DNA from: Linderina pennispora
Taxonomy: Eukaryota > Kickxellomycota > Kickxellomycetes > Kickxellales > Kickxellaceae
Assembly: GCF_002104995.1 (NCBI RefSeq)
Contig: NW_024468252.1
Span: forward strand, 248,001 to 312,000
Length of the DNA stretch: 64,000 bases
Reading direction: 5' to 3'
Shown: positions 1-64,000 of the stretch, piece after piece
How the letters are laid out: the number at the start of each line of letters is the position of its first letter
Position numbering within the stretch: position 1 is the first letter of the stretch
Notes under the pieces: model-generated
What the model was told of the DNA's origin: nothing
Databases searched by the model: none
What the model saw: only the letters and a program-made list of their open reading frames with translations
Program-made: the position numbers and the translations under genes

Positions 1-666
1 ACACCCATGTGTAAAAAGGCAGAGCATTTGTAATCCAGACCCAGCCCTCTGTACGCCTATGTCAAATGGGCCCGGATTATGAATGCAACCCTGTATGCCA
101 GGTACTCGAATCCCACCACATGGCACCAAAAAACCTGTACTCCACCATTTTTGTGTTTGCGAGGTCCTTGAGCGCCTCTGCAAAGTCATTGCAGTTGGCA
201 TGGACACCTGCAGCAGAGAATTCCTGTGAATGGGCCCGTACATACAACAAACACTGGAGGTATTTGTCGAATGCTGCAAACAGACGTGCGCGAAAATGCG
301 CAATACATAAAGCGACAATGTGCCTGGTTCTCACGGCAAATAAAAATTGGGGGATGCAGACAGCATATTCCGCTGCACAGCATATGCATGTGGTTCTCAA
401 GACGTCTAGTGCAAAGGAGCACCCAAACTGGGCATTCGTTTTTCTACTCGGTGCTCCCTTCTTGGCTATATGCGTCGCCTGCCTCCTGGCTAGCATATGA
501 ACCTACGTGAGGTGCAATTTTTCCGCTGCACAATGCTCCAGAAAGGGGGCAAGAGAGACAAAGGCGGATAAAACAGGGTCCGAAGATGTGCAGTTCCAGG
601 TGACGGTGCATTGCATTGCCAAATAGGAGTGAATGTTTTAGAAAAAAAATCCCAGCCTGAAGGTGC
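1..666. other. unassigned left edge
   Basis: Two long overlapping open frames lie on opposite strands (66-500 plus, 77-496 minus). Neither shows a domain, a splice pattern or a family I recognise. The right end holds the 3' flank of the Nup133 gene. I see no RNA gene or repeat here. Confidence 0.5.
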
Positions 667-3600
667 CTAGTTGGCCGCGTCCTCGACTTCCATCCGGTCA
701 TCGTCCTCGTGGCAGATCAGTCGCCGAATGCCCATTTCGCGGGCATGATATGCTGTAGCAGCAGCTGGAGCTCCTGCTGGCGCTCCGGGACGGCATCATC
801 AACCACCATACGCATGACCTCCGAGTAATATGCATCCAGGCTACTGTCGATTGCTGTCCGCAGCTTGCTGATCCTCCTGCATGTAATCTCTGCGAATCGC
901 ATCCACAGTGGTGGGGGCCACGGGCACCGGGTGGCCGAGCCTCCTGGCGTTCTCGGCGACGAACTGCGGGGCCAGACGCACCGTAGCCATATAGTTTACA
1001 TAGCCTTCGGCAAAGACCTCCTCAGGGCAGCAGATACAGGCTGGGCATAGTCATGCAGCGGCTGTGCCAGCTACACATCAAGCATGCGGTAGAGGTATGT
1101 GTTGGTCAGCACGTCGCGCAGCACGCTGCCAGGCACCTGGCCGCCCTGCAGCTTGGCGTGGATCGCTGGCCAGTCGTCCCTGGTGAAGGCACGGCGCCAG
1201 ATTGTCCGCAACGCCGACTTGTAGGCCTGGTCGGGCAGGCTGAAGCTGGCTCGGCTGAGCACGTCCAAAGCCAAGCTGCTGCGCTCGTCCAATCCGCTCG
1301 TGTGCTCGTCCAATGCGCTGCTATCGGCACCAGACGTATTCGGCACATTGTCTGGCAACGTCAGCACATCAATCAAGTCCTCAACAGCCAGCATCTTGCC
1401 GTCCCACGAACGATACACAAACTCGCGGTAGACTGCGTACAGCGCCGGCAATTGCTGGCGCAGGATCAGCTGTGGTTGACAGCACTGCAGCACTCTCAGC
1501 TCCTTTGCCGTCATCAGCCAGCTCGGTGTGGGCACGGACCAGAGAGGTAAAGCAGTTCAAGACCTGGCTCCTGGACCTCACACATGCCAAGCATGTCCTC
1601 GAGTCGTGCGTGCGCCTCGATGGCAGTGTCCATGCTGTTTCGGCGGAATACCCTGGGACTCGTCGGTAAAGAAGGCCAGCTTGCTGAGGCTCAGCATCGT
1701 GCGTGCCTGAGCGACCTCCTGTGCATCGCGGCCAGCGCGGATCAGTCTCTCTGCCGCTCTCCCGAAGTCGGCCATCTTGACATCGTGGATCCAGCTGATC
1801 AATGGCATTACGCCGTGCTGATGCGCGTCAATGTACTCCTTGAGCCATGCGTCGAACGACTCGTCGCGCGTGTTGAGCAGGCTTGCCCATGCCCCGCGGC
1901 GCTCGTAGTACTCGAATAATGCCCCAGCAAACTCTTTGCCGAACATGCCCACATATACGCGCACACGCTCCGCAGCACGCTGCGTGTCGGTAGTGAATGT
2001 CAGGACAGCCAGGACCCGCAGATCCTGGTATTCCTCGGCCAACCGGAATGCAGTGGACGCTCGGCCGAGAGGAACAAGGAGGAGCAGGATGCGCGACCGC
2101 ACACCCTCGTACCGCCGAGTCAGGTCGTGCACCTCGTTTGGACTGGTCGCCTGCAGCAGATTCAGCCGATCAACAAAAACGCGGAGGCACAAGTTAGCCA
2201 TCATACCGATCTGATTAATGGCCTCGTGGAGCAGCGCCAGCGGCGATGTGAACGGATCGTCGTTTGCCAGCGGCTTGTGTGCATCTGCTTCGCTCATGTC
2301 CGGAAGATTGGCAAGGCTAACGGAGACGGCATCATCCAGTACGCTGGTGCCGGTTGCGTTGCCATCTGCGTCCTCATCGCCTGGAAGCACTGTTTCCTTG
2401 ATCCGGTTGTAGAACAGTGCGCTGTGCTGGCCAGAGATGTCGCGGCACAGTCCTGTACGAGTCCTCGAGACGTGCAGCTAACATGTCAATGGTAAGAATG
2501 GTGTCGGTCCACCGCTCGCAGGAGCCAGATTCCTCCGACTCGTCAGCTAGCCCATATAGCTCGGCGTTGCGGAAGCGGTAGTTGTACGCAGACTGCAGAA
2601 TACAGATCAAGATGCGGTTGCCTTCGTATGCCACATGCTGACTGTCGATGATGCCACGTGCGCTTTTCTCTAGGGCGCGGCGCATGGAGGCTAGCATGCG
2701 ATGCATAGTAGCCAAAAGCCCACCCATTGACGCAACATGGTGCTTAAAGAACAGGCGGACTGGATCCTTGCTTTGCAGTCCGAGACCATCCAGGAAGTGC
2801 GAGGCCACCTTGGTCAGCAGCTCGGAGGACGGACTGTCCTGGTTAGACCAAACCTCGCTTTGGTACCCCCACAGGGAAAGGGCCGCTCCCAGCTTCTCTG
2901 CATTAGCGCACAACTGGACGCGCGCAGTCCTAGAAAGCTTGTCCGAGAGCCTGGTTGGCAGCAATAAACTTCATCACAGAGTGAGCAAAGCGGTAGCGCT
3001 CCCTCAGGTGCGCGCCCAAGTCCATTCTGTCTGCGATAAAGTGAGAGCTGCTGTCGATGATTGACTGCGACACCTGAAGCGCCGCGTTCTGCAGCGCAGT
3101 GTCAACGCCCCTGGCATGCGAGGTAATCTTGAACGAAAGCGGATTCTGCGCGTTGTCCATACCAAAGAATACCGCCTGTTCAATCTGGTGTTGGAACGCA
3201 CGCTCTGCATCTCTGGGTGCTCTATTGGCCTGGGCACCGTGCTGAGCCCATGGCCTGGATCCATTGATGCCCATATGCGAGTCAGCACCGACAGATGGGC
3301 TGGCATTTTCCTGAGGAGCTGCCAGTAGCCCGACCGATCGTAGAAGTGATCTCAAGCACGCCGGCATTGAGGCACATAACTGACAGCGAGCTATCCGCCG
3401 ATGAGTGGCTTGGATACGGGAACTGTGCCACTGTGTCGAACCCAAGCAAAAAGTTCTCGTCACGGAACATGATGGTCTCCTCAAAGCGGTCCGAGGCCTA
3501 GGGTGGGCACAGCAGAGGCGATGACGCTCTTGCGCATAACAATATACAGACCAGGGCCGCCCTGTGGTAAGACCAGACGTGGGCGCTCAGGGCCATCCTG

Positions 3601-5144
3601 CTCGAGGGACTCGGCCTGTGCCAAACTCCAATGGCTGGAGCAAGAGTAGCTCGGGCTCTGAGGAGCCATGGCTGCTACGGAGCACGGCAACTGCTAGACG
3701 GGTCTGGCCAATCAGCCGAGGCGCGTGCAGGCCAGCCAGGATGCACACATCGCCTTTGCGCGTAACCGCGATATCAAGCAAGGAGACCTCAACATCAGCA
3801 CCGATCTGATCCGCCTGCTGCACGGCTCAGCACCTCCAAGACGTCCATCGAGTATATGTACTTTTCTGGATAGGCACGCGAGACGACCCACTTCTGCAAC
3901 TTCTGGTGCGTCAGGGCATACACCTCGCGCGAGTGGCGGATCTCTGTGCGGCCGCCTGCTGCCAGTCCTACCAGCGAATCGCCCGATCCAGCGACTGGTG
4001 CGTCAAACGAAGAGCCACCGAGCAGAGACGACATGCGGCTGAGCATACCGGCACGCGCCCCTGTACTCTTACTCAGCAGCCGCGCACCGAGCTCGGTCAG
4101 ACCCTGCGAGTTCTGAAGAGTGACCTGGTACATGAAGCCCTTTTTGGTCGAAACCACATGGAGGCCAGGGTACACGTCGAGGATTTCGCTGCACTGGTCA
4201 TTGATGTCGGTCAGGCCCAGGTCCTTGCTGTGAAAGCGCTCGGTGCCGCCCAGCCCAAATACAATGTGGTCCCAGTACCGAAGCTGTCCAGTGGCTGTGC
4301 ATGCAATAACGCCAACGTCCCCTTGCTGCGCGCTCGATGGCACCAGGGAGATGATCGGGGACTCAAATATTGTCGCGCTGCTCGGGTCAGGCATTGCCAA
4401 TTGGTAGACGTTGTTGACAGCACGGCCACTGCCAGCGTACGACCATACCAGACACACTGTCGGTGTGGCCACATAAGCAAACTTTGCCTCATCACTCACG
4501 CCCGAGCTTACAGGCACACTCGCAAAGTCGATTGAACCCAGATGCTGGCGCACAGCCTCAGGGAACCCTGCTACTTCAAACACCGCATGCTTCTCTCCCT
4601 GCATCAGAACGTGTGACACATCGGGTGGTGCCTCCAGCGCGTCATCCAGCGACCCAGCCGCGGCCAACTGCGCATATCCGACTGGCTCGCCATATGGCGA
4701 CAGCAGAGTAGACCCAGAGTCAGCGCCTGTGGTATCCATGTCCTGCGTCCCGTCGGTAAACTCCCACGATGGCGCGTCCATTTGCTCATCATCCGACATC
4801 CGGGCCTCTGCCTGCGATGCACGTTTAGAAACCGATGAGACCCAGACCGGCCGCTGTACCTTGCTTCCTACTGCTTGCCTTTTGCTGGCTGGCGGGTCGA
4901 ACGGTGTCGCGTTCTGTGTCGCGCTGCTATAATCTAGAGCTCCTGATGCTGTGTGCCGCTTCTGCCCAATGCTGTGGTCTCCATAGGCCTGCTGCTGCTT
5001 AAGCTTCTTGAGCTGGTTTTTTGCTGCTGCAAATGACTGCCTCCCGACTTTCGGCTCAACAGAGGCTGCGACAGGCAACGTGGCAGTCTTTGAGCGCTCT
5101 AGGGTCTGGCGCCGCCGGGGCTTTGCGGCCGGTGACAGGAACAT
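667..5144 (-). CDS. NUP133: Nup133-type nucleoporin, broken by frame changes
   Basis: Scaffold subunit of the nuclear pore outer ring (Nup84/Nup107-160 Y complex). The piece starting at 5144 is intact for about 440 residues: a basic Ser/Pro-rich tail of roughly 150 residues, then a beta-propeller region with GVSDEAKFAYVATPTVCLVW. A loop at residues 362-380 (GARAGMLSRMSSLLGGSSF) resembles the membrane-curvature ALPS loop of Nup133. Helical-stack sequence continues in pieces at 3587-3823, 3481-3690, 2930-3484, 2374-2964, 1578-2390 and 1071-1590. The end is read as an acidic tail (RMEVEDAAN) with its stop at 667-669. Frame changes fall near 3815, 3650, 3480, 3320, 2960, 2385, 1585 and 720; some could be small introns. 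The span (about 1,490 codons) is longer than the animal protein. The identification rests on the propeller, the loop and the overall helical character. Confidence 0.72.
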
Positions 5145-5318
5145 TTTGCTGGAATTGAAATTAAAGTGAGATTGTTTGAATCAAAACGGAAAACGAATTG
5201 AGGCAGCACGGAAGTGTTTGTCCACGCAACTACATAAAAATATTCGAATTTTGTAGAGCCGGGGCCTTTTTTTCGCTTGCAGAGTCGCGGCTCGGCTCTC
5301 GGATGGCAAGCTGCTGGG

Positions 5319-6445
5319 CTAGTGGTGCGACGACCTGATCTGGTCGATGGTGCTAGAAATGGATTCAGGCGTGTTCTCGTCGGGGACAAGGCGCCTGTCG
5401 ATGGCCATAGTGAACACGGGCACATACTCCTCATAGAACTCGTGGTCCGGAATATCTGCGGAGACATCAATGTCTTGACCGCAAGCAATGGCCGTGAGTC
5501 GCGTCCAGCATCGGGCGCAGTTGACTGAGCTGTACCCACCTCCACCCAGCAAGAGCGTCGGAATGCCCCAGCCCAGCACAGGCCTTGATGGCACCAGCAT
5601 ACGCGTCGGTGGTAAGGTTGAAGATTTTGTAAGGGTCGCCAGCTAGTCCCGTCGCTTCCGCACTGGACAACCACCGCTTGCGGGGCAAATGACGACCTGG
5701 CGAGACCCGTTGCCTCTTCAAATGCCTGCAAGAAGGACTCATCGTTTGCCCCTCGCTCCAGGGGCACATTCAGGCTGAATCCCTTGCCCGTTGCCTTTGC
5801 CGTCAACTGGTTTATCACCGGTGTTTGGATAGAATCCACGATCATAGTGGTGCAGCGACAGCGTCATAACCCTGCTGCTGTACAAAAACGCATCCTGGAC
5901 CCCATCACCATGGTGTAGGTCCATGTCGACGTACAGAACACGCGAAAACGTCTTGTTGAGTTCGAGAATTCCAAGCACTATGTCATTGACATAGCAGAAC
6001 CCTGACGCCTGCTCGCGCTTGCAATGGTGGCGACCGCCCTCCCAATGTACTGCCACACCTGCGTCTCCGTTCGCCAGACACCGGGCCGCACTCACAGTCC
6101 CACCGGCTGCATACCGCACATGCTGCTCGACCCCATCAAACATGTAGCAGTCGTCGAGGAGCCCGTACTCGGCTAGCTGACTCTCGCCATCACCCTTCGC
6201 TGTCGCTGCTGTCTGCAACATCGCCTGTGGAAAGCAGGCAGTTGATGTAGTCTTCCGAATGAAAGTCTTCTAGTTCCCTGTTTGTAAGCGGCACTGGCGC
6301 GATGACTGTGAGCTTCTGCTGCAGCCCAAATGCGTTGATGAGCGCATGCACTCGTGATGCGCGGCCGATATTGGATGGCAATAGATCTGCTGCCTTGATG
6401 CTCTTGCTAGATCTTACAAGCACAACTCTGCGTTCCAGTAGCCAT
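5319..6445 (-). CDS. HOS1: class I histone deacetylase, Hos1/HDAC8-like, with frame changes
   Basis: Zinc-dependent lysine deacetylase. Pieces join to about 375 residues, the length of HDAC8. The catalytic set is visible in order: FHSEDYINCLL (substrate-rim Asp region), the tandem-His motif GGRHHCKREQASGFCYVND, zinc-ligand motif DMDLHHGDG, VVVQCGSDG followed in another frame by GLAGDPYK, the catalytic Tyr loop LLLGGGGY, and IPDHEFYEEY. The last motif and the lack of a long C-terminal tail favour the HDAC8/Hos1 branch over Rpd3. The natural start is ATG at 6443-6445, whose frame is lost within a few codons before KSIKAADLLPSNIGRAS. Other frame changes lie near 6215, 5800, 5690 and 5595. The gene lies 174 bp from Nup133 on the same strand. 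All catalytic residues are present, so I read the breaks as sequence errors. Confidence 0.83.
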
Positions 6446-8117
6446 TTTAGCTAGGAATATAATATAAAGAAAGTGGGAGCTATGTATCAAATATGTGACA
6501 TCTCCTAAGCACTATGCTGTAAGCCACTAACTGCATGCATTGCCACCGCATTGTTCTTATGACTTTGCGTTGTGGGAGATACAGGGTGTAATCCGTGTCG
6601 TGATCTGGAAAACAATAAACACAAAGATAAGAACACAAAATAAGCTATTCGACATGCGGGCAAAGCTAGAGCCTAGCTTTCTATACTCAAACCACAAAGG
6701 ATATAATACTCTCTCGGAAGATTGTGAACATGGGAAGGTTGGCTATAGTTATAAGGCAATCGGAAGGACCACGTTTGGATCCTAGGATTGCTATCTCTCT
6801 GAGATTTGTGTTTGTTTGCCAGATGAAGGGCATACTAGCCACCACCTGGTAATTAAGTGAAGAGCCACCTACTTCACTGGTTTACCTACGTTCTGCACTT
6901 TTCAAATATAGGCAGAGGAAATGCCACCCATGAAAAATTCACGCAGACCGGAGTCTTGCCTTACTAGTAGTTCATGACAGCATAGCACCTGGAACTACAC
7001 CACTCAAATGACTGACTGGTTATGTACCGCGTGGTCTTACTGAAAAATATATTGTTGATGAAAAACGAAACTACTCCAAAGAAGCGTGGGTACTGCTAGT
7101 CGTCAGACGAGCAGCAAGCTCGGCGAAGTGTCTGTCTCGCATGGGTCGGCTCTGGATATGACCACTTTGTTACTGAAAAACAAGTGAAATGTGCGGACTG
7201 CTGGGCACCACAAGGCTAGAAGTACTGCTAACGATATCAGCCTGATATCAGCGACTTGGATCTACATGTCATAGCCTACTAACATGATTTCTGGCGCTTT
7301 TTGGCTTGGCATGCTGAGTCTGGTTTGAATGGAATAAACGGCAAGCAGGATTACAGATAACCAATGTGACCTAATACCAAATGCTCATTCTCTGTCGACC
7401 AGTACCACTGACTCTTGGCTACAGTCCGGAAAATAGTCCATTTGTCAGCAGGTTGCAAACTATCAACTTATCCGCGGAAAGTTATCGGGTATTACAAATT
7501 CAACATGGAATTACTGTCAGCTGCCAGACAGATGCTGCGGCAGCTATGAGAAAACGATGAAATTTGAGGCTTAGGAACAGACTGGGTAGCCTAGGGGGTC
7601 TAGTCGCATTTAGCGTTGCTTGTCTTCGAGTGTCCTCGCCTATGCTGTTCACTGCTGGCGCAAGGAACGGTTAGATGCTAAACACTGGTCTTGGCAAAAA
7701 TCTTGAGCCAAAATCGGAAAGGAAACCTGATCTTATCTAGCAGGCGATCCACACTTGTAGGTATCAAAAACGCTTCTGAATAACAGGTTTTTGGAATGCG
7801 TGAAATAGTTTCGTTTCGACTCTGGACTCCGGATGTTTGCCAAGATCTCCAGTTTTGGAGACACCGTATGGGCTGGCAAAGGTTTGTTTGGATGAGGGGG
7901 GCAGGATTAGGGCAACACGGTCCGAAAACCGTCCAGACCTCCAAATCTTGCCAAGAGTTTTATTATCGTTTTCCTGCCATTCCTTCCTCAGAACAGGAAT
8001 ATAAGAAGCCTTTGCCATTTCAAATATCTGCCCGCTACCACCAACAGCTTCCAAGGATTATATCATTTTCACCATGACCCTCGCAACACTCGTCAACACT
8101 ATTCCAAGACACCTGTG
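6446..8117. other. 1.7-kb gene-poor interval
   Basis: AT-richer than its neighbours, with only short ORFs and no recognisable family, tRNA or long repeat. The right end holds the promoter of the short-chain dehydrogenase, with a TATA-like tataag at 8000-8005, about 113 bp before the start codon. Confidence 0.5.
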
Positions 8118-9145
8118 ATGTCCAAGACCAACACCGACAGCAAATCGATGGTGATGCTGGGTGCTTCTGTTCAGTCTGTTGCAGAATTTGCATACAGTTT
8201 TCTCAGCAAGATCGACCCTTCTACACCCTCTGCCACTAGCCAAATTGATCACATCATCATGGACCATCGCAACGCGCACAAGGACGATGACGCCAGCGTG
8301 CAGAAAATTGCTATCGTGACTGGTGCTAACTCTGGGATCGGATTTGTAACCGCCAGCGCGCTTGCACGGGCTGGATATCATATCATCCTAGCGTGCCGAA
8401 ACCCGGATCTAGCGCAAGAGGCGCTTGACACGCTGAAGCGCCAGACTGGGCTCGAGACCTTTGAGATCATGCAGCTGGATTTGGCATCGCTGGAGTCAGT
8501 TAGCAATTTCGTCAAGCAATTCAAGGCCAAGTACGAGACGCTGGACATCCTGGTTAACAATGCCGGCGTGATGATGTGCCCGTACTCGCAGACCAAGGAC
8601 GGTATTGAGATGCAGTTTGGCACCAACCATATTGGCCACTTTGCGCTGACAACACAGCTGCTAGATAACCTGAAGGCAGCCAAGGGCGGTGCTCGCATCG
8701 TCGTCGTTGCATCACTGGTCGTATATCCTCACCACTGGCATTGGATTACAGCGCGATTGAAGAGGAAGCCAAGTACGACCGTAACAATAACTACGCGATG
8801 GCAAAGCTCGCCAACATCATGTTTTCGAACGCACTTGCGCGCAGGCTCGAGGGTACGAACGTCACTGTAAACTCACTGCATCCGGGATCGATCAAGACAA
8901 ACTTGACACGCCATGTGGGCACAGGTGCTGTCATGGACACCCTGACTAAGGCGCTATTTATCGATGCACAAGCTGGCGCACTGACCTCAATTTATTTGGC
9001 TCTATCACCAGAGGTTGAGGGTGTTTCTGGAAAGTACTTTGCGCGATGCGGAGAAGCCAACCCACACGCAAAGGCACTGGATGAAGCTGAGCAGGACAAG
9101 CTGTGGGAATACTCGGAGAAATTGGTTGCTGAAAAGTCAAAGTAG
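8118..9145 (+). CDS. short-chain dehydrogenase/reductase, retinol dehydrogenase-like, one frameshift
   Basis: Classical SDR of the retinol dehydrogenase/WW-oxidoreductase type, an NAD(P)H-dependent oxidoreductase; the substrate is unknown. ATG at 8118. The cofactor motif TGANSGIG follows an N-terminal extension of about 60 residues. Next come LDILVNNAG, the conserved GTNHIGHFALT, the strand ARIVVVASL with the candidate catalytic Ser, and YAMAKLANIMF with the YxxxK pair. Later motifs include NSLHPGSIKTNL. The frame changes once near 8720, between ARIVVVASL and LDYSAIEEEAKYD. The downstream half stays conserved to the stop, so a one-base error is likely. The N-terminal extension could be a targeting segment, but I see no clear signal peptide. 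Confidence 0.82.
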
Positions 9146-9435
9146 ATTCAGAAAATATCATGTCATTTTGAGCATATCTACTTCATCTACCATTAGGTTT
9201 CCATATAGACACAGCCTTTGTAGCATAGCGAGGGTGAGGCCATATGTCCAGCATCTATCATCTTTTTTCCTTCCTTTCTATTCTCAAAGCACAACTTTCA
9301 AAAGCCTCACGAATCGAAACATATTGCAACCAGTGCACAGTGTCTCTTGTTGAATTACTGGTAACCAAAAGTTGGAATATCGCCTGGCGTAAAGATGCAC
9401 CTCTGGTATAATTGCATGCTGAAGAATTCGACGTG

Positions 9436-11290
9436 CTAGATATTTGGACAAAGCTGAGTAAAAATTACTTTTCCCTGGAAGAATTCAATCAGGCTGTGGT
9501 TTCTGACGAGTTTAAACAGAAGACTCACAAGCTTCAGACAGATCGAAGGGAATTGTGCCCGCAGTTCACTGAGAGGGCCACGATCAACGCATATCAAACT
9601 CATGTGCGACTGGAGAAAGTGCATGTGCGAGGTTTCTGTTTCTACGCTGAGACTTCGAGTGATATGTAGCAAATCATCGCATTCGCATTCGTCGTCACCA
9701 TCTAAATCCACTTCTCTACATTTCTCAAGACAACCTGCATGTATAAACCAAATGCAGCAAAACTCAGCACTCCAGTACAGCGAACTAGTCAAGTGGAAAA
9801 GTTGCTGCAGCGCTATTAAAACGCTGGCTGCCTGTAGAACCTTAATCTTGACCGATCTTAGGTCCAAGATGCGCATGTTTTGACCAAAATCACTTGAAGT
9901 GAACCGAAGAAGGCCGAATTGAATGGAAAAATTGAAGTTCCACTTTACAGTAGCCACTCGTCCAAGTGCAAGCACGATCAGAATATATCTGCTGAGCACA
10001 TGTTGAGTGAGCTGATAGTAGTGAGGAAAATCAACGTAGTCAAGAGTTGAGCATCTGGTGACTTTGAGCATACCCCTGCCTTCAATGATCGCAACAAGGT
10101 CTTTGTCAGGGCAGATGGAAATCTCTCCAAAGTGCCTGCTCATTTCCTTGGAAAATGACGGCGTTCGAGTAGGGGTATTTGCCATCTTTATCTTTATCGT
10201 TATCTTTATACCTATATACATCTGCGTGCATATATTCGCCTATGCCAGCTTATCGAGAATAACCAGCTTGGCAAGTCTCCTCCCAATGCTTGCCTCTGCG
10301 GACATCATGGGTCCCAGGCCATGTGTGCTTAGACCAAGCAAGTAATTCGAAAAGGCAGGTTACCAAGATCAGCGCAGCAAAGAGGGCAGCAACAGAGGCA
10401 AGGAAAGCAGCAGAAAAGGGCGAAAAATTGGCCAAGAAGGCTGCATACGAAAGGTATATGACCACATCGCCAGGCTCTTTAAAGGCCTATGACCTAAACG
10501 GTTCAATAGCGCAAGATGTCAAAGCAGTATTCTCCAGCGTCTCTGAGTAGTGCTGAATCAGTTCTCCAACAAAAGTAGTCCCACTGATATTATCAATGCT
10601 GATACATCAGAGTTGCACCGAGCTTGTAACTGCGATGAAGATACTGTCGAATGATTATAGTTCAACTTGTTGCGCGCCCGCTGCAGCTGTCCCTGACGTC
10701 GACATGTCAGCCAAATCAGGTGACATCAAGCTAGGCGCCAACGAGAGCCCCGCTGCAGCCTACAATATGGAGGTAGAGTCTAGCCTCTGATAAGTTGCAC
10801 AGACGGCCGTATTGAAAATACCCCTGCACAACTCGCCTATTCCCTTTTCTCGCTTTTCTTCAGTATTAAATATAACCTTCTAGTCCCCGCACATTCTACA
10901 AACACAACAAGCTGAAACCCCTGAGACTTTGGAGAAAAGTCTCTTGAAAAGGTGTTTGAAATGCTGGCGGTTTGGTAGGGGCCAACTAGAATCCATGTTA
11001 CGCAACTCGAGTGAGCTTGCATTTGGGAGGTGTTTGTCGAGTCGATTACAAAACGCACCAATGTTGCTGAAGCTAATGCTTCCGGCAGGAACAGGTGTGT
11101 GGTTTAGGATGCTAAAATTAAATGCGAGGCTTTTGATGCTGGGTAGTGCCACGTCATCAGAAACAACAGATCCTAGATTTGCAAATGGTTTCTCATCAAA
11201 AATGCTAGTCAACTGTATGTGGATATTCAGCGGTTTTACACGGTTGCCTAAACCTAAGCCAAGCGCATCTTCAAGAATGCACGGCATGGA
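9436..11290 (-). pseudogene. possible decayed LRR/F-box-like family gene
   Basis: Minus-strand frames carry two stretches that look like parts of a large LRR-like family I recall from Kickxellales genomes: 10880-11287 (LPSIKSLAFNFSILNH, then IGAFCNRLDKHLPNASSLEL) and 9436-10221 (MRILDLRSVKIKVLQAASV and flanking hydrophobic spacing). No start codon or continuous frame links them, and a Fanzor-like fragment sits between them on the other strand. Similarity is by pattern only, so this is a tentative call. It could be unrelated non-coding DNA. Confidence 0.28.
10206..10790 (+). mobile_element. fragment of a Fanzor-like (TnpB-like) gene
   Basis: From 10206 to about 10450 this matches, with divergence, the reverse complement of about 40745-40490, the middle of the Fanzor-like pseudogene. 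Shared pieces are AYIRLCQLIEN-type coding, PLRTSWVPGHVCLD (PLRTSWISVHVRLD in the other copy) and the Ala/Lys-rich ARKAAEKGEKLAKKA. Beyond that, open frames to 10790 are Ala/acidic-rich (for example DVDMSAKSGDIKLG). Neither the N-terminal domain nor any RuvC core is present. Homology starts abruptly at 10206, suggesting a truncated copy. Confidence 0.55.
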
Positions 11291-12059
11291 AACGTCGGCA
11301 GCACGAACGCTTTAAGCAGCAGGAGCTGCCTGCCTGACACCATATCACATCCTGGTATAAATCAGTTAAGATTGCGCAGCGCCAGCTGCGACAAGCACTG
11401 GCTAGCAAGAGTATATACCCGAGTTCTGAGCAGTTCAGTTTCTGCCTAGGGTTGTACTTGTCTGCATTATGGAACTGCTGAATGCCAGCTGACTAGTTCG
11501 ATGATAAGGTATGGCAGGTGTTGTGCTGGTGGTGCCATTAGAAAGATAGAGAATGGGTGGCAGATATAAAATCTGTAGTGTTGCAAAGTGAGATGGGAAG
11601 AGTGAGGGAAGAGGGAAGAGGGAAGGGCCTGTTTTCAGATAGCAGTATGTAAGGAGCCATCTGTTGTGCTACAGTTCTAAGATTGGCAACCTTCAACTGC
11701 CACCACTGCAGATTTTTTGAACTGGTAGATATTGATTGGCAACTTGCATATACAGAGTTAACCTGGTAAAAATTGACCACGTTGTGAAATAATGGTACCT
11801 ATGCCACACTACTCGAATGTCTAGCTGCGGACATGGCGCCTGCCGAGATTTAATACCAGTGTCAAGGCGAGTAGCTAGAGATAATTGGCATAGAGTGGTG
11901 GGTATGAAAAGTCCGATTTTCCAGACGCGTATAGTTGCTGCGGCTATTCGTATTGGCTTGCAGAGCTACGTGGATAGCATCAGTGTGAAACAAAACTGTG
12001 CATCTTTTGCAAAGCAACATGTAGATAGTATAACGAAAGATATGAAGACGCTACCAGGT
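11291..12059. other. intergenic, nothing recognised
   Basis: Contains a GA-rich stretch (gggaagagtgagggaagagg) near 11600 and short ORFs without family resemblance. The right end is the 3' flank of RIB3. Confidence 0.45.
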
Positions 12060-12853
12060 TCAGCAGTTGTTGGCCCGACGGTACGCAGCAAGGTCGCTGA
12101 TGGTAATCATCTTCAGCCCGTGCTCGGCAGCAAAGACCTTGCAGTCGTCTCTCCGCTTCATGGTTCCGTCATCATTGACGAGTTCACACAGCGCACCCGC
12201 CATGTTCAGGCCCGCCAGCCTTGTCAAATCAATGCTAGCCTCTGTATGGCCACCGCGCTCCAGCACACCACCGCGCTTCGCACGCAGCGGGAGAACATGT
12301 CCAGGACGGCGGAATGACTTTGGCTCAGCGTTCTGGAAGTCACCAAGCAGGCTGATGGTGCGGCTGCGGTCATGAGCAGAGATTCCGGTAGATACGCCCT
12401 CGGCAGCATCGACGGTGATGGTGTACTGGGTGCGCAGCGGGTCGGTGCTGTCCTTGACCATCAGGGGAAGCTCGAGCTCGTCAAGGCGGTCCGGGTGCAT
12501 GCCAACGCAGATGTATCCGCTGCTGTAGCGGATCATGAATGTCAGCAGCTCGGGCGTGGCCTTCTCGGCGGCGAAGATCAGATCGCCCTCGTTCTCGCGG
12601 TCCTCGTTGTCCATGACGATTACTGCCTCGCCATTGCCTAAAAGCACAAATCAGCGGATCAGCAGTCAGTGTGGAGTTTTCACGTGCGCTACTGGGTCTC
12701 AGAGGTAGGGCCCAGGCCGATGGGCATGAATTGGCCGGAGTGCTTGGCATAAGCAAGAAGGAAAACGGTGGGATACTTACGAATGGCGTCAAGTGCAGAT
12801 TCGATGGTGTCGAAATCGGACTTTGTCTGGCTGTTGTTAATCTGTGCGGGCAT
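12060..12853 (-). CDS. RIB3: 3,4-dihydroxy-2-butanone 4-phosphate synthase
   Basis: Converts ribulose 5-phosphate to 3,4-dihydroxy-2-butanone 4-phosphate plus formate, the first step of the four-carbon branch of riboflavin synthesis. Two exons: 12781-12853 (73 nt, ATG at 12851-12853, ending SALDAI plus one base) and 12060-12637. The intron at 12638-12780 (143 nt) begins GTAAGT and ends TTTTAG. Splicing restores AIRNGEAVIVMDNEDRENEG, the metal- and substrate-binding acidic loop. Later motifs are HTEASIDLTRLAG and GALCELVNDDG. The product of 216 residues matches the monofunctional fungal enzyme, without a GTP cyclohydrolase II domain. The frame is clean. It is divergent from transaldolase, and its substrate is the product of the 6PGD two genes away. 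Confidence 0.95.
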
Positions 12854-13769
12854 GGCTAGATTCTACAAGTGAGGGCGAGGAGGATCGAGGCAAGAGAGGG
12901 TTAGGTGACAAAAGATGACAGGTGTGCTGCTGCTGGTCAATGGTGCCCTGCGAGTGATAAGGTGACTCCCTGTGGAGGTCACAGCGGTTTACTATTGACA
13001 TTCAGCTGCCCTGCATGTTATGGCCAGCTGACGTGTCTGTTTGTTGGCAGGCATCTTTGCCTCAAGGCGTTAACTGCACTGCCCCCTTCCCAAGAAATAG
13101 TTGGGGAGTGGAGAGGCTGGCAGATATAGGGATCAAGGGAGGCTGGGCGCTTGGAGAACGCTGCGTGTGCTGTATTACCTTCTATGTGCCTGTGTGTGGG
13201 TGTGGGTGGTGTGTGGGTGTGTGGGTTTGGTATGGCCGAAGCGCAAAAAGGGATCAAGGCTGGGAGAGAAGACAGGAGAAAAATATACTGTGGAGTTGAA
13301 AAAGATAGTTTGAAGTTTGTGTGATCGTTGCGGGTCCAGAGGGGAGGAATAGGGGAGCGAGGCGCACGGCTGTTGGGTTATATACGGAAGGCAGTCCGTT
13401 GCCCATGCCCGGCGAAGGCTGGCCATGCCTGGCACTGGCCAGCTGCTGAATAATTGCACACGAGAGTGTTTTCGAACTGGCCGGATTTAGTAATCGCACT
13501 GACAAATCAATTAGCCAGTGTGATCCGGGCGGAATGATTTTGGGAGCAGAGCGCTAGCACGCCCAAACGTGCGCTGACCGCTGGCAGGGTAAGGGTAGTT
13601 GCTGGGCTGATAAATGCAGTGTCACCGTGTTGCGGCCGTTCCTGCGCCCCAAGATATAAGAGGCAGTGAGTGTGGCCGGTGGAGGCGCTTCAGTTCATTT
13701 CACCAAATCACAAACCACCACTTTTCTTGCTTTTTTTTTCCTTCTAACCAGCACTCTCAAGACTTTACC
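12854..13769. promoter_or_regulatory. shared RIB3/transaldolase promoter region
   Basis: A 916-bp divergent intergenic. A GT-rich tract runs through about 13188-13232 (repeated tgtgggtg units). A TATA-like gatataag at about 13653-13660 sits about 110 bp before the transaldolase ATG, followed by a pyrimidine-rich leader. No clear TATA is seen close to the RIB3 start; ttatata near 13380 is over 500 bp away. Confidence 0.5.
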
Positions 13770-14738
13770 ATGGCCACCGTTCTGGATCAACTCAAGAGCT
13801 ACACGACCGTCGTCGCCGATACGGGCGACTTTGAGTCCATCGCGCAGTACAAGCCCACCGATGCGACCACCAACCCGTCGCTGATTCTGGCCGCGGCCAA
13901 CAAGCCCCAGTACGCGCACCTCATCGACGAGGCGATCGTGTACGGCAAGAAGGAGGCCACGACAACCGACGAGCAGGTCGAGAAGGCGTTCGACAAGCTG
14001 CTGGTGAACTTTGGCTCGGAGATCCTCAAGATCGTGCCTGGACGTGTGTCGACAGAGGTCGACGCGCAGTTCTCGTTCGACACAGCGGCCAACGTGCGCA
14101 AGGCCATCGAGATCATTGACCTGTACAAGTCGATTGGCATCGAAAAGGAGCGCGTGCTGATCAAGATTGCGTCGACGTGGGAGGGCATCCAGGCCGCGCG
14201 CGAGCTGGAGGCCAAGCACGGCATCCACTGCAACCTGACGCTGCTGTTCTCGTTCGCGCAGGCGGTCGCATGCGCTGAGGCCGGCGTGACGCTGATCTCG
14301 CCGTTTGTGGGCCGCATCCTCGACTGGTTCAAGGCCAGCACCGGCAAGGCATACGCTGCGCACGAGGACCCCGGCGTCGAGTCGGTGTCGGCCATCTACA
14401 ACTACTACAAGCAGCACGGCTACAAGACCATCGTCATGGGTGCGTCGTTCCGCAACACCGGTGAGATCAAGGAGCTCGCGGGCTGCGACTTCCTGACCAT
14501 CTCGCCGGCGCTGCTGGGTGAGCTGCAGGCTGAGCAGGCTGACCTGCCGCGCAAGCTGTCGCCCGAGGCTGCCGCTGCCGCTGCCGCCATCCCCAAGGTG
14601 ACGTTCGACGAGACTACGTTCCGCTGGGCCCTCAACGAGGACCAGATGGCCACCGAGAAGCTCAGCGACGGCATCCGCAAGTTCAACGCCGACGCCGTCA
14701 AGCTCCGCAAGATCCTGCGCGAGAAGCTGTCTGCTTAA
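13770..14738 (+). CDS. TAL1: transaldolase
   Basis: Non-oxidative pentose phosphate enzyme: sedoheptulose 7-phosphate + glyceraldehyde 3-phosphate to erythrose 4-phosphate + fructose 6-phosphate. The intact intronless frame gives 322 residues, the usual class I length. Key motifs are [13 protein letters not shown] near the N-terminus, [12 protein letters not shown] with the Schiff-base Lys at residue 132, [15 protein letters not shown] and [12 protein letters not shown] chose ATG at 13770 because [20 protein letters not shown] is the family N-terminus and it follows a pyrimidine-rich leader; an upstream in-frame ATG would add an unconserved extension. Codon use is strongly G/C-ending, typical of a highly expressed gene. 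The next gene downstream is 6PGD. Confidence 0.97.
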
Positions 14739-15678
14739 AGACTCATTAACGGGCTTCTTTCTAGTTTCTGAAATGTATCCTCTATGCCACACCTACGCTC
14801 CCCAAACTGGGACCGGATGTTAGCACGCCGGTGATGAGGCAATCTCCTGCCTCCGCTCCTGCTATCGGAGCATTTTCGCCTTCCTCGTGCCTGGGCGATT
14901 TGCAGAAGACCGAGCTTCTTCAACGTTGGCTTTGACAATTGGCTGCAATAATCCCGGACAATGGCGGCCAAGCCCAAAGCGCACGGGCTGGTGCATGGTC
15001 CCCACGCCTGTGCAGCAGCAGCAGCAGCAGCGTTCTTTTGTCAGGACATAGAGACATATGTCAGCACCACTCGGAGGTGTGTATGGCGACCCTCCGGCTC
15101 ATGTAGCCTTGGGCGGTAGTGTTCCCAAAAGTGGCATCTTGACCACCCCCGTGCCGCAACACATTAGAAATTGGAGGCGGGTATCACCGGTTACTGGCAT
15201 TTGTAATTGACTGGCTGTCCTGCGGTGTTCAGCCTGGGTTTGGCTATTAGCTGGCAGCCGGAAATTTCTCTGGCCAGCGATTGGCTCCAGGGGCGCGAGG
15301 GATCTCCTCATGCGCCTGGGCTCGAAGCTTACAGCAGTGGAGGGCGTGTTTTAGTCAGCTACCAGGGGTGGGCTTGATAAGGACCACCGCTCTACCGCGA
15401 CACGCAAACCGCTGGCAGCGCTTGGAATCGCCTCTCGCCCCAACAAGCAGCGCGTATTGCCACAACGCCATTGGCAAGCAAAAAGAAGATACCCGCCCTG
15501 CGCGCCCTAAACCGATTTTTGTCTCCTGGCATGCGGGTCTGGCCAGAGGGATTTAAGAAGCCGCCATGGCGCCCTCCCCTGTGGCCTTCATCATATAGCT
15601 CTGTATTTAAAAAACCCATCCCCCTGCTCTTGTTTTTTTTCTCATCTCCACTTACTACCCAGCTTTACCACCTATACG
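14739..15678. promoter_or_regulatory. transaldolase 3' flank and 6PGD promoter
   Basis: No gene recognised in 940 bp. A short CAG run (gcagcagcagcagcagcag) lies near 15013-15031. The right end has atttaaaaaa near 15604, about 75 bp before the 6PGD ATG, and a T/C-rich leader. Confidence 0.45.
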
Positions 15679-17137
15679 ATGACTACCGCTGTTGCTGATT
15701 TCGGCCTTATCGGCCTGGCCGTCATGGGCCAGAACCTGATTCTCAACATCAACGACCACGGCTTCAAGGTGTGTGCGTACAACCGTACTGTGGCCAAGGT
15801 CGACAACTTCCTGGCCAACGAGGCCAAGGGCACTGAGATTGTCGGAGCGCACTCCATCGAGGAGTTTGTGGCCAAGCTGAAGCGGCCCCGCAAGATCATG
15901 CTGCTGGTCAAGGCCGGTAGCGCCGTCGATGCCTTCATCGAGACCCTGCTGCCGCACCTCGAGGAGGGTGACATCGTCATTGACGGCGGCAACTCGCACT
16001 ACCCGGACACCCAGCGCCGGTACGAGTACCTGACCTCGAAGAAGATCCTGTTTGTGGGCTGCGGTGTGTCGGGCGGCGAGGAGGGCGCGCGCTACGGGCC
16101 GTCGCTGATGCCGGGAGGCAACCCCGAGGCGTGGCCGCACCTGAAGCCGATCTTCCAGGCTATCGCTGCCAAGGCGCCCGACGGTGCCCCGTGCTGCGAC
16201 TGGGTGGGCGAGGGCGGCGCCGGCCACTTTGTCAAGATGGTTCACAACGGTATCGAGTACGGAGACATGCAGCTGATCACCGAGGTGTACCAGCTTCTGC
16301 GCGACGGCCTGGGCCTGTCGGACGACGAGCAGGGCGACATCTTTGAGAAGTGGAACAAGGGCGTGCTGGACTCGTTCCTGATCGAGATTACCACCGATAT
16401 CCTGCGCTTCAAGGACACCGACGGCCAGCCGCTGGTCGAGAAGATCCGCGATGCCGCCGGCCAGAAGGGTACTGGCAAGTGGACCGCCATCTCCGCCCTC
16501 GACTACGGCATGCCCGTGACCCTGATCGGCGAGGCTGTGTTTGCCCGCTGCCTGTCGGCCATCAAGGACGAGCGCGTGCGTGCCTCCAAGATCCTGGCTG
16601 GCCCTGCCCATGGCGCCTTCACCGGCGACAAGGCCCAGCTGATCAAGGACCTCGAGCAGGCCATGTATGCCTCCAAGATCATCGTACGGCCCAGGGCTTC
16701 ATGCTGATGCGCGAGGCTTCGGCCCAGTACAAGTGGAACCTCAACTACGGCTCCATTGCCCTCATGTGGCGCGGCGGCTGCATCATCCGCTCGGCCTTCC
16801 TCGGCGACATCAAGCACGCCTTCGACACCAACGCCAACCTCGAGAACCTGCTCTTTGATCCGTTCTTCCAGGAGGCCACTGCCGCCGCCCAGTCTGGCTG
16901 GCGCAACACCATTGCCTCGGCCGTGGTCATGGGCATTCCCGTGCCTGCCCTTGGCACCGCCCTGTCGTTCTACGACGGCTACCGCACTGCCCGCCTGCCC
17001 GCCAACCTGCTGCAGGCCCAGCGCGACTACTTTGGCGCCCACACCTACGAGCTCGACGGCCAGCCCGGCAAGTGGATCCACACCAACTGGACCTGGCCGC
17101 GGTCGGTAACGTCTCGGCCACGACCTACGATGCGTAG
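15679..17137 (+). CDS. GND1: 6-phosphogluconate dehydrogenase, decarboxylating, with three indels
   Basis: Oxidative pentose phosphate enzyme: 6-phosphogluconate + NADP+ to ribulose 5-phosphate + CO2 + NADPH. The Rossmann motif is [15 protein letters not shown]. The catalytic region has [20 protein letters not shown] and [16 protein letters not shown]. The C-terminal half continues with [19 protein letters not shown] and [10 protein letters not shown]. Frame analysis shows net loss of one base near 16685 (between SKII and AQGF), an extra T near 17094 after TGGACC, and an extra C near 17104. Correcting the last two gives the family ending [10 protein letters not shown] and the stop at 17135-17137. 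About 485 residues as expected. The errors lie outside any plausible intron, so I treat the gene as functional with assembly errors. Confidence 0.92.
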
Positions 17138-17255
17138 GCACCTTTCTCTAACTTTAATTCTCAAACAACACTTCTACCTTAACAAGCCATGGCTTTCATG
17201 TGTGCTTTGCAGGAGAGGAGACATGGCAATGCTGTTTGTTTGACACTGTTCTACA

Positions 17256-18164
17256 CTAGTTTTGCTTGACCTTGTTCGTACGCTTGGCGTCGTAGGCCTG
17301 GAACCGCCGGTCGGTGCCAAACACCCGGTCCCACCACCTGAACGTCGATGCAAAGTTATCGACAAACGCCATATGGTGGTAGTCATGGTGGGCGGCACCA
17401 GCCCAGAACGGCAGCCAGTGGTTCATGGCCCACGGGAAATCGTATCCGCAATGAGCCTCGACGGTCTGCCACAGCCTGGCAGCGATCCAAATCAGCATAG
17501 TCGTGATATGCACCTGCTCGACAAAGTAGTTGAACAGCAGCGGGCCTGCGATCGTGCCCTGGCCGAGGATTGCGGTCTCAAGCGGATGCGCGTACTCAGC
17601 AGGCGATGCCAAAGGGCGCCGTGTATTCATGGTGCACCTTGTGGATCTTCTTGTACAGAATGCCGTAGTGGAACGAGCGGTGTGCCCAGTAGTGGTAAAA
17701 GTCCTCAATCACGAAAAACACGCACACCTGGAACACCACCTTGGTCCACTGGCGGAAACGGCACGCCGCAGTCGAACCCGACCAGGTCGGCTGCCGGCTT
17801 GAAGAACATCATCATGGGCAGCTGCACGAAGAGCTGGCTGAAGATCAGCGACTTTAGGCACTTCCACCACTGCTCGTTTGAGATCTCGCGGTCCGGCTGC
17901 AGCTTGTACTTTTGCAGCGCCTGGAATATAGTCGGCAATCAGGTACGGGACATACCGGCCGTAGTAGAATGTCTGGTGAATCGTGAATGCGATAATGCCG
18001 AATACCAGTGCCTCGTTGCGGCCCTCGAAGAGCGAGAGCCATGTGCGCTCCGCCCACGCCGGCGTGTAGCCGGCAGGAATCACCTTCGACATGTCGCCGG
18101 TCGTGTTGAGGCCTGCGAGGAACTTGTCCAGCAGTGTGTCGGGCAGCGTCGCGTTCGTTGCCAT
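17256..18164 (-). CDS. ERG25: C-4 methylsterol oxidase, with frame changes
   Basis: ER-membrane di-iron oxygenase that oxidises the C-4 methyl groups of ergosterol precursors. ATG at 18162-18164; the span equals about 302 codons, the family length. All three histidine boxes are readable: HYWAHRSFH (17640-17680 region), [11 protein letters not shown], and [11 protein letters not shown] near the C-terminus, followed by [11 protein letters not shown]. Hydrophobic segments surround [14 protein letters not shown] and [16 protein letters not shown]. The frame changes near 17935, 17750 and 17610, leaving the motifs in different frames. A TATA box (ctataaa on the minus strand, 18261-18267) lies about 100 bp upstream. 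Divergent from YOS1. The gene is normally essential and its motifs are intact, so the breaks look like sequence errors. Confidence 0.9.
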
Positions 18165-18731
18165 TGTCTTGGGGGTTTAGGATGAATATAAAGATAGAGG
18201 TATGCAAAATAAAAACGATGATAGTGGCGAAGAGCGGGCGATGGGGGTTGCGGCTGGGTCTTTATAGTCCGCTGGTACTGTCTCCCAGTCTCCTGAGGCA
18301 TTGAGTACCAGTGGTGTGTGTGTGCTAGTCCAAGCAGCCGTTTCCCTCTGTTTTGCAGTTGATGAAAAAGGCTGTTCCGGTACAACCCATCGGACTTGCC
18401 GAAGCACACAGCTAAGCGCAGAAAGGCAGGGCCGCCAAGGCAATGCAATGTCCGGTATATCCCCCTCCACAACAGCGCTAGAACGTGCTGCTCGGGTGCC
18501 TGGAATCATGCCACTTCCAACACATCTGCAATGTAGTTGCGTGAATCGGCTAGGTCCGTTTACCGGCCAGACGATGTCGATCGATTGCTTGGTGGTTGAG
18601 CAGCAGATCTGATGCGGTTCGGGTGATCAAGCTCATGCAGCAGGGCTTTTCTGCATGTGTCGTCGGCGAATTCGTCGTCGCCTTCTTTCCTCGTTTTTCT
18701 CTGCGCATTTCCCTTGCTCTTCACAGCTACC
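18165..18731. promoter_or_regulatory. divergent ERG25/YOS1 promoter
   Basis: 567 bp between two divergent genes. The ERG25 TATA box lies at 18261-18267. A T/C-rich leader (tcttcctttctcg-like) precedes the YOS1 ATG. No other element recognised. Confidence 0.45.
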
Positions 18732-19141
18732 ATGTCTGGCATCTTCACATTACTCTACGTTGCATTGCTGATGCTTAATGCAGTGGCCATCTTGAATGAG
18801 GAGCGGTTCTTGGCGCGGAGTAAGTTTTCCCTCCCGGCAGCACAGGGGCAGTCGGCTCGAGTCCGACAGCAAGTCTCCCATCGGAACTAACAGGTGGATG
18901 TTCATTTTGTAGTTGGCTGGGCACGCAACAGCGCAGATGTCTACGGAGACACAGAGTCGGTCAAATCCAAACTCATCAACCTGATCTCGGCAGTGCGGAC
19001 GCTGATGAGGAGTAAGTCTCGTTTATTCTGTGACGTGGAAGACGCTCCGCACGCCTTTTTTGCTAACATCCATACCTACGTGTAGTCCCACTCATCGCCA
19101 TAAACGTTCTTGTAATTGTATACGAGCTCACCATCGGCTGA
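18732..19141 (+). CDS. YOS1: Yos1/IER3IP1 family ER-Golgi transport protein
   Basis: Small membrane protein of COPII vesicles needed for ER-to-Golgi transport with Yip1-Yif1. Three exons: 18732-18819, 18913-19011 and 19086-19141, with introns of 93 and 74 nt that begin GTAAGT and end TAG. The spliced product is 80 residues, matching IER3IP1 (82). An N-terminal hydrophobic helix (GIFTLLYVALLMLNAVAIL) is followed by the hallmark NEERFLAR, then KSKLINLISAVRTLMR and the C-terminal helix PLIAINVLVIVYELTIG. The exons are too small to appear as one reading frame, but each junction restores the conserved sequence. No frame errors. Confidence 0.95.
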
Positions 19142-19766
19142 ACACAAACATCGGCAGCGTCCCCACCACCAATGCGTTCCTGTTTCCCAAATGACTTTGC
19201 CGTTAACCTTCTTAATATATCTGCTTTCTTCACCATTCCACGGTCTATCTTGATGAATCGGCACCAGTATCCAGATAGGTAAAGCGGACTAGAGTATTTT
19301 CTGGCACCAGGAGGATATATTGTCGGCCCTTTGCTCGCCCGACAGCGCCTTATCTTTATTTTGCTGACCTGCAATCTCTGTTTGTATCTGTGCCTTGCGC
19401 TTCTCTTTTTCCTTCTCTATTGCTCGTCTCTGCTTCTAGAATTCCACTCACTCTTTAACTCATTCGCAAAACCTCCGTTTTCAACCAACGCTGGACCCCT
19501 GGTTTTCGTGGTACACGTTCTCCGACACACTGGTCTGTAAGGGATACTCTGGGTCTCTGTGGAGGAACGAACTGTTTTCTTTTAATAGTTGTCATTTCGA
19601 CCAATTTACAGCCTCTTTATAACATTGCCCGCTCTACTTGAGCCTATTGCTACGCGGCGGTCCCCACCGAACCAGCGGCCTTTTGTACATATATATATAT
19701 TCTACTACTGCGACCACAAATAGCGGAAAGCCGTATTGTGTTTTGCTTGTTTTCTCCCTTTAACAC
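19142..19766. other. YOS1 3' flank and carrier promoter
   Basis: 625 bp without a recognised gene. It contains T/C-rich tracts around 19380-19440 and an AT dinucleotide run (atatatatat) near 19690, about 75 bp before the carrier start, which may serve as its TATA element. Confidence 0.45.
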
Positions 19767-21207
19767 ATGGCGCTCTCCGGCAGTTCGGCAGCAGGCACCA
19801 GCCAGTCGGATTCCGGTGACAGTATCCTGAAACGAACGTCAGGGTTCGCCTGGCGACAGAAAGTCGGGCGGGACCATGACATGGAAGCAGATTGCGAGTA
19901 CTGACTCGGGGCAACAGAGGTGGCGGATGGCCCTATACGAGAACCGCACGCTTGCGTCGGCTATCACTGCGGCTGTGACTGGCATTCTTGCCGGGTACCC
20001 TGTAAGTGCTTGAAATGGATGCAGCGCACGACATCACATGTGCACTTTGTTCTTTGCTGCTGTTGCTAACCCGCCTGTGCAAATTCTCCGCCAAACAAAC
20101 AAAATGGGAGCAACGGAGATGTTGTAGTTTGACACTCTAAAGACGCGGATGCAGACACACCACTACTCGTCGCTGCTGACATGCTTGCGGAAATCCCTGG
20201 CCGAGGAAGGGCTCCTGGGGCTGTATCGCGGATTCCTGCCTCCCCTGATGACGACGTCAGCAGCAAAGTCTCTGTCGTTTTCGGTCTTTGAGGGCACAAA
20301 GCAGTGGCTGCGGGACCACGATCCGCTAAGGGGCATGCGGTCAATTGTGCCCGACTTCCAGCGTACGACGCTCGGATCTGTGGCTCTGACTGCGGCCCTG
20401 TCGGGCAGCGTGGCGGGCACCACAATCGCCGTCATGTGCTGTCCGCTGGAGCTGGTCAAGATCCAGATGCAGCTGGCGAATCTCCTGAAGAAGGAGATGG
20501 AAGGGGCAGTAAAGCAGACGCTGGGGCTGACAGGCAGGCAGAGCGCGTCGCCGGCGTGGGCAAGGTCCAATCTGTCGGTGTGTCGCGAGATTTTCCGCCA
20601 GAAGGGCGCCCTGGGGCTTTACTCGGGGCTGCAGCTGCACATCAGTAAGTACCAATTACCACAGCGAGGCATGCGCGTCTTGGGCATGTCGCACATCCGT
20701 GGATGAATGCCAAGACAGAAAATACTTTTTGGACATGCACATGGTCACGCACCGCTTGCATGACTTGTGATGTTGCGCATGGGCAAGAGCACTCAACAGA
20801 TTTTTCTCTTTCTGGTAGTCCGTGACCTGAGCGGGACCGCAATATACTTTGCGTCCTACGAGACAGTCAAAGAGACGCTGCGGCGGCTGACGGGATCCAA
20901 CCACACCGGGCCGCTCACGCATATGCTGGCGGGTGGCACTTGCGGCGTTGTTTCGTGGCTCATCATTTTCCCCGTGGACCTGGTCAAGTCCACGATGCAG
21001 TCGCAGATTTTGAAACCACGCAGCACATGGGCGTTCCAGAGCTCGTGGCAGTGCGCGCGCGACATTTATGCGAAGCTGGGCATGTCGGGGCTTTACCGCG
21101 GCATTTCGGTCAGCCTGATCCGAGCATTCCCACTGCATGGCCTGAACTTTGTCGTATACGAGTGGGCGCGGGCGACCATTTGCAAGCTGGCTGGGCGGCC
21201 AGAATAG
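19767..21207 (+). CDS. mitochondrial carrier family (SLC25) protein
   Basis: Six-helix inner-membrane transporter with three repeats, each carrying the PX[DE]XX[KR] signature: GYPFDTLKTRMQ (split by intron 1), CCPLELVKIQMQ and IFPVDLVKSTMQ. Each is followed by an aromatic-Gly motif (GLYRGFLPPL, GLYSGLQLH, GLYRGISVSL). Exons are 19767-20001, 20128-20644 and 20819-21207; introns of 126 and 174 nt begin GTAAGT and end GTAG. Exon 1 needs a one-base frame change near 19845 if translation starts at ATG 19767. Otherwise ATG 19876 (MTWKQIASTDSG) gives an uninterrupted frame. The sequence resembles the carnitine/amino-acid carrier branch (CRC1, SLC25A45/47/48), but I cannot assign a substrate. Confidence 0.87.
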
Positions 21208-21803
21208 TCTATATTTAGAACGCATTTTGCTATATGGAAGGCATCAGATTCAACTGTAGGGGCGCTACTTCTTGATATTGCGCAGCCGGGACGCTCTTGG
21301 CCAGGGCGGTGCAGCTGGCCAGTTACCATCTGCCAGAAACACAGTCCCCAGATGATTTGGGGGAATGCCAAGACTCAACAGGCGTGATTTTACTAATTGG
21401 TGCCAATTGCGTCATGGGTTCATCCGCAACAGACGAGATTTGTCGCGCACATGCAGCCATTTACGGAAGAGCCGGGTTGTGGTCGTTCTAAAAATAGCCC
21501 GGGACACGCTCAAGTGGCAACGCAATAATTGTGCCGTTTTCACAAAGGGCACGTCGTCATGGACAGGCTGGGAAATCAAGCGCTTTTTTCCGCCAGAGTA
21601 TCGTACTGCGATTTGTTTTTCGGAGGGGTGCTGGTGGTCGGACCAGGGGTTCATCGCCCTCCTCCCGCTCTGCTTGCTGCCACACACGCGCGGGTGTTTT
21701 GGTATAAAAAGCTGGCCACTGCCGGCTGCACGCCTTGCCTGCTTGCTTCAGTATTCTCTACTCTTTTTCTCCAGTCTTTATCAGCAAACACTTCATCAAA
21801 AAA
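21208..21803. promoter_or_regulatory. promoter of the CipC-like gene
   Basis: A strong TATA box, tataaaaa, lies at 21703-21710, about 100 bp before the ATG. A pyrimidine-rich stretch follows it and an A-rich Kozak context (caaaaaaatg) precedes the start. The left part is the carrier 3' flank; nothing else recognised. Confidence 0.6.
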
Positions 21804-23161
21804 ATGTCTTACTACGGAAACCAGGGCGGCTATGGTGGTGACCAGGGCTACAACCAGGGTGGCTACAACCAGGGCTACGACCAGGGCTACAACCAGGGCG
21901 GCTACAACCAGCCCCAGGGCGGCTACGACCAGGGCTACAGCCAGGGCGGCTATGGTGGCAACCAGGGCTATGGCCAGGACGACTTTGACGAGAACGCTAG
22001 CGTTGACCAGCTTGCTCGCCAGTTCCTCGGCGACTCTGCCAACGCTGACGCCCTGAGCGGCCTGTATGTGCCCGAGACCAGCGCCCGCGACCTTGGCGAC
22101 TTTGATCCCGATGACATTGAGCGCAGCTTCCGCGAGTTCCAGGATGCCGGCGGCGAGGGCGAGCGCGGCCTGTTTGGCTTCGGCAACGGCCCGGGCAAGT
22201 CCAAGAAGAGCCACCAGCTTATTGGTAAGTCGAGCTATTCACTGCGCTAGCGCTCCTCGGTTTTGCTTTACTATACCTGTTGCAGGCGGCGCAACTACTG
22301 TCTCTGTGCTGCCCCTGCTCCGCTCTGTTGATTTTGCCAAGGCCCGCAGCGATGTATCTCCCTGCATTGGGCTATCTGTATGACGTTGCTTGCCTTTCTC
22401 CACAGTTCTCTTTCAGTTGCCTAGGGACTGTTCCATCCAAAGGGTTCTAGATTTGCCTGTCTTTGGAGAGCAGAGCCTCTTTTTCCGGCTCGGCGACATG
22501 CGCCTATTTTTTTTGGCTCTCCCACTCTTCTCCTGCGACCTGCCTCACTCAGGCGTGTGAGGCAGGCTGCTCCCGTGGATGGACAGCATGCTCTTTTCTC
22601 CAATGCCCTCCCGCGATTCAGCTGACTGACGTGGTGGGGCGGCATTTGCGCGCTGCTTTTTCCCAGCCTATTGTGGACACATGCAGCGCCTTGTTGTTGG
22701 GGCGCACGTTAAACCGACACTACATCCAACGATACATGCATCACTAATCTGCTCCCACTTGTCGCTTTCTAGGTGGTGCTGCCGCATGGAGCGCTCTCTC
22801 GTGGTACCAGCAGCGCCAGAAGAACCAGGGCAAGAATGTCAAGCACTCGACCATGAAGAAGCTGCTCGTTGCCTTCGCCACTGCCAAGGCCATCAAGTAC
22901 TGGGAGAAGTCGGGCGGTGCCCAGTCTGGCATGCCCCGCGAGGTCGTCATTGAGCAGGCGACCCGCGATGCCGCCAACCTGGCCGAGACCAAGTTCGCCG
23001 ATGACTCGCAGCCCAAGTACTCCTACCAGCAGCAGCACGGTGGCGAGGCTGACACCTTTGACAGCTATGGCGGAGGCAACCAGGGCGGCCACCAGCAGGG
23101 TGGCTACCAGCAGGGCGGCTACAACCAGGGTGGCTACCAGCAGGGCGGCTACGGCTACTAA
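21804..23161 (+). CDS. CipC-like (DUF3759) protein with Gly/Tyr/Gln repeats
   Basis: Exon 1 (21804-22224) encodes about 45 residues of imperfect QGGYNQGYDQGYNQGGY-type repeats, then an acidic stretch (VDQLARQFLGD, DLGDFDPDDIERSFREF). Exon 2 (22773-23161) completes SHQLIGGAAAWSALSWY and KNVKHSTMKKLLVAFATAKA, which match the fungal CipC/DUF3759 domain I recall, and ends in another QQGGYNQGGYQQGGYGY repeat. The domain sits between two low-complexity, prion-like tails. The 548-nt intron is by far the longest needed among the plus-strand genes and contains an earlier acceptor at 22285. CipC-like proteins are abundant and stress- or antibiotic-induced in ascomycetes; molecular function is unknown. 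Strong TATA and G/C-ending codons suggest high expression. Confidence 0.65.
22225..22772 (+). other. long intron with alternative acceptor and hairpin
   Basis: GTAAGT at 22225 to ...CTTTCTAG ending 22772. An earlier acceptor, tgttgcag ending at 22285, would give a 61-nt intron and a truncated protein ending at the TGA near 22380-22382. A perfect 10-bp inverted repeat (cctgcctcac at 22539-22548, gtgaggcagg at 22557-22566) encloses an 8-nt loop. Confidence 0.6.
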
Positions 23162-23693
23162 GCTCGCAAACTATAATTTTCCAGTCTATTTTCCAACTCC
23201 ATCTTCTCGATATTTAACCTCGAACTTTCTCGATCGCCTCTCTTGAACGAAATAGCCTTGGCACGTCGCAAGGGCTGAGCCGCCCGGGCTGAGAGCCACT
23301 GCATGTGAGCCGAGCCGAAAAGTTTTGCACCGCTGGCCCTTTCCGATCGGTGCTGGGAAGGAAAGCGGCATGGCCCCCAACCGCGCCGGCCAGCACGCAT
23401 AAAAAATTAGGCTGCTGGAATTCGACAGCCCGCGAAAGGTGGATTCAGGCCCTTCTCTACCACCTATTTATTTCTCTTTCCAGCCTTTTCTGTTGCCATC
23501 GTGCTAGAATTAACCGGACAGCGGACGCCTCTACAGCTATTAAATACATACTAGTTTCCGGTCCGCGTATTGCTTCTTGCCCTTTTTTGAATCATCTCAT
23601 TTCAGGCGAGAATCAGAAAGAGAATTGCACACCGCGTCTAAGCACATCCGGCAAAAGAGCCTTACCCAGATTCACGCAACCAACAACAAAAAA

Positions 23694-26513
23694 ATGTCGC
23701 GTTTCTTCCGTGGCGACGAGTCCTCGGACTCTGATTCAGACTACACCAGCTCGTCGTCGGGCTCTGAGTTCTCCGATGACGAGACCAGGCAGACACCGCA
23801 GCAGCAGGGCGGTAGCCGGTTCGCACGCGCGATGGTGGACTCTGATTCCGAGGACGACGTCAAGCGTGTGGTGAAGAGCGCCAAGGACAAGCAGATGGAC
23901 GAGGTTATCGAGCTGTCGCGGGCAATCCTGAAGGCAATGGGTGCGGACGAGTGGCACTCGGTGTCGGGTGACTTTGACAAGGTCAACAAGGTCGTGCCGA
24001 AGCTTGTCAAGAGCCTGAAGGGCCAGCCGCTGCCGCGCTCGTACATCCGCGCCCTTGCGGGCCTTGAGGATGCTGTCGAGAAGCCCAAGTCCAAGGCCGA
24101 CCTGAAGAAGCTGAATGCTGTCGATGCCCGTGCCCTGAACCAGCTGAAGCAGCGTGTGCGCAAGCACAACAAGTCGTATGCCAAGCAGATTGCCGAGTTC
24201 AAGGCCAACCCAGTCAATTCGGAGGATGAGGATGGCGATGCTGACACCGAGGAGGAGGAGGACGAGGTCGAGGAGCAGCCTGCCCGTACTGCCTCGCCAG
24301 CGCCTGCTGCTGCGCCTGCTGCCGATGCTGGATCCGACTCGGATGACTCGTACTGGGACTCGGACGAGGACGAGGAGTCGTCATCGTCTGAGAGCGAGGA
24401 CGACGGCCAGGTTGGTTTCCAGCGCTGGCTGAAGAAGACGCCGACCAAGAAGGAGGAGGAGTCGACGAAGCTGACCAAGAAGGAGAAGGCACAGAAGAAG
24501 GTTCAGGCCTCGCAGCAGCGTGCTGCAGCTATCGCCGCTGGTCCCCAGGACGACGACGAGGAGGAGGACGACGGGTTCACCACTGTTGGCAAGGGCGGCA
24601 AGAAGGCCCAGGGCCCCACGTACACGGCCGAGACCCTGAACAAGCACCTGCGTGCGGTCATCGAGGCCCGTGGACGCAAGAACACGGACAAGGAGGAGTC
24701 GATCCGGATACTCGAGACTCTGTACAAGGTGTCTGCCAACGCTGTCCAGCAGGTCAAGGTCCTGATGGCCATGGTCTCGGCCCGCTTCGATGCGGCGCCG
24801 GTCGTCTCTGGCTACATGTCCATCCCGGCGTGGGCCAAGGCTCAGGAGCACCTGAACCAGCTGCTTGAGGTCCTCGAGGCCAACCCGCAGATCCGCGTGT
24901 TCGAGACGGCCGAGCTGCAAGACGAGGAGAGCGACATGGGCTACAAGGGTGAGCCGATCGAGCTGCGCGGCTCAATTATTGCCTTTGTTGACCGTCTCGA
25001 TGACGAGTTCACCAAGTCGCTGCAGAACATTGACCCGCACACGACCGACTACGTCGACCGCATGCGCGACGACGTGCCGCTGTACACCACCATTGTGCGT
25101 GCGCAGCTGTACTTTGAGCGTGCCAGCGTCATGGACAGCCAGTGCCGCATTGTGCTGCGCCGCCTTGAGCACCTGTACTACCGCACCGACCAGGTCAACG
25201 CCCGCGTCGAGGCAGTCACTCTCGAGGCACTGCCCAAGGGCATCAACGAGTCCAAGATTCTGCCCAGCGCTGTTGTCAGCGACATGGCCGACGGCACGCA
25301 CATGCTGTGCGCGTTCCTGTACCAGAACGCCGAGCCGCTGCTGCGCACGCGCGCCATGCTGATGCACATCTTCAACCATGCACTGCACAAGCGCTACTAT
25401 GTTGCGCGCGACCTGCTTCTGATGTCTCACCTGCAGGAGAACGTGCAGCAGGCAGATGTCAACACGCAGGTGCTGTACAACCGCGCTCTGGCGCAGCTGG
25501 GCATGGCGGCGTTCCGCATTGGCAAGATCCAGGAGGCGTTCCAGCACACGCAGGAGCTGATCTCGAGCGGCCGCCAGCGCGAGCTGCTTGCACAGGGCAT
25601 GAGCCAGCAGCGTATGCAGCAGCTGTCGCCTGAGCAGGAGCAGCTGGAGAAGCAGCGCCAGCTGCCGTTCCACATCAACATCAACCTGGAGCTCCTCGAG
25701 TGCGTGTTCCTGACGTCGTCGATGCTGCTGGAGATCCCGCACATGGCTTCGGCCAACACCAACGCCGACGCGCGCCGCTCGGCCATCAGCCGCGTGTTCC
25801 GTCGCATGCTCGACTTCAACGAGCGCCAGGTGTTCCTGGGCCCGCCCGAGAACACGCGCGACCACATCATGGCTGCGTCGAAGGCTCTGGCAGAGGGCGA
25901 CTGGGAGTCTGCTCGCGACCTGATCAACGACATCAAGATCTGGTCGCTGCTGCCTGAGGCGGAGGAGATCAAGAAGATGCTGGCCAGCAAGATCCAGATC
26001 GAGGCCCTGCGCACCTACCTGTTCACATACTCGACGCAGTTCGAGTCGATTGGCATCCAGGACCTGGCGACGATGTTTGGTCTGGGCTCGCCCAAGGTGT
26101 ACTCGCTGCTGGCCCGCATGGTCTACAACGAGGAGCTGGCGGCGTCGCTGGACGAGGTCAGCGGCGTGCTGATCTTCAATCCGGCCAACTTTGAGGCCTC
26201 GTCGCGGCTGCAGCAGACTGCCCTGGCGCTGTCGTCCAAGGCCGGTGCGTTTGCAGACATCAATGAGCGCGTGTTTGAGCTCAAGATCGGCGGTGGCATG
26301 ACTGCCAATGAGCGCGACCAGCGCAACAACGAGGGCGGCCAGCGCGACCGTGATGGACGCCAGGGCCAGCAGCGCGGCGGCAAGGACGGCCAGCGCGACC
26401 AGCGCAACAAGCAGGGCGGCGGCCAGCGCAACAACAACCAAGGAGGCAACAAGGGCCGCCGCCAAAATAACAAGGGCGGGAACCAGCAGCGCAACAAGGG
26501 CGGCAGGCGCTAG
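23694..26513 (+). CDS. NIP1: translation initiation factor eIF3 subunit c
   Basis: Core PCI subunit of eIF3, which binds eIF1/eIF5 and the 40S subunit during start-codon selection. The intact frame gives 939 residues from ATG 23694, which follows an A-rich context; an in-frame upstream ATG at 23577 would add unconserved sequence. The N-terminus is Ser/Asp-rich (GDESSDSDSDYTSSSSGSEF), followed by the eIF3c N-terminal helical domain. A second acidic linker follows at about residues 180-250, then the central helical region. A PCI region lies at about residues 670-830 (NERQVFLGPPENTRDH, LLPEAEEIKKMLASKIQIEA). The last 70 residues are Arg/Gly/Asn/Gln-rich (RRQNNKGGNQQRNKGGRR), an RNA-binding-type tail. 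No frame errors in 2.8 kb. Confidence 0.95.
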   Translation: MSRFFRGDESSDSDSDYTSSSSGSEFSDDETRQTPQQQGGSRFARAMVDSDSEDDVKRVVKSAKDKQMDEVIELSRAILKAMGADEWHSVSGDFDKVNKVVPKLVKSLKGQPLPRSYIRALAGLEDAVEKPKSKADLKKLNAVDARALNQLKQRVRKHNKSYAKQIAEFKANPVNSEDEDGDADTEEEEDEVEEQPARTASPAPAAAPAADAGSDSDDSYWDSDEDEESSSSESEDDGQVGFQRWLKKTPTKKEEESTKLTKKEKAQKKVQASQQRAAAIAAGPQDDDEEEDDGFTTVGKGGKKAQGPTYTAETLNKHLRAVIEARGRKNTDKEESIRILETLYKVSANAVQQVKVLMAMVSARFDAAPVVSGYMSIPAWAKAQEHLNQLLEVLEANPQIRVFETAELQDEESDMGYKGEPIELRGSIIAFVDRLDDEFTKSLQNIDPHTTDYVDRMRDDVPLYTTIVRAQLYFERASVMDSQCRIVLRRLEHLYYRTDQVNARVEAVTLEALPKGINESKILPSAVVSDMADGTHMLCAFLYQNAEPLLRTRAMLMHIFNHALHKRYYVARDLLLMSHLQENVQQADVNTQVLYNRALAQLGMAAFRIGKIQEAFQHTQELISSGRQRELLAQGMSQQRMQQLSPEQEQLEKQRQLPFHININLELLECVFLTSSMLLEIPHMASANTNADARRSAISRVFRRMLDFNERQVFLGPPENTRDHIMAASKALAEGDWESARDLINDIKIWSLLPEAEEIKKMLASKIQIEALRTYLFTYSTQFESIGIQDLATMFGLGSPKVYSLLARMVYNEELAASLDEVSGVLIFNPANFEASSRLQQTALALSSKAGAFADINERVFELKIGGGMTANERDQRNNEGGQRDRDGRQGQQRGGKDGQRDQRNKQGGGQRNNNQGGNKGRRQNNKGGNQQRNKGGRR

Positions 26514-26788
26514 GAAGCGATCCGCTCACGCTCGCAGACCACCTTATTGTCTCTTTTACATTTCTCTTTTGACTAGCAGAATAAAGCCATAAAGGCTTGG
26601 TGCGCTAGGCTGTGATCAGATCCGGTGATCGAGATAAGGGCTAGAATATCTCATCTGGCGCTGGCTGCCGTGGACTGCGAGGGGCTAATTCGGCGCAAAT
26701 TGGGCAGGCTCTTTTTCCACCCCCGTCAATTCAGCACTCTCAGTAGTTATTTCTCTCGCACCAATCTATACACCACAGAGGTTGTATC

Positions 26789-27265
26789 ATGTTCAAAAAG
26801 TTCTGGAACGAGGTCGGCAAGCGCGTGTGGGTGAATGAGTACAAGGATTCAATGATGCCGCGGACGACGTTCCGCAGCCCGGCGCCGGTGTCGCAGCCGC
26901 CGTACAAGAAGCCCGTGACGGCGGCATCGGACCTGAGCAAGAACCCGTACTTCAAGCGCGACACCCGACGCAACTATCCGCGCACAGCCGTGTACACGCA
27001 GCAGGATGTCGGCCACCTTTTGCTGGGTGCGTCGCAGATCGCCAAGCTGCCGGAGGTTGCGCCTGCGGCAGAGGGTGCTGAGGAGACGGGCGTGCCGAGC
27101 GTCGAAGTGAGGGACGTGGCCGAGGCGCTGGCGAAGCTGCAGGAGCCGGTGTTTTCGCAGGAGAAGCTGCCGCCGGTGCCTGGTGCCCCGTACAAGTTCA
27201 GAATCTCGCCAGAGCAGGTTGTGGAGGGCCCTGGCGAGTACTACCCGGTGTACCGTGTCTTTTAG
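26789..27265 (+). CDS. probable fungal complex I accessory subunit (NUZM/21.3-kDa type)
   Basis: Intact 158-residue frame 275 bp after eIF3c. It starts MFKKFWNEVGKRVWVNE. The middle block NPYFKRDTRRNYPRTAVYTQ followed by HLLLGASQIAKLP resembles the KRDxRRxYP...LLxxGS region I recall from the 21.3-kDa (NUZM) subunit of fungal NADH:ubiquinone oxidoreductase. The C-terminus (YYPVYRVF) is compact, with no transmembrane helix. A basic N-terminus is compatible with mitochondrial import. The family call is from memory of a short motif, so a different small mitochondrial protein is possible. The reading frame itself is well supported by G/C-ending codons and a proper leader. Confidence 0.6.
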   Translation: MFKKFWNEVGKRVWVNEYKDSMMPRTTFRSPAPVSQPPYKKPVTAASDLSKNPYFKRDTRRNYPRTAVYTQQDVGHLLLGASQIAKLPEVAPAAEGAEETGVPSVEVRDVAEALAKLQEPVFSQEKLPPVPGAPYKFRISPEQVVEGPGEYYPVYRVF

Positions 27266-27397
27266 ATGCAGAGGTTGGGATTCTGCCATTGCAATATCAA
27301 GAGTTTCTGTTTCTGTTTCTGTTTTGTGGACATGTGGTGGTTACAGTAGACAGGTCCATGTATTGACTGATTATACCAGAGGATGGCATGGTGAGAT

Positions 27398-30327
<2,930 letters not shown>

Positions 30328-33300
30328 ATGGCTGGAATGATACTCGAATCCGGCATAGTGCTGGTGCCCATGGGCGCAGCAGCGCTGTACATCATCGCTC
30401 GTTCAAACACCCTGCTTGTCATCTTCTCGATCCTCGCGGCCATCAGCGCATCTGTCATCATGCGCTTGCGGTATCACTACGCATCGGGTGCCCGGGTCGA
30501 CCTGGTTGTGCGCAAAGCCGAGGGCCGCCGGGACAGCGCACCGCCACGCAACATGCCCAAGACCGGCAAGAAGAGCAAGAAGATCAAGAAGCAGGACAAG
30601 GGCAACAGCGACGACGATGGTGAGTTCAGCGAGATCGTCCGCAGTGCCCGCGACCACCGTGACATTGACGACGAGGAGGTCGAGCGCAGCGGCGAGCTCC
30701 TGGCAACAGTGGTCACCAGCGACAGCACAAAGTACGACATGGATCTGTACGGATCGGGCATTTCGTTCGACCACCGCTGCTTCTACATCGAGGGCAAGCC
30801 CGTGTGGTTGCTGGCAGCAGACTTTGATTACTGGCGGATCCCGGCCGCCGACACCAAGGTGTCTGACGAGGCTGCTGTGGCCGCGTGGACGCGCATGCTG
30901 CTGCAGCTCAAGGCTACGGGATTCAACGCTGTCCGCATCCGCTTCAACTGGGCGTTCCACTCGCCACGCAAGGGCCAGTATAATTTCAAGGGCGTGCGCA
31001 ACGTTAACAAGCTGCTGACGCTGTGCGAAGACCTTGGTGTCTATGTGATTGCCTGCGTGGGTCCGTACATCGGTGATGACGTTCAGGCCGGCGGGTTCCC
31101 GTTCTGGCTGGTTCAGCGCGACCACGTCCGCCTGAGGCATCTGTGGCACGCTGGAATTAAGCGGTGGGACGATCGTTATGCGGCTGCTGTGGGCGAGTGG
31201 TACGACAATATTGTGTCGTTGATCGTTGGTCATGAGGTTGTCACCAAGAACGTCCGTGGCCGCGGCTGTGTTGTCCTGGTGCAGCTCGATAACCATCTGG
31301 AGGAGCGCGGCGCCCTGGGCCTGCCGCTGGCCCTGCAGGATGAGACCCGTCTGCTGGCACGCATGTGCCGAGAGCGCGTCATCCGTGCCCCGCTGGTCAC
31401 TAACAACCTGAACTGGCCTGCCGACTTCACATCGCTCTCGTCTATCGCGTGGCGCGCTGTGACTAAGCGCCTGCGTCGCCACAAGCTTATTGGCAAGGAG
31501 TTCAGGACCGATATCTCGGGATTCACCCTGCGCGATATAACCGCCAACCCGGTCGACATAAACGATATTGCTGCTGTCACAGGCGGTGACAACTCGCCTA
31601 TGGTTGCGCTGGAATTGTACAAGGGCAGCGAGGGTAAGGCTGGGCTTTTCAGCATGCAGATCGAGACAGCTCTGCGCCAGGGCCTGGCTGCATTTGCGCT
31701 GCCTGGGTTCGTTGCTCGTAGCACCTGGGGCAACCTCGACAGCCCGCATCTTGCAGCTGATAGAAATGGCGCTGACACCTATGCTGGCGTCAACGCTGAC
31801 GGCACGCCGACGCAGGATGCGCGCACGGCCAAGCTGATCCTGCAGATGGCTCGCGCGCTGCAGTTGCAGGTGGCGGCCTCGGATGCTGTCAACTCCCGGC
31901 CGTGGATTGCGCGCACGCAAAAGCCGACAGTGCGCAGCGTTCGTGCCCACGGCTTGCCGGCCACGGCCGTGAAGGTCCGGCGCCAGTGGGAGTACGAGGC
32001 GGCTGGCCGCTCCAAGGTGATCGGTGCTGACAAGTCATCGGAGCAGTTCTCGCTGGTGACGTTTATCGATAGTGACGCGAAGCCTGGCAAGGAGATCGCT
32101 CTGCAATATGCGCTTGCCGACGCGCCGACGCTTGGCGGCACATTCAGTTTCGCAATGACTGCCACTCTGGGACCACGCAACCGTGGCATGTTTGCTGCCA
32201 ACCTCAACGTCACCACCACCAATGGCGACGTCGTGAATGTTGTCGCTTCTACGAAGGAAATCTACGCCCGTGTCGCTCTGCCGACGGAGAATGCCGAGGC
32301 ATGGGTTTGCGCGACTGAGGAGGTCCAGAGCGGGCAGCTATTTGTTCTCGGCGAGTGCACTGTCACTGGCCACGCGGACGTGGAGATTGTTGATATTGAG
32401 CATGCCAAGGACCACAAGTTCAGCTTTGTCATGCCCAGGCCTGGCGCAGGCATTGCCAAGATCACTGCTGCAAACGGCGCATCGGATTGTGCTGGTGATG
32501 GTGCCACAGGAGGCCCTGGACACCCTCGTTGTCAACTTTGGTAGGGATTCATACGGCATTGCGCAAAGTGCCGTGTGGGGTGCCGACGGTATCATGGTGG
32601 GTCCCAATGCTGGCAGCGTCGATATTGCGCACATGCCGTATGCAGCCGAGACAAAGCTGTACATGCTCTCGGATGCCCAGCCCAGCCTGCCAGCCAACAG
32701 TGTGCTGTCCAAAGCCGATGGTGCGGAGTCCCTATATGCAGGTCATGCATTTGTCTGGCATCTCTCTGCAACCAACCCGCAGCCCATCGTGTCTGCAGCT
32801 GTTCAGGGATTTGAGAAACGCATGACAAGCTTCGACGACCTGCCCTGGAAGCTGTTGCCGACTATGGCTGATCTCGAGACAATGGATCAGATCAACGTAA
32901 TGTCGTGGCAGCGCGATCTGGGCACATTTGCCTACCAGGCCACGGATATTGGCCGCAATGCCAGCCACATCCTCTACCGCTGCCAGGTGCGCCTAAAGCC
33001 CCAGCACATCAAGGCGCCCAAGATCGAGCTGCAGCTCAACGCCCGACACCGCTGCACTGTGTGGGTCAACGGCCGCAACATGTCGGGCCATGAGACTGCC
33101 CACATGCCGCAGGCGCCAACTCAGTTCAAGAGATGGCTGGAAGCGATGCGGACGCCCGGTGCCCTGCGTGGCCCCGACCGTTGGGCAGGTACAGTCACCT
33201 ATGATGTAACCAAAGCCATGCGCATCTCAGGCGCCGATGACAAGGAGGGCGCGCTGAACGAGGTCTTTGTCGTTGTCGAATCTTTTGGTGTGGGTACGCA

Positions 33301-33937
33301 GTCCGACGGTTACAACGATGCGCACGCCCCGCGCGGCCTGATTGCCGCGTACTGGCACGGATACAATCTGATCGGAGAAGATCACGATGACTCGGAAATT
33401 CACGACACCAACCACGACCACCGCACCGAGCAGCTGCGCACGCGCTGGGATGTGTGCGGTGTCGATGTCTCGGAAATTGCCCAGACGTACAACTCGTCCG
33501 GGTTCCCTGACGAGCACCAGGCTGATGGCTGGTCTACGAGTCTCGAGCGCCCGCTTGCAGACACTGACGAATACTGGTCGACACGCCTGGACGTCAAGGT
33601 TGACAATGGTGTGCATTGGTGGAGATGGGACCTGAAGCCTGCCGAGCAGGCTGACCAGCCTGCGTATCTGCATATCGGCGGCAGGGCTGTTGTTTATGTG
33701 TGGGTCAACGGCGTTTTGCTTGCCAAGCACAGGGCTACTGACACGCCGTCGTGCGTGCTGCTGCGTGGCGGCAACAGCGGGCTCCTTGGTGTGCTGCGCA
33801 ACAGCAAGGGTGCGGACAAGGTTCAGCTCATGGCATACGGATGGGCGGAGCATGCCGATATTGGCCCGAACATGGAGGCGGACCCAACAGTTGGAGTCGA
33901 TGTATCTATCACCTCAGCTCCTGCTGCCAAGAACTAG
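30328..33937 (+). CDS. membrane-anchored GH35 beta-galactosidase-like protein, likely inactive, one frameshift
   Basis: Two hydrophobic segments near residues 5-24 and 28-46 precede a basic/acidic linker (KTGKKSKKIKKQDKG), then a GH35-type barrel. FYIEGKPVWLLAADFDYWRI, ATGFNAVRIRFNWAFHSP, GQYNFKGVRNVNKLL and VGPYIGDDVQAGGFPFWL align with the GH35 blocks. The acid/base Glu of the family QVENEYG motif is replaced: here VQLDNHLEE, with His at residue 323. The nucleophile position (ALELYKG, Glu 429) is kept. Past the barrel, beta-rich jelly-roll-like sequence runs to the C-terminus, as in GH35 enzymes. The frame changes once near 32480 and conserved sequence continues to the stop at 33937, about 1,203 residues in all. 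I infer a membrane-tethered, non-hydrolytic or altered-mechanism protein. Confidence 0.75.
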
Positions 33938-34615
33938 TGGCGTATCCCTTTTTACCAATGAACTGCAGTTAGAAAAACTTGGATATGTATTTCGATAGAC
34001 GAAAATGGTAGAAAGTAGTGAAAGTATATGGATTCTGCTCCTTAGAAGGTGTGCTGCGCAGAGAAAAAAGTATGTAATTCTGGTACCTGATCCTCGTGTG
34101 TAATAATGTCCATCCATCGATAGCGCCGCAATATATGCAAGTGTAAGCATTATCCTCCACAAAAAGGGGGTCATGTGGTGTGGCCGATGCTTCGCCGCTG
34201 AGAGACAGCACATTGGACGCTCCAATTCCACGTCTGCTACCGCTCCGCTAATTCGCTGTTTGCCATGCGTTTGCTCCCAGTTCCGCAAGGGCGTTTCTGC
34301 GCTGCCTTGCCGAGTCCTTACGACTCATCTTTCCGCTGCTCCGGCTTAAAGGTGATGTTTGTAGTAGGGCTTTTACTGGTATATGTTTAGGACAAATCGG
34401 GGCCGCCAGGAAGAAGAATGCAGGTACATCTGGCTGCGTGGGGCATGGGAGGGTATACATCGAATGACAGGAGCGATGTGGTGAAGCGAATGACGAGTAA
34501 TGGTAGGGAGGGCCTAGTGGTCGGGGGATAGATGAGCTTATACGCACTGAAGGATGTCCGACCAGGAGATACAGCCTAAATGCTCCGCAAACACCTTCCA
34601 CGAAGGAGCAGGGGT
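33938..34615. other. 3' flanks of GH35-like and metallothionein genes
   Basis: 678 bp between convergent genes. Short ORFs only, no recognised element. Confidence 0.4.
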
Positions 34616-34687
34616 TTAGCAGCTGCACGAGTCGCCGCAGCCGCAAGAGTCACCGCAAGCGCAAGAGTGGCCGTCGTTCTTGTACAT
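34616..34687 (-). CDS. small copper-type metallothionein, 23 residues
   Basis: ATG at 34685-34687, TAA at 34616-34618. The 23-residue product starts MYKNDGHS. Its remaining 15 residues carry six Cys in three evenly spaced CxC pairs (Cys 9/11, 15/17, 21/23) separated by the triplet GDS. Fungal copper metallothioneins such as the N. crassa one are about 25 residues with similar CxC spacing, so a role in binding copper or another thiophilic metal in the cytosol is inferred. A TATA box (ctataaat on the minus strand, 34808-34815) lies about 120 bp upstream. The third codon positions and the regular repeat argue for a real gene although it is far below usual ORF cut-offs. No other ORF covers this site convincingly. 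Confidence 0.82.
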   Translation of the reverse strand: MYKNDGHSCACGDSCGCGDSCSC

Positions 34688-34807
34688 TGTAATGGAGCTG
34701 TGGAGGGTTTAGCTTAAAAGGTGTGTGGTGTGTGCTGTCTGTGGGAAAAGAGCAAATGTTGGTGGTTTGGTAAAGCTGGGAGCGCCTGGCTCGAGGATTT
34801 GCCTTCA

Positions 34808-34815
34808 TTTATAGT
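34808..34815 (-). promoter_or_regulatory. TATA box of the metallothionein gene
   Basis: Reads ctataaat on the minus strand, about 120 bp before the metallothionein ATG. The region just downstream is T/C-rich on the transcribed strand, as in the other strong promoters here. Confidence 0.6.
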
Positions 34816-36822
34816 CCTGGGATGCCTACTCCGACAGTCGCAAGCCTCCGAATGCCCACAGCAAAAAAACCCACCGACTTTCACATACCTGTAGGATTTG
34901 CCAGCAGGCATACTTGACACCCCCTCCCCCTAAACCACGCCCACTGCTCGGCTGTTGACCCGCCAACCAACGCCTGATAAGCGAATTTGGGGATGTGTCA
35001 TGCATGACCATGTAGCCTCCTCCGAGCAGCAAACGCACCTCCCTCACTTCGCCTCGCTTTGTCTGCAATTGCAGCTGTTGGTGGCCTCGCCGGGTGGCCC
35101 ATTGGCCAGATGAGCAGCGACCAATGGGCCACCACAGGCGCTAATACTTTACGTAAAGCCAGCTGCAATGTGCCTTGGCCCGCAAGTCACGCCAGCGCAG
35201 ACATCGCTGTTCCTGGCCTGAATCGTCTGAAAAGCAGATACCCAAAGGGATCTGCCCGGCCAAGCGCACTCTTGCCTTGGGCCTGGGGAGGTTCTCTATT
35301 TTAGTGTTGGCAAATAGTTTGCCTATGTCAATCCTCGGCCTGTCCAGGGGTGGGATGCGGGCTCCATGAGCCGCATTGCTTTCCAAATCCGTTGATGCCT
35401 CGCGTCACTGAGTCAGAAAGTTTGTTCGTTCTATATGCGCTCATTGAAGTCTGTAGACATATATTGCAGTGCAGGGATAGCACTGTAGAGCGTATAGCGC
35501 GTGGATCTTTGTCCCCGGTAAGAAGCTGCAGCCGCCAGCAGGTCATTCCCACTGCTCTCCCAAAAATAAGGGAGCCACTCTGATGCTCAGCGAAAAGTGC
35601 AAATTGAATATTTCTGCCACTGGCAATATCCGTGCAGATTCGCTACACCTTATCTCCACCATGTCTGGCTCTCCGTTCTGTTCCCAGGCTCCATTGTTTG
35701 GCGCCACCTGACACTGTCGTATTGCGGTATATGAAAAATATTTTTCTTAATGCCCGCCTCATTGCTGCTGCGGTATTCTCCCCACTCCCTGCCTCGTGCA
35801 AAAAACAATTGGGCGTGGTTTCTCCCGCAACGACGGATGATAAAGTACTCGGATTCCGGCTGCTACCGCATGTGTATGCAAGGTGACATCTCATGGTCAT
35901 GTGTGACATTGATTTGAGTACGGGAGTATGTGATAATCAGATAATAAGGTAATCGCCGCTCTAACTGCTGTTCTAAAGTTAGAGACTTGACGTACGAAAA
36001 TGCCTTTTTGCATAAAAGCATTTGACCATGAGTACTGCTATATACGTTGTTCACATTATGTATTAAACATATAAAGATGCAGGGAAAAAGTGAAGTGAAG
36101 TGAAAGGGCTCCACCTACATGCCAGTACTCTGGGCCAGCAGTCAACAACGCTGCGCGGATTATCGCCTTCTGGATGCTGGAATACGGTTTGCTCCGCATT
36201 CATAGTATTGATATTGGGTGGCTGATGGGCAACGTTGGCAGTCCAACATATGCTGCCACCTTGAGTACTATCGAGGCAATGCTTGGCAGACGGGAGGCAC
36301 TCTGGACATTGTACACCCTCCACAAGGACCAGCAGGAAAACAAAGACGAGAGGAGAGACCGGACAGCGACTAGAGGCCTGCAAGGGCAGGTCCAAAACGT
36401 GCTGTGCAAAAGTGCGATAGTGTTGCGAGTTACAAATGCTGCAAAAATCAATATAGAAAGCTTCCTCACTTCGATAAGAGTGTAGTAGCAGACTACAGCA
36501 ATGAAATTGGTTATTACAAAACATAGAGCGACAAGCTATGATGGAATACTTACTGGTTCAGAAAATAGTGAAGTCTGGTACATCCGAATGAATGCTGAAA
36601 CCTGCACTATATTTATTCTTCGGCGCGCTAACCCGCTTTTGAGAAACTTGTTGAGCAGCGGTACCAACAACAGATGATATTGCAAAGTATAGGGGTTCCA
36701 AGGCTCTTCCCTTGTTCAGTGTAGATGTGATGGAGCGGTACCAGCCTATTCTACACTGCCTGGTTAAACTTCTGCAATAAAACGGAAAGAAATGAGGATA
36801 AATGACATTCATATATACTAAA
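34816..36822. other. 2-kb gene-poor interval
   Basis: Upstream of the metallothionein and downstream of homogentisate dioxygenase. Frames such as 36063-36524 (minus) and 36174-36485 (plus) overlap each other and show no family. I recognise no RNA gene or transposon. Confidence 0.4.
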
Positions 36823-38160
36823 TTAGATCTTGTCCGGGTTAAATCTGATCGGAATGCCCTCCCACGACTTGTAGTAGTTGTGGTCGCGCTGCTTGTGCTT
36901 GGCTGCCCACTTTGTCAGTCTCAGCTGGTACATGGACTCAAACATAAACATCATAGAGTCTTCGCAAATGCGTCTAGGGAGCAACTCGTGCATAGTTGCA
37001 ATTTCCACGGTCTTCGTATCTGGCCCATGCGGTGTCATAGTGGAGAGTAGACAAGCACCACCAGGCAGGAATCCGTCCTTCTTTGCCTCGTACTCGCCAT
37101 GGATCAGACCCAGGAACTCGGTCATGCAGTTGCGATGGAAGAATGGCGGGCGGAATGTGTGCTGCTGTACTTCAAAACGCGGCGGGAATATGATGAAGTC
37201 AGCTACAGCCGTGCCTGGATGAACCGACTTGCAGGTCAGGACGGTGAAAATGGACGGGTCGATGTGGTCGTAGCTGACCGAGTTGATGACGTTAAAGTTT
37301 GCCAAGTCGTACTTGTACGGGGCGTAGTTGCCGTGCCATGCGACCACATCGAAGGGCGAGTGGTCCTGCTGCGCAGCAAACATCTCACCCTGGTACTTGT
37401 TGACGATCTCCCATGAGTCGCTCGTGTGCTCGTACTTTGCCGTCGGCGTCTGGAAGTCACGCGGGTTTGCCAAGCCGTTGGCACCAATGGGGCCCAGGTC
37501 TGGCAGCTCAAAGTGGTTATCGTAGACCTCCAGGATGTATCCGCGGCTCGGTCCGTCCAGCAGGCCGACGGAGAAGCGGATGCCGCGCTGGATCACGGCG
37601 ATCTGGTTCGGCGCCACCATGATCGGGCCAAGCTCGGTCTGCACGTCCAGACGGCCCTGCTGCGGCACAATCAGCAGGTTACCGTCCGAGTTGCTGAATG
37701 CACGCTTATCCATGCTCTCCGTGGCTGCATAAATGTGCACGGCCAGACCGCTCTTCAGGGCGGTGTCGCCGGCCCCACCGATTGTGCACAGACCGGTGAC
37801 AAAGTCGAGCGGCTCCGACTCGGGGATCTCGAACGGCAGCCAACAAATTTGGGTCGGCGTGGTCACAGTATTGTTGGTATCAAAGTTGCCGATAACCTTG
37901 TTCTGAATGGAGAGAAACGGCTCAAAGGGCCTGTGCATGGCCGCCGGGTGGATGCGGTACAGCCACGTGCGCTGGTTGCCAGCACGGCCCACGGTGAAGG
38001 CTGTGCCCGAGAGCTGCTCGGCGTAGAGCCCGTACGGGCACACCTGGGGAGAGTTTTGGCCTATAGGCAGTGCTCCTGGGAGAGCCTCCGACGAGAAATG
38101 GTTGCCGAAACCCGATTGGTATTTATACGGGTCGCTGTGGGTGATGGTAGATGAATGCAT
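36823..38160 (-). CDS. homogentisate 1,2-dioxygenase
   Basis: Non-heme iron ring-cleavage enzyme of phenylalanine/tyrosine catabolism: homogentisate + O2 to 4-maleylacetoacetate. The intact frame gives 445 residues, the family length, with no intron. The N-terminus has [20 protein letters not shown], the middle [15 protein letters not shown], and the iron site [17 protein letters not shown] with TPHGPDTKT (His, Glu and His ligands). ATG at 38158-38160 is the only good start, with a TATA box (tataaaag on the minus strand, 38235-38242) about 75 bp upstream. The frame is free of errors. No neighbouring maleylacetoacetate isomerase or fumarylacetoacetase gene is seen, so the clustering known in some fungi is absent here. 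Confidence 0.96.
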
Positions 38161-40150
38161 GCTGATGTGGTGGATTAGAGTTATACGTGTTTCGCGAATG
38201 AGATATGTACCTTTTGCCCCTTCTCAGCTTTCCGCTTTTATAGTTTGCCTGACCCAACTAACATGCAAGCAGATGTACGGGGTAATCGTTCATGGTCTCA
38301 CACCATATCTCCAGCTATTATTCTGTAGCCAGTGTAATAACTGGCAAAATATCCTGTGAAGTATAGTATGGCTATAACTGCATGCTATTTGTATAGTGCT
38401 ACACTATTCATTCATAGCTACTAGTGGGTGGGGATTGGTATAAAAGAGGATATATTGTGACAGTTATTAGGTGGCGGAAATCCTGTGGCTGCCTGCGTTG
38501 TTTCATCTTATTATGTGGCGGCTAGGGTGGGCACCGCTACTAACACTAGGGCCTGTGAGCGAGCGCCGAGCCAGGCGTGCAATGGCGTGCGCTCTAACAC
38601 CTCTGCAGACTGCAGTTTTCAGGCTAGTATCGCAGCGAGAGCAACGTGTATGACAAGACTCCTATCTGAAATCGTTGTATCTAATTGACCTCTCTGTATG
38701 CTATGAATTAAAACTACAAGAATAATGATCAGCAAGTAAAGAGCCCAGACTCAACTTATGTGTCAAGTGGTGGCTAACGTGTCTTTCGCCTGGTGCACAA
38801 CGATAGAACCCAGAGAGTTGGCTACGTTTATAGTCCAATGCGGTTCTCGGATTGGCAGAAAACTAGACAAATAATGAAGGCATGGAATCCGACCTATAAA
38901 CCAGACAATGAGGTTCTCACCTGCCACATTGGGCAAGTCGAATTGACGTCATGACATTGTGCCAGAAGGAACAGGGTCATATGTCTATCATCTGCCACTC
39001 TTTCCTTCTTTCTTTTCGTTTTCTTTTGTTTCTCTTAGTAAAACTTTGTATACCTTAAACCCCCAACTATGTAGCAAGCTGTTGCTCTGTGTATAAAGTA
39101 TGCGTCGAAAAGCATTTTCGTTGAACCTCCAGAGATGAAAGAAGCAACCCAGGTGACATAATATGCAGCCACTATCTCACCAGAGGCTATAAATCACCAT
39201 AAGAGCTTCCTTCCTGAATAAAGGCACCGGTAGGGTGCACGTTAGGAGCTTTGGCAACAGCTCGCTGCTCTTCTAGCTCGGCTGGGCGTGTATCCATCGA
39301 CTCGGCTCCGCAATGGCATGTAGTACTTGCTCTGGCCATCATGTGGCAGTGTTGCGAATATATATTCTTGGGGACTGTAGATATTACTATGCCATGTAAA
39401 CCCGACGAAAATGCATATTCACAACATTCCAAAAAAAAAAATAAATGAAAGAAAAATGGAAGGGAAAGGTACTGCTGGGATCAGGTGACAGTTTCGAAGA
39501 TTTCGCAGTCGTGCTCGTACATAGTGTAGCAAGAACCCCGGGATACCGATTGTGGCTAATGACACTATCAAATACCCGATGATGTATCTACTACTTGCGC
39601 TTCTGTGTGGGGCTCGTTGACGGTTGGTGAGTCAATTGACATTGCGTCATCCACACTGGTGTCGCTGGGCACACAGCGCTGTGATTCTTCAGCTAATTCA
39701 GTGCCTTCGAAGTACCAGGTTCCGCATATCCGTAAATGTAAATGATAAAGCACTACTGAAGAAGGAAATGTAGTAGGCAGAGACTATGTACGCAGATGCT
39801 ATCTATATCGTGGCCATGCTAGTACATAGAAGAGATCTATGCAACTCACAAACTGGGATCAGTAAAAGTATGGAAATAGCGAGACCACAAACCCGAGTCC
39901 ATTGAATGATTGACCCAGCCCCATGTCAGGTTTCTGCAATTGTGGAGGGTAAGTACATAGACAAATGCAGGTGTTTCCAGGCAACCAGTCAAACAAACCT
40001 CCCTACTATCATCAGCCCCAGTATATTTCCTCATTGCGTGAAAAGCATGCATTTTTGTGCTTCTGCATCTTGGGTCAGTCAATAGTACTGTGGTGGACTC
40101 TTATACCATGGAGCCTCCTGTTACCCCTGGCGAATATCTACTATTCTGTA
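38161..40150. other. HGD promoter and 1.9-kb gene-poor stretch
   Basis: The HGD TATA is at 38235-38242. The rest is AT-rich with short ORFs. Two minus-strand pieces (39568-39753 with TSVDDAMSIDSPTVNEP, and 39846-40082) look protein-like but match nothing I know. They may be remnants linked to the adjacent Fanzor-like pseudogene. Confidence 0.4.
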
Positions 40151-41514
40151 CTAGAATTGCTCTGCTTGCGATCGAGCTCGGCTGCTAGTCAGCATGGGTT
40201 GACACGTTGATAAAAGCATCACAGTGAACTGGTCATTTGAACGTGTCGGATTATTGTTGATGCAGTGGCGATCATGGACATCTCCCATCTTGATGGCCTG
40301 CTTACATGACTCGCTTGTACAGCGGAGAAGGCCATGACACTTCACAGTTGGGTTCTTCGATCTCTGGTAGGGCCGCGGGTTGGGAACATGCCGGAATGTC
40401 TGCTGCAGCAGCCGATGCGCCTGAAAATGAATCAGCCGCCACTGCTGCAACTGCAGCAGTAGCCTCTGTTGCATCTGATGGCATCTTCGCTGCCTCGTGT
40501 ACAGCCTTCTTAGCCAATTTTTCGCCCTTTTCTGCTGCTTTCCTTGCATCTGTTGCTGCCTTCTTTGCTGCGTTGATCTCTGTAACCTGCTCACATGTTT
40601 TCAAAATAAACACCTGCTTGATTATTTGCTTGTCTAAGCGCACATGGACTGAGATCCATGATGTCCGCAGAGGCAAGCATTGGGGGAGATTTGCCAAGCT
40701 GCTCATTCTCAATAAGCTGGCATAGGCGAATATATGCATGCAGATGCTTGAGTGGATTTACCTTGGCATCATAGTATCGGCTGTCTTTGGCGAATCTGTA
40801 CTTGGCATCATAGCCATTAAGGACTGGTGCCAGCTTGTTGTAGATTGCAAGCACTAGTGGGGTGAGCACACTGAGATCAGGGTGCCTAGAGGCAACTGCC
40901 TGGCGGAGCTTCTGTGCAGGTATATAAACATACACTTGACATGCATTATTGAACTCAGCCTTGGACACATTGTCCATTGTACTGTGCAGTGTGTTTTTGC
41001 GGCTGCGAATATCAATCAATTTGGCTAGAATCCGCTGTAGGCAAGTGCCATAGTGCAACACAATGTTGTTCTTGTATGCTGTCATCACCTTGGTATCCAC
41101 ATATGTCGCTACCTGATTCATTTCACATACACCATATAGCTCGATATCGCCATTATGTAATAGATAATCATAAATATGGTATCTAACCACATCACAGAAA
41201 TCTGCGCTCGACAGTTCTGACCTGTCCTTCCGGTTGACGAAATCCTCGGCAGATATGACAGTCTTCGCCTTCAGATTGTAGTAAATGAATAAATAAATTG
41301 AACGAAAGAATCCCTTTTTCACAAATGTTGCAGGGTCAAAGGCATCATTGTCTGCTAGCTGATGGAGTAATATCCATCGTGCAAGCAAGTATGTATGCTC
41401 TTTGATGATATTGACGCTGTGTACAAATTGCTCTAGGCGGGGCAACATAGAATCACGGAAGCCAATACCACCAAGTGATGTCTTTATGACAGTAGTGCTG
41501 CGAGTAATATTCAT
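40151..41514 (-). pseudogene. Fanzor-like (TnpB-like) gene with the RuvC core missing
   Basis: Fanzors are eukaryotic relatives of TnpB, RNA-guided DNA nucleases carried on mobile elements. The 307-residue frame from ATG 41514 has the N-terminal features I recall for the fungal family: STTVIKTSLGGIGFRDS, HTYLLARWILLHQL, and NNIVLHYGTCLQRILAKLI. The frame then shifts near 40690 to PQCLPLRTSWISVHVRLDKQ (the family's PLRxSW...D block) and an Ala/Lys-rich segment. In a third frame, PNPRPYQRSKNPTVKCHGLL then RCTSESCKQ and DVHDRHCIN match the C-terminal zinc-ribbon end. Everything between, including the three RuvC acidic residues, is absent. So this is an internally deleted, frame-shifted copy. A related fragment lies at 10206-10790. 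Confidence 0.6.
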
Positions 41515-42291
41515 TTGAGAAATTCAATAGGCAGTAAGAAGAGAAATGATGCTGTTCAGTTTTGCCTTATTGCGTATGCATAGCATTAAGAACTTTTTAT
41601 TAAAAATGATCTGGCTTGCATGGTTCTTGGGGTCCTTAGCACTGATACAGACTCTTGAATAAGTCTATACAGACTGGATCCATTGTGGCCCAAATACCAC
41701 TGCTTACGCATGTTCATGAGACAAATTAATTTATAAAATAAATCTATAAATATTGTATGACTACTAGAAGAGCTATATGGCCTTATTCAATAGGTGCTCA
41801 TAAATAAATATCCTAAGAGTATTGCGCAGCCAGTGATGACCACCATGATGACGCCATGGAGGTTATCAGGCCGACCGACAATGAGAGCAGCTCTTGCGCT
41901 GAACTAATGGAGATAAGGTAAAGATAAAAGATATTCTAAAGTTCAGTCTCATTTGTACTGTCGTTGCAATGGGTCTTATGCATCTTCGAATGGAAGTCGA
42001 CACTGCTTATCCAGCTGATAGTCAGCACACAGTAATTTTCCCAATGTAAGCATCTACATTTTTGCATGTCACATGCATACCACATGCGCTGCACATGTGT
42101 CACCGTGTCAGGATTCTCCGTTCACAGCCAGTAGTGAATGTCGAACACACATTACACTTGGAACGCATATATTTGCATAATGAACAGCATAAAGAGAGGT
42201 GCTATAAAGTAGTATGCGAACCGCCAGGAAAACGTGTGGCAGGAAAGGATAAACAATATACATGAAGAGCGCACACTATTTTTGGATCGTC
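41515..42291. other. intergenic, nothing recognised
   Basis: 777 bp upstream of the Fanzor-like remnant. AT-rich with no ORF of note. I could not find convincing terminal inverted repeats by eye. Confidence 0.4.
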
Positions 42292-43326
42292 TCACTCGGG
42301 GATATGAATGGTGACGTTTCTTCCCATCTTGAACTGGCACTCGGGACAGATGTGGACCTTGCGCTTGAACATCTTGAGCTGCAGGGGCAGCGCAGCCAGC
42401 GGATACGCAGCAGCAGGTGCATTAACAGCGACCACGACTGCGGCGGCAGCTGCAGTTGCGACGATGCTTGTGGTGCCAATTTCGCGGGAAATACGTGTGC
42501 GCACCTGGCGCTTGCATTTTGGGCAGCGCACGTACGCCGGATTCGTGTTGACCTGGGCATAGGCACCCTGTGGCAGCGACCGCGCGCCGCGCGCGCCGCG
42601 ATTAAACACAGCGTTCGGGTCGTCGACAACGCTGACTGCCGACGGACACACCCTGTTGTCGATGTCGGTGCAGATTTGCGTGATCAGACCGACCAGGCCG
42701 TGGCGGTTGTTGGCAAAATTCCAGGCTGCCGGGATGAACGCAGTCGACTGCGAGTACCGGTTGTAGTTGCCATGGCGGTTGTCGCGGCGCTGGCTGGCGG
42801 GGGGCTGCGCGCCGGTATGCAGCTGCACGGCCATTTCATCATAGCTTGCTGCCTCACCGCGCACCCCGGGGCTGCTGTCGGCGTGACCCGCATTATCATG
42901 CCTACTGTGTCCATTGTGGTTCTGGTCCTCGCGCGATTGCCTGTCGCTTCGATGCTTGCGCCTGTGCTCAGTTCCCGAACTCCTACTGCGGTGGCGCTGC
43001 TCTTTGTCTGCATGGCTGCTCTGGTGGCTGCGAGACGACGAATGCTTTTCCTTGGATTGGCTGCTGCGATGCTGCTGGCTGTCGCTGTGACGGGGACTCG
43101 AGTGCTCATCTCTGCGTTGGCGGCTCGACTGACCCTCGTTGTGGCGGCGACTCGAGTGTCCCTCTCCATGGCGGCTACCTGAGCGATGCTTATGCTCAGA
43201 GCCCGCACTAGGGTATTGGGTGTCAGGAGTATACCCGTGGCTGAAAGTGTTGGCGGAGTACGCGTTTTCCCCGTAGCGGGCTTCAGGGGGATACTCGGTT
43301 TGGTATCTGTAGTTGGCAGTGGCCAT
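42292..43326 (-). CDS. LITAF-domain-like protein with basic low-complexity N-terminus
   Basis: Intact 344-residue frame from ATG 43324-43326. The first 60 residues are Tyr/Pro-rich. Residues about 40-145 are Ser/Arg/His-rich (HSSRRHNEGQSSRQRRDEHS and similar). A middle domain follows (FANNRHGLVGLITQICTDID, VVDDPNAVFNRG). The C-terminus has the LITAF layout: YVRCPKCKRQVRTRIS, a hydrophobic Ala/Val-rich stretch of about 35 residues (IVATAAAAAVVVAVNAP), then KVHICPECQFKMGRN. Two CxxC knuckles join into one zinc site on the cytosolic face while the hydrophobic part dips into the membrane. LITAF proteins sit on endosomes/lysosomes. The long basic extension is not part of typical LITAF proteins. 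Confidence 0.7.
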   Translation of the reverse strand: MATANYRYQTEYPPEARYGENAYSANTFSHGYTPDTQYPSAGSEHKHRSGSRHGEGHSSRRHNEGQSSRQRRDEHSSPRHSDSQQHRSSQSKEKHSSSRSHQSSHADKEQRHRSRSSGTEHRRKHRSDRQSREDQNHNGHSRHDNAGHADSSPGVRGEAASYDEMAVQLHTGAQPPASQRRDNRHGNYNRYSQSTAFIPAAWNFANNRHGLVGLITQICTDIDNRVCPSAVSVVDDPNAVFNRGARGARSLPQGAYAQVNTNPAYVRCPKCKRQVRTRISREIGTTSIVATAAAAAVVVAVNAPAAAYPLAALPLQLKMFKRKVHICPECQFKMGRNVTIHIPE

Positions 43327-44101
43327 CGTGTGTCAAATGTGTCTGGTAGGCTTTAGGGCGCTTGGCATATAACGTATTTGCAAAGGCTTTCGGTTTAAAA
43401 ATAAGACGAGAGAATAAACTGGGATGAGTGTGGATTCAGAGACAGAGAATAGGGCGCTCTTCTTATAAAACAAAGGTGGAGAAAAGAGGGATGGAGATGG
43501 GGGCAGGGAGTGCGAAATTACAAATGGACAAGAGATTGCCAGGCGTGCATACCACTGCCTTCGCTGCGCTGTATCAAAGTTGGGGATGCCGCCCAACAAA
43601 AAGAGGATATGCGAACATGCCAGCCCAATGTATGCGGAACCACCTGCGAACAATACATAGGACCCGTGTAGTTGCGGAATTACGCCAAGAACCAAGACCA
43701 TGCCACACATTGCAGTATGGATTTTTTGGACAGAGTGAACGAGACCCGAGTCCCAGGTTCGAGTACCTGATACTGCGATGGCACCGGGGCAATTGGGAAC
43801 CACATGATGTGCTGCCAGTTCCCTTTTCAATACCCACCAACAGTACACCTGACGTGCATCGGGACGATCCGCTAGCATCTTCGGGATGGGCCGCGGCCAC
43901 CATGACACTCTATTCCAATATGGTGCCATGCACATCCTGTCAAATTTGAAGTTTATTATCCGAAAGGACAGGAGCTGTCTTTGCGCTGCGCGTTCAGGCA
44001 TGCGCTCAAAAGGCAGATCTCATACACGCCTGCATGACTTTTTTTGGCATATTCAGCCCCCGCACATGCGCTAGTATTGACGCAGCTACAGCGCCCCCCA
44101 T
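43327..44101. promoter_or_regulatory. LITAF-like gene promoter and CBP20 3' flank
   Basis: 775 bp. A TATA-like tttataag (minus strand) near 43462-43470 is about 140 bp before the start. Open frames on both strands show no family. A ggttcgagtacc sequence near 43757 is not a tRNA. Confidence 0.45.
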
Positions 44102-44651
44102 CTAGTCTTGCGGTGTGTCGGCCATATCGTCATCCTGCTGGCTCGACGCATCGCCCTCCTGCTTGGCTCGAATATGGCCCCACCCACCTCTCCCCTCGTC
44201 ATACTCCTGCCGGTACTCGTCTCTCACCTGGCCGCCCGACTTGCCGCGTCCAAACTGCCTTCCTTCCTTGAATCCGGGATCCAAATCCGTCCGGATAACC
44301 CGGTCGTCGAGCTTGGTTCCGTTCACGTACTTCATGCACTCGAGCGCGCTCTCGTGAGTGTAGTACTCGACAAAGCAGAACCCGCACGGCGTCTTCTGGT
44401 GCCGGTCCAAGCCCATGATGATGCGCTTCACCTCGCCCGCCTTGGAAAATATCTCATAAAGCTGCTCCTCCGTGGTGTAGAACGAGAGGTTGCCGACGTA
44501 CAGGGTCGACGACTTTTGCAGATCGGTTTGCCACTGCGACTGGGTGCCCTGGTATTGGTGGTCCTTGTAGGTCGACGGGCGGTCGAGGCGGGGGACAATC
44601 GTGAATGTCTCGGTCTCCGGCTGCAGGGCTGTTGCTGATGGCTGTGACCAT
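44102..44651 (-). CDS. CBC2: nuclear cap-binding protein subunit 2 (CBP20)
   Basis: Binds the m7G cap of nascent RNA polymerase II transcripts with CBP80, acting in splicing and export. One RRM: RNP2 [18 protein letters not shown]1 [15 protein letters not shown], with cap-stacking Tyr residues before and in the RRM ([11 protein letters not shown]). The C-terminal signature [18 protein letters not shown] and [17 protein letters not shown] is nearly identical to animal CBP20. The best start is ATG 44649-44651, 25-30 bp after atatata and in good context, but its frame shifts by one base near 44620 before [11 protein letters not shown]. An upstream in-frame ATG would add an unconserved extension. 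About 180 residues. Confidence 0.93.
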
Positions 44652-45440
44652 GGTTTTTGAAGCTGTGGGGTGGGTATATATTGGCAATGCACGGCATAAC
44701 GGCTTTTAGCAGCAAAAGTTGAAATACTTTGTATCACGCGTGGCCGGATTATGGGCCTGCTTTCGCCTGCCATGGGGCAGGAGGGGTTTAGTACCCAAAG
44801 ACCTGGCACAGGTTCCGCACCGTTCGCACATGCACCAGCGGAATTCATGGTTGGCTGGGCACCATGCATTGCGCATGTGCCGGAAAGACAACAAAAAAGG
44901 AATGCCCTTCAGAACCCGGTGGCATGCGATGCTATGTCTGAAAGGAGGGTGAGGGATATTTGTTTGAGATATAGAAAGAATTGAAAAGAGGTAAAAGGCT
45001 GTCTGGAAGAAAGCATGGGTTATGTATCACAAATAGGGGAGGGAGAGATAGTATAGAAAGAGAAGGGGACAGAGGAGGGCAGACAGCAGGTGGTTGAGAG
45101 GAAAAGAGACTGCTTGCTCGACGATAGTGATGAGAAGATGGTGTGTGCATCTCTCGCTTCCCTGCGCACCACAGGAGAGATTGGCGGAGGTAGGGAAAGG
45201 AAGTCGTATCGTATCGTGAAACATGGGAATGTAGAGAGGGGCTTGGTGCGAAGAGAGCGAGAGAGGCACTGCGCACACAAAGTGCAGGTTTGTGCACCAA
45301 GCAAGTCGAGCAAGCCGTGGAGAGCACGTTTTAAAGGGGGTGTTTTTACTTGTGTAAACAGAAATGCCCGACATCCATCGGCAGCGACCTCTCTTCCCTC
45401 GCTGGCCTGCGGTTTGGTCCTTGCTGGCTTCCTTCTGCTC
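44652..45440. other. CBP20 promoter and casein kinase 3' flank
   Basis: 789 bp. The CBP20 TATA lies close to its start. The middle is GA-rich on the plus strand (gagagaggggcttgg-like tracts). No gene recognised. Confidence 0.4.
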
Positions 45441-47574
45441 TTAGACGCTGCTTGACGAGCAGCAGCCAAACGCCGACTTGATCTTAAACATGAAGCCGTG
45501 CTTCTCGTTCGACTCGTGGTGGCGGAGGCCGGTGCCCTGCGCGTTCATCACCGCAGCGTCAGTCGAATGGTGGTTGAGTCCGTTGCCGGCCTTGCCAGCC
45601 TGCTGCGCGTATCCGCCATTGCCAAGCTTCTGGTAGTCGGTGGGCTTGGCCTCGGCAGCCGGGGTGGTGTTGTTGACCTGGTCGCGCGACACCTTGCCAG
45701 GGGTCGGCGTGGCCGACTGGTCCAGGTTGGGAGTCGACTGGACGCGGCCGTTGGGGTCAAAGCTGTGCATGGCCTGATTCGACACGTGGTTCTGGTTCTG
45801 GGCCTTATAGGCGCCGGATATGCGCCCGCCGCGGTGGCCGCCGCCCTCCTGGCGCGCAGCCGACACCGCAGCCGAGCTGGCAGCGTAGCCGTAGCCGTTG
45901 TTCAGCAGCATCCAGTCGTAGACGCCGTCGTCGGTCTCGCCCATGTTGGTGATCACGCTGTCAAACAGACCGCGCAGGTAGTTGTAGTCAGGGGTCTCCT
46001 CAAAGGCATATTTCCGGACCGTCGACAGATATGTGGCGAACTCTTGTGGATACCCCTCGCACAGGTCGCGCACCGGCGTGTGTTGCTTGCGCTCGCCAAT
46101 CTTCTCGTACTTTTGCTTGTTGGTGGCGGCCTTCAGGCCCTGCCACGGCAGGCTGCCGCGCAAAAAGTACATGAACACGTGGCCCAGGGCCTCCAGGTCG
46201 TCGCGCCGCGACTGCTCGCGGCCCAGGTGGGTGTTGATGCTCATGTAGCGCGCGGTGCCGCTCAGGCTCTTCCGCTCCCTGTAGGGGATGTGCTGGTGTG
46301 TGCGTGGGTCACGGTACTGCTTAGCCATGCCAAAGTCAACCATGAACACCTTGTTCGCCGTCGATGTGTGCGGCCGGCCGATCAAAAAGTTGTCGGGCTT
46401 GATGTCGCGGTAGATGAGGTTGTGCTCGTGCACAGCCTGGATGCGTGTCAGCATGTTCTTGGCCAGCATCGCCACAGTCTTTGCCGAGAAGCGCCGCCTG
46501 CACATGTCAAACAGATCCTCGAGGCTAGGGCCCAGCAGATCGATGCAGAGCACGTTGTACAGGCCCTCCTGGCCAAAGTAGTAGACATTGGGGATGCCAT
46601 CTACAATACAATGGGGTTTAGTGGTAAAAATGCGTGCATGTCGCATAGGTAACTGCTGGTGCCAAATGGTCTTACAAGCTTTACATACCTGTGCCAGACA
46701 GAATCCGGTAGCTACGATACTCGTCGCGGAGCTGGGGCGCCTCGCTCTTTCGCGGTTCCTACAGACAAGCACGGTGTTAGCTAAAGCTGAAACAAAGGGG
46801 AGCATTCGTTTGGGCGATGACGCAGCCGCGATAGGCTGGAAGAGGACAAATCAGTAGTAGCAATGCCAATGATGCGTGTGGGGGAGTGGGCATTGAGATA
46901 GTGGTGTGTGGGGGGTGGGGTTGGCAGTCGCCGCCATTCGCTACGGGTCATGTCTCCACCACCGTGCAAGCACCGCACATCGCAGACCCGACGTGAGAGG
47001 AGGGACCACATGGGCAAGAGAGAGAGCGAGAGGGCCGATGCAATTAATGAAAGCCGCCGCCGCCGCCACCTGGCTGTCTTTTGTCTACTGAAATCAGTAG
47101 CAATAAAAAGAAGGCGGCCAAGAATCAGACAAAGCACATGCAAAAAAGAGCCAGCGACAGAGGAACAAACTCGCTCAATGCAACCGCATCCTGGGAGGAA
47201 AACTCTTTGACACCCAGGGCGCCACCGGGCATTTTGCATGAGCCGTTCCTGTCCTGCTCACAGTGGAAGCATAAACAACCACAACAACGACAACACGGCC
47301 CAGGATATAAGAATAAAAATTGACGCAGTAAGGGTACTTACGAACTTGATAGCCACCGGCCTGTTGTCGAGAAGGTTGGTGCCTAGGTACAATTTTGTTG
47401 GGTTAGTTGCTTGGTGCTCTGCGTTTTTCCCATGGGAGGAGTGGTTCTGTCGAGAGGGGCCCTACCTTCGTAAATAACACCAAAGCTTCCCTCGCCGACC
47501 CGCTTGCCGACGCGGTAATGGACGCCAACCACATTGGGGCTGGCATGCTGGAGCTGATTGCGACGGGTCACCAT
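45441..47574 (-). CDS. casein kinase I, Yck/CK1-gamma type
   Basis: Membrane-associated Ser/Thr kinase. Four coding exons: 47466-47574 (ATG 47572-47574; glycine loop [11 protein letters not shown]), 47342-47382 (41-nt microexon with the ATP-anchoring VAIKF), 46689-46758 ([20 protein letters not shown]) and 45441-46600. Introns are 83, 583 and 88 nt. The last exon has [16 protein letters not shown], the CK1 signature [20 protein letters not shown] and [18 protein letters not shown], then a low-complexity tail. The end is FGCCSSSSV: a Cys pair like the palmitoylated Cys-Cys of Yck1/Yck2, but followed by five residues. An upstream in-frame segment ([18 protein letters not shown]) suggests the true start may be further 5', near 47630, with a frame change. 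Confidence 0.93.
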
Positions 47575-48694
47575 TCTCTTGTCGTTGGCACCAGGCTGAG
47601 CACGATACTTTGAGGCCGGGGTTCGCTTGCTGCATTCCGCTGGGAGAAACTAGAGATGACAAAGTGTGACGTGAAAAGCTGGGCTACTCTTTGCTCACGG
47701 AAAAAGTCCCTTTCAAACGAGCTTTGCAGCGCTTGGGCGAGGCTTTAGTAGAATGGAATTTTGTGTCGGGAAAATGAGAGGGAGAAAAAGAGGGGTGGAG
47801 GAAAGGGGGCGGAGGAGACACGGAAAGTTTCTCTTTGCTAAGCTCTCTGGCCTAATTGTTCTTCCGAATGGCCCGTGGTGGTTGGAATGGAGAAAAATAA
47901 GAGTATAGTATGAAAAGTATTCAGGAGCTAGTCGAAGGGAAAAGAGAGAGCAGGCGCCGGCCAGTGCCTTTGAGGGTTTTTGCTTAGTGAATAATAAAAG
48001 TGGAAGTGTTTGGGAAAATCGCCCAATTTTTCCTTGGGCGCCAGGCGTGCAAGGACAGGAGTAGTTAAAAATAATAACATGGCCCCTGGCTGGTGCTTGC
48101 CGTGTGCATGCCACCCACTGGCTCGCGCGCGCTTTGGGGGCAGGTGGGCTTTGTCAACACCCGGCCCCTCCCTTCCCCACCAGCCCTCTCTCCACAGCCC
48201 ACGCCATGCCCGCAAGAAGAGACATGGGCCACATGGCGAAGGCTGACACACCTCCTATCTCCTCCCTGCAAGTAGTGCATGTTCGCCCAAGCAGAGGACT
48301 GTGACACAAGATCATCATTCCATGGCGGAACCTTTCTGCTGTAATCCCGGAGGACGGGGCATTTTTCCAGCTTGCAATCAGCGAAACGTCGAATATTTAT
48401 AGCGGACCCGCCGATCTCGCATCGTTATCAGCTCACTCAAACGGAGCCAACTTTGAAGCCAGTCTCGCGCTGCGCGGGCTTGGGCAATCGCAGCAGCGAC
48501 ACAAGCGACCCAGCCCGGGGTGATGTGCGTGGCCAGTGACGTACCGCGCCTTCCATCTACATGCATATACATACACATCCAGCGGTGCGGGGGAGGGCGA
48601 GTGATCTCTGCCGCAACACGCCCGCAGTCTGTTTGGCCGTGCTCCCGGTGATGTTTATTCGCCTATACTATTCACTAGAAATTGCTGGGCTGTG
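47575..48694. promoter_or_regulatory. casein kinase promoter and YTM1 3' flank
   Basis: 1.1 kb without a recognised gene. T/C-rich on the minus strand just upstream of the kinase, consistent with a leader. An atatttata stretch lies near 48392. Nothing else supported. Confidence 0.4.
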
Positions 48695-49967
48695 CTACTC
48701 CTGATCGTACTGGCTGTTGACCGAGTGGATCCTCAGCGATCCGCTCTCGCCACCCGTCAACAACAGCTCGTTGTGCCAATCGATCGCCAGCAGCTTCTTG
48801 CCCTTGTCCTTGGCGTCGGTGGCCGCCACCGTATACAGGGGAGTGCGGCTGCGGATGTCCCACACCTTCACTGTGCCGTCATGCGAGGCGCTGGCCAGCA
48901 TATACGCCGACTTGGGCGCCCAGGCGACGCCCGACACAAACCCCTTGTGGCTCGTCAGCTTCAGCTTCACCACGGTGCTGTCGTCAGACCGCGGATCCCA
49001 CAGCCGCAGCGAGCGGTCCGCATGGCCCGTGGCGACAAGCTTCGAGTGCGCCGAGTAGTCCAGATCAAGCACCACCTTATCGCACAGATTTGTCGACAGG
49101 TTGACGCCCGACGCGACGTCCCAGGCGCGCACCGAGTGGTCCCAGCCGCCCGAGAACACCTGCGACTCCTGGTCCTTGTTGAAGCACACGCATGTGACCC
49201 CGCCAACATGCCCCGCCAGCGTGCCGATGGCCGCCTTCGTCACCACCTCGCCCATCCGGCTGCCCTTGCGCTTCTTTGCCTGCGGCTGCTCGCCGACCTG
49301 CTCTGACTCCTTCGGCACCGCCAGGCTCCAGAACCGGATTGTTGCGTCTGCCGACGCCGTCACAAAGTGCGTGCCCGACGGGTTCACCACCACGCCCTCC
49401 ACGCTGTCGGTGTGCCCACGCGCCGCATAACAGTGCCCGCTTCTGCCCGTTCTTGTTGCCCCACGCAATTGCTGTGCGGTCCTGAGAGCCCGACAGGAAC
49501 TCAACCTTGTGCCCATCCACCGCCTGCACACACTTGACCGCAGAGTCATGCACCTTCAGCTCCTGCTCGCACTCGCTCTGCGCATTCCACACCCGCACCA
49601 CGCCGTCATACGAGCCGACGACGAACCTTGACGAACTCGAGGCCGATACCGAGCTGATCCAGTCGTCGTGGCTGTACGAGGCGATCTCTGTCGGCGGCAG
49701 CATCGACTCCACATACTCGAGCGTCAGGATGTTCTCTGCCGACAGGCTGTGCTCCTCCAGGTACGACGCAATGGTGCCGCGCAGGAACTGTCCGTCGGCC
49801 AGGAAATCAAACGGCACCCGCTTCTCGTTCCCGAGAAGGTGGTTCACGATCTCTGACAGCCCATACCGCTGCACACTCTGCGGCACCATCATCGGGGCGT
49901 CCGAAACCGCATATTTTTCCTGCTTGGCTACCAGCCGAATCTGAATTTGTGCCGCGTCGCCGTCCAT
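48695..49967 (-). CDS. YTM1: ribosome biogenesis protein YTM1/WDR12, one frameshift
   Basis: Subunit of the Nop7-Erb1-Ytm1 (PeBoW) complex in 60S maturation; its ubiquitin-like domain is pulled by the Rea1 AAA ATPase. ATG 49965-49967. The N-terminal UBL domain spans residues 1-90 (RYGLSEIVNHLLGNEKRVPF, then DFLADGQFLRG). Seven WD repeats follow (SYDGVVRVWNAQSE, SGSQDRTAIAW, SADATIRFWSL, GGWDHSVRAWDVASG, SLRLWDPRSDD, SHDGTVKVWDIRS and the last GGESGSLRIHSV). The frame changes once near 49441, between NKNGQKR and SGHCYAARGHTDSV. Otherwise continuous, about 424 residues, the family length. Confidence 0.93.
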
Positions 49968-50596
49968 TTCTGCAATTTCTATATACTGTTTGTGAAGGGA
50001 AATAGAACAACCTGCATTTTTTTTCTTTGCTAGCAGCCGATCTGCCGAAAAAAAAACGAGAGAAAAAATAGCTGATCTGGATTTGGTGATCAGACTGCAA
50101 TTACCATATATGCCATCGACATGCCGTTGACATTTGGAACTGATACCGACGGCCGTGTGGGCACGCAACAGCGCCTGCGCCGGTTCAGGCTTATATGAGA
50201 TGACTGTGAAGAAGCGCCGATTGTGCTCCATGTGGAGCCCATTGGACACGCTTATATTTTCTGCGCACTACCCAGGGGTCCGGATGAACAACCGCCCCCG
50301 TGTGTCTCGTGAACCCTAAAACTAGCACTCCGCCTCCCAGGAGGACAGCACCTGTCGGCCACATTTTAACCAGAGAAATTGTTAATATACCCGCCATATG
50401 CGCTAGAAACACCTGAAAACTATAGACCCTATTCCGCGTGCCGCCCGACCAGAAAATTACCTTGACCACATATTGCCCTTCCAGAGCACCACACCAGTTC
50501 CCCTCCTTTCTTATCTGCATTCGACACTTGCATTTTTATCCTGCGCACATCTCCTGGCAGGAAAGGAGAGACACTACATCTTCTATCTCTGAAAGA
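49968..50596. promoter_or_regulatory. divergent YTM1/LEA2-like promoter
   Basis: 629 bp between divergent genes, no recognised gene. Plus-strand sequence ahead of the LEA2-like start is A/C-rich. No clear TATA. Confidence 0.4.
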
Positions 50597-51646
50597 ATGA
50601 CTGGCCGCAGCTCACACCACAAACAAGACTCGTTCTCAGCGCAGCGAGTTTTCCGATCTGTTCACTTTTGACAGCAGCGGACACCCGCGCCGCTCCCGCA
50701 GCCGCGTGCACAAGTCTCCTCCCACGGGCCGTCCAACGCGTCCACTGCCTGTGCACTCGCTCGACAGCTACCACGACATGGGTCCACGCCGCGGCCTCAG
50801 CACCAACCACCGCCGCTCTCCCGACAGCTACAAGCCGCGGCCCCCCGGGCTCCGCGACCACCACAGCCGCTCGGGCTCGGGGTCCCGCCGCAGTCGCATC
50901 TCCCCCTGCATGCCGCCTATGAGCCCAAAGCGGCCGAACGAGAAGCAGATGCCGCCGCCATACGACGCTGCATACCATCCTCATGGAAGATGATCTGGAC
51001 GAGGAGTTCGAGGATGCACTGCGCAAACGGCGCATCAAGCGGATCGTCGTGTATGTCATGTATGCAGTTCTGGCAGCTCCTTGTGATACTGGGCTGCTCG
51101 CTGACAGGATACTTCTTGAACCCCCGCACGCCCACTATCGCCCTGCATAACGTGTCGTCCCAGGAAATGTCCGAGAAGAAGTTCAAACTGCTGGGATCCA
51201 AACTGCAGTTCCACATTGACCTCACCTATCGCGTCCAAAACGACAACTACTTTGATATGTACATTGACGACATCAGCTCCGCCGTATTCTGGCCAGACAC
51301 GAAATTCGCCCTCGGCGGCGGTCGCCTCAGCGGCATTAGGGTGCCCGCCAGACGGATCGCCGAGATCAGTATGCCGATTACCATCCGGTACGACGTCAAG
51401 CGCGGCCCGCCACCCATTCTTCTGGGCCTGGTTGAGAGCTGCGGACTGCACGATGCTGGCATTGGCGAGATGAACCTGGAGGTCGAGCTGCAGTCAGACT
51501 ACCGCACAAAGATGAAGCAGTCGGCACTCAACACCGGCAGACAGATCGTCACGGTAAAATGCCCGGTGCGCCATCTGGCCAACCTGCAGATCGGTGACGG
51601 AACGTCGGGCAACGTCGGCGACATTGTTCGCACCCTAAACGCTTAG
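50597..51646 (+). CDS. LEA2-domain single-pass membrane protein, with frame changes
   Basis: Starts at ATG 50597 (MTGRSSHHKQDSFSAQR). A basic, Pro/Arg/Ser-rich cytosolic region follows (RSRSRVHKSPPTGRPTRPLP), then an acidic/basic juxtamembrane segment (EDDLDEEFEDALRKRRIKR). One transmembrane helix is split by a frame change (IVVYVMYAVL and LLVILGCSLTGYFL). The rest is a LEA14/LEA2-type beta domain: NPRTPTIALHNVSSQEM, LQFHIDLTYRVQNDNYFDMY, and a second half with FHIDL-like alternation to the stop at 51646. This architecture resembles fungal LEA2 membrane proteins of the Tag1/NDR1-HIN1 kind. Frame changes lie near 50645, 50980 and 51065. Function unknown; by analogy it may sit in vacuolar or plasma membrane. 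Confidence 0.7.
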
Positions 51647-51852
51647 CCAGGCAGAGGAGAGGAGCGTGGGGCAAATGATTGCGTGCTTTATTCTTCTACT
51701 TTGTTTGGTCGCTGGGCCTCAGCCGCCGTTTCGACGTCTCAACTTTTTTTTTATATTTTCTAGCTTTCTTGGGTTCCCAAATTCCCTACTTTTGCTCTTC
51801 CTTTCCCCTCAATTAAATTTTATTACACACAGCTACCAATTCCAACCTGTAA

Positions 51853-54800
51853 ATGAACGTAATAGACCTGACCTTTGAGGACGAGGGCGATAGCACCGCC
51901 ACCCATAGCGCCGGGGCGGAAACACACGACCTTACACGCGAGCCTTCGGAACCCCCTGTCGACCTCCATACCAGCGACAGACGACCTGTACGAGGGCTCA
52001 AACGGAAGCGGCAGAGCAATGCAGTAGAAGTGATCAGTCTCGACGACAGCCAGTCGCAGCTAGAGTGTGTTGTTGAGCTAACAGACTCACCGGTCCATGT
52101 CCCTGACAGTCCGGCGCCAACCGGCGATGCGCCAGAAAGAATGCAGCATACACCGACGAAGCTGCGCAGGGCAAAGAGACCCAGACCAGACACTGCAGCG
52201 GTAGGTATACAGGCACACAGGGCAAATTCAAAATGCAACTACCACAGGCTAAACGTGTTCTTTCTATATTTGCTGCTTATTGTGATAGACGGTGGGGTTG
52301 CCGCAGCCACAGTCCCACCAACCGGCTAGGACAATCACACCCAGACTACAGAGCGTCTATATGACACACACCAGCACAACATCGCCCGGATTCGCCCCTT
52401 ACTCAGCCAGCCCGTCACAGATCCGACCACGGTCACCACAACCGCCTGTTTCGCTGCAGCCATACTCGAACAGCACAAGCCGAACAGCATCGCGGCCGCA
52501 TACTACCCTGCCGCAACTAGCCATATTCCAACAACCAGTCACCATCAACACCTAGACAGAACACACCTCGACCACCTGAGACATCGCGGCTGTGCATGCT
52601 GGGACAATTGCGTGCCGTAGCCATGATATCGAGCACTTCAATCTACTTCCGCGAAGGCGTGCAAATGAGCATTCCTATCGTGCTGCAGATGCACCCAGGG
52701 ACATCGCAGGAAGTTGATCTCTTCGACAAGCATGGCAGCCTGGTCGGCACCCTGGAAGCAGCTGTGGCCCGTACAGTGTATATACTACTGAAGGACGACC
52801 TGCTCAAGGTCACTGGCGTTATGCAGGGCCCACTAAAGCACAAGGTGGTGGCAGGCATCGTCCTGTCGTTCTACGTGGTTCAGAGCTTGGCCCGCGACAT
52901 CATTGAGGCACTCGAAAAGTCCAACATCTACCTCGACCAGTCATCAGACGAAGCACAGCGCTTGTTGAGAGAGCTTGACGCGCAATGCAATCCCGGTTAC
53001 GCAGCATCTAAACTATCGCTACAGCGACCCGATGTACGCGGAAGATGGACTAATGGCTGACCGCAACAACTCTGACGTGTCCATGCCGAGCGTGTTTGCC
53101 GATATGGGCCTGCACCCGATCCGGGTAGATGGCAGCATGGGCACAGGCTACTCGGACATCTACCAGCGGTACAGAGACCGGATGCGTCGGCCAGGTGGCG
53201 GCGGCCCCAGCCTACCGGCCAACCTGCGCGTCGAACGGCCCGGCGGTGGCACTGATGGAGACCCAAAGGTGCGGCTGCGCAATATCAAATCGACATTTGT
53301 CACACTGCTGGATCTGCCAGAGAGCACTCAGCCACGCCAGGTCCTGACGCTGTTGAAGCGCCACCAGAAGCAAGCACTCTATTTCATGGAGCACCGCGAA
53401 ACCCACGGCGTTGATATCGGGTCACTGGAGCCTGCACCTGCAGAAAAGCACAAGTTCCCCAAGCTCTGGATGCCGATCGCCGGGACATTGGAGAGAACCG
53501 GACAGCAGCACTATAAGAACGTGCTGACGCATATCAAGTGTCTGGAGATGCCCAAGTCGGTGCTTGGCGGCATCCTGGCCGACGATATGGGCCTTGGAAA
53601 GACGCTTTCGATTATCTCCCTGGTTCTCAAGCTGCCAAGCCAGCTGAAGCGGTGCCACCGCATGAAGTTCATTGACGATGGTGGCAGTCAGACACAGACG
53701 TCGAGTAGCGGAATGAGCAGACGGAAGCGGCAACGGCAGCGTGGTCGTGCTAGGATTGCAGGTGGGCGATCGGCGAAGCAACAGAGAGCCATACGATCGG
53801 CCAAAGGCAAGGAGCCCGATCGCGGCGAAGGCGACGGGAATGACAGCGACGATTTCTTGAGCATGGATGGACCGACCCTGGCAGGCCGTGGGCAAAGTTA
53901 CGACCTGCTATCGGATTCCGAGGAAGAGGGCTTTGTTGCTGACCCCCTGCTGCTGCCACCGCGCAAATCTGGCCTCATAAACCACAATGCTGGCTCAAGC
54001 TCCGACGCAGGCGGCTCGTCCGATCTCTCTGACATACCGACACCCGACGCAGACTTTGATTACCGCGACGACATTAGCTCGTTTAGCGAGTCGCCTAATG
54101 AGGATCCGGATTCGGACTCGGGCAGCGACAGCGACCTGTCTGTGAATCGCCCGATGACACCGCCGCCAGAGTACGAGAACATGATGACCAAGAAGAAGGA
54201 GCAGTGCGAGCGCACATTTGACGAGAACTACCACGGCCGGTACGCAGGTGGCACGCTGATTGTCTGCCCGCTGTCCACCATGGCCAACTGGGAGGAGCAG
54301 CTAGCCCTGCATGTTCTGCCAGGAAACTTGCGTGTGCTGTCCTACCACGGCAGCAGGCGGGTGCGCAATCCCAAAGCGTCTGTGTCAGTACGATATTGTC
54401 CTGACTACCTACGATGTTTTGCGCAGTGAGTACACCACGGAGACCAAACAAATGGTTGCCGTGACCACTGACGACGACCCGCAAGCATCACGGGTGTTTG
54501 ATGACAGCACAAGTGAGGAGACTGACACGCAGTGGTACCAAATCCCCGAAACCCCCTATGTCTCTCCCCTGCAGGCTGTGCACTGGCACCGTGTAGTGCT
54601 CGACGAGGCTCATACCATCAAAGAGCGCCGTACAGCAACCAGCCATTCGGCACATGCCCTATCCGCCGACCGTCCGATGGTGCCTTACCGGCACACCAAT
54701 CCAGAACCGCCTCGACGACCTCTACAGTCAACTGCGCTTTTTGCGTGTTGTCCCGTTCAACAACTGGAAGGTGTGGCTCACGTATGTTGGCGCCCCGTTC

Positions 54801-56541
54801 CACGAGAACCTGCGGCAGCTGTCTGGAGACGGACTCGAGAATTTTGAGGAAGGGAACATCGGTGCCAACCGGGTGCAGCGGTTGATGCAAGCATTGTGCT
54901 TGCGTAGGATGAAGCAGCAATACGACACTAAGACGCAGAAAACTATGGTCGAGCTGCCCCCCAAGTTTGAGGTCATCCGGTGGCTTGACCTGGCCGACGG
55001 GGAACGGCGGCTGTATAATATGGCTGAAGACGTCGCCAAGAACAAGTACCAGGCGATGGCGAGCTCGGGCACGCTGCTGAAGAACTATATCCATATTCTC
55101 AAAATCATCCTTGCGTCTACGCCAACTGTGCACACACCCGAGGCTGTGGTCGGAAGATAAGTGGAAGGAAGCCAAGGTCCTAGCCGTCGATACGGCCATT
55201 GATACACAGGAGCAAACGCAAGTGCAAAGCCAGCAGTCGAGCCAGTCCTGCGGCACAGCCCGAGCAGCAGCCCAAGGATGAGAAGCCGGTAGCAAAGAAA
55301 GAGGAGAAGCCAGCCAAGGCTGAGGCCAAACCAGAACTCGACAGTATCAGCACCCGCGTTCTGTCGCACCGCACCAACGTTAACCGTCGGCAAGCAGCGC
55401 AACTATGGATCTCACGCCAGCGCTCACAAGGATACATGGTCAGATGCGATTACTGCCGGGAGCTTGCACTGCCGCCAACATTCGCCATGTCATCGCACTC
55501 GCGCTTTGCTCCAACTGACTACCCAGGCCCAGCAATCACAAGATGCATGCACCTGGCGTGTTCCCAATGCCAGCATGTGCTGCTGGGCGCTGTGCCAACG
55601 AACCCAGAGCAGGAGGCGATCTGTCACAGCAGCGACGGCGACTCCCTAATCGAGTGTATGCTGTGCGATGGCATGCTGGGTATGCGTGATATCCTGCATC
55701 TGCCTACGTCGTTTATACAGCAGAGCCAGCGCATGATATCCAGTGGCAGCTCGCAGCCTGCTTCAGCCGCCGTGCCGCCGCCGAGGAATGAACCGGCACA
55801 AGAGGAGCGGCAGGATACAGAGCAGCAGGATGAGATTACGCGGCTGTGCAGCGAGTATGATACCAGCACAAAGATTCTTGCACTGATTAGCGATCCTGGA
55901 AAAGATCCGCAACCACAGCTGGATCTCGGACCCAGACTTCCGGGTGGACCAAGGCCACTCGATGGTAGTTGAGCGCGTAGCTGAGCTAGCCGAGTCGCCT
56001 GAAACTGCCGAGAAATCTGTTGTTTTTTCGCAGTGGACGGCCATGCTGAACCTGATCGAGCCCCAGCTCAAGCGGAACAACATCCGTTTTGCTCGCCTCG
56101 ACGGCACCATGTCGCGCATGCAGCGCACAGCAAATCTTGCCAAATTCAAGAACGACCCCGGCGTACGAGTCCTCTTGGTCTCACTGAAGGCAGGCGGCGT
56201 TGGACTGAACCTCGCGTACGCCACGCACGTCTTCGTGATGGATGCGTTTTGGAATCCGAGTGTCGAACACCAGGCTATTGACCGAGTACATAGACTCGGC
56301 CAGACCAAGCCGGTGTCTGTTACGCGGTATTTTGTCAGAGACAGCATCGAGGAGAAGATTCTGAAACTGCAGCAGCGCAAGGGCAAGATTGTCGATATCT
56401 CGCTGATGGACAAGGAGAGGGCACAGAACCCTGATTCTTTGCTGGTCGGCTGAGAACGAGAATGAGGAAGAGCTGAATATCGGAACCGGTGCTCATTCGC
56501 GTCAGCAGCGGCTGGATGATCTAAGCATGCTGTTTGGGTGA
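51853..56541 (+). CDS. SNF2-family helicase-like ATPase with HIRAN and RING, Rad5/HLTF-type, many frame changes
   Basis: Starts at ATG 51853 with acidic/PCNA- or SUMO-motif-like sequence ([13 protein letters not shown]). An 88-nt intron (52201-52288, GTAGGT...GATAG) follows. A HIRAN-like domain ([19 protein letters not shown]) lies at 52596-52900. SNF2 motifs in order: [16 protein letters not shown] (Walker A), [42 protein letters not shown] (DEAH), [24 protein letters not shown]-like Cys/His pairs span 55440-55680 ([31 protein letters not shown]). Helicase-C has [27 protein letters not shown] and DRVHRLGQ. The C-terminus is [10 protein letters not shown]. This order matches Rad5/HLTF post-replication repair E3 translocases. 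Frame changes occur near 52550, 53000, 54385, 54640, 55170, 55960 and 56450. It could be a pseudogene, but all motifs survive. Confidence 0.82.
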
Positions 56542-57244
56542 TACACGTTCTGCTATCAACATCCCAATGTAGTCATATGCCAATTACCGGTGTCCGAACA
56601 AACGCTTCCACTGCGTATTCTCACTGATGGACAGTGGTAGCCGGTCGAAAGGGCTCTGGTAGGGATAGAGAGCAGTCCTGCCTTGCATGGCAACAAGAGA
56701 GACATCAACGACCGCCTTCGAACCTATCTCCTCTTCTCTTATTCTCAAAGTACAAACGTCCTTTTAAAAGCCAAAGCACACAACCCCAGAAACCTACACC
56801 CTGAACCATAGTGTACGCGCATACATGGATGTTTGTGAACAATCAGCAACATGATATATAGATCCACCATCTTGCAGTATTACGTGTGGGGTTAGAAGGT
56901 GACATCGAGAGGATCGACTAGCATGTCAAGGAGAGTAGCTAGCAAACGAACTATCTCCCAACCCTCAACAGACTACATCACTTTCAAAGCTCAGTGAGGT
57001 TCTGAAGCATGGCTCAAGAAGCGGGTTTCCGCAGCCGGAAATATCCCAGTATGCGCGTTCATGACAGCATAAGCAGCCCCTTCAGCAGTAAACTCGAGCC
57101 ATGACGTGCATATATGCTGTTCGATACCCTACGTATTGGCACATTCGTACAATATAATAACATATCGACACAACGCATAGTACGATGATTTCAACGTCCT
57201 TGTTGTTTCCAAAAAGAAAGCTTTTTATACCCTAGTACACCAAT
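56542..57244. other. intergenic between convergent SNF2 and eL33 genes
   Basis: 703 bp, no gene recognised. AT-rich toward the eL33 3' end. Confidence 0.4.
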
Positions 57245-57901
57245 TTAGATGTTCGAGGGGTACATCATGACGCGGACCGAGACACCCATGGCGCGCGGGG
57301 GCAGGTTGTGGCGGAACTTGGCGCGGACCATGCCCGAGTTACCGTGGGAGCGGGTAACACGACCCCAGATGCAGCGGACGTGCGAGCCGTTCTTGGCGGT
57401 CGGGGCGCGGTAGACGAAAGCGACGCGCTTGCCGAGGTAGAACGAGGTGTCCTCCTTGACGGCGACGTTCTCAATCTGGAGGAGAGCGGTGCCCTCGTTC
57501 TGGCTGCGCTTACCGCGCTGGAATCCAAGGAACTTGCCCTTAGCGTAGAGACTACAGTATGAAAGGAGAATGCGTGCCAATTTAGAAAGTGTCCGATAGA
57601 CTGCCTCTGCGCAGCGCCGTTTTCGAGGTCCCGCTGTCACGGCACGGCTCAGAATAACGCTCTCTCGCTGAGCTCGAATCCCAGGGTCTCAGCCTCATTC
57701 CGGCCAGCGCATTCCATCTCGCGCTTGGTTTACTCGAGGGAACTGCGAATTCCTTCCCCCAACAAATTCGAATTCTCTCCCTCGAGAACCTGGAAATTCG
57801 AGTCCGCTGGAAAATATTATCCTCTGCTCTCGACCGGATCCATTGCCCCTCGAGCATCCATCGTCTGTCTGAACGCGCGAGACTTACCGAGTGTTCTGCA
57901 T
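57245..57901 (-). CDS. RPL33: ribosomal protein eL33 (L35A)
   Basis: 60S subunit protein. The first coding exon is only 14 nt (57888-57901, ATG 57899-57901) and encodes MQNT plus two bases. The intron is 57552-57887 (336 nt, GTAAGT...CTGTAG). The second exon 57245-57551 gives [31 protein letters not shown], the signature [19 protein letters not shown] and the end [10 protein letters not shown]. The spliced protein is 106 residues, the family length, in a clean frame. The apparent N-terminal extension of the long open frame is intron. Short 5' coding exon with long intron is typical of fungal ribosomal protein genes. Confidence 0.97.
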
Positions 57902-58522
57902 GTTTATTCCTAGCGTCAAATGGAGATATGGAAAAAGATGGAACGTATAGTTTCACTGCCAATGGATTTGACAAAACAGCCAGATCACTTCAAGACCCAT
58001 TTTGAGATATTGATCCACTGATTATATCGGCAGCAGTGCTGATTGGTCTGTGTGATTATATCATAGCGCTGGCGTAATCAAGGCGGGCGTTGAAAACGAA
58101 ATGTGCAAATAAGCAGGCTGTGGCTAAAGCGTCGGACACATTGCTGCATCTGCTACACATGTTGAGGGACTTGGCATGTAGTCTTGGAGGGCCCACGCTG
58201 TATAGAGTAGTTGGGTTTTAATGGCAATGTTGAGCAAAGCGCAAACTGGATACAGATGTGCTGCACTATTCTTTCCCTTAGCGTAACAAAGAGGACAACA
58301 AATGCTTTCTTCAGTTTACAATTCTCTTTCGCACCGACTGTATGAAACCAGTACCGACTTAGTACTCGACTCGCATCACCAGCCAGGCGTTTTCGGCAAC
58401 AGCCCTGTCTTTTTGGCTAGCAACCAACACATGTGCGACAAATAGCAGCACTATATTGAGGAAAAGAACCGAATCATAAAAGCACAGTTATGAGAGTCTA
58501 GAGGGAGAGCCTATCCACGCCT
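57902..58522. other. eL33 promoter and tetraspanin 3' flank
   Basis: 621 bp, no gene recognised. No clear TATA; T-rich near 58010 and AT-rich toward 58490. Confidence 0.4.
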
Positions 58523-59284
58523 TCATTGCTTGAAGTAGTTCTCAGGATCGTCCATAGCGCCAATGTATGTCGGCGCCTCGGATGGGGATGAGTGGCCGGT
58601 GTGCGCCTGCTGGGCAAACACATACTTTGAGCGCGACCAGCGCCACCTCTCTTCGTCATTGCGCATAACCAGCACAACCATGCCAGACAGCATCGCACCC
58701 ATGTCGATGATGACAAAAGAGAACAGACAAGTATACACATACGACAGGTAGTCCTGGGCATACGACTGCACGACCCGCATGCATCCGTATGAGTCTTCGT
58801 CGCAGCTCTTGGAGGCCAGCACGGGGCTGTCTTGTGGACCCAAGTACCCGCAGCAGCTGCCGTTGTCCTGGAACACCTGCTTGACCGAGTCCGGCCACAG
58901 CATGCGCCAGTTGTATGCGTACATGTCGTTGGCGTCCAGCGTGCGGTACCACACCCAGAGGCCCACAGAAACCTCGGCCAGAATCAGGAGCACGATTGTC
59001 CAGTTGTAGAACTGCAGAAACCGCTTGCGCCGCAGTGGCGCTAGCGACCCGACAATGCCTGCCAGCGCACTGATGATGATGTAGGCGCCCACAGCATACA
59101 ATGACCTTAGCACATTGTCGGTTACGATAACAACGCGCCGCGATTCGGTCGCTGTGCGGCTAAAGTACACGGGCACCACGATTGCTGCCGCGCCTGTCAA
59201 GATGTACATCGTGGTCATGATTGAGAACGCCCATTTCACGCCTCGCTGGATTTGCATAGGCCCGTTAAGATCCAAAACGCCCAT
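58523..59284 (-). CDS. tetraspanin-like four-helix membrane protein
   Basis: Intact 253-residue frame from ATG 59282-59284 (MGVLDLNGPMQIQRGVKWAF). Four hydrophobic segments: AFSIMTTMYILTGAAAIVVP, LYAVGAYIIISALAGIVGSL, YNWTIVLLILAEVSVGLWVW, and, after the large extracellular loop, TCLFSFVIIDMGAMLSGMVV. The loop between helices 3 and 4 carries the tetraspanin GSCCGYLGP motif plus later Cys (SKSCDEDSYGCM) able to form the two disulfides. The C-terminal tail is short and polar. Tetraspanins organise membrane microdomains; in fungi they act in polarity and infection structures. A longer open frame upstream is leader sequence. Confidence 0.85.
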   Translation of the reverse strand: MGVLDLNGPMQIQRGVKWAFSIMTTMYILTGAAAIVVPVYFSRTATESRRVVIVTDNVLRSLYAVGAYIIISALAGIVGSLAPLRRKRFLQFYNWTIVLLILAEVSVGLWVWYRTLDANDMYAYNWRMLWPDSVKQVFQDNGSCCGYLGPQDSPVLASKSCDEDSYGCMRVVQSYAQDYLSYVYTCLFSFVIIDMGAMLSGMVVLVMRNDEERWRWSRSKYVFAQQAHTGHSSPSEAPTYIGAMDDPENYFKQ

Positions 59285-59846
59285 CGTAAAAGAGATATGT
59301 CGTAACTGGAGAACACAAAGGAAGTAGAAAAAAGTAAATGTTGTAAGCTTCAAGGAATGAACAGGAAAAATGATAGTATGTGGGGGAGCACGAAGGAGAT
59401 AATAAAGGAGACCAGCACCTTGCTTCCTCAAGAGAACGTTAAAATAGACAAAAAGCTGAATGCAAAGGAGAAAGAGATGCGAGGCGAAAGAAAAGACTGG
59501 CCCTCTTTCGCTGTCGGCCAGCGATAATAATGCAGAGGGTCCGCATGGTGGTGACAACAGGCAAACTTTTGCACCTCCTTTGAAGATTCGCGGCTCTTTC
59601 TATTTTTGTCGCAAAGCTGGATCTGCGAATAGCCCGGTGAGCCGACTTGCTGCTTTCAAACCGCGCTTTGGCTCATCCGGGAAATATGCTAGCAAGCGTC
59701 CAGACTTTCATTTACCGGCGTGGGCTTAGCCATGCGGTGCGTCCTCCCTGCAGGCAGGGGTGGCCGGCTCCCAAATACAGAAAACACAAACAAACGCTTT
59801 GTTGCAGGCTGTTGGAACAAATGTAATTGGCGAAGAAATAATACAC

Positions 59847-60601
59847 TCATCCATACATCATCATGTCCTTGAGCTCGCTGGCCGATTTTCTGTCCTCCTC
59901 GCGCTTCTTCTCGAGCCACGACGGATCGTCGGATGGCAGCTCGTGCCGGCACATCGGACATGTGTTGTGCAACTCGAGCCACGGCTTGATGCACTCGCGG
60001 TGGAAGTAATGTTTGCATGGCAGCCGCGTCAGCTCACAGTCTTCGGCAAACTCGTCGTTGCATATCGTGCAACTTTGATCTACAGCGCATCTGGAAAGTT
60101 TAGCACAAGCATTCTCGGCAACGCCCACCTCAACAAGCGCATCGCTGCTTACCACTAGTGTCGCTAGCCTTTAGCACCGGCAGGCGTCGAATAAACTCGC
60201 GCGAAGCAGGCGGCGGGCCCGTTGCATTGGCGCTGGCCTCCTCCATCAGCTGGGTGATGATGTTGTCCAGGAACTGCTGGTGCTCGGACCCGCCCTCGTC
60301 GTTGTCGCGGAACTCGCCAAACATGCGTGCTAGGTTCAGGTACCGGTCTGGCGCCGCCATGCTGGCCACGGGCGTGTGCGGGTTGGTTGAGATGTTCATA
60401 AAGTCGTCCACTACCGAGCTCATCCACCGCCCACGCACAGCTGACCCTGCGCCCTCATCCTGGCTGTCCTCGTGCTCTTTGATTCCCAGCTCTGCTACAG
60501 CACCAAAGGCAGGAAACACAAAGGCTTTTGAGTGGTGGCATACTGCCCTCCGCATATATACCGTCGAGTGTTGGGAAATACGTACAGTAGTAGGATGCCA
60601 T
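59847..60601 (-). CDS. RING-H2 E3 ubiquitin ligase
   Basis: Three exons: 60586-60601 (16 nt, encodes MASYY plus one base), 60153-60494 and 59847-60079. Introns are 91 nt (GTACGT...GTAG) and 73 nt (GTAAGC...TGTAG). The spliced product is 196 residues in clean frame. The C-terminal RING-H2 is CTICNDEFAEDCELTRLPCK then HYFHRECIKPWLEL and CPMCRHELPSDDP, a canonical C3H2C3 of the RNF126/RNF115/Praja type. The middle (LNLARMFGEFRDNDEGG, FLDNIITQLMEEASANATGP) has the helical stretch that precedes the RING in RNF126-like proteins. The usual N-terminal zinc ribbon of that family is missing. E2-dependent ubiquitin ligase activity is inferred. Confidence 0.87.
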
Positions 60602-60898
60602 GGTGTCGGACTACAATGTTTGCTAATAGGATTGCGTCGAATTTCAAGCAGGGAGGTCCTGAATTGTTTTATTGTCGGGAAAAGTAGAGCAGAAAAGAGA
60701 GAAAAGTCTGGGCGTACAAGCACTCGCGTGTGCAAATAAACTCGCATTGTTGGTGGTGGCGTCCTCTGGCAAGTGCTGACGTATGTCTCACCTCGCCAGG
60801 TGCAGACTCCGACTGCTAGCGACTTGATTTGTGGAGCTCCGCAACACATATATTCAGGGATGCTGGATCCCAGCGTCTGCACATAAAGGGGTGATTAT

Positions 60899-62476
60899 TT
60901 ACGACGTCATGTAGGTCTTGGGGTCGATGTTGGCGGGCAGCTCGGTGACGTTGACCTCGAAGCGCTCCTGCACCGACTCGAGCACCGACTTGTCCTCCTC
61001 GGTCGAGACAAACGGTGATGGCGAGACCCTTGGTACCGAAACGGCCGGCACGGCCGACGCGGTGAAGGTACGCATCAGCCGAGTCCGAGATATCGTAGTT
61101 GATGACGATGTTGACGCGCTCGACATCGATACCACGGCCAAAGATGTCGGTGGCGACCATGATGCGCTTGGTGAAGTCCTTGAACTCCTTGTACTTGGCG
61201 ATGCGCTCCTCCTGCTGCATACCCGAGTGGAATGCAGATCGACGGGAAGTTGCAGCTGTTCAGCAGCTTGTTCAGCAGCTTGGCGCGCGACACCGACTTG
61301 ACAAAGATCACGACCTGGTTGAACTCGAGCGAGTCGAGCAGGTCGCTGAGCTTGCGGTTCTTGTCCTTCTCGGTCAGGGTGACGTAGTACTGCTGCAGAC
61401 CGTGCAGCGTCAGCTTGGCCTCGTCGTCGACAAAGATCTCGCGCGGGTCCTGCATGAACTTCTTGCACACGGGGCGGATCTCCTTGCTGAGCGTAGCGCT
61501 GAACATGAGCACCTGCTTGTTGTGAGGGGTCGCAAGGAAAATGTCCTGGACGTCGCGTCTCATATCTAGAAAGTTGGCAATACAATGGAGCAGTTAGTAA
61601 ATATGATGGGGTTGCAATGCAGCAAAGGACACAGGCATTCTGGGGCTGCTGTGCGGGTTAGTCAGATTAAATCCTTCACATGTAGTGATCCTGTGAGCTT
61701 ATATGCGGATCTTTTCGAAGAGCTGGGTTTAATAGCAATATCATCACTTAAACCGCCGACAGCAATGGGGACACATTGGGCAGAGCAACTTACCAAGCGA
61801 GTCAAGGACCTTGTCGCACTCGTCAATGACAAAGCTGTTGACCGAGCTCAGACGCAGCGACTTCTCGCGCACCAGCTGGAGGACACGGCCCGGAGTGCCG
61901 ACAACGATGTTCGGGCACTTCTCCTTGTCGCTCAGGATCTCCTGGTCCTTCTTGATGGCAACGCCACCGTAGAACACCTCAGTCTTGATGTCCGGCAGAT
62001 ACTTGCTGAACCGGACGTACTCGTTGCGGATCTGGAACGCAAGCTCACGCGTGTGGCACAGGACAATGGTTGACACGGCGCCCGGAACCGGCGTGATCTT
62101 GTTGAGCGTTGCCAGGACGAACACGGCGGTCTTGCCGAGACCGGACTTGGCCTGGCACAGAACATCGTTACCGTTGATGGCGGCAGGGATAGTCTCCTGC
62201 TGGACCTCCGACGGGTGCTCGAAGCCGCAGTCAACGATGGCACGCAGCAGCTCGGGCTTCATGAGGAAGTCGCGGAAGCTGGTCGAGTGCACACCAACAT
62301 AACTGCCCTTGTTGTCCTTGCCGTCAGCCTTGGGGGCAGCGGCGTCGTCAGCCTGGGCGGCGTCATCACCGCCCTCGGCGACCTCAGCATCGGCGGTCTC
62401 GGTGGTGGTGGTCGGCTGGAGAGCCTCCTCCTCCTCCTCGTCGTAGTCAATAAGATCCTCAGCGTGGATCGGCCAT
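60899..62476 (-). CDS. SUB2: DECD-box RNA helicase SUB2/UAP56, with three indels
   Basis: ATP-dependent helicase of spliceosome assembly and TREX mRNA export. Exon 1 is 61794-62476, exon 2 60899-61565; the 228-nt intron (61566-61793) hosts a snoRNA. Motifs in order: acidic N-terminus [13 protein letters not shown]-motif [17 protein letters not shown], Walker [30 protein letters not shown] box [51 protein letters not shown] and [16 protein letters not shown] 62474-62476 loses frame within six codons. The other two errors can be named: an extra base at about 61230 (CC for C before HSGMQQEER) and an extra base at 61013 before FVSTEED. About 440 residues. Essential gene, so these are taken as assembly errors. 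Confidence 0.95.
61653..61756 (-). ncRNA. intronic C/D box snoRNA in the SUB2 intron
   Basis: Read on the minus strand. Box C GUGAUGA lies at 61747-61741 and box D CUGA at 61665-61662, 75 nt apart. The flanks pair outward from the boxes as A-U, U-A, U-A, one mismatch, G-C, G-C, C-G, G-C, a proper C/D terminal stem. Just after box C, UAAACCCAGCUC (61731-61720) is a perfect 12-nt complement of GAGCUGGGUUUA, a universally conserved segment of the large-subunit rRNA before ...GACCGUCGUGAGACAGG. That would guide 2'-O-methylation in the region where yeast snR71 and snR73 act (numbering recalled, not checked). Boxes D' and C' are degenerate. Position inside a host intron matches how many C/D snoRNAs are made. 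Confidence 0.78.
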
Positions 62477-63164
62477 GGTTAATAAAGAACTAGTCAGAAG
62501 GAGCGGCCACAAAAGTAATGTGTATGAGAGCGAGAATAAAGGAGAGGAACGCAGCGAGGTGTTTGGGGGTTAGTAAAGGGAAAAGAGAGAAAACGAACGG
62601 CTCCTCAAATAACAACAAAGGACCGAGAAGCCAGAGCGAGCCAGGTCACAGCCGACGCGTCCGCCGTGCGCATAGGCGCGTCGGCGCCAGTCTTGGAGAT
62701 CAGGGCAGCCGTAGACACCGGGTCGTTTGCCCAAGATCTTACGCGACCCCATAGGAGCCGCGCGAAGTCGCGTCGAAGACGAGGCGTGATGTGGTCCACG
62801 CGTCACCGCATAGGTGTTTCTTGGTCTTGCTCAGCTGGAGTCTCGGGCCTGAGATACTAGGCTGGACATACCTTTTAGGGGTTGGTTGGTTGGTAGAAAG
62901 GTGAACTTGTGTGAGTAGGGAGTTGTCGAGATTTGACAAGATGAGCCCGAGATTCAGAAAATGTAATTGAGCGGATAGAAAAAAAGGTGAATAAAATACA
63001 GAGAGCGGAGTGGTATTCAGAAGAAAAGGCGCGGCCAGCATCGCCAATCGACGCGCGTCCTTTTAAACCCATTTTCCTCAGCCGTCTCAAGTGCATCCAG
63101 CGAAAATTTTCGCAAAGTCGTTTATTGAACCGAGCCGGCTAGTCAGAGATGCACTGCGAGCCGG
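62477..63164. other. SUB2 5' region and unassigned sequence
   Basis: 688 bp. On the minus strand the stretch around 62880-62950 is T/C-rich and is followed by aaaag|gtatgtcc (62875-62882), so SUB2 may have a leader intron. The rest is GC-rich with no convincing frame. Confidence 0.35.
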
Positions 63165-63488
63165 CTACACGCGGTTAACCCTGACCCACGCATTGGCGCG
63201 AACGATAAACGCCTTCATCTGCACGTCGGTCTGGCACCCGGGCTCAACGTCTCCGTCGTACTCTTGGAATATGCTGGCCATGGTCTGCATGCCCTCGATC
63301 GCCTCCTCAAGCGTGCCTGCAGTGATTTTCATGATCGAGCGGGAGTCGAGATTCCAGTATCCGCCCATGCGGCCCAAGATTTCGCGGACCTTGGTCAGAC
63401 AGACAAACTCGGATTCGAGGGCTATGCTTGCTTGCTCCAGGCTGAGTACCTGGGCGTACGAGAGGTTGTTGATATGGACAATTGACAT
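63165..63488 (-). CDS. small hypothetical protein, 107 residues
   Basis: A single intact frame starting MSIVHINNLSYAQVLSLEQA and ending AFIVRANAWVRVNRV. Mixed alpha/beta composition with amphipathic character (SIALESEFVCLTKVREILGRM, GTLEEAIEGMQTMASIFQEY), no signal peptide, transmembrane helix or Cys pairs. Codon use is G/C-ending like its neighbours, and the start follows an upstream T/A-rich leader, which supports a real gene. I do not recognise the family. It could be truncated by a frame error at either end. Confidence 0.5.
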   Translation of the reverse strand: MSIVHINNLSYAQVLSLEQASIALESEFVCLTKVREILGRMGGYWNLDSRSIMKITAGTLEEAIEGMQTMASIFQEYDGDVEPGCQTDVQMKAFIVRANAWVRVNRV

Positions 63489-64000
63489 TTGATACAGGCG
63501 TGGATAAAGTGTAGAAATACGATGCTGAACTAGAAAGAGCGGCTGGCCTTCACCGGAAATAAAAGCAGGGTTTAAGACTGGCCACGCTTAGCATGGCCTG
63601 ATGATAGCGTAGCCTGTTCCTCGGCCCTTGTCCTTGTGTAACACACCGGACCGGTACCCGCCTATAACATGTTTGTCATTATAGTCCGTGCTTTCGGCGC
63701 TCTGATAGAGAGACCGTGAGCAAGCCAAGCAGGCAGACATTGGAGGATAGTGGGTTGCGACGGCAAAGTTGGAGTTACCACTATCCCAAGATCTATGCAT
63801 GATGCCGACTACTGGGTCCGATCGCAGCCATGGCGGTGCTCTTTCCAAAGAGCACTTGCCTATTGGCACTGGTGCATATATGTCTCAGACCACGACCGGG
63901 GTTCCTGGCTATGCAACATTCTTATGTTGTGCTGTCTGCGAGCCGGCGCAACATTTCCAGATCACCGCTGATTAGCGTATTAGCCTCCAGGCGTGATTGC
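63489..64000. other. right edge of window, nothing recognised
   Basis: 512 bp with short ORFs on both strands and no family, RNA or repeat that I can support. Confidence 0.4.

Follow-up and report, generated by a model that had tools for sequence, protein, structure and literature searches.

The SUB2 gene and its intron

The window analysed here is a stretch of 64,000 nucleotides from Linderina pennispora, and the gene of the helicase SUB2/UAP56 was identified on its minus strand, close to the right end. The open-frame part of the exon upstream of the intron (61794..62292, minus strand) matched yeast SUB2 and human DDX39B/DDX39A chains in PDB at 1.5e-76, against 3.2e-32 for the first helicase of another kind, and the gene starts further upstream. 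The coding sequence downstream of the intron (60899..61565, minus strand) was read from the open reading frames and from a PDB match over 61240-61563, with the same chains at 3.1e-49 against 3.8e-14 for the first other kind of helicase. The frame of this downstream part is interrupted by two single-base shifts, at about 61014 and 61231 as placed by eye, and three open reading frames form its successive parts. A junction-peptide search of the genome gave 18 matches, of which the next best was only 35% identical; since no second SUB2 was found in this way, the two frame breaks are probably assembly errors.

The two parts are separated by a spliceosomal intron of 228 nt (61566..61793, minus strand), with GTAAGT at the donor, the branch site TACTAAC (61593..61599, minus strand) and CTTTCTAG at the acceptor. 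The exon ends joined across 61793-61566 gave a SUB2 reading without interruption, which agrees with the first-pass annotation, where a snoRNA had been placed inside a spliceosomal intron at this locus.

Elements of the box C/D snoRNA

A box C/D snoRNA was identified in this intron at 61657..61752, its ends being placed, as an estimate, 5 nt beyond boxes C and D; all of its elements are on the minus strand. Box C, GTGATGA (61741..61747), and box D, CTGA (61662..61665), were recognized by motif reading, which fit RUGAUGA and CUGA and stand at snoRNA spacing. The exact boxes, spacing and strand reported in the first-pass annotation were thus all present, with the elements correctly ordered on the strand of the host gene. 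The antisense element TAAACCCAGCTC (61720..61731) is the complement of 25S GAGCUGGGUUUA and agrees letter for letter with the Rfam snR69 consensus at this place; with 12 nt complementary to rRNA next to D', it exceeds the 10 nt required of a box C/D guide. Box D', TCGA (61715..61718), has the same letters and register as the snR69 consensus. Neither a box C' nor a second guide could be recognized in the snoRNA.

The terminal stem is short, with a 5' arm GGTT (61751..61754) and a 3' arm AACC (61656..61659). It had been described as near-perfect, and the 4 bp of GGUU/AACC do exist, but 2-3 nt separate them from the boxes, so the description was generous. A possible alternative outer stem, UGCUGU/ACAGCA, was formed in the minimum-energy fold of the snoRNA stretch, between a 5' arm TGCTGT (61759..61764) and its partner ACAGCA (61652-61647). 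Folding of the snoRNA stretch was unremarkable (z -0.90; 43 of 200 shuffles fold as well), and for the whole intron z was +1.06, with 174 of 200 shuffles folding as well.

The snoRNA lies on the SUB2 strand and clear of the splice signals; the donor precedes its estimated 5' end by 41 nt, and 68 nt separate box D from the branch A downstream. The usual distance from donor to snoRNA in Neurospora crassa is given as 41-60 nt in an excerpt of PMC2780460, and the roughly 41 nt found here, which depend on the estimated ends, fall at the limit of that range.

Assignment to the snR69 family

When 401 bases around the snoRNA were searched against 4,227 Rfam families at relaxed thresholds, the best family was snR69 (RF00475), which matched at 61751-61660 over the full model length with 25.9 bits and E 0.029 in 401 bases. 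The snoRNA and the snR69 consensus have in common an exact block of 17 nt, UAAACCCAGCUCUUCGA, comprising the guide and D' (UCGA), and in yeast numbering this guide and D' would be aimed at C2948. Afu_304 (E 1.8) and RF01153 (E 6.3) also matched there with much the same guide, and the RF01153 consensus has a perfect CUGA where the SUB2-intron RNA has TCGA, which supports the D' register. Judged by its guide and D' letters, the RNA is assigned to the snR69 family. A covariance search had been proposed as a check in the first-pass annotation; the score of 25.9 bits was well below the gathering score of 50, which is the curators' detection cut-off and not a property of the RNA.

No match to any Rfam family was found in the whole window at gathering scores, and with E up to 5 the snR69 match (E 4.6) was accompanied by one unrelated match. 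A sub-threshold match to the BiP IRES at 43022-43077 (plus strand) in the window, with 16.8 bits against 40 and E 0.72, is probably due to chance. In the genome of 26.17 Mb, the SUB2-intron locus was the best of the four snR69 matches listed (E 0.445), and the other three, with 22.6-23.3 bits, were 2.6-3.3 bits below it. These three were rejected as snR69, since they are near-identical copies of a single repeat that lacks the guide block. Among 14 prokaryote control genomes, 8 also gave matches to this family, all of them short of the cut-off. The claim is carried by the architecture of the element, not by the score alone.

Other snoRNA matches in this genome also missed their gathering scores, namely SNORD14 (U14) with 54.1 bits against 64, SNORD12 with 31.8 against 43, overlapping a snR107 match with 33.9 against 44, and SNORD49 with 30.5 against 37, so the shortfall of snR69 is not telling in this genome, although none of these missed its gathering score by as much as snR69 did. 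All of them are clustered in one locus of 3.1 kb on the minus strand (contig G000:C157, about 827390), and snoRNA clusters are described in Neurospora in an excerpt of PMC2780460. At the same locus, upstream of the SNORD12/snR107 match, GTAAGC comes immediately after TTTCTAG, like a zero-length exon.

At the loci of NOP56/NOP58-type and fibrillarin genes, the four loci searched out of seven retrieved (L066, L067, L070 and L071) gave no Rfam match up to E 2, a weak negative since the snR71 match described below itself has E 1.8. Genes with a Nop domain were found paired on different contigs (L067/L068 and L069/L070) with equal open-frame lengths of 514 and 504 aa, which suggests unmerged allelic contigs or duplications in the assembly.

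Predicted target nucleotide in 25S rRNA

Conservation of GAGCTGGGTTTA, the complement of the snoRNA guide, extends to bacteria. An E. coli segment of 41 bases that includes it was matched in 5,375 of 5,426 E. coli genomes; all three matches listed were annotated as 23S rRNA. The earlier claim of a perfect 12-nt complement to a conserved segment of the large rRNA was thus borne out, as TAAACCCAGCTC is complementary to a segment conserved to E. coli 23S.

The fifth nucleotide upstream of D' is the guide G at 61723 (minus strand), intron position 71, which would pair with the C of GAGC that we take to be yeast C2948. Because D' has the UCGA of the snR69 family, in the register of the Rfam consensus, and by the D'+5 rule, the target is predicted to be the equivalent of yeast 25S Cm2948 and not of Am2946 or Cm2959. 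The predicted target C would lie in 25S GAGCUGGG. The arrangement of snR71 (RF00479), with U opposite A2946, was not found in this RNA, where D'+5 is a G facing C2948. A guide to the Am2946/Cm2959 stretch of 25S had been proposed in the first-pass annotation; this was right, and it is now sharpened to the Cm2948 equivalent and the snR69 family. The target nucleotide had been called unclear on account of a degenerate D'. This D' is indeed not canonical, but it is the UCGA of snR69 itself, so that a nucleotide can be named as a prediction.

The yeast sites are assigned in a table of PMC5199042 as Am2946 to snR71, Cm2948 to snR69 and Cm2959 to snR73, and a table in PMC8817022 agrees on these assignments, including Cm2948 for snR69. 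An excerpt of PMC3511168 puts the snR69 site at Cm2945, not Cm2948.

Another short motif inside the snoRNA, AGCTCAC (7 nt; 61699-61693, minus strand; intron positions 95-101), was observed. Presumably 25S around A2946 is complementary to it as well, and no D'-like box was seen behind it by eye.

A companion snR71 candidate in SNU13

The genome was scanned for AGCTCAC, the guide of snR71/U29 type, downstream of a box C. At least 31 places were listed, and 7 of the 30 loci examined had a box D at the tested spacing, of which one (L055) also had a D'-like box behind the guide by eye. This snR71-like box C/D candidate is located in the first intron of SNU13 (contig G000:C168, about 326237-326261, minus strand), where D'+5 is U and would stand opposite A2946, the arrangement of snR71. 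Its best Rfam family was snR71 (RF00479), with 22.9 bits against 60 and E 1.8 on 3,025 bases. The host gene was identified by a PDB match to Snu13 (6.6e-63) and by the L7Ae family of Pfam; SNU13 is the gene of a box C/D core protein.

The SNU13 intron has 218 nt and directly follows the start codon. TGATGA, D' and TACTAAC begin at positions 49, 75 and 180 of this intron and at 48, 76 and 195 of the SUB2 intron. The two RNAs are alike in their Rfam clan (CL00051), in the letters of D' and in lying at near the same place of an intron of similar size, while they differ in host gene and in the guide, which is shifted in the SNU13 candidate so that U faces A2946. Apart from the boxes and splice signals, an alignment of the two introns was not convincing. 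Since a separate candidate for Am2946 is present in the SNU13 intron, the SUB2-intron RNA is probably a dedicated Cm2948 guide.

Alternative explanations

Chance resemblance in an ordinary intron was considered with 20,000 dinucleotide shuffles of the SUB2 intron and a box C to box D spacing of 45-110 nt. Boxes C and D at this spacing were found in 123 of 20,000 shuffled introns, and with a stem of at least 4 bp in 10 of 20,000. Pairs of the two boxes are not very rare, since the window has 14 of them at this spacing, two of which, in the SUB2 intron and at 8568, have a 4-bp stem. The pair at 8568 (plus strand) was rejected as a snoRNA, with 16.8 bits at best in Rfam and a stretch that looks protein-coding by eye (LDILVNNAGVMM). 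By contrast, the snR69 block of 17 nt in its proper register would be expected about 0.003 times in 52 Mb of sequence, both strands counted, on a simple count that assumes equal base frequencies and before boxes and intron are required, which leaves chance extremely improbable. Of the 12 genome sites of AAACCCAGCTC listed, the one in the SUB2 intron alone combines a box C at the spacing of a guide with a downstream TTCGA and a box D. It unites boxes, spacing, strand, intron, antisense element, D'+5 register and snR69 block, the sole complete set among the guide sites listed. A scan for box C, guide and D' in a collection of genome contigs gave eight places, all bacterial, against about one expected by simple counting, and none in viral contigs. 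Three near-identical bacterial places (L017, L018 and L024) have CTGA 16 nt behind D' and 52 nt from box C, within the spacing limit; at L022 it stands 97 nt behind D', too far, and four of the eight have no CTGA in 104 nt. Since the records come from bacteria, all eight were put down to chance.

A decayed copy of the snoRNA that has lost expression or function would fit the low family score and the lack of a recognizable C' box or second guide. Boxes C and D, the guide and D' are all intact, however, and no better copy was found among the matches listed in the genome, so that decay is very improbable. Somewhat less so, yet still improbable, is a double role in which one element of the RNA guides both Am2946 and Cm2948; N. 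crassa CD27 is predicted to do this and is given for both sites from D' in an excerpt of PMC2780460. The AGCTCAC that begins at intron position 95 would also be in its favour, since the stretch around A2946 is presumably complementary to it. But no D'-like box was seen behind this motif, the nucleotide of the RNA facing A2946 is two positions off the D'+5 place, and the SNU13 intron has another candidate, of snR71 type and with a D' of its own. Separate guides for the two sites are also given for Dictyostelium in a table of PMC8817022.

Known snR69 RNAs and host genes

Yeast snR69 is independently transcribed. The SUB2-intron RNA resembles yeast snR69 (RF00475) in box C, the 17-nt block, box D and the predicted target position, but has a shorter stretch before the guide, a score below gathering and a location in a SUB2 intron. 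The snR69 of Candida albicans lies in an intron according to an excerpt of PMC5033589. CD27 of N. crassa is likewise intronic, with a D' guide to the same 25S stretch, but is assigned both the snR69 and the snR71 site in the excerpt of PMC2780460.

SUB2/UAP56 had been noted as a host not known in fungi. No report of SUB2 as a host of snR69 or of any snoRNA in fungi was found in the literature searched, which covered few subscription journals; the one paper there that names both snR69 and SUB2 has the latter among its references only. But the human orthologue DDX39B is given as the host of SNORD84 in an excerpt of PMC5025248, so the remark stands for fungi only. SNORD84 is hosted by the same helicase gene, but it is a different snoRNA with its target listed there as unknown, and an independent association is the simplest reading. 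No joint report of Linderina pennispora and snoRNA was found in the literature searched. Intronic snR69 is already known, and only SUB2 as the host gene looks new for fungi.

Proposed pathway and possible feedback

The intron very probably encodes the Linderina snR69 orthologue, a splice-released C/D RNA of about 90-100 nt which would methylate the C2948 equivalent. Splicing, debranching, trimming and binding of Snu13, Nop56, Nop58 and fibrillarin are the general route of intronic C/D snoRNAs, and we infer release by splicing, protein binding and methylation for this RNA as well. The SUB2 pre-mRNA would be spliced, the intron debranched, and exonucleases would trim it to the RNA of about 90-100 nt, which could be bound by the box C/D proteins Snu13, Nop56, Nop58 and fibrillarin. 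The single clear guide upstream of D' would then pair with 25S GAGCUGGGUUUA, and fibrillarin would be led to 2'-O-methylate the C that corresponds to yeast C2948.

The predicted guides for C2948 and A2946 are found at near the same place in introns of SUB2 and SNU13, two RNA-machinery genes. If Snu13 bound the snoRNA in the pre-mRNA, this might tie splicing of SUB2 and SNU13 to snoRNP assembly and tune both to ribosome production, an idea by analogy that we regard as unlikely. In an excerpt of PMC10324135, SNORD86 ties NOP56 splicing to snoRNP assembly, and SNORD84, hosted by DDX39B, is named among the snoRNAs pairing with their host intron. If the idea were true, an mRNA-export helicase and a snoRNP core protein would be tuned to ribosome production, and the companion snR71 candidate in SNU13 makes this host-gene feedback testable.

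The four C/D places examined show that, in a fungus like this one, orthologues of C/D snoRNAs can fall below Rfam gathering scores. The finding would extend the snR69 guide of Cm2948 to Kickxellales, with SUB2 as its host gene.
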